Shown here: positions 1 through 64,000 of the stretch, one piece after another | How the letters are laid out: every line of letters starts with the position of its first letter | Position numbering within the stretch: the stretch's first letter is position 1 | NCBI RefSeq assembly: GCF_019550915.1 | Contig: NZ_JAHWCI010000002.1 | Coordinates: 186,001-250,000 of the forward strand | Origin: Mumia sp. zg.B17 | Lineage (GTDB): Bacteria > Actinomycetota > Actinomycetes > Propionibacteriales > Nocardioidaceae | Direction of reading: 5' to 3' | DNA length: 64,000 nucleotides | Position numbers and translations under genes: made by a program | Notes under the pieces: generated by a model | Database searches by the model: none | What the model saw: the letters and a program-made list of their open reading frames with translations, nothing else | Told to the model about the DNA's origin: nothing

Positions 1-1192
1 ACCGACGCTGGCCATCGTCGCCGGCGACCGCGATTGCACGGCGGTAGGCGTCGGCCGCCTCCTCGCGTCGCCCGACGTCGGCGAGCAGTCGCGCCTGCAC
101 GGCGGGGAGGTAGGCGTACTCGCCCAGGCTCGGGTCGCCGATGACAGGCTCGAGCGCCGTGAGCGCGGCCTCGGGGCCCTCGACGTACGACACCGCGACC
201 GCGCGGTTGAGGCGGACGACCGGGGTCGGCCACTCCTCGACCAGCCGGTCGTACAGCCGCAGCAGGGCGGGCCAGTCGGTCGTGTCGACGCTGGCCGCGT
301 CGGCGTGCACGCCGGCGATGGCCGCCTGGAGCGCGTACCGCCCTGCACGGCCGTCGCGAGCCAGTGCCCGCTCGATCGCTCGGGTGGTCGCCTCCCGGCC
401 ACCCGCCATCAGCCGCACGTCCCACGATCCGCGGTCCTGACCGTCCAGGAGGACCACGTCGGCCTCGCGACGGGCCCACGTGCGCGCCTGCGTGAACAGC
501 ACCAGGCCCAGCAACCCCAGGACCTCCGGCTCGTCGGGGAAGATCTCGCCGAGGCTCGTCGCGAGCGAGCGTGACGCCACCTCGAGCGCGTCGGTCTGCG
601 GGTCGCGCGGTCGTTCGTGCGCCGCGGTGGCCACCAGGTGGACGACCTCGAGCACGGCGCCGAGCCGCTCGGGAAGGTCGTTCGCGGCCGGGACGGCGTA
701 CCGGATCCCGGCCGCGGTGATCTTGCGCTTCGCTCGCGTGATCCGAGCCGCCGCGGTCGACGGACGGATCAGGAGGAGGGAGGCCGCGGTCGGTGTGGGG
801 ATCCCGCAGACCACCCGCAGCGTCAGCAGCACCCGGTCGGCCTCGGACAGCGACGGGTGGCAGCACGTGAAGACGAGACGGAGGAGCTCGTCGTTCCAGC
901 GGGCGGCCGCGGCGTCGGCGTGGCGCGACTCCTCTCGCAGCGCGAGGTCGGGCATCCGCTGCCGCAGCGATCCCGTCCGGCGGTGCAGGTCGAGCGCGTG
1001 GTTGCGTGCGGTCCGGACGAGCCACCCGACCGGGCTCGACGGGACGCGCACCCAGGTCTGCAGCGCCCGCTCGAACGCGTGCTGTGCGCAGTCCTCGGCG
1101 GTGTCGATGTCGCCGGCGGTGCGGACCGTGGCCGCCACCACGCGGCCCCAGTGCTCCCGGTGCAGCGCGGCGACGGCCTCGTCGACCGTCAC
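1..1192 (-). CDS. ECF42-type RNA polymerase sigma factor (3' end cut by window)
   Basis: This is a sigma-70 family ECF factor with the long C-terminal extension (DUF6596/TPR-like) of the ECF42 group. About 397 codons are visible before the window edge. I start it at GTG 1192 (VTVDEAVAALHREHWGR); an upstream GTG in another frame runs into a stop. Region 2 lies near residues 10-60 (DIDTAEDCAQHAFERALQTW) and region 4 near residues 105-150 (LTLRVVCGIPTPTAASLL). The tail holds helical repeat-like stretches such as RLNRAVAVSYVEGPEAALTA. It sits 27 bp behind a YCII gene on the same strand. That pairing is typical of ECF42 loci, where no anti-sigma factor is usually found and the extension is thought to control activity (family knowledge). 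Target genes are unknown. Confidence 0.88.
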   Translation of the reverse strand, partial: MTVDEAVAALHREHWGRVVAATVRTAGDIDTAEDCAQHAFERALQTWVRVPSSPVGWLVRTARNHALDLHRRTGSLRQRMPDLALREESRHADAAAARWNDELLRLVFTCCHPSLSEADRVLLTLRVVCGIPTPTAASLLLIRPSTAAARITRAKRKITAAGIRYAVPAANDLPERLGAVLEVVHLVATAAHERPRDPQTDALEVASRSLATSLGEIFPDEPEVLGLLGLVLFTQARTWARREADVVLLDGQDRGSWDVRLMAGGREATTRAIERALARDGRAGRYALQAAIAGVHADAASVDTTDWPALLRLYDRLVEEWPTPVVRLNRAVAVSYVEGPEAALTALEPVIGDPSLGEYAYLPAVQARLLADVGRREEAADAYRRAIAVAGDDGQRR

Positions 1193-1219
1193 GGGTGTCG
1201 TCTCAGGCGACGTGGGCCG

Positions 1220-1573
1220 TCACTCCCCGCCGAGATCGAGGATCGGCCGCACCTCGACGACCGCGCTGGGGCACTGCTTCGCGAGCGCGAGCGCGGTGTC
1301 GAGCCCGTCGCACTCGATCAGGTAGTAGCCGCCGAACGCCTCCTTCGACTCGACGAACGGTCCGTCGGTGACGACCGGCTCGGGCCCGTTGCGCACGGTC
1401 GTCGCGGTCGTCGTCGGCTGCAGCGCCTCGCCCCCGTGGTCGACACCACCGGCGGCCGCGACCGCCTTGGAGAATCGGTCGTGGGCAGCCATCACGCGTT
1501 CCCACTCCTCGGGGGACGCCTCGGCCCACGTGGCCTCGTCGTCGAACAGGATGAAGAGGTAGCGCTCGCTCAT
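1220..1573 (-). CDS. YCII / DGPF-domain protein, ECF42 partner
   Basis: A 117-residue ferredoxin-like-fold protein of the YCII family. It begins MSERYLFILFDDEATW and contains the conserved VTDGPFVESKEAFGGYYLIE segment, which is the DGPF core. The start at 1573 is chosen because GGAGAG lies 4 bases upstream; a longer in-frame extension to 1648 reads low-complexity RPGEGPDPRGRP and has no ribosome site. It is co-oriented with and directly upstream of the ECF42 sigma gene. Family members commonly travel with ECF42 factors, but their biochemical role is unresolved, so no enzyme activity is assigned. Confidence 0.9.
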   Translation of the reverse strand: MSERYLFILFDDEATWAEASPEEWERVMAAHDRFSKAVAAAGGVDHGGEALQPTTTATTVRNGPEPVVTDGPFVESKEAFGGYYLIECDGLDTALALAKQCPSAVVEVRPILDLGGE

Positions 1574-1654
1574 CGGTCTCTCCTTCGGTCGGCCCCGCGG
1601 GTCGGGGCCCTCACCCGGACAACGAACAGAATCCCCCGAGATCGACAACCGGCG

Positions 1655-2758
1655 CTAGGAGTCCGTCAGCCGGAGCTGCCACTGCCCGCTCACGCTGGCC
1701 GGGCGGTAGCCGAGCGCGACGTTGACCGCCAGCATGTGCGTGTTCTCCTCGGCGTTCCACGTGTGGATGCGCCGCGCCTGCGGGCGTACGGACGCCAGCG
1801 TCTCCAGCAGACGGCACTTGACCAGCATCCCGAGGCGGTGTCCGCGGTGCTCCGGCAGCACAAGCGTGTCGTCCTGGATCACCGACTCGGGTCGTGAGTC
1901 GGTGAACTCGACGACGGTGTAGGCGGCGAGCTCCCCCGTCGGGACGTGCTCGGCCGCGACGACGAGCGCCAGGTCCCCGGTCGCCTGCCGTCGTGCCGTC
2001 GCTTCGCGGAGCCGTGCGACGTCCCAGGGATCCTCCACCTGCTCCATCCCGCCGGACGGTGTGGCCGTCGACATGCGCGTCAGGAGCCGGGCGTACTGGA
2101 CCTCCCACGCCTCGGGGATCTCGTCGACCCACGTGTGGAGGCGATAGGCATCGCCGGCGGCCGCGGCCGACGTCCGGGACAGACCGGCCAGGTGCTCGTG
2201 GCCGACCGGCAACGGGAGCGTGGACTGTCGCTCCACCTGCTCGAGCGTGAACCCGTACCGGACGGCGAAGCGGGTCGCGGGATCGTCGGTGGGGACGCTG
2301 CCCACGCCTGTCGTCGCCGCCAGCGTCTCGTTGCCGGCGTCGATGACCCGTCCGTACGACGTCTCGGCCTTGACCACCGTGCGTCCCGTCTCCCGGACCC
2401 TCTCTGCGAGGACGGCGGCGAGCGCCGTCCCGATCCCGCGCCGACGCCATGCGGGGTCGACCCCGAGGTCGAGGTGCACGACGTCGGTCTCGCCGACCTG
2501 GGGCAGCCGGACCGACGCGTGGCCGACCACGGACTCCGGCGTACGGAGGTCGTCGCAGACGGCCACGATCCGGTGCTGTGGGCGGTACGTGCGGTCGGCC
2601 AGGATCGACGCCATCTGGGCGAAGCCCGGCGTCAGGTCGTGGTGGCCGTGGAGCGCGTCGTCGCTCGCCACCCGCACACGCTCGACCCCCAGCAGCGCCC
2701 AGGCCTCGGGGGAGGTGGCGGAGGAAGGCAGGGGGACGGGATGGATCGCGGGCAGCAT
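1655..2758 (-). CDS. Tandem GNAT-family N-acetyltransferase
   Basis: A 367-residue protein with two GNAT-like halves. The N-terminal half carries a good acetyl-CoA motif A, LGVDPAWRRRGIGTALAAVL (near residues 97-116). The C-terminal half has a second, weaker acetyl-CoA loop, LPEHRGHRLGMLVKCRLLE (near 298-316), followed by a VNVALGYRPASVSGQWQ ending typical of this fold. The two-domain layout resembles MshD-type and other actinobacterial tandem GNATs. The neighbours (YCII, NhaA) give no mycothiol context, so the substrate is unknown. Start ATG 2758; no clear ribosome site is visible. Confidence 0.85.
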   Translation of the reverse strand: MLPAIHPVPLPSSATSPEAWALLGVERVRVASDDALHGHHDLTPGFAQMASILADRTYRPQHRIVAVCDDLRTPESVVGHASVRLPQVGETDVVHLDLGVDPAWRRRGIGTALAAVLAERVRETGRTVVKAETSYGRVIDAGNETLAATTGVGSVPTDDPATRFAVRYGFTLEQVERQSTLPLPVGHEHLAGLSRTSAAAAGDAYRLHTWVDEIPEAWEVQYARLLTRMSTATPSGGMEQVEDPWDVARLREATARRQATGDLALVVAAEHVPTGELAAYTVVEFTDSRPESVIQDDTLVLPEHRGHRLGMLVKCRLLETLASVRPQARRIHTWNAEENTHMLAVNVALGYRPASVSGQWQLRLTDS

Positions 2759-2828
2759 CTGGCGAGTGTGTCCCCGGTCGGAGGGGCGGTCAATCGCTTA
2801 ACGACCGCGCGTCCTCGGGCGACGGCAA

Positions 2829-4130
2829 CTACGCCTCGTCGTCGCGCTGGTAGACGTCGGGCACGCCGTCACGGTCGTCGTCACACGCCTCGTCCTCACT
2901 GATCCGACGGTAGCGGCGGTTGCGCAGACGCAGCACGACCGTGGCGAGCAGCGCGGCGAGGACAGAGCCCTCGAGCACCCCGATCTTCACGTACTCGTCG
3001 TACGTCGAGGCGAGACCGTACGCGAGGTCGCCGATCAGGAGGGAGACGGTGAACCCGATCCCTCCGAGCATCCCGACGCCGACGACGTCGATCCACCCGA
3101 GCGACGGGTCGAGGCGTGCGTGCGTGAACCTCGCCATCAGCCAGGTGGCCCCGACGATGCCGAGCGTCTTGCCGACCACCAGACCGAGGACGATTCCGTA
3201 CGTGATCGTGCTGCGGTTGGCGTCGAGGAGCCCGCTGACTCCGCCGACGTCGACACCGGCGGCGAAGAACGCGAAGATCGGCACGGCGATGCCTGCCGAG
3301 ATCGGTCGCCAGACGTGCTCGAAGTGCTCGGCGAGCCCTGGGCCGGCCTCCGGGCCGCCCGCCGCCTTTCTGCGCGCCACCGGCACGGTGAATCCGAGGA
3401 TGACGCCCGCGACCGTGGCGTGCACCCCTGAGGCGTGGACGAGGCCCCACGCGAGCAGCGCGAGGGGGATGAGGATCCAGCCCGAGCGCACCCGTCGCTG
3501 CACCAGCACCGCGAAGATCCCGATCGGCACGAGGGCGGCGGCGAACCACCCCACCGCGAGCTGGTCGGTGTAGAAGAACGCGATGATGACGATCGCCAGC
3601 AGGTCGTCGACGATGGCGAGGGTGAGCAGGAAGGTCCGCAGCGCCGTCGGCAGGAAGGACCCCAGGACGGCCAGGACGGCCAGGGCGAACGCGATGTCCG
3701 TCGCCGTGGGGATCGCCCAGCCGCGCAGCGCCGTGCCCCCCGTGCTGAGGTTGACGGCCACGAAGATCAGTGCCGGCACGACCATGCCACCGACGGCAGC
3801 GAGGATCGGGATCGCCGCTCGACGCGGGTCGCGCAGGTCGCCGGCGACGAGCTCGCGCTTGAGCTCGAGCCCGGCGACGAAGAAGAAGATGGCCAGCAAG
3901 CCGTCGGCCGCCCACGTGCCGAGGCTCAGGTCCAGGTGCAGCGACTCGGGGCCGATCCGGGTGTCACGCAGCGTCGTGTAGGCGTCGCCGAGTCCGCTGT
4001 TGGCGAGCACGATCGCGACCGCGGCGGCGCCGATCAGGAGGAAGCCGCCGACGGTCTCCTGCCGTAGCAGCGCGGCGATGCGCGAGGCCTCAGGCCATGA
4101 GCCGCGACCGAGGACGGTGTTCTGGGACAA
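2829..4130 (-). CDS. nhaA: Na+/H+ antiporter NhaA
   Basis: A 433-residue inner-membrane Na+/H+ antiporter with about 12 hydrophobic segments. The family signature stretches are present: [18 protein letters not shown], which carries the conserved TM4 Asp, and [16 protein letters not shown], which carries the paired Asp residues that bind Na+/H+. The annotated start is TTG 4130 (reads [10 protein letters not shown]) because AGAAGGAG lies 5-6 bases upstream. The open frame continues to 4331, but that extension is atypical of the family and runs toward the divergent ABC promoter. The C-terminus is a charged tail, [14 protein letters not shown]. It exchanges cytoplasmic Na+ for external H+ at alkaline pH or high salt (family knowledge). 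Confidence 0.93.
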
Positions 4131-4285
4131 CGGTGCTCCTTCTGGGGTGGTCGAGACGACGCCGACCAGACTTCCCGGCACACCGACACACACTTTACCG
4201 GCGACTCGTTGCTTCGCTGAGGAGACCAGGATCACATACCATCCGGACGGTCGATATTCGATCGCGGCGCCTCCGACACGGTGCT

Positions 4286-4291
4286 TAGGCT
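4286..4291 (+). promoter_or_regulatory. -10 element (TAGGCT) of the ABC exporter genes
   Basis: TAGGCT lies 8 bases before GTG 4300. This is the spacing expected if transcription begins at or next to the start codon, giving a leaderless or near-leaderless mRNA. No ribosome site is visible before GTG 4300. Confidence 0.55.
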
Positions 4292-4299
4292 TGACCGTT

Positions 4300-6027
4300 G
4301 TGAAGAGCCTCCCGCTGGACGACCCAGGCACACCGGACCTCCGTTCGGCGGCCCGCTACATGGCGTGGATCCTGCGTGTCCAGGGCTGGACGCTCGTCGG
4401 CGCGGTCACGTTCGGGATCACCTGGATGGTCGCCCAGGCGTCGGTGCCCGCCGTCATCGGCGCGGCGATCGACGCGGTGGTGGAGCACGGGTTCGGGCGG
4501 GGTCTGGTGCTCTGGTCAGCGCTCCTGCTGCTCGTGGGTGCGATCGGGGCGGCCGCCGGGATCATCCGTCACCGGCTCTCGGTCCAGATGTGGCTGGATG
4601 CGGCCTACCGCAACGTCCAGCTGGTCAGCGGGCACTCCGGCCGGCTCGGTTCGGAGCTGAACCGCCGGGTCGCTCACGGCGAGGTCGTCTCCGTGGGTGC
4701 GACCGACCTCGCGAACCTCGGCAACTACGTGGACGTCGCGGGTCGCTTCGCCGGCGCGATCGTCGCCTATCTCGTCGTCGCGGTGATCCTGCTCCGCTCA
4801 TCGACCACGTTGGGCCTCGTGGTGCTGATCGGTGTCCCGGTCCTCATGCTCGCCACCGGCCCGCTGCTGCGCCGTCTGAACCGACGCAACCAGCACGCCC
4901 GTGCTCTCCAGGGGGAGCTCAACACGCTCGCCAGCGACATCGTCGCCGGCCTGCGGGTGCTTCGCGGGATCGGCGGGGAGGCGATGTTCGACCGCCGCTA
5001 CCGCGCCGCGTCGCAGGACGTCCGCAGAGCCGGCGTCCAGGTGGCGCGGGTGCAGTCGGTGCTCGACGCGCTCCAGGTCCTGCTCCCCGGGGCGTTCGTG
5101 GTGCTCGTCGTCTGGCTCGGCGCGCGCTACGCCGCGTCCGGGGAGATCAGTACGGGCGACCTCGTGGCGTTCTACGGCTACGCGACGTTCCTGCTGCTGC
5201 CGCTGCGCACCTTCACCGAGGCCGCCAACAAGATCATCCGCGGCCACGTCTCGGCGCGGCACGTCATCCGCATCCTCCGCATCGCCCCGAGCGTCTCCGA
5301 CCCCGCTGACCCGGTCAGCCCGCCCGACGGCGACCTTGTCGACGCTTCGACCTCGTTCGTGGCGAGCAAGGGCCTCTTGACCGCCGTCGTCAGCGACGAC
5401 CCGCGGGACGCCGTGGCGCTGGCGGACCGGCTCGGAGGCTACGTCCAGCCGGGACGCGACGACGTCGACGCCGTCACCTACGGCGACGTGCCGCTGGGTG
5501 CGGTCGGTCGGGACGAGCTCCGGCGCCGGGTCGTGGTCAGCGACACCGCGTCCGCCCTCTTCAGCGGGCGCCTCCGAGACGCCCTGGACGCCGGCCGTGC
5601 GACCTCGGACGAAGAGGTCGCGCACGCCCTGACGACCGCCTCGGCCGACGACGTCCTGGAGGCGCTGGACGACGGGCTCGACGGTGAGCTGGCCGAGCGC
5701 GGGCGGTCCCTGTCCGGCGGTCAGCGCCAGCGCATCGTGCTCGCACGAGCACTGCTGACCGACGCCGACGTGCTCGTCCTCGTGGAGCCCACCTCGGCGG
5801 TGGACTCGCACACCGAGGCGCGGATCGCCCAGCGGCTGAGACGCCACCGCGCCGGACGGACCACGGTCGTCGTCACGAGCAGCCCGCTCGTCCTCGACGT
5901 CGCCGACGAGGTCGTGTTCCTCACCGGAGGGCGCGTCGTCGCGAGGGGCCAGCACCACCACCTGATGTCCACCGACCGTGCCTACCGCCAGGTCGTGACC
6001 CGAGAGGAGGCCGAGGACGTTGCATGA
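4300..6027 (+). CDS. ABC exporter half-transporter with degenerate nucleotide site
   Basis: A 575-residue fusion of an ABC exporter membrane domain (about residues 15-320, six hydrophobic spans) and an ATPase domain. The ATPase domain is strongly degenerate. The Walker A position, near residue 360, reads [20 protein letters not shown] and has no GxxGxGKS. Walker B reads [12 protein letters not shown], losing its Asp. The H-loop region reads [10 protein letters not shown], without His. The signature LSGGQRQR (about 471-478) is intact. It therefore cannot form its own ATP pocket but can donate its signature motif to a partner. The gene overlaps the next half-transporter by 8 bp, so the two should form a heterodimer. 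Start GTG 4300 fits TAGGCT 8 bases upstream. Substrate unknown; multidrug-type export is the usual default. Confidence 0.9.
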
Positions 6028-7765
6028 TGCCCTGCCCATCGCCGGCAGCCGAGTCTTCCGCTCCTACCTGCGCCGGATCGGGCGCGACCACCGCCGCGAC
6101 CTCGTCGTGATCGTCGTGCTGCACGGTGCGGCAGCCGGCGCCGGCCTCGTGGTGCCGTGGTTGATCGGCGACCTCGTCGAGGCCGCGACCGACAAGGGCG
6201 GCTACGGCACCATCGACCGGATCGCGATCTTCGTCGCGGTGTGCCTGCTGGCGCAGACCGTGCTCACCCGGTGGGCGCGACTGCGCTCGGCCGTCTTCGG
6301 CGAGACCGTCCTGGCCCGGCTGCGCGAGGACTTCGTCGACGAGGCGCTCGGCCTGCCGATCGGTGTCGTCGAGAGCGCTGGGACGGGCGACCTCCTCACC
6401 CGGACGTCGCGTGACGTCGACACGCTCGGATGGTCCGTGCGCTTCGCGGTGCCGGAGACCGTCGTCGCTCTCGTGACGGCGGCGTGCACGATCGCCGCAG
6501 CGCTGCTCGTCGGCGGCTGGGTCGCCGTCCCGCTCGTGCTGGGCGTGCCCGTCATCTGGGTGGCCTCCCGGTGGTACCTCGCGCGTGCGCGCGCCGGCTA
6601 CATCCGCGAGCACGCCTCGTACTCGCGGATCAACACCACGCTCGCCGAGACCGTCGAGGGTGCTCGCACCGTCGAGGCCCTCGGGCTGGGCGCGCAGCGC
6701 AGCGAACGCATCGACGCCGACATCGCGGAGTCGTACGCGGCCGAGTCCTACACCCGCAACCTCCGCTCGGTGTTCTTCCCCGCGGTCGAGATCGGCTATC
6801 TGGTGCCCGTCGTCGCGACCCTGCTCGTCGGGGGATGGCTGATGGCGCAGGGGTCGATCACGCTGGCCCAGATGACGGCGGCGGTCCTGTACGTCCGGTT
6901 CCTCATCGACCCGGTCGACCGCATCATCAGCTGGATGGACACCCTCCAGGTGGGTGCGACGTCGCTCGCGCGCCTGCTGGGCGTGGCGGAGGTCCCGGAC
7001 GACCGGGTGCCGACCGGTCGCACCCCTGCAGGCGAGGAGATCGAGCTCGACGACGTCCGGTTCTCCTACATCGAGGGCCGAGAGGTGCTCCACGGGGTGG
7101 ACCTCGAGCTGGCGGCGGGCGAGCGGCTCGCCGTCGTGGGCCCGTCGGGCGCGGGGAAGTCGACGATCGGCCGCCTGATCGCGGGCATCCAGGGTCCGAC
7201 GAGCGGCGCGGTCACGGTCGGCGGGGTGGGGGTCACCGAGCTCGAGCTCGACGACCTCCGGCGCCGGGTGGCGCTGCTGACGCAGGAGCACCACGTCTTT
7301 GTCGGCACCGTGCGTGACAACCTCCAGCTTGCCCTGGAGGACGGGGGTACGGCCGCCGACGACCGGCTGTGGGCAGCGTTGGACGCCGTCGGTGCGCGCG
7401 ACTGGGTCGCGCAGCTGCCGCACGGCCTCGACACGATGGTCGGATCCGGTGGGCACCGGCTCACCGACGCCCAGGCGCAGCACCTGGCGCTGGCGCGCGT
7501 CGTCCTGACCGATCCCCACACGCTCGTGCTCGACGAGGCCACGTCGCTGATCGACCCGCGCGCTGCCCGCGCCCTCGAGCGCTCGTTGAGCGCGGTGCTC
7601 GAGGGACGCACCGTAGTCGCCATCGCGCACCGCCTCTACACCGCGCACGATGCCGACCGCGTCGCCGTCGTCGAGGACGGCGCGATCACCGAGCTCGGCA
7701 GCCACGACGAGCTGGTAGCCCGCGGAGGGTCGTATGCGGCCCTGTGGAAGTCCTGGCAGAGCTAG
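6020..7765 (+). CDS. ABC exporter half-transporter, catalytic-site subunit
   Basis: A 581-residue ABC exporter subunit with membrane domain first and ATPase second. Walker A is perfect (VVGPSGAGKST, near 371-381), as are the Q-loop (LLTQEHHVF), Walker B (LVLDEATSLID) and H-loop (AIAHRL). The signature region reads RLTDAQAQHLALAR instead of LSGGQ. This is the mirror image of the upstream subunit. In a heterodimer, its Walker motifs pair with the partner's intact LSGGQ to make one full site, while the second site lacks motifs on both faces. Start TTG 6020 overlaps the upstream stop by 8 bp and has GAGAGGAGG upstream. Confidence 0.92.
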   Translation: MHDALPIAGSRVFRSYLRRIGRDHRRDLVVIVVLHGAAAGAGLVVPWLIGDLVEAATDKGGYGTIDRIAIFVAVCLLAQTVLTRWARLRSAVFGETVLARLREDFVDEALGLPIGVVESAGTGDLLTRTSRDVDTLGWSVRFAVPETVVALVTAACTIAAALLVGGWVAVPLVLGVPVIWVASRWYLARARAGYIREHASYSRINTTLAETVEGARTVEALGLGAQRSERIDADIAESYAAESYTRNLRSVFFPAVEIGYLVPVVATLLVGGWLMAQGSITLAQMTAAVLYVRFLIDPVDRIISWMDTLQVGATSLARLLGVAEVPDDRVPTGRTPAGEEIELDDVRFSYIEGREVLHGVDLELAAGERLAVVGPSGAGKSTIGRLIAGIQGPTSGAVTVGGVGVTELELDDLRRRVALLTQEHHVFVGTVRDNLQLALEDGGTAADDRLWAALDAVGARDWVAQLPHGLDTMVGSGGHRLTDAQAQHLALARVVLTDPHTLVLDEATSLIDPRAARALERSLSAVLEGRTVVAIAHRLYTAHDADRVAVVEDGAITELGSHDELVARGGSYAALWKSWQS

Positions 7766-7869
7766 CGACCACGTGGGGTGCCTGTCAGGGCGGGTAGGGG
7801 CCGTGACTGCGCCGCGGGCTCTAGGCTGGGCGGCACGAGGGCGCGCGCGACACCGAGGAGGCCCGACCG

Positions 7870-8310
7870 ATGGACGCTGTCGACCGGGAGATCATCGGGC
7901 ACCTGATGCGCGACGGGCGGGCGACCTACGCCGAGATCGGGTCAGGTGTCGGGCTGTCGGCGCCCGCGGTCAAGCGTCGGGTCGACCTGATGCGGGCCCG
8001 CGGCCAGATCACCGGGTTCACCGCCCTCACCGACCCGGCGGCGCTGGGCTGGACCACCGAGGCGTACGTCGAGATCTACTACGACGGCAACGTCTCCGTG
8101 GCCGAGCTCAAGCGCAACCTCGCGGCCATCCCGCAGATCGTCGGCGCGTGGACGGTGGCCGGCCACGCCGACGCGATCGTGCACGTGATGGCGACGAGCA
8201 TGACCGAGATCGAGCAGGTCGTGGAGCGGATGCGGGAGCACGCGCGGGTCGAGCGGACACGCAGCGCGATCGTGATGTCGCGGCTGTTCGAGCGCCCGCG
8301 CTCGCGGTGA
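7870..8310 (+). CDS. Lrp/AsnC family transcriptional regulator
   Basis: A 146-residue Lrp/AsnC protein. An N-terminal helix-turn-helix (VDREIIGHLMRDGRATYAEI followed by GLSAPAVKRRVDLMRARGQI) is joined to a C-terminal RAM/ACT-like ligand domain ending in TRSAIVMSRLFERPRSR. The start is supported by GAGGAGG 8 bases upstream of ATG. A -10-like TAGGCT at 7822-7827 gives a conventional leader of about 35 nt. Proteins of this family bind amino acids and control amino-acid metabolism or export genes (family knowledge). The ABC exporter just upstream on the same strand is a possible target, but nothing in the sequence proves it. Confidence 0.92.
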   Translation: MDAVDREIIGHLMRDGRATYAEIGSGVGLSAPAVKRRVDLMRARGQITGFTALTDPAALGWTTEAYVEIYYDGNVSVAELKRNLAAIPQIVGAWTVAGHADAIVHVMATSMTEIEQVVERMREHARVERTRSAIVMSRLFERPRSR

Positions 8311-8362
8311 GGGCCCGCCACCGTCCTCCCGACCCGCGCGCCCCTCAGGGGGTGGTGGTGGC

Positions 8363-8557
8363 TCAGGCGTCGGCGGGCATGAGGAGCCAGGCGACGAGGT
8401 AGACGAGGATCATGGATCCCAGTCCGAGCAGCGTCAGGACGACGAACCCCAGCCGGACGACGGTCGGGTCGACGCCCAGATAGCGGGCCAGTCCTCCGCA
8501 CACTCCTCCGATCCACTTGTCGTGGGTCGTGCGGGCGAGCTGCTTGGAACGGTTCAT
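8363..8557 (-). CDS. Small PspC-domain membrane protein
   Basis: A 64-residue protein that is almost only a PspC domain: KWIGGVCGGLARYLGVDPTV followed by one hydrophobic span (residues about 33-60) and the end WLLMPADA. It begins MNRSKQLAR at 8557; its ATG overlaps the stop of the upstream membrane gene by 4 bases, so the two are translationally coupled. PspC domains sense or transmit cell-envelope stress at the membrane (family knowledge). Two further PspC proteins are encoded within 2 kb. A longer open frame to 8854 is out of context and rejected. Confidence 0.9.
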   Translation of the reverse strand: MNRSKQLARTTHDKWIGGVCGGLARYLGVDPTVVRLGFVVLTLLGLGSMILVYLVAWLLMPADA

Positions 8558-8922
8558 CGGGGGTCCTCTCGGTCGTCGGAGGACCGCGTGAGGTCCTCCA
8601 AGGTGAGTGTGTCGGCAGGGACGGTGTCGGTGTTCTCGGCCGGGTCGTCGTCGTCCGGCTGCTCGGCAGCGCCCGGCGTGGGGTCCAGAGTCGTCGGTGG
8701 CGCCACCGCGGTGCGCTGCTCGCGCTGCCGCCGACCCGCCTGGCGCGCGGCGATCAGCGTCGCGACGAGCCCGACCGTGCCGAGGGCGACAAGGAGCAGG
8801 GGGGCCGCCACCGCGAGGGTGGCCGGCTCCCAACCTGCGTACCACATGCCCCACAGGGCGCCCGCGACGAGCACGAACGCGAGCGCGACGAGGGTGACGG
8901 CGTCCAACGGATGACGCTTCAT
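8554..8922 (-). CDS. Two-span membrane protein of the PspC locus
   Basis: A 122-residue protein with two hydrophobic segments (about residues 9-28 and 33-58) followed by an Arg-rich turn, AARQAGRRQREQR, and a long acidic, disordered tail containing PDDDDPAEN and ending SSDDREDPR. No enzymatic motif is visible. It overlaps the 64-residue PspC gene downstream and the large PspC/LiaF-like gene upstream by 4 bases each, so the three form one tightly coupled operon. It is probably an accessory membrane component of the same envelope-stress system (inference from context). Confidence 0.82.
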   Translation of the reverse strand: MKRHPLDAVTLVALAFVLVAGALWGMWYAGWEPATLAVAAPLLLVALGTVGLVATLIAARQAGRRQREQRTAVAPPTTLDPTPGAAEQPDDDDPAENTDTVPADTLTLEDLTRSSDDREDPR

Positions 8923-10226
8923 GAGCGGATCACCTCCACGTCACCGAGGGAGACGTCGATGCTGAGGATGAGGTCGGGGAGCGAGGAGTCGTCGTGCACG
9001 TCCAGCGACGTCTGCACGCCGCCGCGCTGGTAGCCGAGGGCTGTGATCGAGCCGGCGCCGACGGAGGCGTCGAGGTCGATGTCGAGGGTGGCGGGGACGT
9101 ACACCCTGACGCCACCCAGACCGACCTCCAGCTCGAGCCGGCGCCCGTCCAGGGCCGCGGGGTCGGAGACCTGCCGCAGGTCCACCACGACCTCGCCCGT
9201 CCCGACCGCGTAGCCGGACCTCAGGTCCGCCGCGCTGGTCGGCACGGTCTCGATCCGGCCGGCGTCCAGGCGTGGGATGACGGTGGAGACAGCGAGGACC
9301 ATGACGGCGAGGATGGCCGGCAGGATCAACGGACGAGCGTTGCCGAACACCGTGCCGATCAGCATGCCCAGCGCGAGTGTGCCCGTCGCCGCCGCGGCGT
9401 AGACCGACGGCGCGAGGTCGCCCTGGGTGGCGACGAGCGTGACGCCGGTGACGATGAGCATCACCGACAGGGTGATGACGGTCAGCGTCCCGCGGTCGTG
9501 CCGCGGGTTCGGCCGCTTGGGCGGCTTCACCGGGGCGGGTTGAGGAGCGGAACCCCACGCTGGTCCGGGTGGTCCTGGCGGCACAGGAGGCACGGCGGCG
9601 TACGACGGGGCTCCGGTCGGCGCGAAGGGCGTCGCGGTCACCGGCGCCGGAGCGGTCGGCGCCCACGGCGGAGGAGCGTACGAGGGCGCCGGCGGAGGCG
9701 GCACGTTCGGCGGCGGCGTGACCGAGGAGGTGCCGGAGTCCCGCCGCTCCTGGTACTCGCGGTAGCCGACCCACGCGATGACGACCAGCGCCGCGACCCA
9801 CAGCGGGCCGATCTGCCATCCCCAGCCCCAGGTCCACGTGACCGCGATCAGCCCCGCGGCCCCGAGACCGACGAGACGGATCTGGGGCTCGCTGTCGCCC
9901 AGTCCCAACCATCGCTTGAGATAGCTCTCGCCCGTCCGCTCGTCCGGAATCAGGATCCATGAGGCGACGTAGGCGATGACACCACCGAACCCCACGAGGG
10001 TGAAGACCGCGAACAGGATGCGCGGGATGACCGGGTCGATCCCGAGCGTCCGCCCGATGCCCGCGCACACCCCGGCCACCATGCGTCCGCTCTCGGTCCG
10101 CCGGATGTCGGTCAGCGAACCGGTGGTCGGTGGTCGGGCCGCGCCCTCGGGCGCGGTGCTCGAGCCGGTCCCGAGGCTCGCCGGTGGTGTCACCGGGTCC
10201 TCGGGGCGTGAGGTCGTGTCGTCCAT
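8919..10226 (-). CDS. PspC-domain protein with LiaF-like C-terminal domain
   Basis: A 435-residue membrane protein. Residues about 40-100 form a PspC domain (MVAGVCAGIGRTLGIDPVIP and a WILIPDE end). Further spans follow near 115-150, then a Pro-rich linker (about 165-245), then more spans. The C-terminal domain resembles the LiaF/DUF2154 adhesin-like fold, with repeating beta segments such as LELEVGLGGVRVYVPATLDI and a final SIDVSLGDVEVIRS. LiaF-type proteins repress an envelope-stress sensor kinase until cell-wall damage occurs (family knowledge). The divergent gene here is a PspC-containing histidine kinase, so a similar inhibitor role is likely. Start ATG 10226 has AGGATGGAG upstream; a longer open frame to 10880 is not used. 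Confidence 0.88.
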   Translation of the reverse strand: MDDTTSRPEDPVTPPASLGTGSSTAPEGAARPPTTGSLTDIRRTESGRMVAGVCAGIGRTLGIDPVIPRILFAVFTLVGFGGVIAYVASWILIPDERTGESYLKRWLGLGDSEPQIRLVGLGAAGLIAVTWTWGWGWQIGPLWVAALVVIAWVGYREYQERRDSGTSSVTPPPNVPPPPAPSYAPPPWAPTAPAPVTATPFAPTGAPSYAAVPPVPPGPPGPAWGSAPQPAPVKPPKRPNPRHDRGTLTVITLSVMLIVTGVTLVATQGDLAPSVYAAAATGTLALGMLIGTVFGNARPLILPAILAVMVLAVSTVIPRLDAGRIETVPTSAADLRSGYAVGTGEVVVDLRQVSDPAALDGRRLELEVGLGGVRVYVPATLDIDLDASVGAGSITALGYQRGGVQTSLDVHDDSSLPDLILSIDVSLGDVEVIRS

Positions 10227-10330
10227 GGCTCCATCCTGCTCGGCTTGTGTCACTTGGAGTATGGGTGAGACCCCTGGTCCGCACCCGGTGCGCGCCGGCC
10301 CGCCCCAGGGTCGCTCAGGGGTCGATCCGG

Positions 10331-10345
10331 CTGGTCCGAGACCAG
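10331..10345. promoter_or_regulatory. Dyad between divergent PspC/LiaF-like and kinase genes
   Basis: A perfect inverted repeat, CTGGTC and GACCAG with a 3-base spacer, lies 8-23 bases before the kinase start in the 130-bp divergent region. A second CTGGTCCG copy lies about 65 bases away near 10276. It may be an operator for the NarL-type response regulator encoded at 11658 (inference). Confidence 0.35.
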
Positions 10346-10368
10346 TGCCGCGTGTGACGATCGACAGC

Positions 10369-11661
10369 GTGACCATCAGTGCGACACCGGTGAGACGGCT
10401 CTCCCGATCCGCGAGCCCACGCGTTCTCGGCGGGGTGGCGCAGGGACTCGCCGACCACCTCGGCGTCCCTGTCCTGTGGGTGCGGCTCGCGTTCGTCGTG
10501 GGCACGCTGTTCCAGCTCGCCGGCGTCCTGGCGTACGTCGCCTTCTGGGTCTTCGTCCCGCTGGGGAGCGCCGATGGCTCGCCCGGGCTGGCCAGTGCGA
10601 CCCGCCGCGGGCTGCGGCTCGACGAGGACGAGGCGACACCGCCGTCGAACAGGATGACCCTGCAGACCACCGCGCTCGTCGTGCTCGGTGTCGGCGTGGC
10701 GTGGTTCGTCCTGGGCAGCGACAGGGTCTCGAGCCTCGTCTTCCCCGCTGTCCTGGCGATCGCCGGCTTCGCGCTCATCTGGCGCCAGGCCGACGACCGG
10801 TTGCTGCGCCGCTGGGTCAGGGTGACGTCAGGATGGGCCGCCGTGCTGAGGATGGCGGCCGGCGCCCTGCTGGTGCTCATCGCCTACGGCGTGTTCGTGG
10901 CGCAGCTCGGGGGCGGTCTGGGGTCGGCCGCCCAGCTGCTCGCGGCGCTGGTCGTCGCCGTCGCCGGCGCCGGCCTGCTGCTCGGGCCGTGGATCGTACG
11001 CCTGGTCAGTGATCTCGCCGCCGAGCGGCGCGAGCGCGTGCGGTCGCAGGAGCGGGCCGACGTGGCGGCCCACCTCCACGACTCCGTCCTTCAGACCCTG
11101 GCGCTGCTGCAGAAGAACGCGAACGACCCGGCGCAGGTCGCGACGCTCGCCCGGCGTCAGGAGCGGGAGCTGCGCGACTGGCTGTACGGCGAGCCGGCCG
11201 ACGACGACGGCTCCACGCTACGGACCGGCCTGGTCGCCGACGCCGCCGAGATCGAGACGACCTATCGGGTGCCGATCGAGGTCGTCGGGGTCGGTGACCT
11301 CGATCCGGACGTCGACGTGGAGGCGCTGCGTGCGGCCGCGCGCGAGGCCATGACGAACGCGGCGAAGCACTCCGGTGCCGACCGCATCGACGTCTACGTC
11401 GAGGTCGGGAGCGCGGCGGCGGAGGTCTTCGTGCGCGACCGCGGCGTCGGGTTCGACCCGTCGGCGATCCCGGAGGACCGGTTGGGCATCCGCCGCTCGT
11501 TGGTGGCGCGCATGCACAGGCACGGCGGCACGGCCGTCGTACGCTCAGGACCAGGGGAGGGCACGGAGGTTCGACTCGCGCTGCCCCTCGTACGAGACAA
11601 GGCGCCCAACGGCGCACACGAGGCTGCGCGCAACGGCGCGGACGGAGGAGGAGACGCGTGA
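10369..11661 (+). CDS. PspC-domain sensor histidine kinase (NarL-type partner)
   Basis: A 430-residue sensor kinase. A PspC domain occupies about residues 10-65 (RVLGGVAQGLADHLGVPVLW then WVFVPLG). Several membrane spans follow to about residue 220. The HisKA_3 helix is ADVAAHLHDSVLQTLALLQK, whose first His-Asp pair holds the phospho-acceptor. The HATPase domain has the N-box REAMTNAAKHSGA and G-box DRGVGFDP. An in-frame GTG at 10354 is an equally possible start, as neither has a clear ribosome site. It overlaps the response regulator by 4 bases (GTGA) and is divergent from the PspC/LiaF-like gene, forming a self-contained envelope-stress system (inference). Confidence 0.92.
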   Translation: MTISATPVRRLSRSASPRVLGGVAQGLADHLGVPVLWVRLAFVVGTLFQLAGVLAYVAFWVFVPLGSADGSPGLASATRRGLRLDEDEATPPSNRMTLQTTALVVLGVGVAWFVLGSDRVSSLVFPAVLAIAGFALIWRQADDRLLRRWVRVTSGWAAVLRMAAGALLVLIAYGVFVAQLGGGLGSAAQLLAALVVAVAGAGLLLGPWIVRLVSDLAAERRERVRSQERADVAAHLHDSVLQTLALLQKNANDPAQVATLARRQERELRDWLYGEPADDDGSTLRTGLVADAAEIETTYRVPIEVVGVGDLDPDVDVEALRAAAREAMTNAAKHSGADRIDVYVEVGSAAAEVFVRDRGVGFDPSAIPEDRLGIRRSLVARMHRHGGTAVVRSGPGEGTEVRLALPLVRDKAPNGAHEAARNGADGGGDA

Positions 11662-12326
11662 GCACCCCGACGCAGACCGGCAGCTTGAGGGACCTCGGCG
11701 TCCTGCTCGTCGACGACCACGCGATGTTCCGGACGGGTGTGCGGGCCGAGCTCGGCAGCACGGTCCGGATCGTGGCGGAGGCCGGGGACGTCGACGAGGC
11801 GGTGCGTGCGGTGGAGTCGTACCGTCCCGACGTGGTCCTGCTCGACGTCCACCTCCCGGGAGGCGGCGGTGCGGAGGTCCTCCGCCGGGTCGCGACCCGC
11901 TACCCGGACACGAAGTTCCTCGCCCTGTCGGTGAGCGACGCCGCCGAGGACGTCATCGGGGTGATCCGCGCGGGCGCCCGGGGCTACGTCACCAAGAACA
12001 TCACGGGCGACGAGCTGGTGGACGCGATCCGTCGGGTGGCCGGTGGCGACGCGGTCTTCTCGCCGCGGCTGGCGGGATTCGTGCTCGACGCGTTCGCGGG
12101 GACGATCGAGGTCGCGCAGGTCGACTCCGACCTCGACCGGCTCACCGAGCGCGAACGTGAGGTGATGCGCCTGATCGCCCGTGGCTACGCCTACAAGGAG
12201 GTCGCCAAGGAGCTCTTCATCTCCGTGAAGACCGTCGAGACCCACGTGTCGTCCGTGCTGCGCAAGCTCCAGCTGTCGAGCCGTCACGAGCTCACCCGGT
12301 GGGCCAACGACCGCCGCCTGATCTGA
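11658..12326 (+). CDS. NarL/LuxR-family response regulator
   Basis: A 222-residue response regulator. The receiver domain (about 14-130) has the acidic pair in LLVDDHAMFR, the phospho-acceptor Asp in PDVVLLDVHLPG and the Lys in RGYVTKN. The C-terminal LuxR-type helix-turn-helix reads LTEREREVMRLIARGYAYKE followed by ISVKTVETHVSSVLRKLQL. The start GTG lies inside the kinase stop (GTGA), so the pair is co-translated. It likely regulates the adjacent PspC genes, whose divergent promoter region contains a CTGGTC dyad. Confidence 0.95.
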   Translation: MSTPTQTGSLRDLGVLLVDDHAMFRTGVRAELGSTVRIVAEAGDVDEAVRAVESYRPDVVLLDVHLPGGGGAEVLRRVATRYPDTKFLALSVSDAAEDVIGVIRAGARGYVTKNITGDELVDAIRRVAGGDAVFSPRLAGFVLDAFAGTIEVAQVDSDLDRLTEREREVMRLIARGYAYKEVAKELFISVKTVETHVSSVLRKLQLSSRHELTRWANDRRLI

Positions 12327-12339
12327 GGCGCCCCGGACA

Positions 12340-12357
12340 GCGCCCTTGGGCGGCGCT
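12340..12357. terminator. Weak hairpin after the response regulator
   Basis: An imperfect GC-rich hairpin (AGCGCC, 4-base loop, then GGCG-GCGCT with one bulge) lies 14 bases after the response-regulator stop. It has no T-tract, so terminator function is uncertain. Confidence 0.3.
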
Positions 12358-12400
12358 CAACCGTGTCGCCGGTGTCGGTGCGGCACGGTAGACAAGACGC

Positions 12401-13738
12401 ATGAGATGCCAGTTCGTGCCGCCGTACCTCCTCGACCGGCTCGCCGATGTCGGCCACGGCCACGCCGTCGACTTGTTCGGCCGCACCCGTGGGCTCGACG
12501 AGCGGCTGAGGGAGCGGCGCGCGACGACGTCACCGTCGGTCGCGCAGCCGCCCGACGCGGACGGGACCAAGACGATCTACAGCGCCGGGGGTGGGACGAG
12601 CCTGCCGGGCGACAAGGTCCGCGGTGACGCCGACCCGCCGACGGGAGACCAGGCGGTCGACGAGGCGTACGACAGCACCGGCATCGTGCACGAGCTGTTC
12701 TCCACCGTCTACGGACGCAGTGGCATCGATGACGCAGGCAGCACCGTCACCGTCACGGTCCACTTCGGGCGGGCCTACGACAACGCCTTCTGGGACGGTG
12801 ACCAGCTGGTGTTCGGTGACGGAGACGGCGAGGTGTTCGAGCGGTTCACCAAACCGCCTGACGTGCTCTTCCACGAGTTCACCCACGGCGTCACGCAGTT
12901 CACCGCGGACCTGCGCTACTCGGGTCAGTCCGGTGCGCTCAACGAGTCGGTGTCCGACTGCTTCGCGGCCATGGCGCTCCAGCGCCAGTTCGACCAGACC
13001 GCCGAGCAGGCCGACTGGTTGATCGGCGAGGGCCTCTTCAAGCCGAGCATCAACGCCGTCGCGCTCCGCTCGATGCGCGAGCCCGGCACGGCGTACGACG
13101 ACCCGCTGCTGGGCAGGGACCCGCAGGTCGGGTCCATGCGCGACTACGTCGAGACCACGGCCGACAACGGTGGCGTGCACATCAACTCCGGCATCCCCAA
13201 CAAGGCGTTCACCCTCGCGGCGCTGCGCCTGGGCGGCTACACGTGGGAGCGCACCGGGAGGATTTGGTACGCCGCGCTGACCGGGGACGCGGTCGGACGT
13301 GACAGCGGGTTCGGCGAGTTCGCTGCCGCGACGGTCGCCGCGGCGGGGGACCTCTACGGCGAGGAGGAGGCCGACGCCGTGAGCGCGGCGTGGGAGGAGG
13401 TCGGTGTCACCCCGGGTCTCGATGCCGCGGATGCGGGCGCTCCGGCCCGTCGCTCGGGGCGGATCGTGGTGTCGCGCACGGGCGGCTTCACCGGCGTGGT
13501 GCGCGAGGCCGCGGTCGACGCCGACGAGGGGCCTCTCGGGGCCGAAGTGGCGTCGATTCTCCAGCAGGTCAACTTCACGGCGCTGCCCATCCGCGACGCC
13601 GATCCGCGGGGCGCCGACCGGTTCACCTACACGTTCACGTACGGCGACCAGCAGGTGACGGTCCCGGAGAGCGCGCTCACTCCCGAGCTCGAGCGGGTGG
13701 CCACGTTGGTTCTCGGCCGGTTGGCAGATACCCCCTAG
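12401..13738 (+). CDS. M4 metalloprotease (protealysin-like) with C-terminal emfourin-like domain
   Basis: A 445-residue thermolysin-family zinc protease with no signal peptide. It starts MRCQFVPPYLLDRLADVG, which holds the PPYLLxRL motif of the short propeptide in protealysin-like proteases. The catalytic site is complete: HEFTH (about 159-163), the third zinc ligand in ALNESVSD and the catalytic His in GGVHINSGIPNKAF. After residue about 350 comes an extra 95-residue domain, SGRIVVSRTGGFTGVVREA ending VLGRLADTP. It resembles emfourin (protealysin inhibitor), which in other bacteria is usually a separate gene beside the protease. The natural reading is a protease that carries its own inhibitor or regulator. 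A TAGACA hexamer 6 bases before ATG is a possible leaderless -10. Confidence 0.92.
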   Translation: MRCQFVPPYLLDRLADVGHGHAVDLFGRTRGLDERLRERRATTSPSVAQPPDADGTKTIYSAGGGTSLPGDKVRGDADPPTGDQAVDEAYDSTGIVHELFSTVYGRSGIDDAGSTVTVTVHFGRAYDNAFWDGDQLVFGDGDGEVFERFTKPPDVLFHEFTHGVTQFTADLRYSGQSGALNESVSDCFAAMALQRQFDQTAEQADWLIGEGLFKPSINAVALRSMREPGTAYDDPLLGRDPQVGSMRDYVETTADNGGVHINSGIPNKAFTLAALRLGGYTWERTGRIWYAALTGDAVGRDSGFGEFAAATVAAAGDLYGEEEADAVSAAWEEVGVTPGLDAADAGAPARRSGRIVVSRTGGFTGVVREAAVDADEGPLGAEVASILQQVNFTALPIRDADPRGADRFTYTFTYGDQQVTVPESALTPELERVATLVLGRLADTP

Positions 13739-13747
13739 GGGTATACT
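13728..13747 (+). promoter_or_regulatory. CsoR-like copper operator overlapping the P1B-ATPase promoter
   Basis: Arms ATACCCC (13728-13734) and GGGGTAT (13738-13744) are perfect inverted repeats with a 3-base spacer. This matches the GC-tract operator shape known for CsoR-family copper repressors in actinobacteria. It covers the stop codon of the protease gene (TAG 13736-13738) and overlaps a TATACT -10 (13742-13747) that lies 9 bases before the ATPase ATG. Copper binding by CsoR would release the promoter. No csoR gene is in the window. Confidence 0.7.
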
Positions 13748-13756
13748 GTCGGTGGC

Positions 13757-15862
13757 ATGAGCGGCCATCACCACGGGCCGGGGATGCCCACGCAACACGT
13801 GCACGGCAGACACGCAGGTCACGCCCACGACCCGGACATGGCGGGCCACGAGGGTCACGAGATGGCGGGCGAGGGGCACGCGGGCCACGGCGACCACGTC
13901 GGTCAGTTCCGTCGTCTGTTCTGGATCATGCTCGTCATCGCCGTGCCCGTCGTGGGCTTCTCCGGCATGTTCGCGGACATCGTCGGCTACGACCTTCCTG
14001 ACGCGACCTGGGTCGGCTGGGTCTCTCCGCTGATCGGCACCGTGATGTACGCCTGGGGCGGCCAGCCGTTCCTGAGCGGCGCCGTGAGCGAGATCCGTGC
14101 ACGCCAGCCGGGCATGATGCTGCTCATCGGGCTCGCGATCACCGTCGCGTTCGTGTCGTCGTGGGGTGCGAGTCTCGGGATCCTCCACCACCAGCTCGAC
14201 TTCTGGTGGGAGCTCGCGCTGCTGATCGTCATCATGCTGCTCGGTCACTGGATCGAGATGCGCTCGCTCGCGCAGACGACCTCCGCGCTCGACTCGCTGG
14301 CGGCGCTCCTGCCGGACGAGGCAGAGCGTGTCGAGGGCGACCAGATCGTGACCGTCGCGCCGTCCCGGCTGCGGGTCGGCGACCTGGTCGTCGTACGCCC
14401 CGGTGGCAGCGTCCCCGCGGACGGACGCATCGTGGAGGGCGCCGCCGACATCGACGAGTCGATGGTGACGGGGGAGTCGCGGCCGGTCCCGCGCGGCGTC
14501 GGGGATCCCGTGGTCGCGGGGACGGTTGCCACCGACTCCGGTCTGCGGATCGAGGTCACCGCCGTCGGCGACCAGACCGCGCTCGCGGGCATCCAACGGC
14601 TGGTCACCGAGGCGCAAAGCTCGTCGTCGCGAGCCCAGCGCCTCGCCGACACCGCTGCCGCGTGGCTGTTCTGGTTCGCGCTGGGTGCTGCTCTGATCAC
14701 GGCACTGGTGTGGTCACTGATCGGTGAGCCCGACGAGGCGGTCGTCCGCACCATCACGGTCCTGGTCATCGCCTGTCCGCACGCCCTCGGGCTCGCCATT
14801 CCGCTGGTCGTGTCCATCGCGACCGAGCGCGCGGCCCGCGGCGGCGTCCTCGTCAAGGACCGGCTCGCCCTCGAGAGCATGCGCACCGTCGACGCGGTGC
14901 TGTTCGACAAGACCGGCACCCTGACCAAGGGCGAGCCCACCGTGACGGCCGTCGAGACCATCGGCGGGTGCAGCCCGGACGAGGTGCTCGCGCTCGCCGC
15001 CGCGGCGGAGTCCGACAGCGAGCACCCGCTCGCGAGGGCGATCACGGCCGCTGCTCGCGGCCGGGGTCTGACGGTGGGCGTCTCGGGCGGGTTCAGCTCG
15101 TCGCCGGCCGTGGGCGTGACCGCGGTGGTCGACGGCAGGCGGGTGCAGGTCGGAGGGCCCACGCTCCTCGAGCAGGAAGGCGGGCGCGAGCTCGGTGTGG
15201 CCGAGGCGTGGCGGACGAGGGGCGCGATCATCCTCCACGTCGTCGTCGACGGGGAGGTGGCGGGTGCGCTCGCGCTCGCTGACGAGGTGCGCGAGGAGTC
15301 GAGGCAGGCCGTGGACGCCCTGCACGCGATCGGGGTGCAGGTCGTGATGATCACCGGTGACGCCGAGGCGGTGGCGCGGGCGGTCGCCGACGAGCTGGGC
15401 ATCGACCGCGTCTACGCCGGTGTCCGCCCCGAGGACAAGGCTGCCAAAGTCTCCGAGCTGCAAGGAGAGGGACTCAAGGTCGCGATGGTCGGCGACGGCG
15501 TCAACGACGCACCGGCACTCGCCCAGGCCGACGTCGGGATCGCGATCGGCGCCGGCACCGACGTCGCGATCGCCTCTGCCGGCGTCATCCTGGCGAGCTC
15601 CGACCCGCGCTCGGTTCTCTCGGTGATCGCGCTGTCGCGGGCGACGTACCGCAAGATGAAGCAGAACCTCTGGTGGGCCGCGGGCTACAACCTGATCTCG
15701 GTGCCGCTCGCTGCGGGTGTCCTGGCGCCGGTCGGCTTCGTGCTCCCGATGTCGGTCGGAGCGATCCTGATGTCGGCGTCCACGGTGGTCGTCGCCCTCA
15801 ACGCGCAGCTGCTCCGCCGCCTCGACCTCCGTCCCGACGTCGTCGTACGAGACGTCGCCTGA
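13757..15862 (+). CDS. copB: P1B-type heavy-metal-exporting ATPase, CopB type
   Basis: A 701-residue P-type ATPase. The first 49 residues are His/Met-rich (MSGHHHGPGMPTQHVHGRHA and more), the usual metal-binding leader of CopB proteins. The transmembrane metal motif is CPH (about residues 340-342, in IACPHALGLAIP), characteristic of P1B-3 copper/silver exporters rather than CPC. The phosphorylation site DKTGT (about 384), the HP motif (SEHPLA) and the hinge GDGVNDAPAL are all present. It is expected to export copper from the cytoplasm using ATP. The promoter carries a CsoR-like operator. A perfect 19-bp bidirectional terminator follows. Confidence 0.93.
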   Translation: MSGHHHGPGMPTQHVHGRHAGHAHDPDMAGHEGHEMAGEGHAGHGDHVGQFRRLFWIMLVIAVPVVGFSGMFADIVGYDLPDATWVGWVSPLIGTVMYAWGGQPFLSGAVSEIRARQPGMMLLIGLAITVAFVSSWGASLGILHHQLDFWWELALLIVIMLLGHWIEMRSLAQTTSALDSLAALLPDEAERVEGDQIVTVAPSRLRVGDLVVVRPGGSVPADGRIVEGAADIDESMVTGESRPVPRGVGDPVVAGTVATDSGLRIEVTAVGDQTALAGIQRLVTEAQSSSSRAQRLADTAAAWLFWFALGAALITALVWSLIGEPDEAVVRTITVLVIACPHALGLAIPLVVSIATERAARGGVLVKDRLALESMRTVDAVLFDKTGTLTKGEPTVTAVETIGGCSPDEVLALAAAAESDSEHPLARAITAAARGRGLTVGVSGGFSSSPAVGVTAVVDGRRVQVGGPTLLEQEGGRELGVAEAWRTRGAIILHVVVDGEVAGALALADEVREESRQAVDALHAIGVQVVMITGDAEAVARAVADELGIDRVYAGVRPEDKAAKVSELQGEGLKVAMVGDGVNDAPALAQADVGIAIGAGTDVAIASAGVILASSDPRSVLSVIALSRATYRKMKQNLWWAAGYNLISVPLAAGVLAPVGFVLPMSVGAILMSASTVVVALNAQLLRRLDLRPDVVVRDVA

Positions 15863-15864
15863 GA

Positions 15865-15907
15865 CGACGATGCGTTCCGACCAGCGTGTGGTCGGAACGC
15901 ATCGTCG
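15865..15907. terminator. Bidirectional terminator between copB and desaturase
   Basis: Two perfect 19-bp arms (15865-15883 and 15889-15907) with a 5-base GCGTG loop lie between the two convergent stop codons. A stem this long works in both directions even without a T-tract (inference). Confidence 0.85.
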
Positions 15908-15926
15908 CTCAGCACGAGCCGTACGG

Positions 15927-17213
15927 TCAGGCGGCCGTTGCCAGCGCCTCGCGTGCGGCCTTCTCGGCCTCGCGCTTCTCGCGACGCAGCGCCTTCGACT
16001 CCGGCGAGTTGCCGACCTTGTACGGGTCGGACGGCTTCTTGCCGAGAGCGGCGAGCTGACGGGCGACGCTGCCGATCTGCTTCGAGAGACGACCGGTGTT
16101 GTAGTGCAGGTTGTACTTCTCGACGAGTCGGCGCACGTCCTTCGCGACCTCGGGATAGCGGCGCGCCGGGATGTCGGGGAAGAGGTGGTGCTCGATCTGG
16201 TAGGACAGGTTGCCCGACATCACGTGGAAGAGCTTGGAGCCGGTGATGTTCGCCGAGCCGAGCAGCTGGCGGAGGTACCACTGGCCGCGCGTCTCGTTCT
16301 GGGCCTCCTCCTCGGTGAACGTCTCCACCTCGGCGGGGAAGTGCCCGCAGAAGATGATGATGAACGTCCACACGTTGCGGATGATGTTGGCGGCGACGTT
16401 GCCGCCGAGCACGGCCAGCGGGACCCACCAGGCGGTGAACGGCACGAGCGCGACCGAGGCGAGCGGGAAGGCGACGTAGTCCTTGACGACCTGACGACGC
16501 ACCTTCTGAAGCGCACGCTTCTTGCGGGCGGTGAACTCAGCCTTGCTCATGCGGCCACCGAGGTACTCGTCCAGCTCGATGCCGTGGTACATCACGCCCC
16601 ACTCGAAGAAGAGCATGAGGAGCGACGCCAGCGGCAGGTTGAACCGGTGGCTCGGGTACCAGGGCTGCTCGTCGTCGATCCGGAACAGGTTGTAGCCGAT
16701 GTCCCGGTCCATGCCGTGGATGTTGGTGTAGGTGTGGTGGATGTAGTTGTGGCCGTGCTTCCAGTCCTGGGCCGGCGCCACGTTGTCCCACTCGTACTTC
16801 TTGCCGTCGACGACCGGGTCGTTCATCCAGTCGTACTGGCCGTGCATCACGTTGTGCCCGATCTCCATGTTCTCGAGGATCTTGGAGATGCCCAGGCTCG
16901 CGATGCCGCCGACGAAGGCGGGCGGGAAGAACGGCATGAAGACGCCGACGCGGCCGACGACGTCGCACACGCGCTGTGCCTTGATCACGCGGCGGATGTA
17001 GTCGGCGTCCTTCTGGCCGAGGTCGTCCAGGACGCGCTGGCGCACCTTGTCGAGCTCCTTGCCGAACTCCTCGAGCTGCTCGTACGTCATCAGGTCCAGC
17101 CCGATGGTGGCGCGGGTTGAGGCGTCCTCGCCGACGAGGGGGACGGGCGCCTGGTTGTGGTTGCTGGCGCTGAGCGGCTCGATCGGGGCGCGCTTCTTGC
17201 GGTAGTGGGACAT
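15927..17213 (-). CDS. Acyl-CoA/fatty acid desaturase (DesA3-like)
   Basis: A 428-residue membrane di-iron desaturase. The three His boxes are present: HNVMH (120-124), HNYIHH (155-160) and QIEHH near residue 335. Hydrophobic pairs lie around residues 90-110, 200-215 and 240-275. The layout matches actinobacterial acyl-CoA desaturases that insert a cis double bond using electrons from a partner reductase. That reductase is encoded directly upstream, 10 bp away on the same strand. The C-terminus is Lys/Glu-rich and probably cytosolic. The end product (for example oleoyl-CoA) is inferred from the family. Confidence 0.93.
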   Translation of the reverse strand: MSHYRKKRAPIEPLSASNHNQAPVPLVGEDASTRATIGLDLMTYEQLEEFGKELDKVRQRVLDDLGQKDADYIRRVIKAQRVCDVVGRVGVFMPFFPPAFVGGIASLGISKILENMEIGHNVMHGQYDWMNDPVVDGKKYEWDNVAPAQDWKHGHNYIHHTYTNIHGMDRDIGYNLFRIDDEQPWYPSHRFNLPLASLLMLFFEWGVMYHGIELDEYLGGRMSKAEFTARKKRALQKVRRQVVKDYVAFPLASVALVPFTAWWVPLAVLGGNVAANIIRNVWTFIIIFCGHFPAEVETFTEEEAQNETRGQWYLRQLLGSANITGSKLFHVMSGNLSYQIEHHLFPDIPARRYPEVAKDVRRLVEKYNLHYNTGRLSKQIGSVARQLAALGKKPSDPYKVGNSPESKALRREKREAEKAAREALATAA

Positions 17214-17223
17214 GGGTTACCTC

Positions 17224-18315
17224 TCAGAGGGCGACGTTGACGTCGCCGACGGGGACCTGGACGCAGATCTTGACGGTCTCGTCGGTGTTGGCGGTGACCT
17301 CGCCCGAGATGACATGGCGGACGGCACCGTGGTTCTTCTTGATGGCGCAGGTGTTGCAGACGCCCATGCGGCAGCCGAAGTCGGGCGTGAGCCCGGCCTT
17401 CTCGGCCTGCTCGAGGATGGTCGCGCCGGAGTTGGCGGCGTCGATGCCGCTGTCGTCGAAGGTGAGGGTCCCGGTCGCGTCTGCTGCGGAGAGATCGACC
17501 GTCGGGACCTTGAAGTATTCCTGGCGCAGCTGCGCTGCGGCGCCGATCTCGTCGTACGCGTCCCGCACCGACGCGATGAGCCCGGCAGGCCCGCACACGT
17601 AGGTGAGAGTGGTGGTGGGGTCGACGTCGAGATGCTTGAGATGGACGAGGTCGAACCGCCCGGTCAGCTCGGCGTCGCGCTCGGGGACACGGGTGTAGAC
17701 GCGGATCACGCGCAACGAGTGGTACGAGGCGGCGAGCTCGTCGAGCTCGGCGGAGAACATCTCGTCCTCGCGGCTGCGGGCGTAGTGGAGGAAGGTGACG
17801 CGCCCCGTGTGGCCGTCGTCGCGGAGCGTCCGCAGCATCGACATGACGGGTGTGATCCCGCTGCCGCCGGAGAGCAGCAGCAGGTCCTCTGGGACGGTCT
17901 CGGGCAGCACGAACTCGCCGGCGGCCTGAGACAGGTGCACCAGGGTCCCCGGGGCCAGCTCGTGGTGCAGGTACTGGGAGACGTAGCCGTCCGGGTGCGC
18001 CTTGACGGAGACGCTGAAGAGCCCGTCCTTGCGGCGGGCCGAGCTGGAGACCGAGAAGACGCGCACGCGGCGCTTGCCGTCGACCTCCACGCCGAACTCG
18101 ACGTGCTGCCCGGGCGCGAAGCCCTCCCAGACGCCGTTGGGCCGGAGCACGACCGTGCTGGCGACACCGGTCTCGTGGATCACCTCGACGACCCGGGCGC
18201 GGACGTGCTGCACCACGAGCATGGGGTGGATCTGGTCGAGATAGTGGTCGATGGTGTGGGGCGAGGTCAGGGCAGCGATCGGACGCGAGGCGAGCGCCTT
18301 GCGGACGATTCCCAT
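17224..18315 (-). CDS. Ferredoxin reductase with C-terminal [2Fe-2S] domain (desaturase partner)
   Basis: A 363-residue three-domain oxidoreductase. The FAD-binding barrel contains RVFSVSSSARR and GYVSQYLHH. The NAD(P)H domain contains LLLLSGGSGITPVMSMLR and YVCGPAGLI. The plant-type [2Fe-2S] domain has Cys 315, 320, 323 and 351 (C-x4-C-x2-C-x27-C). It matches Rv3230c-type reductases that pass NADPH electrons to a DesA3-like desaturase. ATG 18315 is preceded by CGGAGG. It is first gene of the two-gene operon, and its upstream region holds a 9-bp-arm dyad that is a good candidate repressor site. Confidence 0.92.
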   Translation of the reverse strand: MGIVRKALASRPIAALTSPHTIDHYLDQIHPMLVVQHVRARVVEVIHETGVASTVVLRPNGVWEGFAPGQHVEFGVEVDGKRRVRVFSVSSSARRKDGLFSVSVKAHPDGYVSQYLHHELAPGTLVHLSQAAGEFVLPETVPEDLLLLSGGSGITPVMSMLRTLRDDGHTGRVTFLHYARSREDEMFSAELDELAASYHSLRVIRVYTRVPERDAELTGRFDLVHLKHLDVDPTTTLTYVCGPAGLIASVRDAYDEIGAAAQLRQEYFKVPTVDLSAADATGTLTFDDSGIDAANSGATILEQAEKAGLTPDFGCRMGVCNTCAIKKNHGAVRHVISGEVTANTDETVKICVQVPVGDVNVAL

Positions 18316-18352
18316 GGGGCCTCCGAGGGTTCAGTGAACGGCCGTGCACCAA

Positions 18353-18374
18353 CAACCTACGCAACCGTAGGTTG
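18353..18374. promoter_or_regulatory. Candidate TetR-type operator of the desaturase operon
   Basis: Perfect inverted arms CAACCTACG and CGTAGGTTG are separated by CAAC, 38 bases upstream of the reductase start. The size, symmetry and position fit a TetR-family operator controlling lipid desaturation (inference). No TetR gene is in the window. Confidence 0.55.
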
Positions 18375-18393
18375 GTCGGCAACCCCGCTTGGC

Positions 18394-18409
18394 TGTGACG
18401 GCGGTCACG
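18394..18409. promoter_or_regulatory. CRP/GlxR-like site upstream of zwf
   Basis: TGTGA-N6-TCACG matches 9 of 10 half-site bases of the CRP consensus. It lies in the divergent region between the reductase gene and zwf. The same pattern occurs upstream of sucC at 28142. Confidence 0.5.
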
Positions 18410-18468
18410 AGACTCCCCGGTCGCCCCTCGTTGCGGTCGCTCCACCATCGAGATCCGCGGGCGCGCAC

Positions 18469-18474
18469 TACGCT
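18469..18474 (+). promoter_or_regulatory. -10 element (TACGCT) of zwf, leaderless type
   Basis: TACGCT ends 7 bases before ATG 18482, so transcription should begin at the start codon. No ribosome site is visible. Confidence 0.55.
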
Positions 18475-18481
18475 GAGGCGC

Positions 18482-19948
18482 ATGGAGTCGCAGTCGTACG
18501 TCATCGTTCTGTTCGGGGCGACGGGGGACCTGGCACGGCGCAAGCTGCTGCCAGGGCTGCTCCACCTCTGGCAGGCCGGCCTGCTCCAGGACGCCCGGAT
18601 CGTCGGCACGTCGCTCGACGACATGGACCTCGACAAGTTCCGCACGCTGACGCGTGACGCGGTCGACGAGTTCAGCACGCCGGCACCCACCGACGAGGCA
18701 TGGGCCGAGTTCGCCGGCATGCTCCGCTGGGCGCCTGGTGACGAGGGCGCAGACGGGCTTGCCGCCGTCGTTCGCAAGGCCGAGTCCGAGGTCAGCGGCG
18801 AGCCGCAGGTCCTGCACTACCTGAGCGTTCCGCCCAAGGCCGCGCTGTCGGTCGTGCACGAGATCGACGAGGCCGGCCTGGCGCCGCGCTCGCGGATCAT
18901 CATGGAGAAGCCCTTCGGCACCGACCTCGCGTCGGCCCGGCGTCTGAACGCGGCGCTCCACGAGGTGTTCCGCGAGGACCAGATCTTTCGTATCGACCAC
19001 TTCCTCGGCAAGGAGGCGGCGCAGAACATCCTCGCGTTCCGCTTCGCCAACGGCCTCTTCGAGCCGATCTGGAACCGCAACCACATCGAACACGTCCAGA
19101 TCGACGTGCCGGAGACACTGGGGCTCGGTGGGCGGATCGGGTTCTACGAGGAGACCGGCGCCTATCGGGACATGGTCGTGACCCACCTCTTCCAGGTGCT
19201 CGGCTTCGTCGCCATGGAGCCGCCGACGGCACTCACCCCGCACGCGATCACCGAGGAGAAGAACAAGGTCTTCCGGTCGATGCTGCCCATCGAGCCCGCC
19301 GACGTCGTCCGCGGCCAGTACGCGGGCTACCGCGAGGAGCCGGCCGTGTCGGACGACTCCGAGACGGAGACGTTCATCGCGCTGCGGTGCTGGATCGACA
19401 ACTGGCGGTGGGCGGGAGTGCCGTTCTACCTCCGTACGGGCAAGAAGCTCGCCGAAGGCGCGCGGATCATCTCGATCGCGTTCCGGGAGCCGCCCAAGAG
19501 CATGTTCCCCGAGGGGTCGGGTGTGGGTGCGCAGGGCCCGGACCACCTGACGTTCGACCTCGCGGACCGCGCGCGGCTGTCGCTGTCGTTCTACGGCAAG
19601 AAGCCCGGGCACGGCATGCGGATGGACAAGTACTCCATGCAGTTCTCGTTCCACGAGGACCCCGGCGCGGTGTCGGCCCTCGAGGCGTACGAGCGGCTCA
19701 TCTACGACGCGATGCGCGGCGACCACACGCTGTTTACAACCGCCGACGGCATCGAGCAGCTGTGGGGTCTCTCGCAACAGCTCATCGACCACCCGTCGCC
19801 GGTCAGGGTCTACCCGCCGGGCTCGTGGGGGCCGAACGCGATCCACCAGCTGATCGCGCCGAACGCCTGGCGGTTGCCGTTCGAGCGCCCGTGGCGGGAG
19901 CACAAGGATGAGCCGCACGACGATGGGCACACGGAGACGCCGCGCTGA
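18482..19948 (+). CDS. zwf: Glucose-6-phosphate 1-dehydrogenase
   Basis: A 488-residue enzyme oxidising glucose-6-phosphate to 6-phosphogluconolactone with NADP+, the first step of the oxidative pentose phosphate pathway. The dinucleotide motif is VIVLFGATGDLARRKL (about 7-22). The active-site segment is RIDHFLGKEAAQN (about 170-182), and RTGKKL is the conserved C-terminal Lys region. Start ATG 18482 is supported by TACGCT 7 bases upstream; the open frame reaching 18389 is ignored. It stands alone rather than in a tal-zwf-opcA cluster, and diverges from the NADPH-using desaturase reductase. NADPH supply for desaturation is a possible link (inference). Confidence 0.95.
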   Translation: MESQSYVIVLFGATGDLARRKLLPGLLHLWQAGLLQDARIVGTSLDDMDLDKFRTLTRDAVDEFSTPAPTDEAWAEFAGMLRWAPGDEGADGLAAVVRKAESEVSGEPQVLHYLSVPPKAALSVVHEIDEAGLAPRSRIIMEKPFGTDLASARRLNAALHEVFREDQIFRIDHFLGKEAAQNILAFRFANGLFEPIWNRNHIEHVQIDVPETLGLGGRIGFYEETGAYRDMVVTHLFQVLGFVAMEPPTALTPHAITEEKNKVFRSMLPIEPADVVRGQYAGYREEPAVSDDSETETFIALRCWIDNWRWAGVPFYLRTGKKLAEGARIISIAFREPPKSMFPEGSGVGAQGPDHLTFDLADRARLSLSFYGKKPGHGMRMDKYSMQFSFHEDPGAVSALEAYERLIYDAMRGDHTLFTTADGIEQLWGLSQQLIDHPSPVRVYPPGSWGPNAIHQLIAPNAWRLPFERPWREHKDEPHDDGHTETPR

Positions 19949-19999
19949 CGGCCCGCTCGGAGGTCAGGAATGAAGAAGCGACGGGAGCTCGCTCGCCGC

Positions 20000-20005
20000 T
20001 AGCGT
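20000..20005 (+). promoter_or_regulatory. -10 element (TAGCGT), leaderless type
   Basis: TAGCGT ends 7 bases before ATG 20013. The spacing selects ATG 20013 over the in-frame GTG at 20004. Confidence 0.5.
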
Positions 20006-20012
20006 GGCGGCC

Positions 20013-22409
<2,397 letters not shown>

Positions 22410-22427
22410 GCGCAGACTCGGTGGGCG

Positions 22428-22787
22428 TCAGAGCCAGCGGTCCTCGACCATCCTGACGCCTTCGGTGCGAGCCAGGCCCAGGCGGCGAAGCTCGCTGACG
22501 TAGGCGTCGGCCGCCGCGGCAGCGGCACGTGAGACGTCGGCTGTCATCACCGACGTACGGACGAACGTCCCGCGGCGCCCCAGCGTCTCGACGACGCCTT
22601 CGGCCTCCAGTGCGCGGTAGGCCTTCGCCACGGTGTTCACCGCGAGGCCGAGATCGTGGGCGAGCGCACGCACTGTCGGGATACGTGCCCCCGGACCCAG
22701 CGTGCCGTCGGCTGCCTGCGACGCGATCTGGCGGCGTACCTGCTCGTACGGGGGTTCACCCACGTCGGGATCAATGACGATGCGCAC
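22428..22787 (-). CDS. GntR-family regulator, YtrA subfamily
   Basis: A 119-residue GntR protein with a winged helix-turn-helix (PPYEQVRRQIASQAADGTLG, then IPTVRALAHDLGLAVNTVAK) and only a short C-terminal helix. This is the YtrA layout without a ligand-binding domain. Start GTG 22787 has AAGGAGG 8 bases upstream. YtrA-type regulators normally repress an adjacent ABC transporter operon, but none is adjacent here; the nearest genes are the UvrA-like ATPase (convergent) and pcrA (divergent). A TTGACA-like -35 lies on this strand at 22821-22826. Confidence 0.92.
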   Translation of the reverse strand: MRIVIDPDVGEPPYEQVRRQIASQAADGTLGPGARIPTVRALAHDLGLAVNTVAKAYRALEAEGVVETLGRRGTFVRTSVMTADVSRAAAAAADAYVSELRRLGLARTEGVRMVEDRWL

Positions 22788-22836
22788 GTCGGCGCCTCCT
22801 TAGCTCGCAGTGACCCCCCTTGTCAAGAGTAGGCCG

Positions 22837-22853
22837 CCACTGGTGAACAGTGG
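22837..22853. promoter_or_regulatory. Dyad in the GntR-pcrA divergent region
   Basis: Inverted arms CCACTG and CAGTGG with a 5-base GTGAA spacer lie between the GntR gene and pcrA. It may be the GntR protein's own operator (inference). Confidence 0.35.
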
Positions 22854-22917
22854 GTGAGCTTGTTCCAGTACGCCCGGCGCGATCATGTCCGTCGGCCCCC
22901 GTAGGCTGGGGAGCACG

Positions 22918-25335
22918 ATGAGCCTCCCGTTTCCCGTGCCCTCAGACCGCCTGCCGGGCGGCTCGCGACCCGGCGACGCCCGTACGACCCCCTCTCTCGG
23001 CAGCCCTGGCGGAGGCGGCCACGACGGTCCGAGCGACGAGGAGATCGAGGCGCGCCGCGCGGCGAAGGCAGACGCGCTGCTCGAGGGGCTCAACGACCCG
23101 CAGCGCGCGGCCGTCACCCACGCGGGTGGCCCGCTCCTGGTCGTCGCCGGCGCAGGCTCGGGCAAGACCCGCGTCCTGACGCGGCGCATCGCCTGGATGA
23201 TCTCGCAGCACCACGTCCACCCGGGGTCGATCCTCGCGATCACCTTCACCAACAAGGCCGCTGCCGAGATGCGCGAGCGCGTCGCCGACCTCGTCGGCGG
23301 GCGCGCGCGGCTGATGTGGGTGTCGACGTTCCACTCGGCCTGCGTACGCATCCTCCGCAAGGAGGCCCAGCGCTTCGGCTACTCGTCGACGTTCACGATC
23401 TACGACGCGGCCGACTCCAAGCGCCTCATGACCCAGGTCTGCCGAGACCTCGAGCTCGACCCCAAGCGGTTCCCGCCGCGTGGAGTGCTCAACTGGGTCT
23501 CCAACCTCAAGAACGAGCTCGTCGACCACGAGCAGGCGTCATCCAAGGCGCACAACGACACCGAGCGCGCCTACGCCACGGCCTACGTGGCCTACCAAGA
23601 GCGTCTACGGGCGTCCAACGCCATGGACTTCGACGACCTCATCATGACCACGGTTCACCTGTTCCAGGCGTTCCCCGACGTCGCCGACGTCTATCGGCGC
23701 CGGTTCCGTCATGTGCTCGTCGACGAGTACCAGGACACCAACCACGCCCAGTACGTCCTCATCCGCGAGCTGTGCACCGAGCCCGACTCCGACCTGCTGG
23801 TGGTGGGCGACTCCGATCAGTCGATCTACGCCTTCCGCGGGGCCAACATCCGCAACATCCTCGAGTTTGAGGCCGACTTCCCGACAGCGACGACGATCAT
23901 GCTCGAGCAGAACTACCGCTCGACGCAGTCGATCCTCGACGCGGCCAATGCCGTCATCTCCCGCAACGAGGGCCGCAAGAAAAAGAACCTGTGGTCCGCG
24001 CAGGGCAAGGGCGAGGCCATCATCGGCTACGTCGCCGACGACGAGCACGCCGAGGCGCAGTTCGTCGCCGACGAGGTGGACAGGCTGACCGACGAAGGGC
24101 TGGCCAAGCCCAGCGATGTCGCCGTCTTCTATCGGACCAACGCACAGTCGCGCGTGTTCGAGGAGGTCTTCATCCGCGTCGGCCTGCCCTACCGGGTCGT
24201 CGGCGGGGTGCGCTTCTACGAGCGCAAGGAGATCAAGGACGCGATCGCCTACCTCCGGGTGCTGGTCAACCCGGCCGACGCGGTCTCGCTGCGTCGCATC
24301 CTCAACACCCCCAAGCGCGGCATCGGAGACCGGGCAGAGGCCGTGGTCGGGGCGTACGCCGACCGTCTCCGCATCACGTTCTGGGAGGCGTTGCAGCGTG
24401 CGGAGGAGGCACCCGGCATCGCGACGCGGTCGCTCAAGCAGATCGCCGGCTTCGTCGAGACGATCACCGGCCTGCAGGAGATGGCGGCGTCGGGCGAGCC
24501 GGTCGACGTGGTTCTCGAGGCGACGCTGGCCCGCTCCGGCTACCTCGATGAGCTCGAGAACAGCACCGATCCGCAGGACGAGGCTCGCGTCGAGAACCTC
24601 TCCGAGCTGGTGGCCGTCGCGCGCGAGTTCGTCTCCGACGCCGCGACGCTCACCGCCGATGCGGGAGACGGTGACGCGGAGACCGCCGACGACGACGTCC
24701 TGCAGCCGGGTTCCGTGGCCGCGTTCCTCGAGCGCGTCTCGCTCGTCGCCGACGCCGACTCGATCCCGGACTCCGGCGACGGCATGGTCACCTTGATGAC
24801 GCTGCACACGGCCAAGGGGCTGGAGTTCCCTGTCGTGTTCCTGACCGGGCTCGAGGAGTCGATCTTCCCGCACATGCGGTCGTTGGGTGATCCCAAGGAG
24901 CTCGAGGAGGAGCGCCGGATCGCCTACGTCGGGCTCACCCGGGCCGAGCAGCGGCTCTACGTCACCCGGGCGCTCGTACGCTCCGCCTGGGGCGCGCCCT
25001 CGCACAACCCGCCGTCGCGCTTCCTCGACGAGATCCCCGAGGACCTCGTCGACTGGAAGCGCACCCAGGCCGACACGACCACGTGGTCCGGCGGCTACCT
25101 GCCGCGCCGGACCTCCGCGGCCCCGTTGCGTTCGGCGACGGCCGACAAGGCGAGCAAGGCCAAGCGTGACGTTCCGAACCTGTCGCCGGGCGACCGTGTC
25201 TCACACGACACGTTCGGTCTGGGGACGGTGGTGGCGGTCGAGGGCGCCGGCGACCGGGCCGTAGCGTCGGTGGACTTCGGGTCCGAGGGCGTCAAGCGGC
25301 TCCTGCTGCGCTACGCCCCCGTCGAGAAGATCTGA
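22918..25335 (+). CDS. pcrA: ATP-dependent DNA helicase PcrA/UvrD
   Basis: An 805-residue superfamily 1A 3'-5' helicase for repair and replication-fork maintenance. It has a Gly/Ser-rich N-terminal extension (about 1-50), motif I GAGSGKT (about residues 78-84), motif Ia ITFTNKAA, motif II DEYQDTN, QSIYAFRGA, motif IV QNYRST, motif V LMTLHTAKGLEFPVVF and motif VI VGLTRAEQRLY. The last 50 residues (LSPGDRVSHDTFGLGTVVAV) form the Tudor-like domain that binds RNA polymerase in PcrA proteins (family knowledge). ATG 22918 lies 10 bases after TAGGCT. The gene ends 5 bp before the 21-bp repeat array. Confidence 0.96.
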   Translation: MSLPFPVPSDRLPGGSRPGDARTTPSLGSPGGGGHDGPSDEEIEARRAAKADALLEGLNDPQRAAVTHAGGPLLVVAGAGSGKTRVLTRRIAWMISQHHVHPGSILAITFTNKAAAEMRERVADLVGGRARLMWVSTFHSACVRILRKEAQRFGYSSTFTIYDAADSKRLMTQVCRDLELDPKRFPPRGVLNWVSNLKNELVDHEQASSKAHNDTERAYATAYVAYQERLRASNAMDFDDLIMTTVHLFQAFPDVADVYRRRFRHVLVDEYQDTNHAQYVLIRELCTEPDSDLLVVGDSDQSIYAFRGANIRNILEFEADFPTATTIMLEQNYRSTQSILDAANAVISRNEGRKKKNLWSAQGKGEAIIGYVADDEHAEAQFVADEVDRLTDEGLAKPSDVAVFYRTNAQSRVFEEVFIRVGLPYRVVGGVRFYERKEIKDAIAYLRVLVNPADAVSLRRILNTPKRGIGDRAEAVVGAYADRLRITFWEALQRAEEAPGIATRSLKQIAGFVETITGLQEMAASGEPVDVVLEATLARSGYLDELENSTDPQDEARVENLSELVAVAREFVSDAATLTADAGDGDAETADDDVLQPGSVAAFLERVSLVADADSIPDSGDGMVTLMTLHTAKGLEFPVVFLTGLEESIFPHMRSLGDPKELEEERRIAYVGLTRAEQRLYVTRALVRSAWGAPSHNPPSRFLDEIPEDLVDWKRTQADTTTWSGGYLPRRTSAAPLRSATADKASKAKRDVPNLSPGDRVSHDTFGLGTVVAVEGAGDRAVASVDFGSEGVKRLLLRYAPVEKI

Positions 25336-25339
25336 CCCC

Positions 25340-25690
25340 GGGTCACCTTCTGGCGCTCGCGGGTCACTTCCTGCCGCCCGCGGGTCACTTCCTGCCGCCC
25401 GCGGGTCACTTTCTGGCACTCGCGGGTCACTTCCTGCTGCCCGCGGGTCGCTTTCTCGACTCCGTGGGTCACTTTCTGGCGCCCGGCCCCGCCCGCCGTA
25501 CCGATCGGGGAGGTGATCCCGCCAGTGGTAGGGCGAGTGACCCGCGAGGCCTAGAGGGTGACCCGCGAGCGATTAGAGAGTGACCCGCGAAGGCCAGACA
25601 CTGACCCGCGAAGGCCAGACACTGACCCGGGAGGGCCAGGGAGTGACCCGCGAGCGCGAGAAGGTGACCCGCGAGGGCCAGGGGTGACCC
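25340..25690. repeat. Inverted array of 15 short repeats with 21-bp period
   Basis: This 363-bp gap between convergent pcrA and M23 genes holds 15 copies of a 21-bp unit. Seven GGGTCAC cores face forward at 25340, 25361, 25382, 25403, 25424, 25445 (GGGTCGC) and 25466, exactly 21 bp apart. Eight inverted cores follow at 25537, 25558, 25580, 25601, 25622, 25643, 25664 and 25684 (GTGACCC, or CTGACCC at 25601 and 25622), 20-22 bp apart. The rest of the unit is about GCGAGGGCCAGGAA, read in the inverted direction. The 64-bp centre (25473-25536) has no unit. A transcript through it could fold into a long imperfect hairpin. Function unknown; termination, protein binding or structural RNA are all possible. 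Confidence 0.93.
25580..25687 (+). other. Possible 35-codon heptad-repeat ORF inside the array
   Basis: From GTG 25580 the right half of the array reads, in frame, VTREGQT, LTREGQT, LTREGQG, VTREREK, VTREGQG and then TGA. The left half read on the minus strand gives similar VTR-x-x-Q heptads. The 22-bp and 20-bp spacings elsewhere break this frame and no ribosome site is clear, so I treat coding as unlikely and record it only as an observation. Confidence 0.2.
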
Positions 25691-25698
25691 GCGACGGG

Positions 25699-27048
25699 TT
25701 AGGGGAAGACGTTGTGTTCGCGCAGGGCGGTCATCGGGTCGACCGGCGTGTCCGGGGTGGGCCGGACCTCGAGGTGGAGGTGCGGGCCTGTCACGTTGCC
25801 GGTCGAGCCGACATAGCCGATCACGTTGCCCGGCGCGACCGAGTCGCCCACGCTGGCCTTGACCGACGACTGGTGGCAGTACCAGATCTGGGTGCCGTCC
25901 TCGAGGGTCAGCACGGTCTTGTTGCCGTACGCCCCGTCGAAGCCGGTGCTGGTCACCGTGCCGCGGGCGATCGCGACCAGCGGCGTGCCTGAGGGGGCCG
26001 CGAAGTCGAGCCCGGTGTGGGTCGTCGACCAGAGCGAGCTGGACTGGCCGAAGCGTGCGGTCAGGCGGTAGCCCGTCAGCGGGAGGACCCACTGCTTCTT
26101 CTTGATCTCCTGCGAGCGGGCCTCTGTCTTGTCGGCCAGCTGCGAGAGAGCGGTGCTGCGCTGAGCGGCCTGCTGCTCCGCCTGCTTGGCGATCAACGCC
26201 CGGTCGAAGTCACGGGTCACGTCGACGTTGTTGGGGTCGTACCGCTTGGCGGCCGCGCCACCCGAGACGTCGGCGGACAGCGCCTTGAAGTCGGCGGTCT
26301 CCATGACCGGCGGCTTGGCCGACGACATGGCCACCGCGCCGAAACCGGCAACCACCAGGGCTGCGGCACCGATCACAGCCGGCGTCGGGAGCCCGGGGAA
26401 GCGACGGGTGCGCGTGTGGGCGGAGCGGGAGCCAGGAGGAGTGGCACGGCGAGCGGTGCGCATCTCGCCGGAGCGTCGCTCGGTGATCGTGGTGTGCTCG
26501 GAGACCGCATCGATCGTGGCCGTGGACTCGGCCGGGATCGGGGGGAGCTCTGCGGCGCGCTTGCCGCGGTAGGACGACGCAGTAGTGGAGCCGGTCGGGG
26601 CGCTCTCACGCGGGGCGCTCTCACGCGGGGCGCTCTCACGTGGGGCGCTCTGCGCGACCTCGGGCTCGGAACGCCGGGCCCGGCGGCCCGGTGCGGAAGG
26701 TTGGTCACGCGCGGGGGGCGTCGCGGACGAGCCGGCAGAGGAGTCGATCGCGCTCGGGAGCTGAGGAAGCGCAGGCTGCGGGCGGCTGACCTCGGCCTGG
26801 GGGGCAACCTCGGTGCGGACCGCGGTGATCTCGGTCCGGATGAGCGTGGTCTCGACGGCCGACGCGGGAAGCGGCGTCGGGTGGATCTGGGGAGATCGCG
26901 TCGCCTCGCCGGCGGGGGAGGCCGTACGGCCTGCGACCCTGCGTCCGCTCGTGGCGGCGGAGGCGTTGGGGGTGGTGGAGTCTGACGGTCGCGAGATGCC
27001 CCTCTTGGGCTTCTCGGCGCGGCGCTTGGGCGCGGGGCGCGACGTCAC
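25699..27048 (-). CDS. Membrane-anchored M23 peptidase (LytM/Gly-Gly endopeptidase fold)
   Basis: A 449-residue protein. The first 220 residues are a disordered, Pro/Arg/Ser-rich cytoplasmic region with three SAPRE repeats. One membrane span (VIGAAALVVAGFGAVAM, about 226-245) follows, then a coiled-coil-like stretch (QAEQQAAQRSTALSQLADKT). The C-terminal M23 domain has HTGLDFAAP and HLHLEV zinc-ligand motifs, so it is probably active. M23 enzymes cut peptidoglycan cross-links or regulate other hydrolases (family knowledge). I choose GTG 27048 because GGAGG lies 8 bases upstream; the open frame extends five codons further. It ends 9 bp from the repeat array. Confidence 0.88.
   Translation of the reverse strand: MTSRPAPKRRAEKPKRGISRPSDSTTPNASAATSGRRVAGRTASPAGEATRSPQIHPTPLPASAVETTLIRTEITAVRTEVAPQAEVSRPQPALPQLPSAIDSSAGSSATPPARDQPSAPGRRARRSEPEVAQSAPRESAPRESAPRESAPTGSTTASSYRGKRAAELPPIPAESTATIDAVSEHTTITERRSGEMRTARRATPPGSRSAHTRTRRFPGLPTPAVIGAAALVVAGFGAVAMSSAKPPVMETADFKALSADVSGGAAAKRYDPNNVDVTRDFDRALIAKQAEQQAAQRSTALSQLADKTEARSQEIKKKQWVLPLTGYRLTARFGQSSSLWSTTHTGLDFAAPSGTPLVAIARGTVTSTGFDGAYGNKTVLTLEDGTQIWYCHQSSVKASVGDSVAPGNVIGYVGSTGNVTGPHLHLEVRPTPDTPVDPMTALREHNVFP
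26597..26641. repeat. 15-bp tandem repeat inside the M23 gene
   Basis: Three consecutive copies of GGGGCGCTCTCACGC start at 26597, 26612 and 26627, the last base of the third being changed. They encode the SAPRE repeats in the disordered cytoplasmic region of the M23 protein. Copy number is likely variable between strains (inference). Confidence 0.8.
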
Positions 27049-27215
27049 GTACTCAACCTCCACTGTGGACTGCCTGGATGTTGACCCTAACGGAAGCGCC
27101 CCCGTTACCGAAGAGTGACAACCGGACCACTGTCCTGCATCTTGGGCGACTGGTCAAGGTCAGCCTCTGGATCCCTGTCGTGGCGGGGGAGGAACGGCCG
27201 TCTATGACCTCGATC
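27049..27215. other. Non-coding gap upstream of the M23 gene
   Basis: This gap holds the M23 promoter and leader and the 3' side of the alpha/beta hydrolase gene, both on the minus strand. I looked for a ydaO/c-di-AMP riboswitch, common upstream of actinobacterial cell-wall hydrolases, and saw no convincing match. Confidence 0.4.
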
Positions 27216-28109
27216 TCAGTTCGTGCCGGGCGCCGCCGACACCGTCTCCCGCACCGTGGAGGCGACCGCCTCCGGCCGGGTCCAGGGCACCCAGTGACCG
27301 GCGCTGACCTCGTGCCGGGACAGGTGCCGTACGTAGTGCGACAGCCCGTCGTACAAGAACGGCGAGAGGAAGTCGTCCTCAACCGGGATCACCAGCGTCA
27401 CCGGGATGTCCGTCGGCTCGGGGAGCGGTGACGACGCCGACCGGAAGGCGTTGGCGCGATAGAGGTTGAGCCCGTTGGCCGCCGTCGTCCCGAACGAGTC
27501 CGCCCAGTGGTCCTCCTCGAGCCCTTGCGAGCGCGCCAGTGCCTGTCGCACTCGATCTGGTGCCGCGCGTACGACGAGCTCGGGGATGACGGGCACTTGG
27601 AACGCGAGGATGTAGGACGACTTCGCGAGCTGTCCCGCGAGGCGCCGCCAGCGGTGTTCGCGCGCGGAGGTACGGAGGTACGCGCCGTACAGCCGCAGGT
27701 CCGGCCCGCTGATGGACACGAACGACGCGATCCGTCCGCGAAGTCGGGGGTCGTCGCCCGCGGCGAACACCGCGGCCCACAGCTGCACCGAGCCCCAGTC
27801 GTGACCGACGAGATGCACGGCGCCGCCGTCGGGGCGGACGGCGTCGAGGACGGCGACGAGGTCGTCGACCAGCCGCTCCACCCGATAACCCGCTCGGGCG
27901 CTCGGTGCCGAGGACTCTCCGGCGCCGCGGGCGTCGTAGGTCACGACGTCGTGATCGTCGAGCAGGGGCACCACCCGGTCCCAGACGTGGTGGTCGTCGG
28001 GGTAGCCGTGCAAGAGGACGACGGTGGGTCCCGTACGGGTGCCCGACCGGTGCACGGCGAGCGTCACGCCTGCAGAAGGCACACTGAGAGGAGCGCTGTC
28101 ACCTGCCAT
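27216..28109 (-). CDS. Alpha/beta hydrolase, epoxide-hydrolase-like
   Basis: A 297-residue alpha/beta hydrolase. The oxyanion motif HGYPDD is at residues 34-39. The nucleophile elbow reads GHDWGS, with Asp 104 in the nucleophile position as in epoxide hydrolases and haloalkane dehalogenases, rather than Ser. The catalytic His lies in SAGHWVPWTRPE near the C-terminus. A helical cap region (about 140-230) includes SQGLEEDHWAD. ATG 28109 has TAGGAT 6 bases upstream on its strand. The substrate is unknown and the nearby sucCD operon gives no clue. Confidence 0.88.
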   Translation of the reverse strand: MAGDSAPLSVPSAGVTLAVHRSGTRTGPTVVLLHGYPDDHHVWDRVVPLLDDHDVVTYDARGAGESSAPSARAGYRVERLVDDLVAVLDAVRPDGGAVHLVGHDWGSVQLWAAVFAAGDDPRLRGRIASFVSISGPDLRLYGAYLRTSAREHRWRRLAGQLAKSSYILAFQVPVIPELVVRAAPDRVRQALARSQGLEEDHWADSFGTTAANGLNLYRANAFRSASSPLPEPTDIPVTLVIPVEDDFLSPFLYDGLSHYVRHLSRHEVSAGHWVPWTRPEAVASTVRETVSAAPGTN

Positions 28110-28115
28110 GCGCGG

Positions 28116-28121
28116 ATCCTA
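28116..28121 (-). promoter_or_regulatory. -10 element (TAGGAT) of the hydrolase gene, leaderless type
   Basis: On the minus strand TAGGAT ends 6 bases before ATG 28109, so the mRNA should start at the start codon. Confidence 0.5.
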
Positions 28122-28141
28122 GTCCGCGCACCCCGTCCGGT

Positions 28142-28157
28142 TGTGACGAGGCTCACG
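28142..28157. promoter_or_regulatory. CRP/GlxR-like site between hydrolase gene and sucC
   Basis: TGTGA-N6-TCACG matches 9 of 10 CRP half-site bases. It lies about 60 bases before the sucC start and near the -35 region of the divergent hydrolase promoter. A TAAAGT (28162-28167) follows closely and could be the sucC -10. The site may tie TCA-cycle expression to cAMP status (inference). Confidence 0.5.
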
Positions 28158-28215
28158 GGGCTAAAGTCGCGAAGGTTGTACGGCAGCGCACCTGTACCAA
28201 AAGGACGGCATCACC

Positions 28216-29379
28216 GTGGATCTGATGGAGTACCAAGCGAAGGAGCTCTTCGCCAAGCATGGGGTTCCCGTGACGCTCGGCGTCGTGGCGAACACCCCTG
28301 AAGAGGCGCGCAAGGGCGCCGAAGACCTGGGTGGCGCAGTCGTCGTCAAGGCCCAGGTCAAGGCCGGTGGCCGCGGAAAGGCCGGCGGCGTCAAGCTCGC
28401 CAAGACGCCGCAGGAGGCCTTCGACCGCGCCAGCGACATCCTCGGCATGGAGATCAAGGGCCTGACGGTCAACCGTGTCCTGGTCGCGCCCGCCGCCAGC
28501 ATCGAGGACGAGTACTACTTCTCCTTCCTGCTCGACCGTGCCAACCGGCAGTACCTCTGCATCGCGTCGGTCGAGGGAGGTGTCGAGATCGAGGAGGTCG
28601 CGAAGACCAACCCCGACGCCGTCAAGCAGATCCCGATCGACCCGGGCACCGGCGTCGACGAGGCGACGGCCCGCGCGATCGCGACCGAGGCCGCCTTCCC
28701 CGAGCCGATCTTCGAGCAGGCCGTGACGCTGATCGAGGCGCTGTGGAAGGTCTTCGTCGAGGAGGACGCCACTCTGGTCGAGGTCAACCCGCTCGCGCGT
28801 CTGGCCGGCGACAAGCTCGAGGCGCTCGACGGCAAGGTCTCGCTCGACGACAACGCCGACTTCCGCCACCCCGATCACGAGACCTTCGTCGACAAGAGCG
28901 CGGAGAACCCGCTCGAGGCGAAGGCCAAGGCGCTCAACCTCAACTACGTCAAGCTCGACGGCCAGGTGGGGATCATCGGCAACGGTGCGGGCCTGGTCAT
29001 GTCGACCCTGGACGTCGTCGCGTACGCCGGTGAGAAGCACGGCGGCGTGAAGCCCGCGAACTTCCTCGACATCGGCGGCGGCGCGAACGCCGAGGTGATG
29101 GCGAACGGTCTCGACGTGATCCTCGGCGACCCCGACGTCCGGTCGGTGTTCGTCAACGTCTTCGGCGGCATCACCGCCTGTGACGAGGTCGCCAACGGCA
29201 TCGTGGGTGCACTCGATCTGCTCGGCGACGCGGCAACCAAGCCGCTCGTCGTCCGCCTCGACGGCAACAACGTCGAGCTCGGTCGGCAGATCCTCGACCA
29301 GCGCAACCACCCGCTGGTCACCCTGGTCGACACCATGGACGGCGCGGCCGACAAGGCCGCCGAGCTGGCGAACGCCTGA
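28216..29379 (+). CDS. sucC: Succinyl-CoA ligase [ADP-forming], beta subunit
   Basis: A 387-residue ATP-grasp subunit of succinyl-CoA synthetase, the TCA-cycle step that makes ATP (or GTP) from succinyl-CoA. It starts [20 protein letters not shown]. Conserved segments include [18 protein letters not shown] in the ATP-grasp region and [22 protein letters not shown] and [10 protein letters not shown] in the CoA-ligase domain. GTG 28216 is the first codon; ATG 28225 is an alternative. An AAAAGGA ribosome site lies about 10 bases upstream. sucD follows 14 bp downstream. Confidence 0.96.
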
Positions 29380-29393
29380 GAGGGGTCGAGGAC

Positions 29394-30287
29394 ATGTCGA
29401 TCTACCTGAACAAAGACTCCAAGATCATCGTCCAGGGCATCACCGGCGGGATGGGTGCCAAGCACACCGCGCTGATGATCGACGCCGGGTCGAACATCGT
29501 CGGAGGTGTGAACGCCCGCAAGGCGGGCACCACGGTGACCCACAAGAAGGGCGGCGCTGAGGTCGAGCTGCCCGTCTTTGGGACCGTCAAGGAGGCGATG
29601 GCCGAGACCGGCGCCGACGTGTCGGTCGTGTTCGTGCCGCCGGCCTTCACCAAGGACGCCTGCGTCGAGGCGATCGACGCGGGCATCGGTCTGCTGGTCG
29701 TCATCACCGAGGGTGTGCCGGTCCAGGACACGGCCGAGGTCTGGTCGTACCTCGAGGGCAAGCAGACTCGGATGATCGGGCCGAACTGCCCGGGCATCAT
29801 CACGCCGGGCGAGTCGCTGGCCGGCATCACTCCGCACACGATCGCGGGCAAGGGCCCGGTCGGCCTCGTGTCGAAGTCGGGCACGCTGACGTACCAGATG
29901 ATGTACGAGCTGTCGGACCACGGCTTCTCGACCGCCATCGGCATCGGCGGCGACCCGATCGTCGGGACGACGCACATCGACGCGCTCGAGGCGTTCGAGA
30001 ACGACCCCGAGACCCTGGCGATCGTGATGATCGGCGAGATCGGTGGCGACGCCGAGGAGCGGGCCGCGGCGTACATCAAGGAGCACGTCACCAAGCCGGT
30101 CGTCGGCTACGTGGCAGGCTTCACTGCCCCGGAGGGCAAGACGATGGGCCACGCCGGCGCCATCGTCTCGGGCTCCTCGGGCACCGCCGAGGCCAAGAAG
30201 GAGGCCCTCGAGGCCGCCGGTGTCAAGGTCGGCAAGACGCCGTCCGAGACCGCCGAGCTCATGCGCGAGATCCTCAAGGCTCTCTGA
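29394..30287 (+). CDS. sucD: Succinyl-CoA ligase [ADP-forming], alpha subunit
   Basis: A 297-residue CoA-binding and ligase subunit. Its Rossmann-type CoA site is [20 protein letters not shown]. The phosphohistidine loop is [19 protein letters not shown], with the active His near residue 253. [12 protein letters not shown] and [16 protein letters not shown] are also typical. It is translated from the sucCD operon. A 16-bp perfect hairpin terminator follows the stop. Confidence 0.97.
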
Positions 30288-30322
30288 CGCAGGCCCGACG
30301 GCCGCGCCAGCGCGGCACGTAC

Positions 30323-30358
30323 GAGGCGCCCCGACCGGGTTTCCGGTCGGGGCGCCTC
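30323..30358. terminator. Bidirectional terminator of sucCD
   Basis: Perfect 16-bp arms (30323-30338 and 30343-30358) with a 4-base GTTT loop lie between the convergent sucD and MerR genes. Confidence 0.85.
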
Positions 30359-30369
30359 TGCGTACGGCA

Positions 30370-30807
30370 TCACGTGTGGTCCGGGCCCTCGGCGTTCCAC
30401 TCGCCGCCCTGGAGGACGTCGTCGAGGGTGGACCGGAAGTTCGGGCACGAGGTGATGTCGTGCGCCCGGCACTCCAGCGCGTGGGCGGTCATCTCGCGTG
30501 ACCGGACCATCTCGGCCATCCGCCGGTCCAGGTCGGCGATGTGCGCCTCGAGGACGCTGTGCCGTCCGGCCCACTGCGCGTCCAGGAGTACTCGGATCTG
30601 GTCGAGGGACATGCCCGCGGCCTTGCTGCGCAGGATGACGGCGACACGGACGACGTCGCTGTCGTCATAACGGCGTCTGCCGCCCGCGTCTCGGCCTGGC
30701 GCGAGCAGGCCGACCGACTCCCAGTGCCGGAGGACGTTCGTCGGGAGGTCGAACCTGGCCGCCAGGTCGCCCACGGACCAGGTCACTTCGTCGGAGGTTG
30801 ACTTCAT
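30370..30807 (-). CDS. MerR-family transcriptional regulator
   Basis: A 145-residue MerR regulator. Its winged helix-turn-helix is TWSVGDLAARFDLPTNVLRH with WESVGLLAPGRDAGGRRRYD. A coiled-coil dimer helix follows (LDQIRVLLDAQWAGRHSVLE region). The C-terminal effector region contains a Cys-x2-His-x4-Cys cluster in ECRAHDITSCPNF, a candidate metal or redox sensor. It diverges from a thioredoxin-reductase-like gene. The start codon lies inside an 11-bp-arm dyad, so self-repression is likely (inference). Confidence 0.93.
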   Translation of the reverse strand: MKSTSDEVTWSVGDLAARFDLPTNVLRHWESVGLLAPGRDAGGRRRYDDSDVVRVAVILRSKAAGMSLDQIRVLLDAQWAGRHSVLEAHIADLDRRMAEMVRSREMTAHALECRAHDITSCPNFRSTLDDVLQGGEWNAEGPDHT

Positions 30808-30822
30808 GTTGACATGAAGTCA
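30799..30822. promoter_or_regulatory. MerR operator over the MerR start codon
   Basis: Perfect arms TGACTTCATGT and ACATGAAGTCA (11 bp each) have a 2-base spacer. The dyad covers the MerR ATG and a TTGACA -35 (30809-30814) pointing toward the flavoprotein gene. It is very likely the operator of this divergent pair. Confidence 0.75.
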
Positions 30823-30864
30823 CATGCTGGGTACCTCGATCAACCCAGAGCATGAGAGGACACC

Positions 30865-31833
30865 ATGACCATCGCACCGGACAAGACCTACGACGCCGTC
30901 GTGATCGGCGGAGGCCCGGCAGGACTCCAGGCCGCGTTGACGTTGGGCAGGATGCGGCGTGACGTGGTCGCGTTCGACTCCAGCGAGTACCGCAACGCCT
31001 CGGCGCGGCACATGCACAACGCCGTTACCCGCGACGGGACCTCGCCCGAGGACTTCCGTACGGCGGCTCGCGCGGAGCTCGCCGCGTACGACACGGTGGA
31101 GACGTGCGAGGCGAAGGTGACGGAAGTCGTCCCCGAGGGAGATGTCTTTAGCGTTCGCGTGGGTGCGGCGCCCGACGGTGGTTCGCTGCGCGTGCGCGCG
31201 AAGAACGTCATCCTCGCCACCGGGCTGCGTGACACGCTGCCCGACACCCCAGGGCTGGCGGAGCTGTGGGGCGACATCGTCGCCCAGTGCCCCTACTGCC
31301 ACGGGTACGAGCTCAAGGGGCGCCACGTCGCCATCCTCGGAAGCGGTCCCCACGCAGGCCGTGTGAGCATGCTGCTCGCGCGGATCGCCGACCGCATCAC
31401 GGTGCTCGCCGACGGCGAGGACCTCGAGGGGGAGACCCGTGAGCTCCTCGCGAGGAACGGGGTGCACGTGCGGGAGGAGCCGATCTCCGGCGTCCAGCGT
31501 CGCGGCGACGGGGCGGTGGTGTCGTTCGCCGACGGGCCGGCCGAGGAGATCGGCGGGATGTTCGTCACCACGGGTTCCTTCGCCCAGGCCGCGCCGTTCG
31601 CCGAGCAGCTGGGCCTGGACATGCTGCCGTCGGGCTGCATCCGGACCGACGAGCTGGGTCGCACGAGTCGCGACGGGATCTATGCCGCCGGTGACCTCGC
31701 GCACCTCGCCTCGTTGCCGATGCCGCTGGCCTCGGTCGTCACGGCCATCTCGGCGGGACTGCTGGCCGCCACGGCTGTCGACCAGGATCTCGTGGACGCG
31801 GCCATCGCCGACCCCGTGCCCGCCATGGCCTAG
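30865..31833 (+). CDS. FAD-dependent oxidoreductase, thioredoxin-reductase-like
   Basis: A 322-residue flavoprotein of the thioredoxin reductase fold. The FAD motif is VVIGGGPAGLQAAL (about 13-26), the redox-active pair is CPYC at residues 142-145 in AQCPYCHGYELKG, and the NADPH motif is ILGSGPHAGRVSML. The C-terminal FAD segment is GIYAAGDLAHLA. CPYC with a following HGYE is typical of low-molecular-weight-thiol or other TrxB-like enzymes rather than classic CATC TrxB, so the partner thiol is not assigned. ATG 30865 is preceded by GAGAGGA. It is divergent from the MerR gene and likely under its control. Confidence 0.9.
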   Translation: MTIAPDKTYDAVVIGGGPAGLQAALTLGRMRRDVVAFDSSEYRNASARHMHNAVTRDGTSPEDFRTAARAELAAYDTVETCEAKVTEVVPEGDVFSVRVGAAPDGGSLRVRAKNVILATGLRDTLPDTPGLAELWGDIVAQCPYCHGYELKGRHVAILGSGPHAGRVSMLLARIADRITVLADGEDLEGETRELLARNGVHVREEPISGVQRRGDGAVVSFADGPAEEIGGMFVTTGSFAQAAPFAEQLGLDMLPSGCIRTDELGRTSRDGIYAAGDLAHLASLPMPLASVVTAISAGLLAATAVDQDLVDAAIADPVPAMA

Positions 31834-31855
31834 CGGGAACGCGGCTCGACGCCGG

Positions 31856-33727
31856 TCAGCGCCAGTGGGCGAGGCGCTGGCCGGCGCGATCGGCAATCTG
31901 GGAGAACTGCCCGGCGCTCAGGTCGGCCCGCTTGTTGCCCGACTGCGCGACCTCGGTGACCGTGGCGCCCCGGACGACGAGCGCGAGGCGATAGCTGATC
32001 ACCGACTTGCGGCCGGTCTCGAACGACATCCGCCAGGTCTTGCCGGTGTAGCCGGCGCCACGGATCGGCTTGCCGGCGGAGATCGTGGCCGCCTGGTTGC
32101 GGTCCTCGCACTTCGCGATGCGCTTCTCGAGGCTCTTGACGAAGGCGCGTGCTCGAGCCGGCGTCCGGAAGGTGGCGATCGACTGGCCGATACCGAAGGT
32201 TCGCGGCGCAGCCTTGTCGTTCGGGACGACGTACATCCGACCACGCGCCTTGACGACGCCGCGCGAGAGGAAGTTGGCGCGGTCGCACATGGTGGCGGCG
32301 GGGTTGTCGCTGGGTGCCTTGGGCTCGGTGCCCGCCCACGGCTGCGACTGGGCACCCACCGGAGGCAGGTCGACGGCGGCGAGGAAGCCGGGGTTGGACG
32401 ACGTCCGGGGCAGCGGTGCCCCGACGACCTTCGTCGACGTCGTGCAGGGACCGCCCGACGCGGCGCACGCGAGCCGCATGCCCTCGACGAGCGTCTGGCC
32501 GAACGCCGCCATCGACGGGGCGGCCGAGCCGTCGGCGCGGTGCATCAGCATCGTGTTGACGACGCCGGTCTGCATCAGACCGATGGTGAGCGTCCTGGTG
32601 GGAGACGTGAGCTCCTGGAGCCGCAGGATCGTCACCGGCGACGCCGCCCCGGCCACGGTCGCGCTGCTGGAGGTGATCTGGACCCGCGGCACCGCGCAGT
32701 CGGCGTACCACTGGAGCCGACGCTTGAACGCCTGCTCCGCACCTTGGGTGTCGCGCGCGACCTCGAGGACGTGCACCGCCTGCTCCGGCTGGCCGTACGC
32801 CTCGAACTCACGGAGATAGGTCTTGGCGGGCCGGTCGGTGGCGAAGCGTCGCGGGGCGCAGGAGGTCAGCGGGTCGTCACTCGTGTCACGGACGTCCTCG
32901 CCGGCGGGCTCTGCCGAGGCTTCACCCTCGTCGTCCACCACCGACTCGTCCGCGACCGTCGTGACCGTGGTCCAGTCGCGCTTGGGGTTGATCCGGCCGA
33001 CCTCGATCGCGTTGAGCAGCGAGCGCGCTGTGACCGCGTCGCCGGGTCGCGCCGGCTCGACCATGCGCTCGCCGACGCGGTTGCGCTCCTGTGCGTGGGC
33101 GGGGCTCAGCGGAGCGGTCGGCGCGACGGCGAACCCGGCGGCCACCACCGCCGCGGTCGCCGCCGCGACGGAGCCGAGGGTGCGGCGGCGGCTGCGCTTG
33201 CGCGCCTTGCCGCGGATGCTGGCGGGGCGTTGGAGGGGGATGCGCTCGGAGATCTCCGACAGTCCGAGGAGGCGGCTCTCGACCTGCCCGATGCTCTGGC
33301 CCAGGGCCTGCTCGAGCTCGGTGACCGCCTGCTGGGTCTCGGTGACGGCGTCAGTGTCGGTCATCGCGAGGTCACGGGCGGCGGAGGACAGGTCGAGCTC
33401 GCCCAGGGTCTGGAGGATGATGAGCCGGCGGGTGCGGTTGCCGAGTCCCTGCAGCGCCTCGATCAGGGCGACGTCGCTGTCGTCCTCGTTCCGGCGGCGC
33501 CACGGCCGGGTGCCGCGGGCCACGCGTGCGTGGCGGAACGCCTCGCCGCGCACGAACGCGAGAGGGTCGCGGGTCCGCTGCTTGCCCCAGCTCTGCCACG
33601 CCTTCCCGTACGCCTCGGCGACCGCCTCTTCGGTGAGCGTGCGGTCACCGCTCTCGGCGTACGTGAGGTGGGTCACGTAGCGGCTGGTGGAGTCGTAGAA
33701 GGTGTCGAACTCTTCCACCTTCGGCAT
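31856..33727 (-). CDS. Membrane-anchored protein with N-terminal sigma-factor-like domain
   Basis: A 623-residue protein of three parts. Residues 1-150 resemble an ECF sigma factor: an EEAVAEAYGKAWQSWGKQRT region-2-like helix and an LIILQTLGELDLSSAARDLA region-4-like helix-turn-helix. A basic linker (RGKARKRSRRR, 172-182) precedes one membrane span at about 184-205. The remaining 400 residues would be extracellular and contain six Cys, in SCAPRR, ADCAVP, LACAAS, GGPCT, TMCDRA and AKCEDR, suggesting disulfides and a sensor-like domain. The design suggests a sigma or DNA-binding module tethered to the membrane by its own sensor. Whether it still binds RNA polymerase is unknown. Start ATG 33727. 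Confidence 0.82.
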   Translation of the reverse strand: MPKVEEFDTFYDSTSRYVTHLTYAESGDRTLTEEAVAEAYGKAWQSWGKQRTRDPLAFVRGEAFRHARVARGTRPWRRRNEDDSDVALIEALQGLGNRTRRLIILQTLGELDLSSAARDLAMTDTDAVTETQQAVTELEQALGQSIGQVESRLLGLSEISERIPLQRPASIRGKARKRSRRRTLGSVAAATAAVVAAGFAVAPTAPLSPAHAQERNRVGERMVEPARPGDAVTARSLLNAIEVGRINPKRDWTTVTTVADESVVDDEGEASAEPAGEDVRDTSDDPLTSCAPRRFATDRPAKTYLREFEAYGQPEQAVHVLEVARDTQGAEQAFKRRLQWYADCAVPRVQITSSSATVAGAASPVTILRLQELTSPTRTLTIGLMQTGVVNTMLMHRADGSAAPSMAAFGQTLVEGMRLACAASGGPCTTSTKVVGAPLPRTSSNPGFLAAVDLPPVGAQSQPWAGTEPKAPSDNPAATMCDRANFLSRGVVKARGRMYVVPNDKAAPRTFGIGQSIATFRTPARARAFVKSLEKRIAKCEDRNQAATISAGKPIRGAGYTGKTWRMSFETGRKSVISYRLALVVRGATVTEVAQSGNKRADLSAGQFSQIADRAGQRLAHWR

Positions 33728-33832
33728 GACTCGGATCTCCCAACGTCGGGGTGAGGTGCTCGGTCTTTTGGGCGGTCCCCCTGGCAGCGCGTCCGGCGTG
33801 CCTCCGTCCCGGCGACCCAGGCTACAGGGACG

Positions 33833-35095
33833 ATGGTGATGATGACCGAGACCTTGAGATCAGCACCGGGCCCTGTTCGTGGACGCCTCGTCAGCGTCGG
33901 GCGGCCTGGTTGGGCGGCCGGCGCGACCGGCGCCCTCCTCGCCGCCGCCATCGGCCTCCTGCTCTGCGGTGGCCTGACCGTCGTGGTCTGGCTCTCCGGC
34001 GAGGGAGGGACGGCCGGAGGAGCGCTGCGCGGCGGCGCGATCGGCTGGCTCGCCGCCCACGGGACGGGCGTCGCGGTCGGGAGCACGGTGATCAACGCGA
34101 TCCCTCTGGGCCTCCTCGCCCTCGTCGTGGTGCTCCTGCACGGCGCGGTGTCGCGGCTCGCCGCCGCGTACGGGGTGTCGTCCTCGGTGCGGGAGGCGGT
34201 GATCGCCGGCCTGGCGTGCGGGACGGCGTACGCGGTGGTGCTCGTCCTCGTGGCGTGGTGGTCGGCCTTGGCGGCGGTGCAGGTCGAGCCGCTGCGGGCC
34301 GCGTTCGCGGGCTTCCTCCTGGGCGCGCTGTGCGGGACGACCGGGTGCGCCCAGGGGACGGGAGTCGCCCGTCGCCAGTACCTGGCGCTGCCCGTGCTCG
34401 GGCGGGCTGCGCTGCGGGGCGCGATGCTCGGCGCGGCCGTGGTGCTCGCCGTGGCGGCGCTGCTCGTCATCGGCGGCCTCGTGGTGCGCCTCGATGCCGC
34501 GGGCGCACTCTGGAGCGGCTTGAACCCTGGTGTCCTCGGCGGCGTGGGGCTGCTCCTCGTGTGCCTGCTCGTCCTGCCCAACCTCGTCCTGTGGAACGCC
34601 GCTGCCCTCCTCGGCCCCGGGTACGCCGTGGGTACGGGCACCTCGGTGACGCTCACCTCCAGCGGTCTGGGAGCCGTTCCCGCCCTGCCGGTCCTGGCTG
34701 CGCTGCCGCCGGTCGGTCCGCGTCCGGCATGGCTGGTGGTCCTCGCCGTGGTGCCCCTGCTGGCCGGTGCGGTCGCCGGATACTCCACCGTGGCCCCGCG
34801 ACCGGACGGGGCGAGGGTCGGCACCCTTCGTACAGTCCTCACCGCGGGTGCCGGGTCGGGTGCGCTCGCCGGCTCGGCCGTCGCGGTCGGCCTGCTCCTG
34901 TCCGGCGGCGCCATCGGACCAGGACGGCTGGGCCACACCGGTCCCGACGTCGGCCTCGCGGTGCCGCTGTCGATCGTCGTCCTCGCCGTGGGTGGCGCGG
35001 TCGGCGCGGCCGCGGCGCACTATCGTGGGCGCCGTGGAGCAGACGACGCCGCCTCCGCGGTCCCAGACACGCCGGACTCCACCCCCGTCGACTGA
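33833..35095 (+). CDS. DUF6350 multi-pass membrane protein
   Basis: A 420-residue membrane protein with about ten hydrophobic segments and a short acidic tail ([20 protein letters not shown]). It matches the DUF6350 group that lies immediately upstream of purN in many actinobacteria; some members are discussed as cell-division-related (PerM-like), but the function is not established. Several ATG codons open the frame (33833, 33839, 33842), and I use the first. Its last 62 bases overlap the purN start in another frame. Confidence 0.85.
   Translation: MVMMTETLRSAPGPVRGRLVSVGRPGWAAGATGALLAAAIGLLLCGGLTVVVWLSGEGGTAGGALRGGAIGWLAAHGTGVAVGSTVINAIPLGLLALVVVLLHGAVSRLAAAYGVSSSVREAVIAGLACGTAYAVVLVLVAWWSALAAVQVEPLRAAFAGFLLGALCGTTGCAQGTGVARRQYLALPVLGRAALRGAMLGAAVVLAVAALLVIGGLVVRLDAAGALWSGLNPGVLGGVGLLLVCLLVLPNLVLWNAAALLGPGYAVGTGTSVTLTSSGLGAVPALPVLAALPPVGPRPAWLVVLAVVPLLAGAVAGYSTVAPRPDGARVGTLRTVLTAGAGSGALAGSAVAVGLLLSGGAIGPGRLGHTGPDVGLAVPLSIVVLAVGGAVGAAAAHYRGRRGADDAASAVPDTPDSTPVD
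35021..35026 (+). promoter_or_regulatory. -10 element (TATCGT) inside DUF6350 gene, driving purN
   Basis: TATCGT ends 7 bases before GTG 35034, matching the leaderless pattern. It lies inside the 3' end of the DUF6350 gene, so purN-purH may have its own promoter. Confidence 0.45.
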
Positions 35096-35702
35096 CCGTC
35101 CGGCACGGCTCGTCGTGCTGGTCTCCGGGTCCGGCAGCAACCTGCAGGCCCTGATCGACGCATCCCGCGACCCGGCCTACGGTGCCGAGGTCGTCGCGGT
35201 GGGCGCCGACCGCGACGGGATCGAAGGGCTCGCCCGCGCGGAGCGTGCCGGTGCGGCCACGTTCGTCCACCGGCTCCGCGACCACGAGGACCGGGCTGCC
35301 TGGGACGCCGCCCTGACCGCGAGCGTGGCTTCGTACGAGCCTGACCTCGTCGTGTCGGCGGGCTTCCTCAAGCTGGTGGGCGCGCAGTTCCTCGCCGCCT
35401 TCGCCGATCGCTACGTCAACACCCACAACTCGCTGCTGCCGAGCTTCGTGGGGATCCACGGACCGCGCGACGCCCTCGCGTACGGGGTCAAGGTCGCGGG
35501 CGCCACCCTGTTCTTCGTCGACGACGGCGTCGACACCGGGCCGATCATCGCCCAGGTCGCCGTCCCGGTCCTCGACGAGGACACCGAAGACACGCTCACC
35601 GAGCGGATCAAGGAAGCAGAGCGTCGTCAGCTCGTCGACGCCGTCGGAGCGATGGTCCGCGGAGGCTGGACCATCGCCGGAAGAAAGGTCACCATCGGAT
35701 GA
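35034..35702 (+). CDS. purN: Phosphoribosylglycinamide formyltransferase
   Basis: A 222-residue GAR transformylase that formylates GAR with 10-formyl-THF, the third purine step. After a Pro-rich N-terminal stretch of about 24 residues come [18 protein letters not shown], the catalytic Asn-His pair in [20 protein letters not shown] and [16 protein letters not shown] 35034 overlaps the upstream gene by 62 bases; a later start would remove only the Pro-rich extension. It overlaps purH by 4 bases. Confidence 0.94.
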
Positions 35703-37285
35703 GCGATGACGCGTACGGCGCACGTCAGGACGACGGCAGGCGCGCGATCAAGCGGGCCCTGATCTCGGTCTATGACAAGACGGGGCTCGAGGCGCTCGCC
35801 AGCAGCCTCCATGCCGAGGGGGTCGAGATCGTCTCGACCGGGTCGACGGCCGAGCGCATCGCCGAGGCAGGCGTGCCGGTGAGGCGGGTCGAAGAGGTGA
35901 CCGGCTTCCCCGAGACCCTCGACGGCCGGGTCAAGACGCTGCACCCGCGCCTCCACGCGGGAATCCTCGCCGACCTCCGGCTCGACAGCCACGTCGAGCA
36001 GCTCACCGACCTCGAGATCGAGCCGTTCGACCTGGTGGTCAGCAACCTCTACCCCTTCCGGCAGACGGTGGCCTCGGGCGCCGCGCCTGACGACGTGGTG
36101 GAGCAGATCGACATCGGCGGCCCGTCGATGGTCCGCGCGGCGGCCAAGAACCACCCGTCGGTCGCCGTCGTGGTCGATCCGCGACGCTACGACGCCCTGC
36201 TCGACGCCGTCCGCGGCGGGGGTTTCACGCTGGCCCAGCGCGCGCGGCTGGCCGCCGAGGCGTTCACCCACACCGCGTCGTACGACATCGCGGTCGCGTC
36301 GTGGTTCGAGAACGTCTACGCGCCGCAGCCCGAGCAGCAGTTCCCGGCGTGGATCGGTGGCGACTGGGGGCTCTCGACGGTGCTGCGCTACGGCGAGAAC
36401 CCGCACCAGGCTGCGGCGCTCTATCACGGTGAGCGGCCGGGGATCGCGAACGCGACCCAGCTCCACGGCAAGGAGATGTCCTACAACAACTACGTCGACG
36501 CCGACGCGGCGCGCAGGGCCGCGAACGACTTCGACGAGCCCGCGGTCGCGATCATCAAGCACGCCAACCCGTGTGGCATCGCGGTCGGCGACGACGTGCT
36601 CGACGCGTACACGAAGGCCCACGCGACCGACCCCCTGTCCGCGTACGGGGGCGTGATCGCGGCGAACCGGCCGGTGACGGTCGAGATGGCCGAGAAGGTC
36701 GCCGAGGTGTTCACCGAGGTCATCGTGGCGCCCGAGTTCGAGCCGCGCGCGGTCGAGGTGCTGACCCGCAAGAAGAACATCCGCATCCTGGTCGCCCCGC
36801 TGGACGAGCACGCTCAGCGGATCGAGCTGCGTCTGATCTCGGGCGGTGCGCTGATGCAGGCCCGCGATCACGTCGACGCACCCGGCGACGACCCGGCGGC
36901 CTGGACCCTCGTCGCGGGTGAGCCCGCCGACGACGCGACGCTCGCCGACCTGGCGTTCGCGTGGAAGGCGTGCCGCACGGTGAAGTCCAACGCCATCCTG
37001 CTCGCGAAGGACCGCGCGGCCGTCGGCGTCGGGATGGGCCAGGTGAACCGTGTCGACTCCTGCAGGCTCGCCGTCGAGCGCGCCGGTGAGCAGCGGGCGA
37101 GCGGCGCGGTCGCTGCCTCGGACGCGTTCTTCCCGTTCGCGGACGGGCTGCAGGTCCTCATCGGCGGCGGGGTCCGTGCGGTGGTGCAGCCAGGCGGCTC
37201 GGTCCGTGACGAGGAGGTGATCGCGGCGGCGAACGCCGCCGGGATCACCATGTACGTCACCGGGTCGCGTCACTTCTTCCACTGA
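35699..37285 (+). CDS. purH: Bifunctional AICAR transformylase/IMP cyclohydrolase
   Basis: A 528-residue enzyme for the last two steps of IMP synthesis. The N-terminal MGS-like cyclohydrolase domain (about 18-150) has [20 protein letters not shown] and [20 protein letters not shown]. The transformylase domain follows, with [12 protein letters not shown] and the catalytic Lys-His in [14 protein letters not shown] (about 283-296). Its ATG lies within the purN stop (ATGA). A hairpin follows 4 bases after the stop. Confidence 0.96.
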
Positions 37286-37288
37286 CGC

Positions 37289-37322
37289 GTCGGGCCGTGC
37301 GTCAGAGCGCGTACGGCCCGAC
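37289..37322. terminator. Hairpin after purH
   Basis: Perfect 10-bp arms GTCGGGCCGT (37289-37298) and ACGGCCCGAC (37313-37322) with a 14-base loop lie just after the purH stop. No T-tract. Confidence 0.6.
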
Positions 37323-37353
37323 TCCGAGGGTTCCGAGGCGAGGGGGCCCGCAC

Positions 37354-37375
37354 GAAGTCTTGCATGCGAGACTTC
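37354..37375. promoter_or_regulatory. 22-bp near-perfect dyad just before folD
   Basis: Arms GAAGTCT (37354-37360) and AGACTTC (37369-37375) flank an 8-base centre that itself contains GCATGC. Only one base pair in the full 22 bp is mismatched. It ends 4 bases before GTG 37380 and could be an operator or a start-blocking RNA hairpin. Confidence 0.45.
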
Positions 37376-37379
37376 TCGG

Positions 37380-38240
37380 GTGAGCGCACAGATTCTCGAC
37401 GGCAAAGCAGCGGCCTCGGCGATCAAGGCCGACCTCACCGAGCGGGTCACCGCCCTCGCGAAGCGCGGTGTACGACCGGGGCTGGGCACGCTGCTGGTCG
37501 GAGACGACCCCGGCAGCCAGATCTACGTCGCCGGCAAGCACCGGGACTCCCTGCAGGTGGGCATCGAGTCCATCCGGGTCGACCTGCCCGCGACCGCCAC
37601 GCAGGCCGAGGTGCTCGCCGCGGTCGACACGCTCAACGCCGACCCCGCGTGCACGGGATACATCGTGCAGCTGCCGCTGCCCAAGGGCATCGACGAGAAC
37701 GCCGTCATCGGACGGATCGATCCGGCGAAGGACGCCGACGGGCTCCAGCCGACCAACCTCGGGTGGCTGGTGCTCAACGAGCCCGCCCCGCTCCCCTGCA
37801 CGCCACGCGGGATCGTGGAGCTCCTGCGCTGGGGTGGCGTCGAGATCGCCGGCGCCCACGTCGTCGTGGTCGGACGCGGCGTCACCGTCGGACGCCCGCT
37901 CGGGCTCCTGCTGACGCGACGCTCCGAGAACGCCACCGTCACGTTGTGCCACACAGGCACCCGCGACCTCGCCGCCGAGGTGCGGCGCGCCGACATCGTC
38001 GTCGCGGCGGCGGGTGTGCCGTCGATCGTCACCGCCGACATGGTCAAGCCGGGGGCGGCGGTGCTGGACGTCGGCGTGAGCCGTGACGCGGAGGGCAAGA
38101 TCGCCGGTGACGTCGACGCGGGCGTCGCCGAGGTGGCCGGGTGGGTCTCGCCCAACCCCGGCGGTGTCGGACCGATGACCCGGGCGATGCTCCTCCAGAA
38201 CGTGGTGGAGGCCTCCGAACGCGCAGCCGGCGTGGCATGA
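37380..38240 (+). CDS. folD: Methylenetetrahydrofolate dehydrogenase/cyclohydrolase
   Basis: A 286-residue bifunctional enzyme that interconverts methylene-, methenyl- and 10-formyl-THF, supplying purN and purH. Conserved pieces include [16 protein letters not shown] with the active-site Tyr and Lys, [24 protein letters not shown] for NADP+ and [19 protein letters not shown] 37380 is the first codon ([13 protein letters not shown]); there is no clear ribosome site, and a 22-bp dyad ends 4 bases upstream. It overlaps the DUF3017 gene by 4 bases. Confidence 0.95.
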
Positions 38241-38521
38241 GCCGACGGGAGGGTCTCACAGCGGGCACGCAGATGTACGCCGCGCTGGTCGTGGCCGTCG
38301 TCGTGGGTCTGGCTCTCGTGGCCTTCGGAGCGTGGCGGCAGGGCATCATCCTGCTCGGCGGCGCGCTCGTCCTCGGTGGCGCCGTGCGCGCCGTTCTCCC
38401 CGAGCCCCGCACCGGGCTCCTTCGGGTGCGGGGCCGGGTCTTCGACACCGCGTGGATGCTGTTCCTGGGATCCGGGCTCGTCACGCTCGCCTTCGTCGTA
38501 CCCCCCGGGATCGGCTCCTGA
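38237..38521 (+). CDS. DUF3017 small membrane protein
   Basis: A 94-residue protein with three hydrophobic spans (about 12-30, 33-52 and 70-90) separated by [17 protein letters not shown]. It matches DUF3017, found after folD in many actinobacteria, with no known function. ATG 38237 overlaps the folD stop (ATGA). I reject the longer open frame to 38141, which lies inside folD. Confidence 0.9.
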
Positions 38522-38553
38522 GCACGAAACCTCGACGCGAGGTCGGTCGCCGC

Positions 38554-38559
38554 TAGGCT
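38554..38559 (+). promoter_or_regulatory. -10 element (TAGGCT), leaderless type
   Basis: TAGGCT ends exactly 6 bases before ATG 38566, so transcription should begin at the A of the start codon. This is one of the clearest leaderless cases in the window. Confidence 0.6.
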
Positions 38560-38565
38560 GCGGCC

Positions 38566-38964
38566 ATGATCCGGCTGCTCATCAATGCCGCCATCGCGCT
38601 GGGGTCGAGCGCGGTCGGCATCCTCGTCGCGACCTGGGCGCTGCCCGAGATGGACGTCGAGGCGAGCGGATTCGCGACGGCGGTCGTGGTGTTCACCCTC
38701 GCTCAGGTGATCTTGTCGCCGTTCGTCACGACGGTCGCGGCGCGCAACGCGCCGGCCTTCCTTGGCGGCATCGGGCTGGTCTCGACCCTGGTCGCGCTGA
38801 TCATCGCCCGGGTGGCGACCGACGGACTGTCGATCTCCGGGGTCACGACCTGGGTTCTTGCGGCACTGATCGTGTGGCTGGTGACGGCGCTCGCCGCATT
38901 CTTCCTGCCGATGATCTTCCTCAAGCGCCGCCGCGACGACAGGGCCGCCGGCAGACCGCGCTGA
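38566..38964 (+). CDS. Holin-like small membrane protein (phage holin family 4 type)
   Basis: A 132-residue protein with four hydrophobic segments (about 1-25, 33-55, 65-85 and 92-117) and a basic C-terminus KRRRDDRAAGRPR. The layout resembles chromosomal phage-holin-family-4 proteins, which in bacteria are usually not linked to a prophage and have unknown roles. No phage genes are nearby. A strong terminator follows. Confidence 0.75.
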   Translation: MIRLLINAAIALGSSAVGILVATWALPEMDVEASGFATAVVVFTLAQVILSPFVTTVAARNAPAFLGGIGLVSTLVALIIARVATDGLSISGVTTWVLAALIVWLVTALAAFFLPMIFLKRRRDDRAAGRPR

Positions 38965-38972
38965 CGGGACGA

Positions 38973-39019
38973 CGAAAGCCCCGACCCCAGCCCGTACGGG
39001 CCGGAGGTCGGGGCTTTCG
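38973..39019. terminator. Bidirectional terminator between holin-like gene and mdh
   Basis: Perfect 14-bp arms CGAAAGCCCCGACC and GGTCGGGGCTTTCG (38973-38986, 39006-39019) enclose a loop holding a nested CCCGTACGGG. It lies between two convergent genes and has A/T runs near both ends. Confidence 0.88.
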
Positions 39020-39035
39020 CAGATCGTGCCTGCGC

Positions 39036-40139
<1,104 letters not shown>

Positions 40140-40895
40140 TCAGGAGTCGGAGTCTCCGACCACGTCGACGTCGGACCGGTCGACGCCGGTGATGAAGACG
40201 AACGTGGCTCCGGCGATGGCCGCGCCGATCAACGGCGCGAGGATGAAGAGCCACACCTGCGCTAGGGCGTCCGCCCCGGCGAACCACGCCACGCCGAGCG
40301 ACCTGGCCGGGTTGACCGAGGTGTTCGTGACCGGGATGGAGATCAGGTGGATCAGCGTCAGGCCGAGGCCGATCGCCAACGGCGCGAACCCGACGGGGGC
40401 ACGCTTCGAGGTCACGCCGAGGATGATGTAGACGAACATCGCCGTCATCACGATCTCGCACACCAGGCAGGACCACAGGGCGTACCCGCCGGGCGACCTG
40501 TCGCCGTACCCGTTGGTCGCGAAGCCGCTGTCGACCGCGGAGAAGCCCTCCACCCCACGGGCGATGGCGAGCAGGACGGCTCCAGCGATCGACGCGCCGA
40601 CGATCTGCGCGGCGGCGTATGGACCCACGTCACGCCACGGGAAGCGCCGTGCCACGGCGAGGCCGACGGTGACCGCGGGATTGAAATGGGCCCCCGAGAT
40701 GTGGCCGACGGCGTACGCGCCCGTCAGGACGGTCAGGCCGAACGCGAACGCGACGCCGAGGTGTCCGATGCCCAGGTTGCCGACCTCGGGTGTCACGAAG
40801 ACCGCTCCGAGGACGGCGGCGCCACAACCGCCGAGCACCAACCAGAACGAGCCGAGCACCTCGGCTCCGAGACGAGCACGTAGATCGGGCGTCAT
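40140..40895 (-). CDS. aqpZ: Aquaporin Z-type water channel
   Basis: A 251-residue MIP-family channel with six spans. The two NPA boxes are in [12 protein letters not shown] (NPA near residue 72) and [11 protein letters not shown]. The selectivity filter resembles Aqp[20 protein letters not shown] gives the His, Thr and Arg positions, arguing for water rather than glycerol. The tail is acidic ([13 protein letters not shown]). GAGGGGGGATCC precedes ATG 40895. It passively balances osmotic water flow (family knowledge). Confidence 0.93.
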
Positions 40896-40994
40896 GGATC
40901 CCCCCTCGTGGGCGGGACGTCCCCCTGACAGTCCCGTCTCGCATTGTGCTCGCCCTGCGCCCGGTGTGCACCCCGGGTCGTGGCACGCCGGTCG

Positions 40995-41666
40995 TCAGTC
41001 GGCCGGCAGCACCCAGATCGCCTCGGCGGCGCGCAGTCCCAGCTCGGTGGCGATGCCGCCGATCTCGACAGCGAGCGTCCCCGCGAAGTCTCGCCGCTCC
41101 ACGAGCACCAGGGGACTGTCGAGCACGACGCCGAGCCCGGTGAGGTGGCGCAGGAGGTCGGGATCTGCGTCGGAGACGCGGGCGACGACGAACGTCGCCG
41201 GATCGTGCCTCTCGCTCAGGCGTACGGCACCCAGTCCGGGGACGGACCCGTCACGTGAGGGGATCGGGTCACCGTGCGGGTCCCGGACGGGCCGGCCGAG
41301 CCTGTCGTCGAGGCGTTCGACGAAGGCGTCCGACACGGCGTGCTCGAGGATCTCCGCCTCGTCGTGGACCTCGTCCCACGCGTAGTCGAGGTAGTCGACG
41401 AGGAAGGTCTCGAGGAGGCGGTGGCGACGCACCATCTGCACGGCCGCGGCACGACCGGCCTCGCTGAGCTCGATCGTCCCGTACGGCGCGTGGCGCAGGA
41501 GTCCGTGCTCGGTGAGACGGCGCACAGTCTCCGAGACGGTCGACGGCGGCTGGCCCAGCTTGGCGCCGAGCGCCTTGGACGTCACCGGCTCGGCATCCCA
41601 CTCCGTCATCGCCCAGATGGTCTTCAGATAGTCCTGGTGGGCGGTGGAGAGGGCGGTCACGATCAC
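40995..41666 (-). CDS. DtxR-family metalloregulator (MntR/IdeR-like)
   Basis: A 223-residue DtxR-family repressor. The winged helix has TSKALGAKLGQPPSTVSETV and TEHGLLRHAPYG. The metal-binding and dimer domain has RRHRLLETFLVDYLDYAWDE and DEAEILEHAVSD with the usual His/Glu/Asp ligands. An SH3-like C-terminal domain follows. It starts at GTG 41666 with TACGCT 7 bases upstream. Whether it senses Mn2+ or Fe2+ cannot be read from the sequence. Divergent genes are a 35-residue membrane peptide and an MFS transporter. Confidence 0.92.
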   Translation of the reverse strand: MIVTALSTAHQDYLKTIWAMTEWDAEPVTSKALGAKLGQPPSTVSETVRRLTEHGLLRHAPYGTIELSEAGRAAAVQMVRRHRLLETFLVDYLDYAWDEVHDEAEILEHAVSDAFVERLDDRLGRPVRDPHGDPIPSRDGSVPGLGAVRLSERHDPATFVVARVSDADPDLLRHLTGLGVVLDSPLVLVERRDFAGTLAVEIGGIATELGLRAAEAIWVLPAD

Positions 41667-41673
41667 GCGCCTC

Positions 41674-41679
41674 AGCGTA
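41674..41679 (-). promoter_or_regulatory. -10 element (TACGCT) of the DtxR-family gene, leaderless type
   Basis: On the minus strand TACGCT ends 7 bases before GTG 41666. Confidence 0.5.
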
Positions 41680-41692
41680 GCGGCGAGAAGAT

Positions 41693-41712
41693 TTCGGTGA
41701 TCCGAACTTTAT
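41693..41712. promoter_or_regulatory. Candidate DtxR-family operator between divergent leaderless promoters
   Basis: A TTCGG-TGAT-CCGAA dyad (41693-41706) continues into CTTTAT. It lies about 15 bp from the -10 of the DtxR-family gene and about 20 bp from the -10 of the small peptide gene, so a bound repressor would block both. A related CCGAACTTAT half-site recurs at 41904-41913 before the MFS gene. Confidence 0.5.
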
Positions 41713-41726
41713 CCTTCGATCTGCCG

Positions 41727-41732
41727 TATGCT
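41727..41732 (+). promoter_or_regulatory. -10 element (TATGCT) of the small membrane peptide gene
   Basis: TATGCT ends 6 bases before ATG 41739, selecting this start over ATG 41736. Confidence 0.45.
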
Positions 41733-41738
41733 GTGATG

Positions 41739-41846
41739 ATGGCACCGGAAACCGTGCGGCGCGGCATCGCCGGCCTCCTGCGGACGACCGCCTTCGTGGC
41801 GGCCTTCGTCGTGGTGGTCGCGGTGTTGTCGGCCTGGGACTTCTGA
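41739..41846 (+). CDS. 35-residue single-span membrane peptide
   Basis: A short open frame, MAPETVRRGIAGLLRTT then one hydrophobic stretch AFVAAFVVVVAVLSAWDF. It diverges from a DtxR-family regulator, has a leaderless-type promoter and sits 77 bp before an MFS gene with the same half-site. Its size and setting recall Mn-regulated small proteins such as E. coli MntS, but there is no sequence similarity that I can claim. It could also be an untranslated stretch. Confidence 0.5.
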   Translation: MAPETVRRGIAGLLRTTAFVAAFVVVVAVLSAWDF

Positions 41847-41861
41847 GCCCTCCCGCGAGCG

Positions 41862-41877
41862 AGTGAGCGACCTCACG
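41862..41877. promoter_or_regulatory. CRP-like site upstream of the MFS gene
   Basis: AGTGA-N6-TCACG resembles the CRP/GlxR sites before zwf and sucC, with one more mismatch. It is centred about 55 bases before ATG 41924. Confidence 0.35.
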
Positions 41878-41903
41878 CCCTGACCTCGGGAATTGTTTTC
41901 TCC

Positions 41904-41916
41904 CCGAACTTATTCT
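41904..41916 (+). promoter_or_regulatory. MFS promoter: CCGAACTTAT half-site overlapping TATTCT -10
   Basis: TATTCT (41911-41916) ends 7 bases before ATG 41924, a leaderless spacing. The overlapping CCGAACTTAT (41904-41913) nearly repeats CCGAACTTTAT at 41702-41712, so the DtxR-family protein may control both promoters. Confidence 0.45.
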
Positions 41917-41923
41917 GGAAGGG

Positions 41924-43171
41924 ATGCAGCTCACCGCCTCCCCACCTGGTCGTACCCGCACGCCGCGCGTCCTGCGTGAGCGGCGCGATCGTCGTCCCCG
42001 CCTGCTCCTCGCCCTGCTCGCGCTGGCGCTGGGCGGCTTCGCCATCGGGACCACCGAGTACGTCACGATGGGTCTGCTGCCCGAGATCGCCTCCGGGATG
42101 GGGGTGTCCATCCCCAGCGCCGGTCACGTCATCTCCGCGTACGCGGTGGGCGTGGTCGTCGGTGCCCCGGTCATCGTCTCCATGACCGCGCGGCTGCCCA
42201 AGCAGGCACTCGCGATCGGGCTCGTGGCCGCCCTCGCGCTCGGCAACCTGCTGACCGCGATCGCGCCGTCGTACGAGACCCTGCTCGCCGCACGGTTCCT
42301 CGCCGGCCTCCCGCACGGCGCCTACTTCGGAGTGGCCTCGCTGATCGCCGCCTCGATGGTCTCGCCGCAGCGGCGCGGCCGTGCGGTCGCGTCGGTGATG
42401 ATGGGACTCGCGGCGGCGAACCTGATCGGCGTCCCGGCGAGCACGTTCCTGGGACAGCTGCTCGGGTGGCGCTCGGCCTACTGGGTGGTCGTCGGCCTCG
42501 CCGTGGTCACGATGGGCTTCATCGGGGCCTTCGTCCCGCAGCAGCAGCGTGACACCTCCGCGACGGTGCGCCGCGAGCTGCGGGCGCTGCGGCAGCCCCA
42601 GGTGCTCCTGACCGCCGGGGTCGGAGCCGTCGGCTTCGGCGGCCTCTTCGCCGTCTACAGCTACATCGCCCCCATCACGACCGACGTCACCCGCCTCAGT
42701 GCGGGGTTCGTGCCGTGGGTGCTCCTCGTCTACGGCATCGGGTCGATCCTGGGCACCGAGATCGGTGGCCGCCTCGCCGACCACGCGTTGTTCGCGTGGC
42801 TGTGCGCGACGCTCGTGGCGATGGCGTTGCTGCTGGCGCTGTTCGCCTACACCGCGCAGCACGGGATCCTCCTGCTCGGAGGCGTCTTCCTCCTGTCCAC
42901 GGCCGCCGCCGCACTCGGTCTGCTGCTGCAGATGCGCCTGATGGAGGTCTCGGGCAGCGCCAAGATGCTCGGCGCCGCGCTCAACCACTCAGCGCTCAAT
43001 GCCGCGAACGCGCTCGGCGCCTGGCTCGGTGGCGCGGCGATCGCGGCCGGCCTGGGATACCTCGCCACCGCGTGGGTCGGCGTGGGTCTCTCGCTCGCCG
43101 GACTGATCATCCTGGTCGCCTCGGCCTGGCTGTATCGCGGCGAGCGGCTCTCCCTGTCGCTCTCGCACTGA
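41924..43171 (+). CDS. MFS transporter, DHA1 drug/sugar efflux type
   Basis: A 415-residue major facilitator with 12 predicted spans. The N-terminal half carries FAIGTTEYVTMGLLPEIASG, the DHA1 motif of the AraJ/SotB/chloramphenicol-efflux group. A basic leader (residues 1-25) precedes the first span. The substrate is unknown. The DtxR-family gene and shared half-site suggest expression linked to metal status, so export of a metal ligand or metal complex is a reasonable guess only. Confidence 0.88.
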   Translation: MQLTASPPGRTRTPRVLRERRDRRPRLLLALLALALGGFAIGTTEYVTMGLLPEIASGMGVSIPSAGHVISAYAVGVVVGAPVIVSMTARLPKQALAIGLVAALALGNLLTAIAPSYETLLAARFLAGLPHGAYFGVASLIAASMVSPQRRGRAVASVMMGLAAANLIGVPASTFLGQLLGWRSAYWVVVGLAVVTMGFIGAFVPQQQRDTSATVRRELRALRQPQVLLTAGVGAVGFGGLFAVYSYIAPITTDVTRLSAGFVPWVLLVYGIGSILGTEIGGRLADHALFAWLCATLVAMALLLALFAYTAQHGILLLGGVFLLSTAAAALGLLLQMRLMEVSGSAKMLGAALNHSALNAANALGAWLGGAAIAAGLGYLATAWVGVGLSLAGLIILVASAWLYRGERLSLSLSH

Positions 43172-43183
43172 GCCGGCGCCGCC

Positions 43184-43250
43184 GTACCCGCGCTGCCTCG
43201 GCGTCGGGCCCCCGCGAGAGTGGGCCCGACGCCGGAGCTCACGCGGGTAC
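43184..43250. terminator. Nested double-hairpin terminator
   Basis: An inner stem of perfect 12-bp arms GGCGTCGGGCCC and GGGCCCGACGCC (43200-43211, 43222-43233) sits inside outer 9-bp arms GTACCCGCG and CGCGGGTAC (43184-43192, 43242-43250). It separates convergent MFS and cysA genes and overlaps the cysA stop. Confidence 0.85.
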
Positions 43251-44213
43251 GGGGGAGTGGGCGCCGTTGACCGGCGCGACCTCACGGAGCCAGACGGTCG
43301 ACCCCTCGGCGAGCCCACGCTGGAGCGCGTCGTTGCGGGTGAGCTGGACCTGGACCGGGTCGCCGCCGCTCGTCGGCGTGACCTCGAGCCGCACCTCGTA
43401 GCCGATCCGCGTCCACCGCGTGATGGTGCCGACGACGGAGTCCGGCACGGGTCCTGCGGCGACCTCGATGTCGTGCGGCCGTACGAGTCGCCCGTCGAGG
43501 GTCGTCACCGGGCCGAGGAAGGACAGGACGAAGTCCGACGCCGGCTGGTCGTACAGCTCGTCCGGCGTCCCGATCTGCTCGATCCGGCCCTGGTTGATGA
43601 CGACGATCTGGTCGGCGACCTCCAGAGCCTCCTCCTGGTCGTGCGTGACGAACACCGTCGTCACGTGGACCTCGTCGTGGAGGCGGCGCAGCCAGTCGCG
43701 CAGCTCCTTGCGGACCTTCGCGTCCAGCGCGCCGAACGGCTCGTCGAGCAGCAGCACGCTCGGCTCGATGGCGAGCGCACGGGCGAGCGCCATGCGCTGG
43801 CGCTGACCGCCCGACAGCTGGGCCGGGTAGCGGTCGGCGAACTGCTCGAGGTGCACGAGGCGGAGCATCTCGCGGACCCGCTCGGCGACCTGGTCCTTGG
43901 GCTGCTTGCGGATCTCGAGCCCGAACGCGACGTTGCGAGCGACCGTCATGTGCTTGAACGCGGCGTAGTGCTGGAAGACGAAGCCGACGTTGCGCTTGCG
44001 GGCCGGGAGTCGCGTGGCGTCGTTGCCCTCGATCGTGACCGTGCCGCTGTCGGCGTTCTCCAGGCCGGCGATGATCCGCAGCAGCGTGGACTTCCCGCCG
44101 CCGCTGGGCCCGAGCAGGGCGGTGAGCTGCCCGGCGGGGACCGACAGATTGATGTCCTCGAGGGCCACGAAGTCGCCGAAGCGGCGGCCGACCCCTGCGA
44201 TCTCGATGCTCAT
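43239..44213 (-). CDS. cysA: Sulfate ABC transporter, ATP-binding subunit
   Basis: A 324-residue ATPase of sulfate/thiosulfate import. Walker A is GPSGGGKST, the Q-loop VFQHYAAF, signature [15 protein letters not shown], Walker [13 protein letters not shown] and H-loop [14 protein letters not shown]. The C-terminal regulatory domain begins near residue 235 ([20 protein letters not shown]). The start ATG 44213 overlaps cysW by 4 bases. A much longer open frame to 45008 is a shadow and not used. It is the last gene of the operon. Confidence 0.95.
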
Positions 44214-45079
44214 GCTGGGTCCTTCTCGGTGGTGAGGGGGGTGGCGACCTCGGCGGACGCCCGAATGGTGGGCGCCGCGGCGTGCCCCGGTCGCAGGAGC
44301 GTGACGACGATGAGGGCGAGCACCGCGGCAGCGGCCAGCACGAACGAGGCGGCGTACGCGGCCGTCTGCTCGAAGTTCTGGTAGCGCTCCTCGACTACGA
44401 GGGTCGCGGTCTGGGTCTGCCCGACGATGTTGCCGGAGACGATCTTGACCGCCCCGAACTCGCCGAGCGACCGAGCGAGGCTGAGGACGACGCCGTACAC
44501 GAGCGCCCAGCGGATCGCCGGGAGCGTGATGCGGCGGAACGTCTGCCAGGCGTTGGCCCCGAGGCTGACGGCGGCCTGCTCCTGCTCGGTGCCGATCTCG
44601 GTGAGCACCGGGACGACCTCGCGGATCACCAGCGGGAGCGACACGAACGCCGTCGCCATGATGATCCCTGGAGTCGCATAGATGACCTGGAGGCCGGAGC
44701 TCTCGAGCGTCGGCCCGAACCAGCCGTTGGTGCCCCCGTAGGCCAGCAGCAGGGCGAGCCCCACGACGACCGGGGAGACCGAGAGCGGCAGGTCGATGAG
44801 CGCGGAGAGGATACGGCGGCCGGGGAAGGTGTAGCGGACGAGCAGCACCGAGATGAGGACGCCGAAGACGGTGTTGATGACGACCGCCCAGGCGGCGACG
44901 ACCAGCGTCAGCTCGAACGCGTCGACGGTGGTCGGCTCGGTGAGGGCGTCCACGAACGCCCCGGTCCCCTCGGCGAACGCGTTCTTGCCGACGAGGAAGA
45001 CCGGCCACACGATCAGCAGCGTCAGATAGACGAGGACGATCGCGCGCAGGACGTAACGGACGGGACCGCGCTCGTTCAT
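44210..45079 (-). CDS. cysW: Sulfate ABC transporter permease CysW
   Basis: A 289-residue permease with six spans. The EAA-like coupling loop is [20 protein letters not shown], followed by [20 protein letters not shown], typical of CysW. It pairs with CysT in the membrane to pass sulfate. It overlaps both neighbours by 4 bases. Confidence 0.94.
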
Positions 45080-45921
45080 CGTCGGGCCACCCTCCGTGCG
45101 ATGACGTCCAGGGCGATGATCGCGAAGAGAGCCACGAGGAGAAGCAGCGACGCGACGGAGGCGGCGGCCGCCATGTTGCCGTTCTCGATGTAGGTCAGGA
45201 TGCGCACCGAGGTGACTTCCGTGCGCATGGGGAGGTTGCCCGACAGCAGCACCAGGGAGCCGTACTCGCTGATGGCGCGGGCGAACGACAGCGCCGCACC
45301 GGCGGTGATGGCCGGCGTCAGCGCCGGGAGGAGGACCTTGCGGAAGGTCGTGAGCCGGCTCGCGCCGAGCGACGCGGCGGCCTGCTCGGTCTCCGGGTCG
45401 AGCTCGAGCAGGACCGGCTGCACCGTCCGGACCACGAACGGCGTGGTGACGAACAGCAGTGCCAGGAAGACGGCGACGCGGGTGTTGGCGACGTCGATCC
45501 CGATCGGGCTGCCGGGACCGTAGAGGCTCAGGAGCACCAACCCCGCCACGATGGTCGGCAGGGCGAACGGGATGTCGATGACGACCTCGAGGATCCCCTT
45601 GCCCCAGAAGTGGTCACGGACGAGGACCCAGGCGATGAGCGTGCCGAAGACGACGTTCGTCACGGTCACCAGGACGGCCTCGCCGACGGTGAGCTTGATC
45701 GCGGCCCACGTCTGCGGCTGCTGGATCGTCTCGACGAAGGTGGTCCAGCCACCCTCGGTCGTGGTGAGGACGACGGCCGACAGGGGCAGCATCACGAGGA
45801 TGCTGAACCAGATCAACGCGACGCCCAGCCCCAACCCCGCTGCGGGGGTCAGGGCCGTGGCCGCGCGGGCCCGGCGCCGGGGACCCCGGCGCCGGACCCG
45901 CGTGAGGGTGGACGTGGTCAC
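45076..45921 (-). CDS. cysT: Sulfate ABC transporter permease CysT
   Basis: A 281-residue permease with six spans. Its coupling loop is [20 protein letters not shown], then [20 protein letters not shown], typical of CysT/CysU. A basic leader ([13 protein letters not shown]) precedes the first span. It overlaps the binding-protein gene and cysW by 4 bases each, so the four genes are translationally coupled. Confidence 0.94.
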
Positions 45922-46943
45922 GACTTGCCCGTCTCCTGCTGGATCTTGGTGACGACGCCGTTCTTCTCGTCGAAGAACTTGGTGTTGATGGCTTCCCAGC
46001 CGCCGAGGTCACCGTCGATGGTGAAGAGCTTGGACGGCGTCGGGAACGGGTCAGACGGATCGTTCGCGCCCTTGACCTTGCCGACCTTCACGTCGGGGCT
46101 GATCGGACGGAAGCCCTTCGAGACGTACAGCTCCTGGCCCTCCTCGCTGAGCACGAAGTCGAGGAACGCCTTCGCCTTCGGGTCGGCCTTCTTGGTGACG
46201 GCCCCGGGGTTCTCGATCAGCAGCGTCTCGTCCGGGACGACGTAGTCGAACTTCTCGCCCTGCTGGCGGGCCAGGATCGCCTCGTTCTCGTACGAGATGA
46301 GGACGTCGCCGGTGCCGGCCTGGAAGGCTGCGGTGGCGTCGCGGCCCGAGCCCGGGAGCGCGGCGACGTTCTTGAAGAACTTCGTCAGGTACGCCGTGCC
46401 GGCGGCGTCGCCGCCGTCTGCCGCAGCCTGCTGCCACCCGGCGAGGATGTTCCACCGTGCGGCGCCGGACGAGCCCGGGTTGGGGGTGACGATGGAGACG
46501 CCCGGCTTCACGAGGTCGTCCCAGGTCTGGATGTTCTTGGGGTTGCCCTCGCGCACCACGAGCACGACGACGGAGTCCGTCACGATGCCCTTGTGCTCGC
46601 CGTCGTCCCAGGACTCCTCGACCAGTCCCGCCTCGACCAGGCGTGTGACGTCCGGCGTGACCGAGAAGTGCACGTAGTCGGCCTTCAACCCGCCGGCGAC
46701 GGCGCGGCTCTGGTCGCCGGACGCGCCGTACGACTCCTTCCAGACGACACCCTTGCCCTCGTCGGTCTTCGCAAACTCCTTCTGGGCGGCGTTGTTGCCC
46801 GCCTTGGGGACCGCGAAGCCGACCAGCGACAGCGTCGTGCTGGAGCTGTCGGCGTCGGCGCCCCCGCACGCCGACAGCCCCAGCGCGGCGGCGAGCGCGG
46901 TGGTTGCGGCGATCAGGCGGGTTGCCCGCTTCCGAGTGAACAT
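45918..46943 (-). CDS. Sulfate-binding lipoprotein
   Basis: A 341-residue periplasmic-type binding protein (Sbp/CysP). The N-terminus MFTRKRATRLIAATTALAAA ends in lipobox LSACGG, so the mature Cys is lipid-anchored. Conserved segments are VWKESYGASGDQSRAVAGGL, NPKNIQTWDDLVKPGVSIVT, NPGSSGAARWNILAGW and ISYENEAILA. It captures sulfate for CysTWA. An AAAGG ribosome site lies 6 bases before the start. It is the first gene of the operon. Confidence 0.95.
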   Translation of the reverse strand: MFTRKRATRLIAATTALAAALGLSACGGADADSSSTTLSLVGFAVPKAGNNAAQKEFAKTDEGKGVVWKESYGASGDQSRAVAGGLKADYVHFSVTPDVTRLVEAGLVEESWDDGEHKGIVTDSVVVLVVREGNPKNIQTWDDLVKPGVSIVTPNPGSSGAARWNILAGWQQAAADGGDAAGTAYLTKFFKNVAALPGSGRDATAAFQAGTGDVLISYENEAILARQQGEKFDYVVPDETLLIENPGAVTKKADPKAKAFLDFVLSEEGQELYVSKGFRPISPDVKVGKVKGANDPSDPFPTPSKLFTIDGDLGGWEAINTKFFDEKNGVVTKIQQETGKS

Positions 46944-46996
46944 GTCGTGCCTTTCGACGTGCGCCTTGTGCGCTGTAATGAGTGAGTTACTAATCC

Positions 46997-47011
46997 CGAG
47001 TAGATTACTCG
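46997..47011. promoter_or_regulatory. Dyad upstream of the sulfate operon
   Basis: Perfect arms CGAGTA and TACTCG with a 3-base spacer lie 54 bases upstream of the binding-protein start, in an unusually AT-rich stretch (46975-47018) that should hold the promoter. It is a candidate sulfur-responsive operator (inference). Confidence 0.45.
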
Positions 47012-47028
47012 ACTATAGCGACACAGGA

Positions 47029-47074
47029 ACCCGCAGGCGCCCTTTCTCACGATGTGGGCGCGGCGCCTGCGGGT
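47029..47074. terminator. Terminator after the secreted-protein gene
   Basis: Perfect 13-bp arms (47029-47041 and 47062-47074) with a 20-base loop lie between the 3' end of the secreted-protein gene and the sulfate operon promoter, both on the minus strand. Confidence 0.75.
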
Positions 47075-47092
47075 GGGCTGGGAATCTCGGTG

Positions 47093-47956
47093 CTACCGGC
47101 CGGTGGCCGTCCAGGAGGTGTGGGGGTCCGTCCAGCACGACGCCGGCGGGTTGACTTGGTCGTCGTACTTGTCGTCGTACGAGAAGGCGCCGTCGGTGAC
47201 TTTGCCGGAGCGGACGGTGCCGCGGATCTTCACAGTCTTCGTCAAGCCGGGATCCGCCGGCAGGGCGACCTCGGCATTCACCGTTCCGTCGGCGCTGACC
47301 GGCACCGTCGGGACCACGATCTCGCCGAGCCAGTATTCAAATAGTGGAGGATCCACCCAGGGCCACCAGCACGAGCAAGGCGCGTCCTTGACAGTGAAGT
47401 TGCGGATCGTCCGGCCGTCGGCGCTCATCGTGAAGCTGAGGGGCGCACGCGTGCCGCCCGGCTGGAGCGAGCCGGTCCATGTCGTGGCGCGTGGAGCGAT
47501 ACTGACGGTCGTCGTGCGCGTGCGTGCTGCCCGGGCGCGGGCGGAGATCTTGACGGTCCGCCTCGCGGTCACGTCGAGCCGCACCCGGACCACGGTCGTG
47601 CGCGACTTCCCGGCTCGCAGCGACCCGAGACGTCGAACCGACGGGCGGACGGTCAGTCCGCTGCGCTTCGCGACGCGGACTCGCACCGACCGGGCCGTCG
47701 TGCGACCGGTGTTGCGGACCTTCACCCTGATCTTCGTCCACTGACCAGGAGCGAGCGATCGCGAACGGTCACGGACGGTGACGCGAAGCCGCGGTTTGGC
47801 GCGCTCCGCCGCGGCGGCGACGACTCCGGCAGCCGGCGGGGCACCAGCTCGGAGATCGGCAGCCGTCGCTGTGGCCGGGCTGCTGTGGGCTGTGGCCGGC
47901 AAGACGCTGAGAGTCAGCGCCGCCGCGACGGCCAGGGCAGGTGCGATTCTGGTCAT
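47093..47956 (-). CDS. Secreted protein with CARDB-like beta domain
   Basis: A 287-residue protein with a signal peptide (MTRIAPALAVAAALTLSVLP, cleavage near TAHSSPA). Residues about 55-130 form an Arg-rich Ig-like or CARDB-like domain (TKIRVKVRNTGRTTARSVRV). A second beta-rich region has APCSCWWPW and ends ASCWTDPHTSWTATGR. No catalytic motif is seen, so it may bind a ligand or the cell surface. On its strand TATCGT ends 5 bases before ATG, a leaderless-type start. Confidence 0.8.
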   Translation of the reverse strand: MTRIAPALAVAAALTLSVLPATAHSSPATATAADLRAGAPPAAGVVAAAAERAKPRLRVTVRDRSRSLAPGQWTKIRVKVRNTGRTTARSVRVRVAKRSGLTVRPSVRRLGSLRAGKSRTTVVRVRLDVTARRTVKISARARAARTRTTTVSIAPRATTWTGSLQPGGTRAPLSFTMSADGRTIRNFTVKDAPCSCWWPWVDPPLFEYWLGEIVVPTVPVSADGTVNAEVALPADPGLTKTVKIRGTVRSGKVTDGAFSYDDKYDDQVNPPASCWTDPHTSWTATGR

Positions 47957-47961
47957 CTTTC

Positions 47962-47967
47962 ACGATA
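47962..47967 (-). promoter_or_regulatory. -10 element (TATCGT) of the secreted-protein gene
   Basis: On the minus strand TATCGT ends 5 bases before ATG 47956, consistent with a leaderless mRNA. Confidence 0.4.
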
Positions 47968-48014
47968 AGAACCGTCCCCGGCGACTGTCGAGGGTTTTTG
48001 TGGCAGCTCTTGCC

Positions 48015-48878
48015 TCAGGGGAAGACGACGGTCCGGGAGCCGTTGAGCAGGACGCGCTGCTCGGCGTGCAGGCCTACGGCCCGCGAGAGCACACGGGTCT
48101 CGACGTCGCGGCCCGCCTGCACGAGCGAGGCCGGGTCCTGCTGGTGAGCGACCCGGGTGACGTCCTGCTCGATGATCGGGCCCTCGTCGAGGTCGGCGGT
48201 CACGTAGTGGGCCGTGGCGCCGATGAGCTTGACCCCGCGCTCGTACGCCTGGTGGTACGGCTTGGCGCCCTTGAAGCTCGGCAGGAAGCTGTGGTGGATG
48301 TTGATCGCCCGTCCCTGGAGCCGCTGGCAGGCGTCGTCGGACAGGATCTGCATGTAGCGCGCCAGGACCACGAGGTCGATCCCGAGCTCGTCGACGAGGC
48401 CGAACACCTGCTCCTCGGCCGACGCCTTCGTGCCTGCCGTCACCGGCACGTGGTGGAACGGGACGTCGTACGACCTCGCCAGTCGCTCGAGGGTCGTGTG
48501 GTTGGAGACCACGGCACCGATCTCGATGTTGAGAGCGCCGATGCTCTGCCGGAACAGGAGGTCGTTGAGGCAGTGACCCTCCTTGGAGACCATCACCAGC
48601 GTCCGGCACGGCGCCTCGGCCACGACCAGGCTCCACGTCATCGCGTGCTCGTCGGCCACCGGAGCAAACCCGCCTCGGAGCGCGTCCACGTCGTACGGGT
48701 CACCGACGCTCTCGAAGTGCACCCGCAGGAAGAACCGTCGCGCCGTCGCGTCCGTGAACTGCTGCGCGTCCACGATGTTGCCTCCGCGGTCCACGATCCA
48801 CGACGAGATGGCGTGCACCAGCCCCGGGCGATCGGGGCAGGTCAGGGTCAGGACGTACGTGGAGGTGGTGGTGGACAT
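48015..48878 (-). CDS. purU: Formyltetrahydrofolate deformylase
   Basis: A 287-residue enzyme that hydrolyses 10-formyl-THF to THF and formate, balancing the one-carbon pool. An N-terminal ACT domain (about 5-85, starting VLTLTCPDRPGLVHAISSW) is followed by a formyltransferase-fold domain with NIHHSFLPSFKGAKPYHQAY and ATAHYVTADLDEGPIIEQD. The start ATG 48878 has TACGCT 7 bases upstream. It complements purN, purH and folD elsewhere in this window. Confidence 0.95.
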   Translation of the reverse strand: MSTTTSTYVLTLTCPDRPGLVHAISSWIVDRGGNIVDAQQFTDATARRFFLRVHFESVGDPYDVDALRGGFAPVADEHAMTWSLVVAEAPCRTLVMVSKEGHCLNDLLFRQSIGALNIEIGAVVSNHTTLERLARSYDVPFHHVPVTAGTKASAEEQVFGLVDELGIDLVVLARYMQILSDDACQRLQGRAINIHHSFLPSFKGAKPYHQAYERGVKLIGATAHYVTADLDEGPIIEQDVTRVAHQQDPASLVQAGRDVETRVLSRAVGLHAEQRVLLNGSRTVVFP

Positions 48879-48885
48879 GCCGCAC

Positions 48886-48891
48886 AGCGTA
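48886..48891 (-). promoter_or_regulatory. -10 element (TACGCT) of purU, leaderless type
   Basis: On the minus strand TACGCT ends 7 bases before ATG 48878. Confidence 0.5.
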
Positions 48892-48915
48892 CGGCGGGCC
48901 CACCGTGCGGATGCG

Positions 48916-48951
48916 CGACAGCCCCCTGGCCACGGGGCCAGAGGGCTGTCG
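48916..48951. terminator. Terminator after the thioredoxin gene
   Basis: A hairpin with CGACAGCCC and GGGCTGTCG outer arms and a GGCC/GGCC inner stem lies 19 bases beyond the thioredoxin stop on the minus strand. Confidence 0.65.
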
Positions 48952-48969
48952 GAGAGTGCGTGCGGAGGG

Positions 48970-49356
48970 TCAGGCCTGCTGCGCCGGCCCCTGCTGTGCC
49001 TGCTGCTCGGCGACCTGGGAACGGACCTCGTCCATGTCGACCTCGCGTACGGCGTCGATCACCTGGTCGAGCGCCTGTGCGGGCAGCGCCCCGGGCTGGT
49101 TGAAGAGGAGGATGCCGTCACGGAAGGCCATCAGCGTCGGGATCGAGGTGATCTGGAGCGCACCGGCGAGATCCTGCTCCGCCTCGGTGTCGACCTTGGT
49201 GAACTTGATGTCCTCGTTCTTCTCGGCCGCGGCCTCGAACACGGGGGCGAACTGGCGGCACGGGCCGCACCAGGAGGCCCAGAAGTCCACCAGCACGATG
49301 CCGTCGGAGGAGATGGTGTCCATGAAGCTGTCGGAGGTCAGGGCAGTGGTTGCCAT
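48970..49356 (-). CDS. trxA: Thioredoxin
   Basis: A 128-residue thioredoxin. The redox site is WCGPC in VDFWASWCGPCRQFAPVFEA (about residues 29-33), and the cis-Pro lies in ITSIPTLMAF. It reduces protein disulfides in the cytoplasm with electrons from thioredoxin reductase. A Gln/Ala-rich tail (AEQQAQQGPAQQA) extends it by about 15 residues beyond the usual length. It has a promoter with CTGACG and TAGGGT 18 bp apart upstream. Confidence 0.93.
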   Translation of the reverse strand: MATTALTSDSFMDTISSDGIVLVDFWASWCGPCRQFAPVFEAAAEKNEDIKFTKVDTEAEQDLAGALQITSIPTLMAFRDGILLFNQPGALPAQALDQVIDAVREVDMDEVRSQVAEQQAQQGPAQQA

Positions 49357-49440
49357 GTCACGTCCATTTCGATCGGGTGCGTCTGTGCGTCTGCGGTGTT
49401 CAACAGCGGTCGGGCCCGCAGGATTCCCACCCGTACCTCC

Positions 49441-49470
49441 ACCCTAGGCAGCCGCCAGGTCAGGCGTCAG
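49441..49470 (-). promoter_or_regulatory. Promoter of the thioredoxin gene
   Basis: On the minus strand CTGACG (-35, 49465-49470) and TAGGGT (-10, 49441-49446) are 18 bp apart. The leader would be about 80 nt, in contrast to the leaderless pattern of neighbours. Confidence 0.4.
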
Positions 49471-49581
49471 GGAGGCGAGCGACATCGGGGTACCCGAGCC
49501 GAGGCGACGAATGGTGCGGCGCTCGATGGAAGAAGAGAGCCTCGTATGACTGGAACTGTGTTTCGCGACCCGAAACGGCGG

Positions 49582-49587
49582 TAGAGT
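49582..49587 (+). promoter_or_regulatory. -10 element (TAGAGT), leaderless type
   Basis: TAGAGT ends 6 bases before ATG 49594. Confidence 0.5.
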
Positions 49588-49593
49588 CCGGCC

Positions 49594-50229
49594 ATGTCTC
49601 GTCGAGGCGATCGACGGCTCCCGCGCGCGCTGCGAAAGAAGCGCTCCCCGGTCGAGGTCGCGGCCTCCGCCCTCCTGTCGTCGGGTTTAGGGCTGATCGT
49701 GGTGGTGATGCTGCCGATCGGTTGGCGGCGAGCGTATGACGGCGCCGTCCTGCTCGGCGGAGTGACGCTGCTCGTCGCGTGGGCGATCGTCGACGTCGTG
49801 TCGGCCTCGCGCCGTCCTGATGAACCGCGCTGGTCGTTCGGGGTGCGGCCAGTCGGGCTCGCGCTGAGCCACGCCGGGTTGATCGTCATGCTCGCGGCCA
49901 CGGGGATGATGTTCGTCTGGCCTGACCCGCCGTTCTGGCTGTGGGTGGTCCGCACCGTCGGCGGCGTCGTCTTCGTCATCTGTGAGTCCGTGGAGCTCTG
50001 GGTCCGCCGCGCGGAGCGCGCGCGGGAACGCCTGCGCGAGCGCGAACGACTGGCCTACGAGCAGCGGCGCTGGGAGGCGGCTCGGGTTGTTGCCGAGGCA
50101 GCGGCCGAGAGTGCCCGTACGCAGGCCGCCCTGATCGCCCTGGACGGGTACCGGAGCCGAGAAGCCGCCCGGGTCGACGAGGCTACGCCTCGGCGAACCG
50201 GTGAGGGTGCGCCGGATAGACGCCCATGA
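49594..50229 (+). CDS. Membrane protein of unknown function with coiled-coil tail
   Basis: A 211-residue protein with a basic leader (SRRGDRRLPRALRKKR), four hydrophobic spans (about 22-45, 49-68, 85-110 and 113-133) and a long charged helix from about 135 to 180 (RRAERARERLRERERLAYEQ), probably coiled coil. I do not recognise a family. Its last 47 bases overlap the 3' end of pheA on the opposite strand, so the tail is tied to pheA codons. Confidence 0.72.
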   Translation: MSRRGDRRLPRALRKKRSPVEVAASALLSSGLGLIVVVMLPIGWRRAYDGAVLLGGVTLLVAWAIVDVVSASRRPDEPRWSFGVRPVGLALSHAGLIVMLAATGMMFVWPDPPFWLWVVRTVGGVVFVICESVELWVRRAERARERLRERERLAYEQRRWEAARVVAEAAAESARTQAALIALDGYRSREAARVDEATPRRTGEGAPDRRP

Positions 50230-51043
50230 CCTGAACGTCGGTCGAGAAGAACGCCAGCTCCTCCAGTGCGCGGGCCAACGCCGGCTCCTCGGGATGGCCG
50301 TCGACCTCGGCGAGGAACATCGTCGCCGTGAAGGTGCCGCCGACCATGTAGCTCTCGAGCTTGGTCATGTTGATGCCGTTGGTCGCGAAGCCGCCCAGCG
50401 CCTTGTAGAGCGCGGCGGGGATGTTGCGCACGTTGAAGACGAACGTCGTCACGGTCGGCCAGTCGCCCCGCGGAGCGGTCTGCGGCTGCTGTGAGAGGAC
50501 GACGAAGCGGGTCGTGTTGTGCTCCTCGTCCTCGACCGCGGTGGACAGTGTCTGCAGGCCGTACGTCCTCGCGGCGAGCGGGGTCGCCAATGCTGCCTTG
50601 GTCGGGTCACCCCACTCGGCGACCTCGCGGGCGGCGCCCGCGGTGTCGCCGGCGATCACCGGTCGCAGCCCGCGCTCGCGGATGATGCGGCGGCACTGAC
50701 CGAGAGCGTGGACGTGGCTGTGGACCTCGGTGATGGTGTCGAGTGTCGCCCCGGGCACCGCGAGCAGGTCGAAGTGGATGGGCAGGAAGTACTCCCCGAC
50801 GATGTGCAGCCCCGACGTCGGCAGGAAGTGGTGGATGTCGGCGACGCGTCCGGCGAGCGTGTTGTCGATCGGGATCATCGCCAACCCGGCTCGTCCGTCG
50901 GTCACCGCCGCGAACGCATCCTCGAACGATGCGCAGGCCATCGCCTCCCAGTCGGGGTAGGCGTCGGCGCACGCGATGTGAGAGTTGGCGCCGGGCTCGC
51001 CTTGGTAGGCGATGCGGCGGGGGAGGTCCACGTCCTGGGTCAC
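50183..51043 (-). CDS. pheA: Prephenate dehydratase
   Basis: A 286-residue monofunctional enzyme converting prephenate to phenylpyruvate for phenylalanine synthesis. It starts VTQDVDLPRRIAYQGEPGAN and contains IPIDNTLAGRVADIHHFL and the catalytic Thr in HNTTRFVVLS. The C-terminal ACT domain has NIPAALYKALGGFATNGIN and KLESYMVGG, where many relatives have ESRP; feedback by phenylalanine may differ. GTG 51043 is the only sensible start, since the frame upstream reads into other DNA. Its 3' end overlaps the convergent membrane gene by 47 bases. Confidence 0.92.
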   Translation of the reverse strand: MTQDVDLPRRIAYQGEPGANSHIACADAYPDWEAMACASFEDAFAAVTDGRAGLAMIPIDNTLAGRVADIHHFLPTSGLHIVGEYFLPIHFDLLAVPGATLDTITEVHSHVHALGQCRRIIRERGLRPVIAGDTAGAAREVAEWGDPTKAALATPLAARTYGLQTLSTAVEDEEHNTTRFVVLSQQPQTAPRGDWPTVTTFVFNVRNIPAALYKALGGFATNGINMTKLESYMVGGTFTATMFLAEVDGHPEEPALARALEELAFFSTDVQVMGVYPAHPHRFAEA

Positions 51044-51055
51044 GGCGCCATCATC

Positions 51056-51106
51056 GCACCGCCACCAGGCGGCGGTGCGCCCGACGACCCGCCGGCGGAC
51101 GGCGGG
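51056..51106. terminator. Tandem hairpins between galK and pheA
   Basis: Two stems lie in the 71-bp gap: GCACCGCC/GGCGGTGC (51056-51063, 51071-51078) and CCCGCCG/CGGCGGG (51088-51094, 51100-51106). They probably end galK transcripts on the minus strand. Confidence 0.5.
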
Positions 51107-51114
51107 CAGACGGG

Positions 51115-52233
51115 TCAGGAGACGCGCCGTGCCCCGTCGGCCGGCTCGACCACGAACGTGCGGGGCGCGGGGAAGTCGACCCTGGCGAACGCCGCAGCCA
51201 CGGCCGCCCTCAGTGCGTCGACACCACCGGCCTCCACCAGCGCGATCGCGCTGCCGCCGAAGCCCCCACCGGTCATCCGGGCCCCGAGTGCACCGTGCTC
51301 GAGGGCCGCCTCCACGGTGAGGTCCAGCTCGGGGGCGCTCACGTCGTAGTCGTCGCGCAACGACACGTGGGAGGCGGTCATCAGCTGGCCGAGCTGCGGC
51401 CAGTCGCGAGCGGCGAGGGCGCGCACCGCCGACCGCACCCGCTGCGTCTCCGTGATCACGTGCCGGAGCCGGGCCTTGAGCGTGGGGTCGTCGACCTTGA
51501 GGACGGCGTCGGGCGGTGCGGCGGCCAGCGTCTCCAGGCCGAGGAGCTCGGTCAGCTCGACGGTCTGCGCGCGCCGCTGACCGTACTCGCCGCCGGCGTG
51601 GCTGTGCTTGGCCCGCGTGTCGACGACGACCAGGGCGTAGCCGTCGTCCACCCAGTGCGCGGGGACCGGTTTGACGGTCGGCGGTGCAGAGGCCGTCTCG
51701 ATGAGCAGCGCGTGCCCCTGCTCGCCGCACATCGACGCGAGCTGGTCCATCGAGCCCGTCGGGGCTCCCGCGTAGTCGTTCTCGCCCCGCTGGCAGATCA
51801 GGGCCGTCTCGACCGGGTCGACCTCCCAGCCCTCCAGGCCGGCCAGCGCCACCGCGATACCGCACTCGATCGCGGCCGAGCTGGAGAGGCCGGCGCCGAG
51901 GGGGACGTCGGAGGAGATCACGAGGTCGGCGCCCCCGGTCGTACGGCCGGACTCTGCGAGGGCCCACACGGTGCCTGCCGCGTAGCGCGCCCATCCGTCG
52001 ACGTCGCCGGGGGCGGTGTCGGCGCCGAACTCGACCGACCGGTCGGTGATCCCCGACCACACGCGCACACGGCCGTCCGTGCGCCGCCGAGCCTTCACGG
52101 TGGTCTGCAGGTCGATCGCGATGGGGAGGACCGGGCCGCCCACGTAGTCGAGGTGCTCGCCGATCAGGTTCACGCGTCCGGGAGCCGCCCAGACACCGAC
52201 CTGACCATCGGGAACGGGCTCGGCTGCAGTCAT
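51115..52233 (-). CDS. galK: Galactokinase
   Basis: A GHMP kinase of about 372 residues that phosphorylates galactose at C1. Signatures are APGRVNLIGEHLDY (substrate), VPLGAGLSSSAAIE (ATP loop) and MTGGGFGGSAIALV. I use ATG 52233 because GAGG lies about 10 bases upstream; ATG 52242 three codons earlier is also possible. galT and galE are not adjacent. It is divergent from the CNNM-type gene. Confidence 0.94.
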   Translation of the reverse strand: MTAAEPVPDGQVGVWAAPGRVNLIGEHLDYVGGPVLPIAIDLQTTVKARRRTDGRVRVWSGITDRSVEFGADTAPGDVDGWARYAAGTVWALAESGRTTGGADLVISSDVPLGAGLSSSAAIECGIAVALAGLEGWEVDPVETALICQRGENDYAGAPTGSMDQLASMCGEQGHALLIETASAPPTVKPVPAHWVDDGYALVVVDTRAKHSHAGGEYGQRRAQTVELTELLGLETLAAAPPDAVLKVDDPTLKARLRHVITETQRVRSAVRALAARDWPQLGQLMTASHVSLRDDYDVSAPELDLTVEAALEHGALGARMTGGGFGGSAIALVEAGGVDALRAAVAAAFARVDFPAPRTFVVEPADGARRVS

Positions 52234-52262
52234 GCGAGCCATCCTCGCGCATGGCGTCTCGC

Positions 52263-52268
52263 TACGCT
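52263..52268 (+). promoter_or_regulatory. -10 element (TACGCT), leaderless type
   Basis: TACGCT ends 6 bases before GTG 52275, selecting that start over ATG 52251. Confidence 0.5.
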
Positions 52269-52274
52269 GGAGGG

Positions 52275-54624
<2,350 letters not shown>

Positions 54625-54679
54625 CACGAGCCGTCGGCGGGGATCACTCGCTGCCCGGCCAGCCCGTACGGCCGAGCGC

Positions 54680-54685
54680 TAGGGT
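54680..54685 (+). promoter_or_regulatory. -10 element (TAGGGT), leaderless type
   Basis: TAGGGT ends 7 bases before ATG 54693, selecting that start over the in-frame GTG 54684. Confidence 0.5.
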
Positions 54686-54692
54686 GGTCGCC

Positions 54693-55205
54693 ATGCCCAC
54701 GATCGGCGTCGCCATTCCCGTCCCCGAACCCTGGGGAAGCGAGCTGCGCGAGCACCGCGCGGAGTTCGGCGACACCCAGGCTGCGCTGATCCCGTCCCAC
54801 GTGACCCTCCTCCCGCCGATGGAGGTCTCCGAGCGTGCGCTCGAGATGGTCAACGACAAGCTCCGCGTGGACGCTCGTGCCATCGAGCCGTTCGTGATGA
54901 GGCTCCGGGGGACGGGCACGTTCCGGCCGGTCTCCCCGGTGGTCTTCGTCGCGGTCAGCGAAGGCATCTCCAGCACCGAGCAGCTCGCCAAGCACATCCG
55001 CGACGGGCTGCTCGACGAGGGTGAGCTCGAGTTCCCCTACCACCCGCACGTCACCGTCGCGCACCGCGTGAGCGAGGCCGCGCTCGACCGGGCCTACGAG
55101 GAGCTCGCCGACTTCTCGTGCGAGTTCGAGGTCCGCGCGTTCGCGGCGTACCGGCACGACGACGAGGTGGGATGGGTTCCGTACCAGGAGTTCGAGCTCG
55201 GCTGA
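54693..55205 (+). CDS. 2H phosphoesterase (2'-5' RNA ligase family)
   Basis: A 170-residue protein of the LigT/2H superfamily. Two HxT motifs mark the active site: SHVTLLPPME (about residue 35) and HPHVTVAHRV (about 117). The enzymes act on cyclic phosphodiesters of RNA or nucleotides (family knowledge). The natural substrate is unknown. It lies between trpS and a YihY gene. Confidence 0.85.
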   Translation: MPTIGVAIPVPEPWGSELREHRAEFGDTQAALIPSHVTLLPPMEVSERALEMVNDKLRVDARAIEPFVMRLRGTGTFRPVSPVVFVAVSEGISSTEQLAKHIRDGLLDEGELEFPYHPHVTVAHRVSEAALDRAYEELADFSCEFEVRAFAAYRHDDEVGWVPYQEFELG

Positions 55206-55236
55206 GGTCGCGGACGCGCGGACGGGGGGAGCGTCG

Positions 55237-56325
55237 TTGGGCAGGCTGATCGAGCGGGTCAAGGCCTGGTTCGCGTCGGTACGTCGTCGACGACCGTTCG
55301 TGGACCACGTGGCCCGGACCGTCGCGCACTTCATCGCGGTACGCGGCAACATCCTGTCGGGAGGCATCACCTACTTCGGGTTCCTCTCGGTGTTCCCGAT
55401 CCTGGCGCTGGCCTTCTTCGTCGTCGGCTACCTCTCCGAGTACGTCCCCGGCGCGCAGGATGCGCTGGAGACCGCGATCGACCAGATCCTGCCCGGCATC
55501 GTGACGACGCAGAGCCCCCCGCCCGACGGCATGATCTCCTTCGACCAGATCGCGGCGAGCCGCAACATCGCCGGTGTGCTGGGTGTCCTGGGTGTCCTCT
55601 ACACCGGCCTCGGCTTCGTCTCGAACCTGCGGACGTCGCTCGAGGCGGCGTTCGTGGTGCCGCCCAAACGGACGTACGGATTCCTGCCCGGCAAGCTGCG
55701 CGACCTCGCAACGCTCGTGCTGGTCGGCATCATCCTGCTGCTCTCGGTCGGGATCTCCGGCGCGGTCACCCGCTACACCGGTGACCTTCTCGACCGGATC
55801 GGGATCTACAGCCTGCCGGTCGAGATCGCCGTCGGCGTGCTGAGCGTGGTGCTGGGCGTCGCCTCGAGCACCCTCCTGTTCTTCGCGATGTACGCGATCC
55901 TTCCGCACACCGACGTGCCCCCGCACGCCCTGTGGCGCGGCGCGTTCCTCGCAGCGATCGGGTTCGAGGCGATCAAACAGCTCGCGTCGTTCGTCCTGGA
56001 CGCCGCTGCCGGTGGGGGACTCGCGTCCCTGGCGCTCGCGGTGACGCTGCTGGTCTGGATCCACTTCTTCGCCCAGCTCACCATCTACGGCGCTTCCTGG
56101 GCGCTGACCTCGCCCGAGTCCCGCACGCGCGGCGTCGTCGTCGAACCCACGATCGTGCCGTCGATCGGCGCAGAGGTCACTCCGGCAGGCCTCGCCCCAG
56201 CGCCGCAGGCGGCGCCAGGGCGAGAGGAGACGGCCACGCCGTCGCGCGTCCTCCTGCTCCTCGCCGGCCTGGCTGTGGCAGCGTGGGCCTGGCTCCGGCA
56301 CGACAAGGCGAGGAACACACTGTGA
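55237..56325 (+). CDS. YihY/BrkB-family inner-membrane protein
   Basis: A 362-residue protein with about six spans and a cytoplasmic leader (GRLIERVKAWFASVRRRRPF). The family core is HFIAVRGNILSGGITYFGFL and, later, ILPHTDVPPHALWRGAFLAA. A hydrophilic tail with Pro/Ala runs to one last hydrophobic segment. Start TTG 55237 has GGGGGGA 6 bases upstream. Function is not established; older annotation as ribonuclease BN is incorrect for this family (established knowledge). It overlaps the dehydratase gene by 4 bases. Confidence 0.9.
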   Translation: MGRLIERVKAWFASVRRRRPFVDHVARTVAHFIAVRGNILSGGITYFGFLSVFPILALAFFVVGYLSEYVPGAQDALETAIDQILPGIVTTQSPPPDGMISFDQIAASRNIAGVLGVLGVLYTGLGFVSNLRTSLEAAFVVPPKRTYGFLPGKLRDLATLVLVGIILLLSVGISGAVTRYTGDLLDRIGIYSLPVEIAVGVLSVVLGVASSTLLFFAMYAILPHTDVPPHALWRGAFLAAIGFEAIKQLASFVLDAAAGGGLASLALAVTLLVWIHFFAQLTIYGASWALTSPESRTRGVVVEPTIVPSIGAEVTPAGLAPAPQAAPGREETATPSRVLLLLAGLAVAAWAWLRHDKARNTL

Positions 56326-57281
56326 CCAGAAGACTGCCCTCGAACGCCGAGATCGAGGAGGCGTACGCACGGGTGCGCCCGCTGGTGCGCCGCACTCCGG
56401 TCGGCGAGATCGACGGTGGAGACGTCGGGGTCGCCGGACGCGTCCTGCTCAAGCTCGAGCTGCTGCAGCACACCGGCTCGTTCAAGGCGCGCGGCGCGCT
56501 CAACACGGTGCTGAGCATGCCCGAGGGCACGACAGGTGCCGTGGCCGCGTCGGGCGGCAACCACGGTGCCGCGGTGGCGTGGGCCTGCGGCATCGCCGGC
56601 ATCGAGGCGGACGTCTTCGTCCCCTCGACCTCTCCGACCGAGAAGGTGCGGCGGATCGAGCAGTACGGGGCGACCGCGCACGTCGTCGACGGCTGGTACG
56701 CCGCCGCGTACGAGGCCTCGCGTGCCTGGGCGGAGGGCCGCGCCGTGGTGCCGGTGCACGCCTACGACGAGGACACGATCGTGGCCGGGGCGGCGGGGGT
56801 CGGGGTCGAGATCGGCGACCAGGCGCCGTACGCCCGACGGGTCCTGGTGCCGTGTGGTGGTGGCGGGCTCTACAGCGGCACCGCGCTCGCCCTGCGCGAC
56901 CAGATCCCGGTGGTCCCCGTCGAGCCGGACCGCTGCCCCTCGCTCACCGCCGCGCTGGCCGCCGGTGCGCGGGTCGACGTCGAGGTGTCGGGGGTGGCGG
57001 CGGACTCGCTCGGCGCGGCGCGGACCGGTGAGCGGGCGTTCGCGGTCGCCCGCGAGCTCGGAGCCGAGCCGATGCTGGTCAGCGACGACCAGATCCTCGC
57101 CGCACGACGTCTGCTGTGGGACGAGTGTCGGGTGCTCGCCGAGCCCGGAGGTGTGACCGCGCTGGCGGCGCTGGTCGCGGGCAAGGCGGACGTCCGCGAG
57201 GGCGAGACGGTGGTCGTCGTCATCTCCGGCGGCAACCACCCGACCATCCCCGACGACGTGGTGGCCACGGTCTCTCGCTGA
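56322..57281 (+). CDS. PLP-dependent threonine/serine dehydratase-like enzyme
   Basis: A 319-residue fold-type II PLP enzyme. The Schiff-base Lys lies in HTGSFKARGALNTVL, AASGGNHGAAVAWA is the substrate loop and VLVPCGGGGLYSGTAL the phosphate-binding glycine loop. It resembles threonine ammonia-lyases lacking the ACT regulatory domain. GTG 56322 overlaps the YihY stop (GTGA). It may deaminate Thr or Ser, or act as a racemase; specificity is unknown. Confidence 0.9.
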   Translation: MTRRLPSNAEIEEAYARVRPLVRRTPVGEIDGGDVGVAGRVLLKLELLQHTGSFKARGALNTVLSMPEGTTGAVAASGGNHGAAVAWACGIAGIEADVFVPSTSPTEKVRRIEQYGATAHVVDGWYAAAYEASRAWAEGRAVVPVHAYDEDTIVAGAAGVGVEIGDQAPYARRVLVPCGGGGLYSGTALALRDQIPVVPVEPDRCPSLTAALAAGARVDVEVSGVAADSLGAARTGERAFAVARELGAEPMLVSDDQILAARRLLWDECRVLAEPGGVTALAALVAGKADVREGETVVVVISGGNHPTIPDDVVATVSR

Positions 57282-57312
57282 CTCGGGGCCGAGGCAGGTT
57301 TGAGAGGCAGGG

Positions 57313-58239
57313 TCAGCCGATCAGGTCCACGTCGACGCCCAGGTCCTCGGCGGCGAGCCCGCGCAGGTGCTCGACGAGGAGGTCGCGGAAGGCGCGGGGG
57401 GCCAGCGGGAGCGCCTCCGTACGGCGGTGTGCGAGCGCGATGGTCCGGGTGAGCTCCGGCTCGCCGATCGGGGTGCCGCGCAGCGACGGGCGTGACGGCA
57501 GCACCATGCCGGGGACCACCGCGTAGCCGAGCCCGGCCTCGACGAACCGCAGGACCGCGTTCATCTCGCCGCCCTCGATCGCCAGGGTCGGCTCGAAGCC
57601 GGCGTCGAGGCAGGCCTTCATCGTGGTGTCGCGCAGGTCGTAGCCCTCGCGGAACATCACCAGCGGCACGCCCTCGAGGTCGCGGACGGCGAGGGGATCT
57701 TTGCCGGGAGCCGGCGCGTCTGCGGGCCCGGCGACCACCAGGCGCTCGCGCAGCAGCGGCGTGGCGACGAGGTCGGGATCGTCGCTGCGCAGGGGCACGA
57801 TCACGAGCGCCAGGTCCAGGTCTCCTCGGCCGAGCGCGCGGGTCAAGGTGCGGGAACCGCCCTCGGTCACCTCGAGCTCGATCCCCGGGTAGGCCGAACG
57901 GAAGGCGATCAGGGCGTCGGCCATCAGGCCCTCCCACATCGAGGGCGTCGCCCCGACGCGGACGCGACCGCGTTGGAGGCCGGCCACCTCCCTGACGGCG
58001 CGCAGGCCCTCGTCGTGCTCGATGATGATCTCCTGGGCGTGGGGGAGAAGCGCTTCGCCGGCGGGGGTGAGCCGGACGGCTCCACGCTCACGCTCGAACA
58101 GCGCGGTGCCGAGCGAGTTCTCCAGGACTCGGATCTGTTTGGACAGGCTCGGCTGAGAGACGCCGCAGTCGTCCGCGGCCTGGGTGAAGTGCCGCGTTCG
58201 GGCGACCGCGACGAAGTAGGTCAGCTGCTGGATCTGCAC
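57313..58239 (-). CDS. LysR-family transcriptional regulator
   Basis: A 308-residue LysR regulator. The helix-turn-helix is QLTYFVAVARTRHFTQAADD with GVSQPSLSKQIRVLENSLG. The co-inducer domain runs from about 90 to 295. Start GTG 58239 has CTGGAGTC directly upstream. It is divergent from sdhCAB, so it may control succinate dehydrogenase; LysR proteins usually act on the divergent neighbour (family knowledge). The open frame continuing to 59088 lies antisense to sdhC and is not used. Confidence 0.93.
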   Translation of the reverse strand: MQIQQLTYFVAVARTRHFTQAADDCGVSQPSLSKQIRVLENSLGTALFERERGAVRLTPAGEALLPHAQEIIIEHDEGLRAVREVAGLQRGRVRVGATPSMWEGLMADALIAFRSAYPGIELEVTEGGSRTLTRALGRGDLDLALVIVPLRSDDPDLVATPLLRERLVVAGPADAPAPGKDPLAVRDLEGVPLVMFREGYDLRDTTMKACLDAGFEPTLAIEGGEMNAVLRFVEAGLGYAVVPGMVLPSRPSLRGTPIGEPELTRTIALAHRRTEALPLAPRAFRDLLVEHLRGLAAEDLGVDVDLIG

Positions 58240-58314
58240 GACTCCAGTGTGCCATGCCTGTTGGCTATGAAAGTGAGCCTCAGTATGACTTAGCGCAGTC
58301 GGTGGAGTGCGGCC
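58240..58314. promoter_or_regulatory. LysR-sdhC divergent control region
   Basis: This region holds two TATGA direct repeats (in CTATGAAAG and GTATGACTT) about 19 bp apart and an AAGT...ACTT dyad around 58270-58290, plausible LysR contacts. No perfect T-N11-A operator stands out. Confidence 0.35.
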
Positions 58315-58320
58315 TATCGT
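58315..58320 (+). promoter_or_regulatory. -10 element (TATCGT) of sdhCAB, leaderless type
   Basis: TATCGT ends 6 bases before GTG 58327. Confidence 0.5.
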
Positions 58321-58326
58321 GAGCGG

Positions 58327-59046
58327 GTGGCGACAACCGAGATCACCAAACCGCGACCGGGCGCCCGACGCTCCACGGTCGCGCTCAAAGCACTCATGGC
58401 GGTCAGCGGCCTCATCATGGTCGGCTACCTCCTGCTCCACATGTACGGCAACCTCAAGGTCTTCAGCGGCCAGGCGGCCTTCGACGAGTACTCGCACCAC
58501 CTGCGCACGCTCGGCGAGCCGCTCCTCCCTTATGAGGGACTCCTCTGGATCATCCGCGTGGTGCTGCTCGCGGCGATCATCGCCCACGTCTACGCGGCCG
58601 TGGTGCTGACGATCCGAGACCGCAAGGCGACCCGCACCTCCCCGGGATCCCGCTACAAGTCGAAGAAGAACAAGCGCGGCTTCCAGCGCAGCTACGCGTC
58701 GTTCACCCTCCGGTGGGGCGGCGTGATCATCTTCCTCTTCATCATCTTCCACCTGCTGAACCTCACGACGAACGACATCGCCCCGGGCGGCGCCTCGCCG
58801 AGCCCGTACGAGCGGGTCCTCAACACGTTCGGCGAGTGGTACATGGTGCTCGCCTACACGGTGGCGCTGCTGGCGGTGGGCTTCCACCTCCGTCACGGCG
58901 TGTGGGCCGCGGGCATGACCCTCGGCGCCAACACCAGCGCCAAGGCACGTCGCAACCTCAACCTTCTCGCGTACGCGGTCTCGGGAATCATCACCATCGG
59001 CTTCCTGATCCCGCCGTTCGCCATCTTCTTCGGATGGGTGGGCTGA
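58327..59046 (+). CDS. sdhC: Succinate dehydrogenase cytochrome b subunit
   Basis: A 239-residue membrane anchor with five spans, the type-B layout of quinone-linked SDH or fumarate reductase with one membrane subunit. Heme-ligand His candidates lie in [27 protein letters not shown] and GFHLRHGVW. It carries electrons from SdhAB to menaquinone (family knowledge). GTG 58327 follows a leaderless-type -10. Confidence 0.93.
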
Positions 59047-59050
59047 CCCC

Positions 59051-61020
<1,970 letters not shown>

Positions 61021-61024
<4 letters not shown>

Positions 61025-61767
61025 AGATCACCATTCGTGCGTGGCGTCAGGCCAACACTTCCGACCAGGGCACGATGGTCGGCTACGAGCTGGACGACGT
61101 CTCGGAGCACATGTCGTTCCTCGAGATGCTCGACGTGCTCAACGAGCGCCTCACCCTCGAGGGGGAGGAGCCGATCGCCTTCGACAGCGACTGTCGCGAG
61201 GGCATCTGCGGCATGTGCGGCGTGGTCATCAACGGGCTGGCGCACGGCCCGGAGCGTACGACCACCTGCCAGCTGCACATGCGGTCCTTCAACGACGGCG
61301 ACGTCATCGACATCGAGCCGTGGCGCTCGGCGAGCTTCCCGGTGGTCAAGGACCTCGTCGTCGACCGCGGGGCGTTCGACCGCATCATCCAGGCGGGCGG
61401 CTACATCAGCGCTCCGACCGGATCGGCGCCCGAGGCCAACAACCTCCCCGTTCCCAAGGAAGACGCCGACCGCGCCTTCGAGGCGGCCGCCTGCATCAGC
61501 TGTGGCGCTTGTGTCGCCGCCTGCCCGAACGGCTCGGCGATGCTCTTCACCGCCGCCAAGATCACCCACCTCGGCCTGCTCCCGCAGGGACAGCCCGAGC
61601 GCGCCGAGCGCGTGGTGAGCATGGTGGAGCAGCACGACGCCGAGGGCTTCGGCAACTGCACCAACATCGGCGAGTGCACGGCAGCCTGCCCCAAGGGCAT
61701 CCCGCTCGAGACGATCTCGCGGCTCAACCGCGACCTGCTCGGAGCGCTCGCCAAGGGCAAGGACTGA
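61021..61767 (+). CDS. sdhB: Succinate dehydrogenase iron-sulfur subunit
   Basis: A 248-residue electron-transfer subunit. The [2Fe-2S] Cys are in [12 protein letters not shown] and TTCQLHM. The [4Fe-4S] cluster motif is [13 protein letters not shown] and the [3Fe-4S] motif [18 protein letters not shown] 61021 sits within the sdhA stop. It passes electrons from SdhA to SdhC. A 12-bp hairpin follows. Confidence 0.97.
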
Positions 61768-61782
61768 CCGACGTCCGTCCGA

Positions 61783-61811
61783 CGGCCCGCACCTGGAGCA
61801 GGTGCGGGCCG
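61783..61811. terminator. Terminator after sdhCAB
   Basis: A 12-bp stem, CGGCCCGCACCT and AGGTGCGGGCCG, with a 5-base loop starts 16 bases after the sdhB stop. Confidence 0.8.
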
Positions 61812-61854
61812 CCGACTTGCCGCCGGCCGGGGCGGTGCGACCGAGACCTCGCGA

Positions 61855-61860
61855 TAACCT
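61855..61860 (+). promoter_or_regulatory. -10 element (TAACCT), leaderless type
   Basis: TAACCT ends 6 bases before ATG 61867. Confidence 0.5.
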
Positions 61861-61866
61861 GAGGCC

Positions 61867-63045
61867 ATGCCCACGCCCGCGGACCTCGTCGCGGCCGTCG
61901 ACGCACTCGTGCCCGACCTGCTCGACGTCCGCCGTGACCTGCACGCCCATCCGGAGCTGTCCTGGCAGGAGCACCGCACCACCGACGTCGTGGCGGGCTG
62001 GCTGGACAAGTTCGGGATCGAGTCGACGCGACTGGACCCGACAGGGCTCGTCGCCGAGGTCGGTGACGCCGAGGGACCCGTCGTGGCGTTGCGCGCCGAT
62101 CTCGACGCCCTGCCCATCACAGACAAGACCTCCGACCCGTGGCGCTCGTCCGTGCCCGGTGTGACGCACGCGTGCGGCCACGACGTCCACACCGCGGCCC
62201 TCATCGGGGCGGCCGGCGCCCTCGCGCGGCACGCGCACGACGGAGGGCTCCCTGTCCGGGTGCGGCTGGTGTTCCAGCCCGCCGAGGAGGTGATGCCCGG
62301 TGGTGCGCTGTCGATCCTCGCCGCGGGCGCGCTGTCGGGCGTCTCTCGGGCGTTCGCGCTGCACTGCGACCCCTCTCTCGACGTCGGGCTCGTGGGGCTG
62401 CGAGAGGGCTCCATCACCGGTGCCGCCGACCGGGTGCGGGTCCAGCTCAGCGGCCGTGGGGGCCACACGTCGCGTCCTCATCTCACCCAGGACCTCACCT
62501 TCGCCCTGGCGACGCTCTGCACCCAGCTGCCCGCGGCGCTCTCGCGACGGCTCGACCCGCGCGCCGGGGCCAGTCTCGTGTGGGGCAGCATCAACGCGGG
62601 CAGCGCTCCCAACGTCATCCCCGCGACCGGCGAGGCCTCCGGGACGCTGCGCATGCTCGACGCCACCGCCTGGCACGAGGCGGAGCACCTCGTGCGGGCG
62701 CTCGTCCGCGAGATCGTCTCTCCGTACGGCGTGGATGCCGAGGTCACCTACACCCAGGGCGTCCCGCCGGTCGTCAACGACGTGGAGTCGACCGAGATCC
62801 TGCGCGACGCGGTCGCCGTCGCCCTCGGCCCGACCGCCGTGACGACGACCAGCCAGAGCCTCGGAGGCGAGGATTTCGCCTGGTTCGTCGAGTCGGTCCC
62901 TGGATCGATGGGACGGCTCGGGACCCGCACACCTGGCGGACCGACGTACGACCTCCACCAGGGCAACCTGCGCATCGACGAGCGGGCCGTGGCGATCGGC
63001 GCGAAGGTCCTCGCCATGTCGGCGCTGGCGAGCGCGACGGTCTGA
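61867..63045 (+). CDS. M20-family amidohydrolase
   Basis: A 392-residue M20D metallo-amidohydrolase, the group with hippurate, indole-acetyl-amino-acid and N-acetyl-diaminopimelate hydrolases. It has DLHAHPELSWQEH near the N-terminus, metal motifs in THACGHDVHTAALIGAAG and FQPAEEVMPGGA, and a dimerisation insert (LSGRGGHTSRPHLTQ). The specific amide substrate is unknown. Confidence 0.92.
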   Translation: MPTPADLVAAVDALVPDLLDVRRDLHAHPELSWQEHRTTDVVAGWLDKFGIESTRLDPTGLVAEVGDAEGPVVALRADLDALPITDKTSDPWRSSVPGVTHACGHDVHTAALIGAAGALARHAHDGGLPVRVRLVFQPAEEVMPGGALSILAAGALSGVSRAFALHCDPSLDVGLVGLREGSITGAADRVRVQLSGRGGHTSRPHLTQDLTFALATLCTQLPAALSRRLDPRAGASLVWGSINAGSAPNVIPATGEASGTLRMLDATAWHEAEHLVRALVREIVSPYGVDAEVTYTQGVPPVVNDVESTEILRDAVAVALGPTAVTTTSQSLGGEDFAWFVESVPGSMGRLGTRTPGGPTYDLHQGNLRIDERAVAIGAKVLAMSALASATV

Positions 63046-63145
63046 CCACCCCGCGCGGACCGGTGTGGCGCCGATAACAAGTGCGCATCTACCTGGGGGT
63101 CTGTGGTTCGTGCCGCAGACGTCGGGGTTATGGTTCGAAAATCCT

Positions 63146-63160
63146 CCGGGCCTGGCCCGG
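63146..63160. promoter_or_regulatory. Short hairpin in the leader of the BMP lipoprotein gene
   Basis: Arms CCGGGCC and GGCCCGG with one spacer base lie 33 bases before the TTG start. A TATGGT (63129-63134) upstream may be the -10. The hairpin would be at the 5' end of the mRNA. Confidence 0.3.
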
Positions 63161-63192
63161 GCACGAACAAATTTCCTGACTGAGGAGTCCCC

Positions 63193-64000
63193 TTGCGTCG
63201 AATGGGCAAGATCACCGCGCTGGCCGCGGTGGCTGCGCTGGCTCTCGCCGGCTGCGGCAGCGACGATGACAGCGATGACGACAACGCGAAGTCGGGCGGC
63301 AACGCGCTCGACTGCGCGGCCGCCAAGGGGGACGGCCCCAACGTCGGCATCGCCTACGACGTGGGCGGTCAGGGCGACAAGTCCTTCAACGACGCCGCCG
63401 CCGTCGGCGTCAAGAAGGCCGTCGACGAGCTCGACGCCACCTGCACCGAGGCCGAGGCCCAGGACGGCGAGGCCGAGTCCGCTCGTGAGGACCGTCTCCG
63501 CCAGCTCGCCGACGGAGGCCACAACCCGATCCTCGCGGTCGGCTTCCTCTACAGCGAGTCGGTCAACAAGGTCGCTCCGGACTACCCGGAGGTCAACTTC
63601 GACGTCGTCGACGGCTTCGATCCCGACGACCAGCCCAACGAGAACGTCGCCTACCTCGGGTTCGCCGAGGAGCAGGGCTCGTTCCTCGTCGGCGCTGCCG
63701 CGGCACTCAAGTCCAAGACCGGAACCGTCGGCTTCGTCGGCGGCGTGAACTCCGACCTCATCAACAAGTTCGAGGCCGGATACGTCGCAGGCGCCAAGCA
63801 GGCCAAGCCGGACATCAAGGTCCAGGTGAAGTACATCGAGGAGTCCGACGCGAGCGGCTTCAACGATCCCGCCGGGGGCAAGGCCGCCGCAACCGGGATG
63901 TTCGACCAGGGCGCCGACGTGGTCTACCACGCCGCCGGCGGCTCGGGTGCCGGTGTCTTCCAGGCCGCTGTCGAGGCCGGTGACGGCATGTGGGCCATCG
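63193..64000 (+). CDS. BMP-family substrate-binding lipoprotein (3' end cut by window)
   Basis: 269 residues of a BMP/PnrA-like ABC binding protein. It starts TTG 63193 (reads LRRMGKITALAAVAALALAG) with GGAG 5 bases upstream; ATG 63202 is an alternative. The signal ends in lipobox LAGC. BMP hallmarks are NVGIAYDVGGQGDKSFNDAA, VGFVGGVNSDLINKFEAGYV and YHAAGGSGAGVFQAA. Members bind nucleosides or similar ligands for an ABC importer, whose genes would lie beyond the window. Confidence 0.93.
   Translation, partial: MRRMGKITALAAVAALALAGCGSDDDSDDDNAKSGGNALDCAAAKGDGPNVGIAYDVGGQGDKSFNDAAAVGVKKAVDELDATCTEAEAQDGEAESAREDRLRQLADGGHNPILAVGFLYSESVNKVAPDYPEVNFDVVDGFDPDDQPNENVAYLGFAEEQGSFLVGAAAALKSKTGTVGFVGGVNSDLINKFEAGYVAGAKQAKPDIKVQVKYIEESDASGFNDPAGGKAAATGMFDQGADVVYHAAGGSGAGVFQAAVEAGDGMWAI

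Follow-up and report, generated by a model that had tools for sequence, protein, structure and literature searches.

Actinobacterial half-transporter pairs with one P-loop-less subunit and a single predicted ATP site

The S1 and S2 genes

Two genes for ABC half-transporter subunits, here called S1 and S2, lie head to tail with an 8-base overlap in the window, the whole stretch of 64,000 nucleotides of Mumia sp. zg.B17 DNA that was analysed (genome, 3.86 Mb in 18 contigs). S1 (positions 4300–6027, forward strand; 575 residues, GTG start) and S2 (6020–7765, forward strand; 581 residues, TTG start) are both open frames. In S1, the Pfam family ABC_membrane is matched at residues 45–301 (80.4 bits) and ABC_tran only partially at residues 404–499 (35.7 bits), the latter match beginning only at profile position 54; the membrane domain thus precedes the nucleotide-binding domain (NBD), as in a half-transporter. 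In S2, ABC_membrane (99 bits) and full-length ABC_tran (89.6 bits) are matched. All four scores lie above the cut-offs, and both families were matched by 27/27 S1 rows.

Motifs, all on the forward strand of the window, were read in an S1 set of 122 rows (119 distinct) consisting of 40 regions taken from related genomes, 80 loci of named genomes, the own-genome paralogue, and the window, and in 121 S2 rows (118 distinct). The named loci are the best 80 of 586 loci confirmed in a scan with membrane-domain patterns, a sample that leans to close relatives. S2 has a complete Walker face, composed of the A-loop Tyr350 (7067–7069; Tyr in 121/121 rows), Walker A GPSGAGKST (residues 374–382; 7139–7165), the Q-loop Gln422 (7283–7285; Gln in 121/121 rows), Walker B and D-loop VLDEATSLID (residues 503–512, including Asp505–Glu506; 7526–7555; DE in 118/118 non-gap rows), and the H-loop His537 (7628–7630; His in 118/118 non-gap rows). 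Its signature is altered, reading LTDAQAQH by alignment (residues 481–488; 7460–7483), with a family consensus of about L(S/T)PAQAQQ.

When aligned with S2, ordinary exporters, and the sister group S1b described below, S1 reads SDDPRDAV at the Walker A position (residues 365–372; 5392–5415) and SDTA at the Q-loop position (residues 414–417; 5539–5550). In the Walker B segment (residues 492–502; 5773–5805), Asp is replaced by Val495, with the catalytic Glu496 and the D-loop SAVD retained, and the H-loop His position is occupied by Ser528 (5881–5883). The signature LSGGQRQR (residues 471–478; 5710–5733) is intact, with SGG in 121/121 non-gap rows. The alignments confirm the sequence-only reading of this DNA, which had described S1 as lacking Walker A, the Walker B Asp, and the H-loop His but keeping LSGGQRQR, and S2 as keeping Walker A, Walker B, and His with the signature LTDAQAQ; they add the loss of the A-loop hairpin (~14 residues) and the Q-loop Gln from S1, both overlooked there.

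Around the pair, an Lrp/AsnC-type regulator (7870–8310, forward strand) lies directly downstream. A divergent Na+/H+ antiporter of the NhaA family (2829–4331, reverse strand) has a listed GTG start overlapping the first 32 bases of S1; translation probably begins farther inside the frame. Farther along are two PspC-domain frames on opposite strands (8919–11661), one fused to a histidine-kinase-type ATPase domain, and a protein combining a thermolysin-type M4 peptidase with an emfourin domain (12401–13738, forward strand). Gene context was considered as a source for the substrate and rejected: the only frame groups recurring around most of the 80 compared stretches, in over half of them, are the pair itself or, by position, frames antisense to it, and the next groups reach 23 loci, at a high G+C content that yields many false frames.

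Distribution and descent of the P-loop-less subunit

The pattern GxxxxGK[S/T] occurs in 0/122 S1 rows (119 distinct) versus 121/121 S2 rows (118 distinct). S1 and S2 are neighbours in 79 of the best 80 of the 586 named loci, the remaining locus being cut by a contig end, and the hosts of these 80 loci include Nocardioides, Kribbella, Micromonospora, Actinoplanes, Streptosporangium, Nonomuraea, Catellatospora, and others, among them a Thermoleophilia MAG. In addition, regular expressions found the same motif split in 21/21 further pairs (20 genomic and one on an Arthrobacter plasmid), and no S1 P-loop in 30 loci of a phylum-wide draw, the window's own locus included. A frameshift or sequencing error is rejected as the origin of the loss, because independent genomes share the P-loop-less S1. 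Both findings named beforehand as fatal to the sequence-only reading, such an error or an S1-clade homologue with an intact Walker A, failed to appear, the latter among all S1-clade homologues inspected. Its central claim, that all motifs are present in one composite site and lost from both faces of the other, is supported and extends to an old, conserved state of the family. The loss of the Walker B Asp, by contrast, holds for the S1 of the window and not for the whole family, since 8/21 further S1 rows read DEPTSAVD or a close variant. Altogether, a P-loop-less S1 paired with an altered-signature S2 is a family-wide state common to many actinobacteria.

The spread of the family was counted by profile scores, with motifs read in the fetched loci only. 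S1 was matched at E ≤ 1e-70 in 68/98 related genomes, 11 of the listed matches ending at about residue 382–422. The S1 core of one related region (L043) does not differ from that of a named Nocardioidaceae record (L078), which points to Nocardioidaceae as the probable family. By score, the full-length profile was matched at E ≤ 1e-90 in 190/393 Actinomycetes genomes (55/122 genera), and at E ≤ 1e-100 in 26/296 genomes of the phylum-wide draw. Among the 72,556 records of a plasmid collection, six match at E ≤ 1e-50, all of them actinobacterial. In the Arthrobacter plasmid copy (L240; NZ_CP012477.1, 368868–378595), S1 and S2 each carry the annotation ABC transporter ATP-binding protein, although this S1 is without ATP-binding motifs. 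In one genome, a third S1 copy, split in two frames (G062:C1:3077485-3079178; L194, L200), represents either a frameshift or a decaying copy. In large genomes of family f6 (L161, L162, L163, L164, L167, and L184), S1–S2 directly adjoins another exporter half, whose P-loop is normal and whose signature reads SAGQ.

A tree of 85 rows hand-picked from the fetched loci (built by a quick method and rooted at the midpoint, with 12 compositionally odd rows) places all 37 P-loop-less subunits on one side of one branch and all 32 partner subunits on one side of another (SH-aLRT, 100 for both). Rows were likewise hand-picked for the alignments (27/42 rows in the model alignments, 31/85 rows in the motif alignment), and the motifs of further loci and homologue searches were read by regular expression. 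The P-loop-less side divides into S1 and its sister group S1b, with support of 99 each; S1b likewise lacks the P-loop by alignment, and retains more of the N-terminal hairpin than S1. The genome of the window holds a second, distant pair of the S1b type (G000:C12:385851-389278; L002, L190), whose first subunit is also without a P-loop. The first S1 branch (L066, L170, L182) retains the DE of Walker B. As this branch and the 8/21 further rows noted above keep DE, the Walker B Asp seems to have been lost later and only in part of the family.

An S1-clade subunit with a Walker A was sought by regular expression with the full profile in eight genomes, where none was found. A second search, in 14 genomes, used only the membrane domain, so that the altered NBD would have no influence on the results. 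This search reproduced the P-loop split: the eight strongest frames (at least 130 bits) are all P-loop-less. The next match (L219), at 128 bits, comes from a fused double exporter with two summed membrane domains and two P-loops. Among the weaker matches, one alone fails the P-loop pattern, an otherwise ordinary exporter half (L229; G302:C1:1990830-1991687) with the Walker A ALTGGGKST, in which the first Gly is replaced by Ala; this is a change and not a loss.

Selection and predicted structure

Nei–Gojobori proportions were averaged over 15 pairs within one genus (the window and five species). The pN/pS ratios of the membrane domains are close to each other in the two subunits (0.245 and 0.268), and the whole NBD evolves about twice as fast in S1 as in S2 (0.375 versus 0.188). 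Within the S1 NBD, the piece from the signature to the D-loop (residues 465–510) has a ratio of 0.073, and the other three pieces have ratios of 0.394, 0.499, and 0.421. S1 is open and full-length, and with the low ratio of its signature region, this leads us to reject a recent pseudogene. Entropies over distinct rows, ranked among 8-residue windows, divide in the same way: the S1 signature (0.25 bits; 1.4th percentile) and residues 495–502 (0.16; 0.5th percentile) are highly conserved, and the pseudo-Walker A (2.05; 88.7th percentile) is among the least conserved windows. In S2, Walker A stands at 0.09 (0.3rd percentile) and the signature at 0.76 (24th percentile). From this split in both measures, S1 seems to be maintained for its contribution to the S2 site. 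Judged by its residues, the dead face is not simply idle, because Pro368, Asp415, and Ser528 of S1 are conserved and the S2 signature has its own consensus, about P-A-Q-A-Q-Q.

AlphaFold2 models built from 27-row alignments have pLDDT values of 84.8 (S1) and 84.9 (S2). The NBD fold is kept in the S1 model, in which a strand (residues 360–365) leads almost directly into a helix (368–378); in the same region of the S2 model, the P-loop lies between a strand (369–373) and a helix (380–387). The long hairpin of S2 (residues 341–351 and 354–364) has shrunk in S1 to two three-residue strands. A profile of S1 residues 340–425 (25 rows) matches the Walker A region of ordinary exporter NBDs, for example that of EfrCD (7ocy_B; E, 4e-7), among the best 60 of 195 matches, which supports a substitution of the P-loop in place; none of the 25 members of this stretch matches any Pfam ABC family on its own. 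The top structural matches to the S1 model are tied, namely MsRv1273c/72c (9iqg_A; Z-score, 27.8; root-mean-squared deviation, 4.5, over 554 aligned residues), YbtPQ (27.7), and TM287/288 (27.5), and the S2 model matches solved exporters with Z-scores of ~31 over more than 500 aligned residues.

Relation to known exporters and a proposed single-site cycle

By Pfam domains and whole-length fold, S1 and S2 are assigned to type I (type IV fold) ABC exporters, with export as the predicted direction. Like degenerate-site heterodimeric exporters, they are encoded by adjacent half-transporter genes, with one site complete and the partner signature altered; the Walker A usually retained at the degenerate site, which is no part of the strict definition, is present in 0/122 and 0/21 S1 rows. 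No named NCBIfam equivalog (MsbA, CydC, CydD, SmdA/B, Tet(46), and others) reaches its cut-off among the best 25 of 179 matches for S1 and of 182 for S2. Since no description of a P-loop-less exporter subunit was found in searches of open-licence PMC papers, we file the pair as an apparently new variety of degenerate-site heterodimeric exporter, with assembly and transport as predictions. TmrAB, BmrCD, EfrCD, and TM287/288, which match both S1 and S2 structurally, are also bacterial heterodimers that export with one degenerate site; the first three bind nucleotide at that site, unlike the site of S1, which has no P-loop. The polyene exporters NysG/NysH and the milbemycin exporters may, we presume, be relatives of the pair. 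The fused actinobacterial exporters L199 and L208, which also have one degenerate site (the first half reads DDATSAVD, the second LSAGQ), differ from S1 in having P-loops in both halves and lie outside the S1 branch. Statements on the motifs of NysG/NysH or the milbemycin exporters were sought in open-licence papers, including passages of PMC8966021, and none was found.

A close described case is the mycobacterial pair MsRv1273c/Rv1272c, the top structural row for S1 and likewise an actinobacterial pair of half-transporters with one impaired site. Unlike S1, its degenerate site keeps Walker A and the A-loop and binds ATP through Walker A, the differences lying at the Glu, His, and signature positions, as given in the excerpted text of PMC12038006. 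According to passages of a review (PMC7756269), TM287/288 also binds nucleotide at the degenerate site; in human exporters this site differs mainly in the signature and by Glu-to-Asp replacement, and the Walker A changes named are Lys to Arg in ABCG5/G8 and Lys to Cys in Pdr5. Yeast Pdr5 resembles the S1–S2 pair in that all motifs of one composite site are changed on both faces, and differs from it as a eukaryotic full-length transporter of another fold class (part of PMC7756269). A Pdr5-type (PDR) assignment was rejected, as S1 is a half-transporter with the membrane domain before the NBD, the opposite order to that of Pdr5. These sources, as far as the available sections of PMC7756269 and PMC12038006 go, agree with the proposal of the sequence-only reading that the pair is more extreme than known asymmetric exporters.

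We consider it probable that S1 and S2 form an obligate heterodimeric exporter with one ATP site, in which the mirror interface is a nucleotide-free hinge; assembly, the use of one ATP per cycle, the hinge, and export are all predicted features. ATP would be held by S2 through Tyr350, Walker A, Gln422, Asp505–Glu506, and His537, and the signature and D-loop of S1 would close over it. The mirror site, formed by the Walker face of S1 and the signature of S2, would bind no nucleotide, so that the two NBDs would touch there through protein alone as a hinge, with one ATP bound and hydrolysed per cycle. Counting against a single site are the retention of Glu496, with the whole Walker B intact in some members, and the conserved residues of the dead face, as well as the ATP that stays at the degenerate site of known degenerate exporters (sections of PMC7756269 and PMC12038006). 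That single-site operation is feasible is suggested by P-glycoprotein, since this transporter still transports with one Walker A mutated and one intact catalytic site suffices there, as is predicted for S1/S2; unlike S1, these are engineered point mutants that still bind ATP (PMC4846820).

Other functions are conceivable. An S1–S2 pair that uses the same single ATP site to import its substrate, or to act as an ATP-gated channel or sensor, appears unlikely: chains of YbtPQ and IrtAB, siderophore importers with an exporter fold, share the top of the structural ranking in a tie, but the exporters MsRv1273c/72c, TM287/288, and TmrAB match equally well, the fold alone gives no direction, and no neighbouring gene suggests uptake. 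Less likely still is a pseudo-pocket of S1 repurposed for a different ligand or a regulator, as might be read from the conservation of Ser528 (121/121 non-gap rows), Pro529 (119), Pro368 (114), and Asp415 (107), because the pseudo-P-loop as a whole is poorly conserved and the retained residues would also fit helix caps and turns.

Other readings concern the dead site and S1 itself. Weak binding of ATP at the dead site through the S2 side and backbone contacts, in the manner of Pdr5, is improbable; Glu496 is retained in 115/121 S1 rows and Pdr5 is altered in all motifs of one site, but its Walker A change is only Lys to Cys (excerpts of PMC7756269), whereas in S1 the glycines and lysine are missing together with the A-loop hairpin and the Q-loop Gln, and the loop varies freely. 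The idea that S1 is decaying and that S2 functions by itself in homodimeric form, to which the twofold faster evolution of the S1 NBD would lend itself, is largely refuted and scarcely credible: S1 is intact and stays paired with S2 in nearly all of the compared named loci, few of its windows are as conserved as the signature and the D-loop, and in an S2 homodimer, by reason of the S2 motifs, both sites would be without a proper signature.

What the degenerate site contributes is still under discussion; a review argues that it stays under selection and that ATP there serves as a stationary hub (passages of PMC7756269). A widespread natural P-loop-less family makes this question directly testable: it allows one to ask whether a pump limited to a single ATP in each cycle is functional and whether its motion is still asymmetric. 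Since S1b has lost the P-loop and kept more of the domain, and some S1 subunits keep the Walker B carboxylates, different degrees of loss are available for comparison. For annotation, the S1 of the Arthrobacter plasmid illustrates a P-loop-less subunit named as an ATP-binding protein. On balance, we expect a large actinobacterial family that uses exactly one nucleotide per pump, in which one NBD would have ceased to bind nucleotide and only lend its signature and D-loop, and the second site would be a permanent, protein-only hinge; if this is true, the ATP to which a stationary-hub role is ascribed elsewhere among degenerate exporters would prove dispensable.

Follow-up and report, generated by a model that had tools for sequence, protein, structure and literature searches.

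A Nocardioidaceae membrane protein that joins a probable pseudo-sigma domain to a putative envelope sensor

Gene organization and domain layout

The window, by which we mean the whole stretch of 64,000 nucleotides of Mumia sp. zg.B17 that was analyzed, carries on its minus strand the open reading frame 31856..33727, which starts with ATG, has a GC3 of 0.93 and encodes a protein of 623 aa that we describe as a fused pseudo-sigma and membrane sensor. The reading frame is kept end to end in six genomes of the genus Mumia. All of the parts given below lie on the same strand. The protein begins with a sigma region-2-like domain (residues 7-72; 33512..33709), in which A37 stands in place of the canonical Q of region 2.2, followed by a sigma region-4-like domain (residues 84-142; 33302..33478) with no basic residues in its recognition helix. 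The next part is a juxtamembrane segment (residues 145-184; 33176..33295) that contains an L..L...[IV]R motif and a basic stretch, with nine K/R between residues 165 and 184. A single membrane span (residues 184-202; 33122..33178) was located by hydropathy, being the sole strong peak of the protein (mean 1.96, and at most 1.16 elsewhere). An AxA site (PAHA-Q), variant forms of which occur in several relatives, was also observed just past the span (window positions 33097-33176, approximately residues 185-210), and could be a candidate signal peptidase site that would free the outside domain.

The 418-residue part beyond the span consists of two repeats of one domain (profile comparison, E 2e-5). 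Repeat 1 (residues 284-436; 32420..32878) contains C290, C344, C421 and C428, and repeat 2 (residues 446-623; 31859..32392) contains C481 and C540. All six cysteines, which lie beyond the membrane span, are invariant in 27 relatives and probably form three disulfides. Repeat 2 matches the PknH_C family (PF14032) with 29.1 bits against a gathering threshold of 27, and 16 of the 27 relatives match this model at E 0.01; a comparison of the repeats with PDB sequences gave no match. A zinc-finger anti-sigma domain was not found among the Pfam/NCBIfam matches, and there is no cysteine before residue 290. A preliminary description of this DNA had proposed an ECF-sigma-like part (residues 1-150), a basic linker, one span and an outside domain with six cysteines, and this arrangement is observed in the reading frame. 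As in the ECF48/52/53 layout, a sigma domain, a membrane span and an outside domain are thus present in one chain.

Conservation of the locus in Nocardioidaceae

Relatives were found in 183 of 192 good Nocardioidaceae genomes, mostly at full length and usually as one match per genome, and the two Mumia relatives are 72-75% identical to the window protein. Among 296 genomes sampled across the class, only those of Nocardioidaceae contained the fused form at full length. When the genome of the window was searched with the window protein, only the protein itself was retrieved at E values up to 10.

The gene occupies a conserved slot, sucC-sucD-[gene]-DUF6350-purN-purH. In the window, sucC-sucD (28216..30287, plus strand) form one flank, and the divergent neighbour on the other side encodes the DUF6350 membrane protein (33833..35095, plus strand). 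The DUF6350 gene is presumably the counterpart of perM. The perM region of M. tuberculosis has been linked to cell division (PMC8093794). Additionally, genes for a TrxB-like oxidoreductase and a MerR protein lie between sucD and the fused gene in the window (30370-31833); neither occurs in the slot of any other genus examined. The fused gene is flanked by the TrxB-like oxidoreductase and MerR genes and, at its opposite end, by DUF6350, and no anti-sigma gene adjoins it, as had been remarked before.

Sigma ancestry of the N-terminal domain

Residues 4-144 of the window protein match TIGR02983, the model of SigE-family sigma factors, with E 4.9e-9 when the whole protein is used and 1.5e-10 when residues 1-160 are used, and the same model matches all 25 relatives scanned (best E 9.5e-21). 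The scores of the window family (36-41 bits) lie below the curated cut-off of 141.55 bits, which is reached by no sigma factor of the window's genome. A profile of the family, compared with the PDB, aligned with many sigma factors, among them SigK (4nqw), where the match runs the whole length of the sigma factor (E 1.3e-5). The sigma-2 and sigma-4 homology by which an ECF sigma factor is recognized is therefore present, and both profile matches bear out the sigma origin that had been assigned to this domain. Another ECF-sigma-like match, one of approximately 30 TIGR02983 matches in this genome, is located at positions 719-1183 of the window.

Structure prediction, which had been suggested as a check, was performed with AlphaFold using the window sequence and two Mumia loci as input. 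Both models were poor, with a mean pLDDT of 37 for the full length and 61 for the N-terminal domain, and a Foldseek search of the model against the PDB gave no significant match, SigJ and SigW being merely among the weak ones.

Probable origin from a sigma and membrane partner pair

The slot was compared with that of three families (f2, f3 and f4) of the same order as Nocardioidaceae, of which f4 is called here the sister family. In f4 it holds, in the same orientation, an intact SigE-type sigma gene beside DUF6350 and, beside sucD, a gene for a membrane protein whose outside domain contains cysteines; the two genes overlap or adjoin. Since sigma factor and membrane protein are encoded separately in this slot, and the former is intact, the window gene looks like a fused pair, and the proposal that sigma factor and regulator had merged into one protein finds here its split equivalent. 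The outside domain of the f4 partner matches both repeats of the fused protein in profile comparisons, and the membrane partners of split sigma pairs share with the fused protein the L..L...[IV]R motif and the basic stretch of the juxtamembrane segment. In several genomes, searches with the fused protein run across the stop codon of the sigma gene into the partner gene. In the phylogenetic tree all fused sigma domains group together in a single clade (100/99), and their nearest neighbours are the f4 sigma factors, with moderate support (93/79). In f2 and f3 the slot encodes a protein that has the outside domain but no sigma domain, and in one genome of Nocardioidaceae (G012) the sigma domain has been lost from the gene in the slot.

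Two further candidates were considered and rejected. The apparent split gene of genome G065 is due to a frameshift, and in genus g23, considered as a source of an intact version, the slot is taken by a long protein of no relation (860 aa in locus L141), beside a split intact pair.

At three loci the fused gene has as its neighbour a second pair, which is intact and adjoins sucD (L033:6868-8878, L035:3211-5158 and L046:8445-10449). In each of them an intact SigE-type sigma gene overlaps the gene of a membrane protein that has cysteines in its outside domain and a VRRRG.R.RRR-like motif; the pair of L035 and that of L046 are found near kynureninase. Judging from their sequences, these are likely uncharacterized pairs of a sigma factor and a membrane anti-sigma factor. 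At locus L034 the second pair, although intact, is also fused: a natural fusion of 636 aa (L034:3585-5495) joins an intact-looking SigE-type sigma domain, with the helix GTVKARLSRGR, to the same kind of partner, and would be a better candidate for a working tethered sigma factor than the window gene. Two further loci (L051:4683-6428 and L052:5069-7423) encode relatives that lack the sigma domain and have a cytoplasmic tail that is long, acidic and rich in Thr, with TTLLPRT-like repeats; these tails are possibly kinase/FHA targets.

Loss of contact-type residues in the fused sigma domain

Sigma-type residues were compared between 68 fused relatives and 16 canonical sigma domains, 12 from the genome of the window and four from neighbouring pairs. 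Of the fused sequences, 41 were added to a fixed alignment in which their insertions were cut, which should change the residue counts little. The contact roles of the scored positions, for RNA polymerase and promoter DNA, are assumed from general knowledge of sigma factors and not from a structure of the window protein. Q37 is found in 14 of the 16 canonical domains and in 2 of the 68 fused ones, and E38 in 15% of the fused family, which thus lacks the region 2.2 core-RNAP motif (D/E..Q-E) expected of an ECF sigma factor. In the recognition helix, position 128 is basic in 13/16 canonical and 0/68 fused domains, and R130 (12/16 versus 4%), R133 (15/16 versus 10%) and R135 (13/16 versus 6%) follow the same pattern. 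The mean net charge of this helix is +4.1 in the canonical and -2.0 in the fused domains; it is zero or negative in 64 of the 68 fused relatives, where the basic -35 helix is therefore missing, and mildly basic in the remaining four. Considering six contact-type positions together, the canonical sigma factors keep four to six, whereas 63 of the 68 fused relatives keep none or one.

These losses speak against the earlier view of a DNA-binding module able to act as a sigma factor, since the Q-E pair and the basic residues of the recognition helix are gone across the family. The preliminary description had named two findings that would count against it, a predicted structure with no sigma fold and loss of all polymerase and DNA contact residues. 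The second is largely what we observed at the level of sequence. It is important to mention that the loss of contact-type residues is no proof that binding to RNA polymerase is lost as well, and that the fused domain would, on this evidence, lack sigma activity.

The linker between sigma2 and sigma4, which is essential in SigH (PMC6411747), was also compared and comprises 23-31 residues in the fused and 35-55 in the canonical domains over the same alignment columns. It was dropped as proof of inactivity and given no weight, as another sigma chain in the PDB (6dxo) is about as short.

Constraint on the sigma domain

Within Mumia, dN/dS is lowest in the N-terminal domain (approximately 0.16), the values for the two outside repeats being 0.40 and 0.31. 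Additionally, 21 of 27 positions conserved in the family carry the same residue in the intact f4 sigma factors. Among these shared positions are W47, R60 and R100, which are invariant in the fused family, and R118-E119, of which position 119 is D in the window protein. As the positions common to the f4 sigma factors are kept and dN/dS is lowest there, the fused sigma domain is not in free decay.

A proposed membrane receptor with a sigma-derived head

We consider it somewhat probable (roughly 55%) that the protein is a fusion of an ancestral SigE-family ECF sigma factor with a membrane sensor, in which a pseudo-sigma of retained fold serves, held in cis, as the interaction head of an envelope sensor. 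The outside part, a double PknH_C-like domain with three probable disulfides, would read the state of the cell envelope. From there the signal would cross the membrane by way of the one span and reach the juxtamembrane segment, which is anti-sigma-like and on which the pseudo-sigma may sit in cis, and would alter the state of the pseudo-sigma. The pseudo-sigma would thus be a protein-interaction platform at the membrane and not an initiator of transcription. The preliminary description had left room for a pure membrane regulator, and the loss of contact residues across the family suggests that this option fits best. The wider proposal, that the family as a whole consists of vertically kept transmembrane pseudo-sigma receptors, fused, with contacts lost, in which the sigma fold has become a signalling head, encoded opposite the DUF6350 gene, is more tentative, at a little under even odds.

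Of the other readings, a decoy is the one that survives best, although we regard it as unlikely. The pseudo-sigma would then bind in trans to an anti-sigma factor, such as the membrane protein paired with an intact paralogous sigma factor, and would set that sigma factor free once the sensor is triggered, as in PhyR/NepR. A fold that is retained while its contact residues are lost would suit such a role, and so would the second pairs that adjoin the fused gene in several genera (intact in L033, L035 and L046, fused but intact in L034); in Mumia, however, no such pair lies beside the gene, and the search of its own genome retrieved the protein alone. A PhyR-type model does match 17 of 25 members, but weakly and largely through common sigma-4 ancestry, and no receiver domain was found in the Pfam/NCBIfam scan.

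Still less probable is the working one-component sigma factor of the earlier reading, which would be freed by regulated proteolysis and start transcription. The general layout is that of ECF48/52/53 (PMC8999054, PMC5826349), W47, R60 and R100 are invariant, and the AxA-like site past the span in several relatives may be a cleavage site; against this, neither the Q-E pair nor a basic recognition helix has been kept in the family, and the zinc-finger anti-sigma domain was not found. An inert sigma domain, a relic that serves as a mere anchor for an outside domain that does all the work, is equally improbable: f2, f3 and G012 do have the outside domain in the same slot without a sigma domain, but the sigma domain is retained in almost all Nocardioidaceae and, within Mumia, is under the strongest constraint of all parts.

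Comparison with known systems

The locus offers a comparative series, from a split intact pair (f4) and a fused protein with a decayed sigma domain (Nocardioidaceae) to the sensor alone (f2, f3), which shows how a transcription factor may turn into a membrane receptor domain. It points to an uncharacterized membrane signalling protein, near-universal in Nocardioidaceae and adjoining the DUF6350 gene, and advises that contact residues be checked before fused ECF proteins are annotated as sigma factors. No publication on a fused pseudo-sigma/PknH_C-like architecture was found, a weak negative result as subscription literature lay outside the search, and none of the known systems that we found joins a sigma domain without contact residues to an outside domain of the PknH_C type.

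Membrane-fused ECF sigma factors are known from ECF48/52/53 and IutY (PMC8999054, PMC5826349); release by proteolysis has been suggested for ECF52 and demonstrated for IutY. ECF52 (SCO4117), ECF48 and ECF53, also from Actinobacteria, resemble the window protein in uniting an ECF sigma domain and a span, and in ECF52 also an outside sensor, in one chain. They are considered to be functional sigma factors and carry an anti-sigma domain of the zinc-finger type, whereas the window protein has no zinc finger, a PknH_C-like outside part and lost sigma contacts. In IutY of Pseudomonas putida the sigma factor is likewise fused to its membrane regulator, an anti-sigma factor, but is active after proteolysis, an activity that is doubtful for the window protein. 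The operons of a SigE-family sigma factor and its membrane partner (L127, L033, L035, L046) are built of homologous parts, with the same locus and order in f4, but comprise two genes, and their sigma factor is intact. PhyR also uses a sigma-derived domain in a non-sigma role; it is soluble and has a receiver domain, whereas the window protein is membrane-anchored and has an outside sensor. Finally, outside repeat 2 scores above the Pfam cut-off for the extracellular domain of PknH (PF14032), although the window protein has two repeats and these are joined to a pseudo-sigma instead of a kinase.
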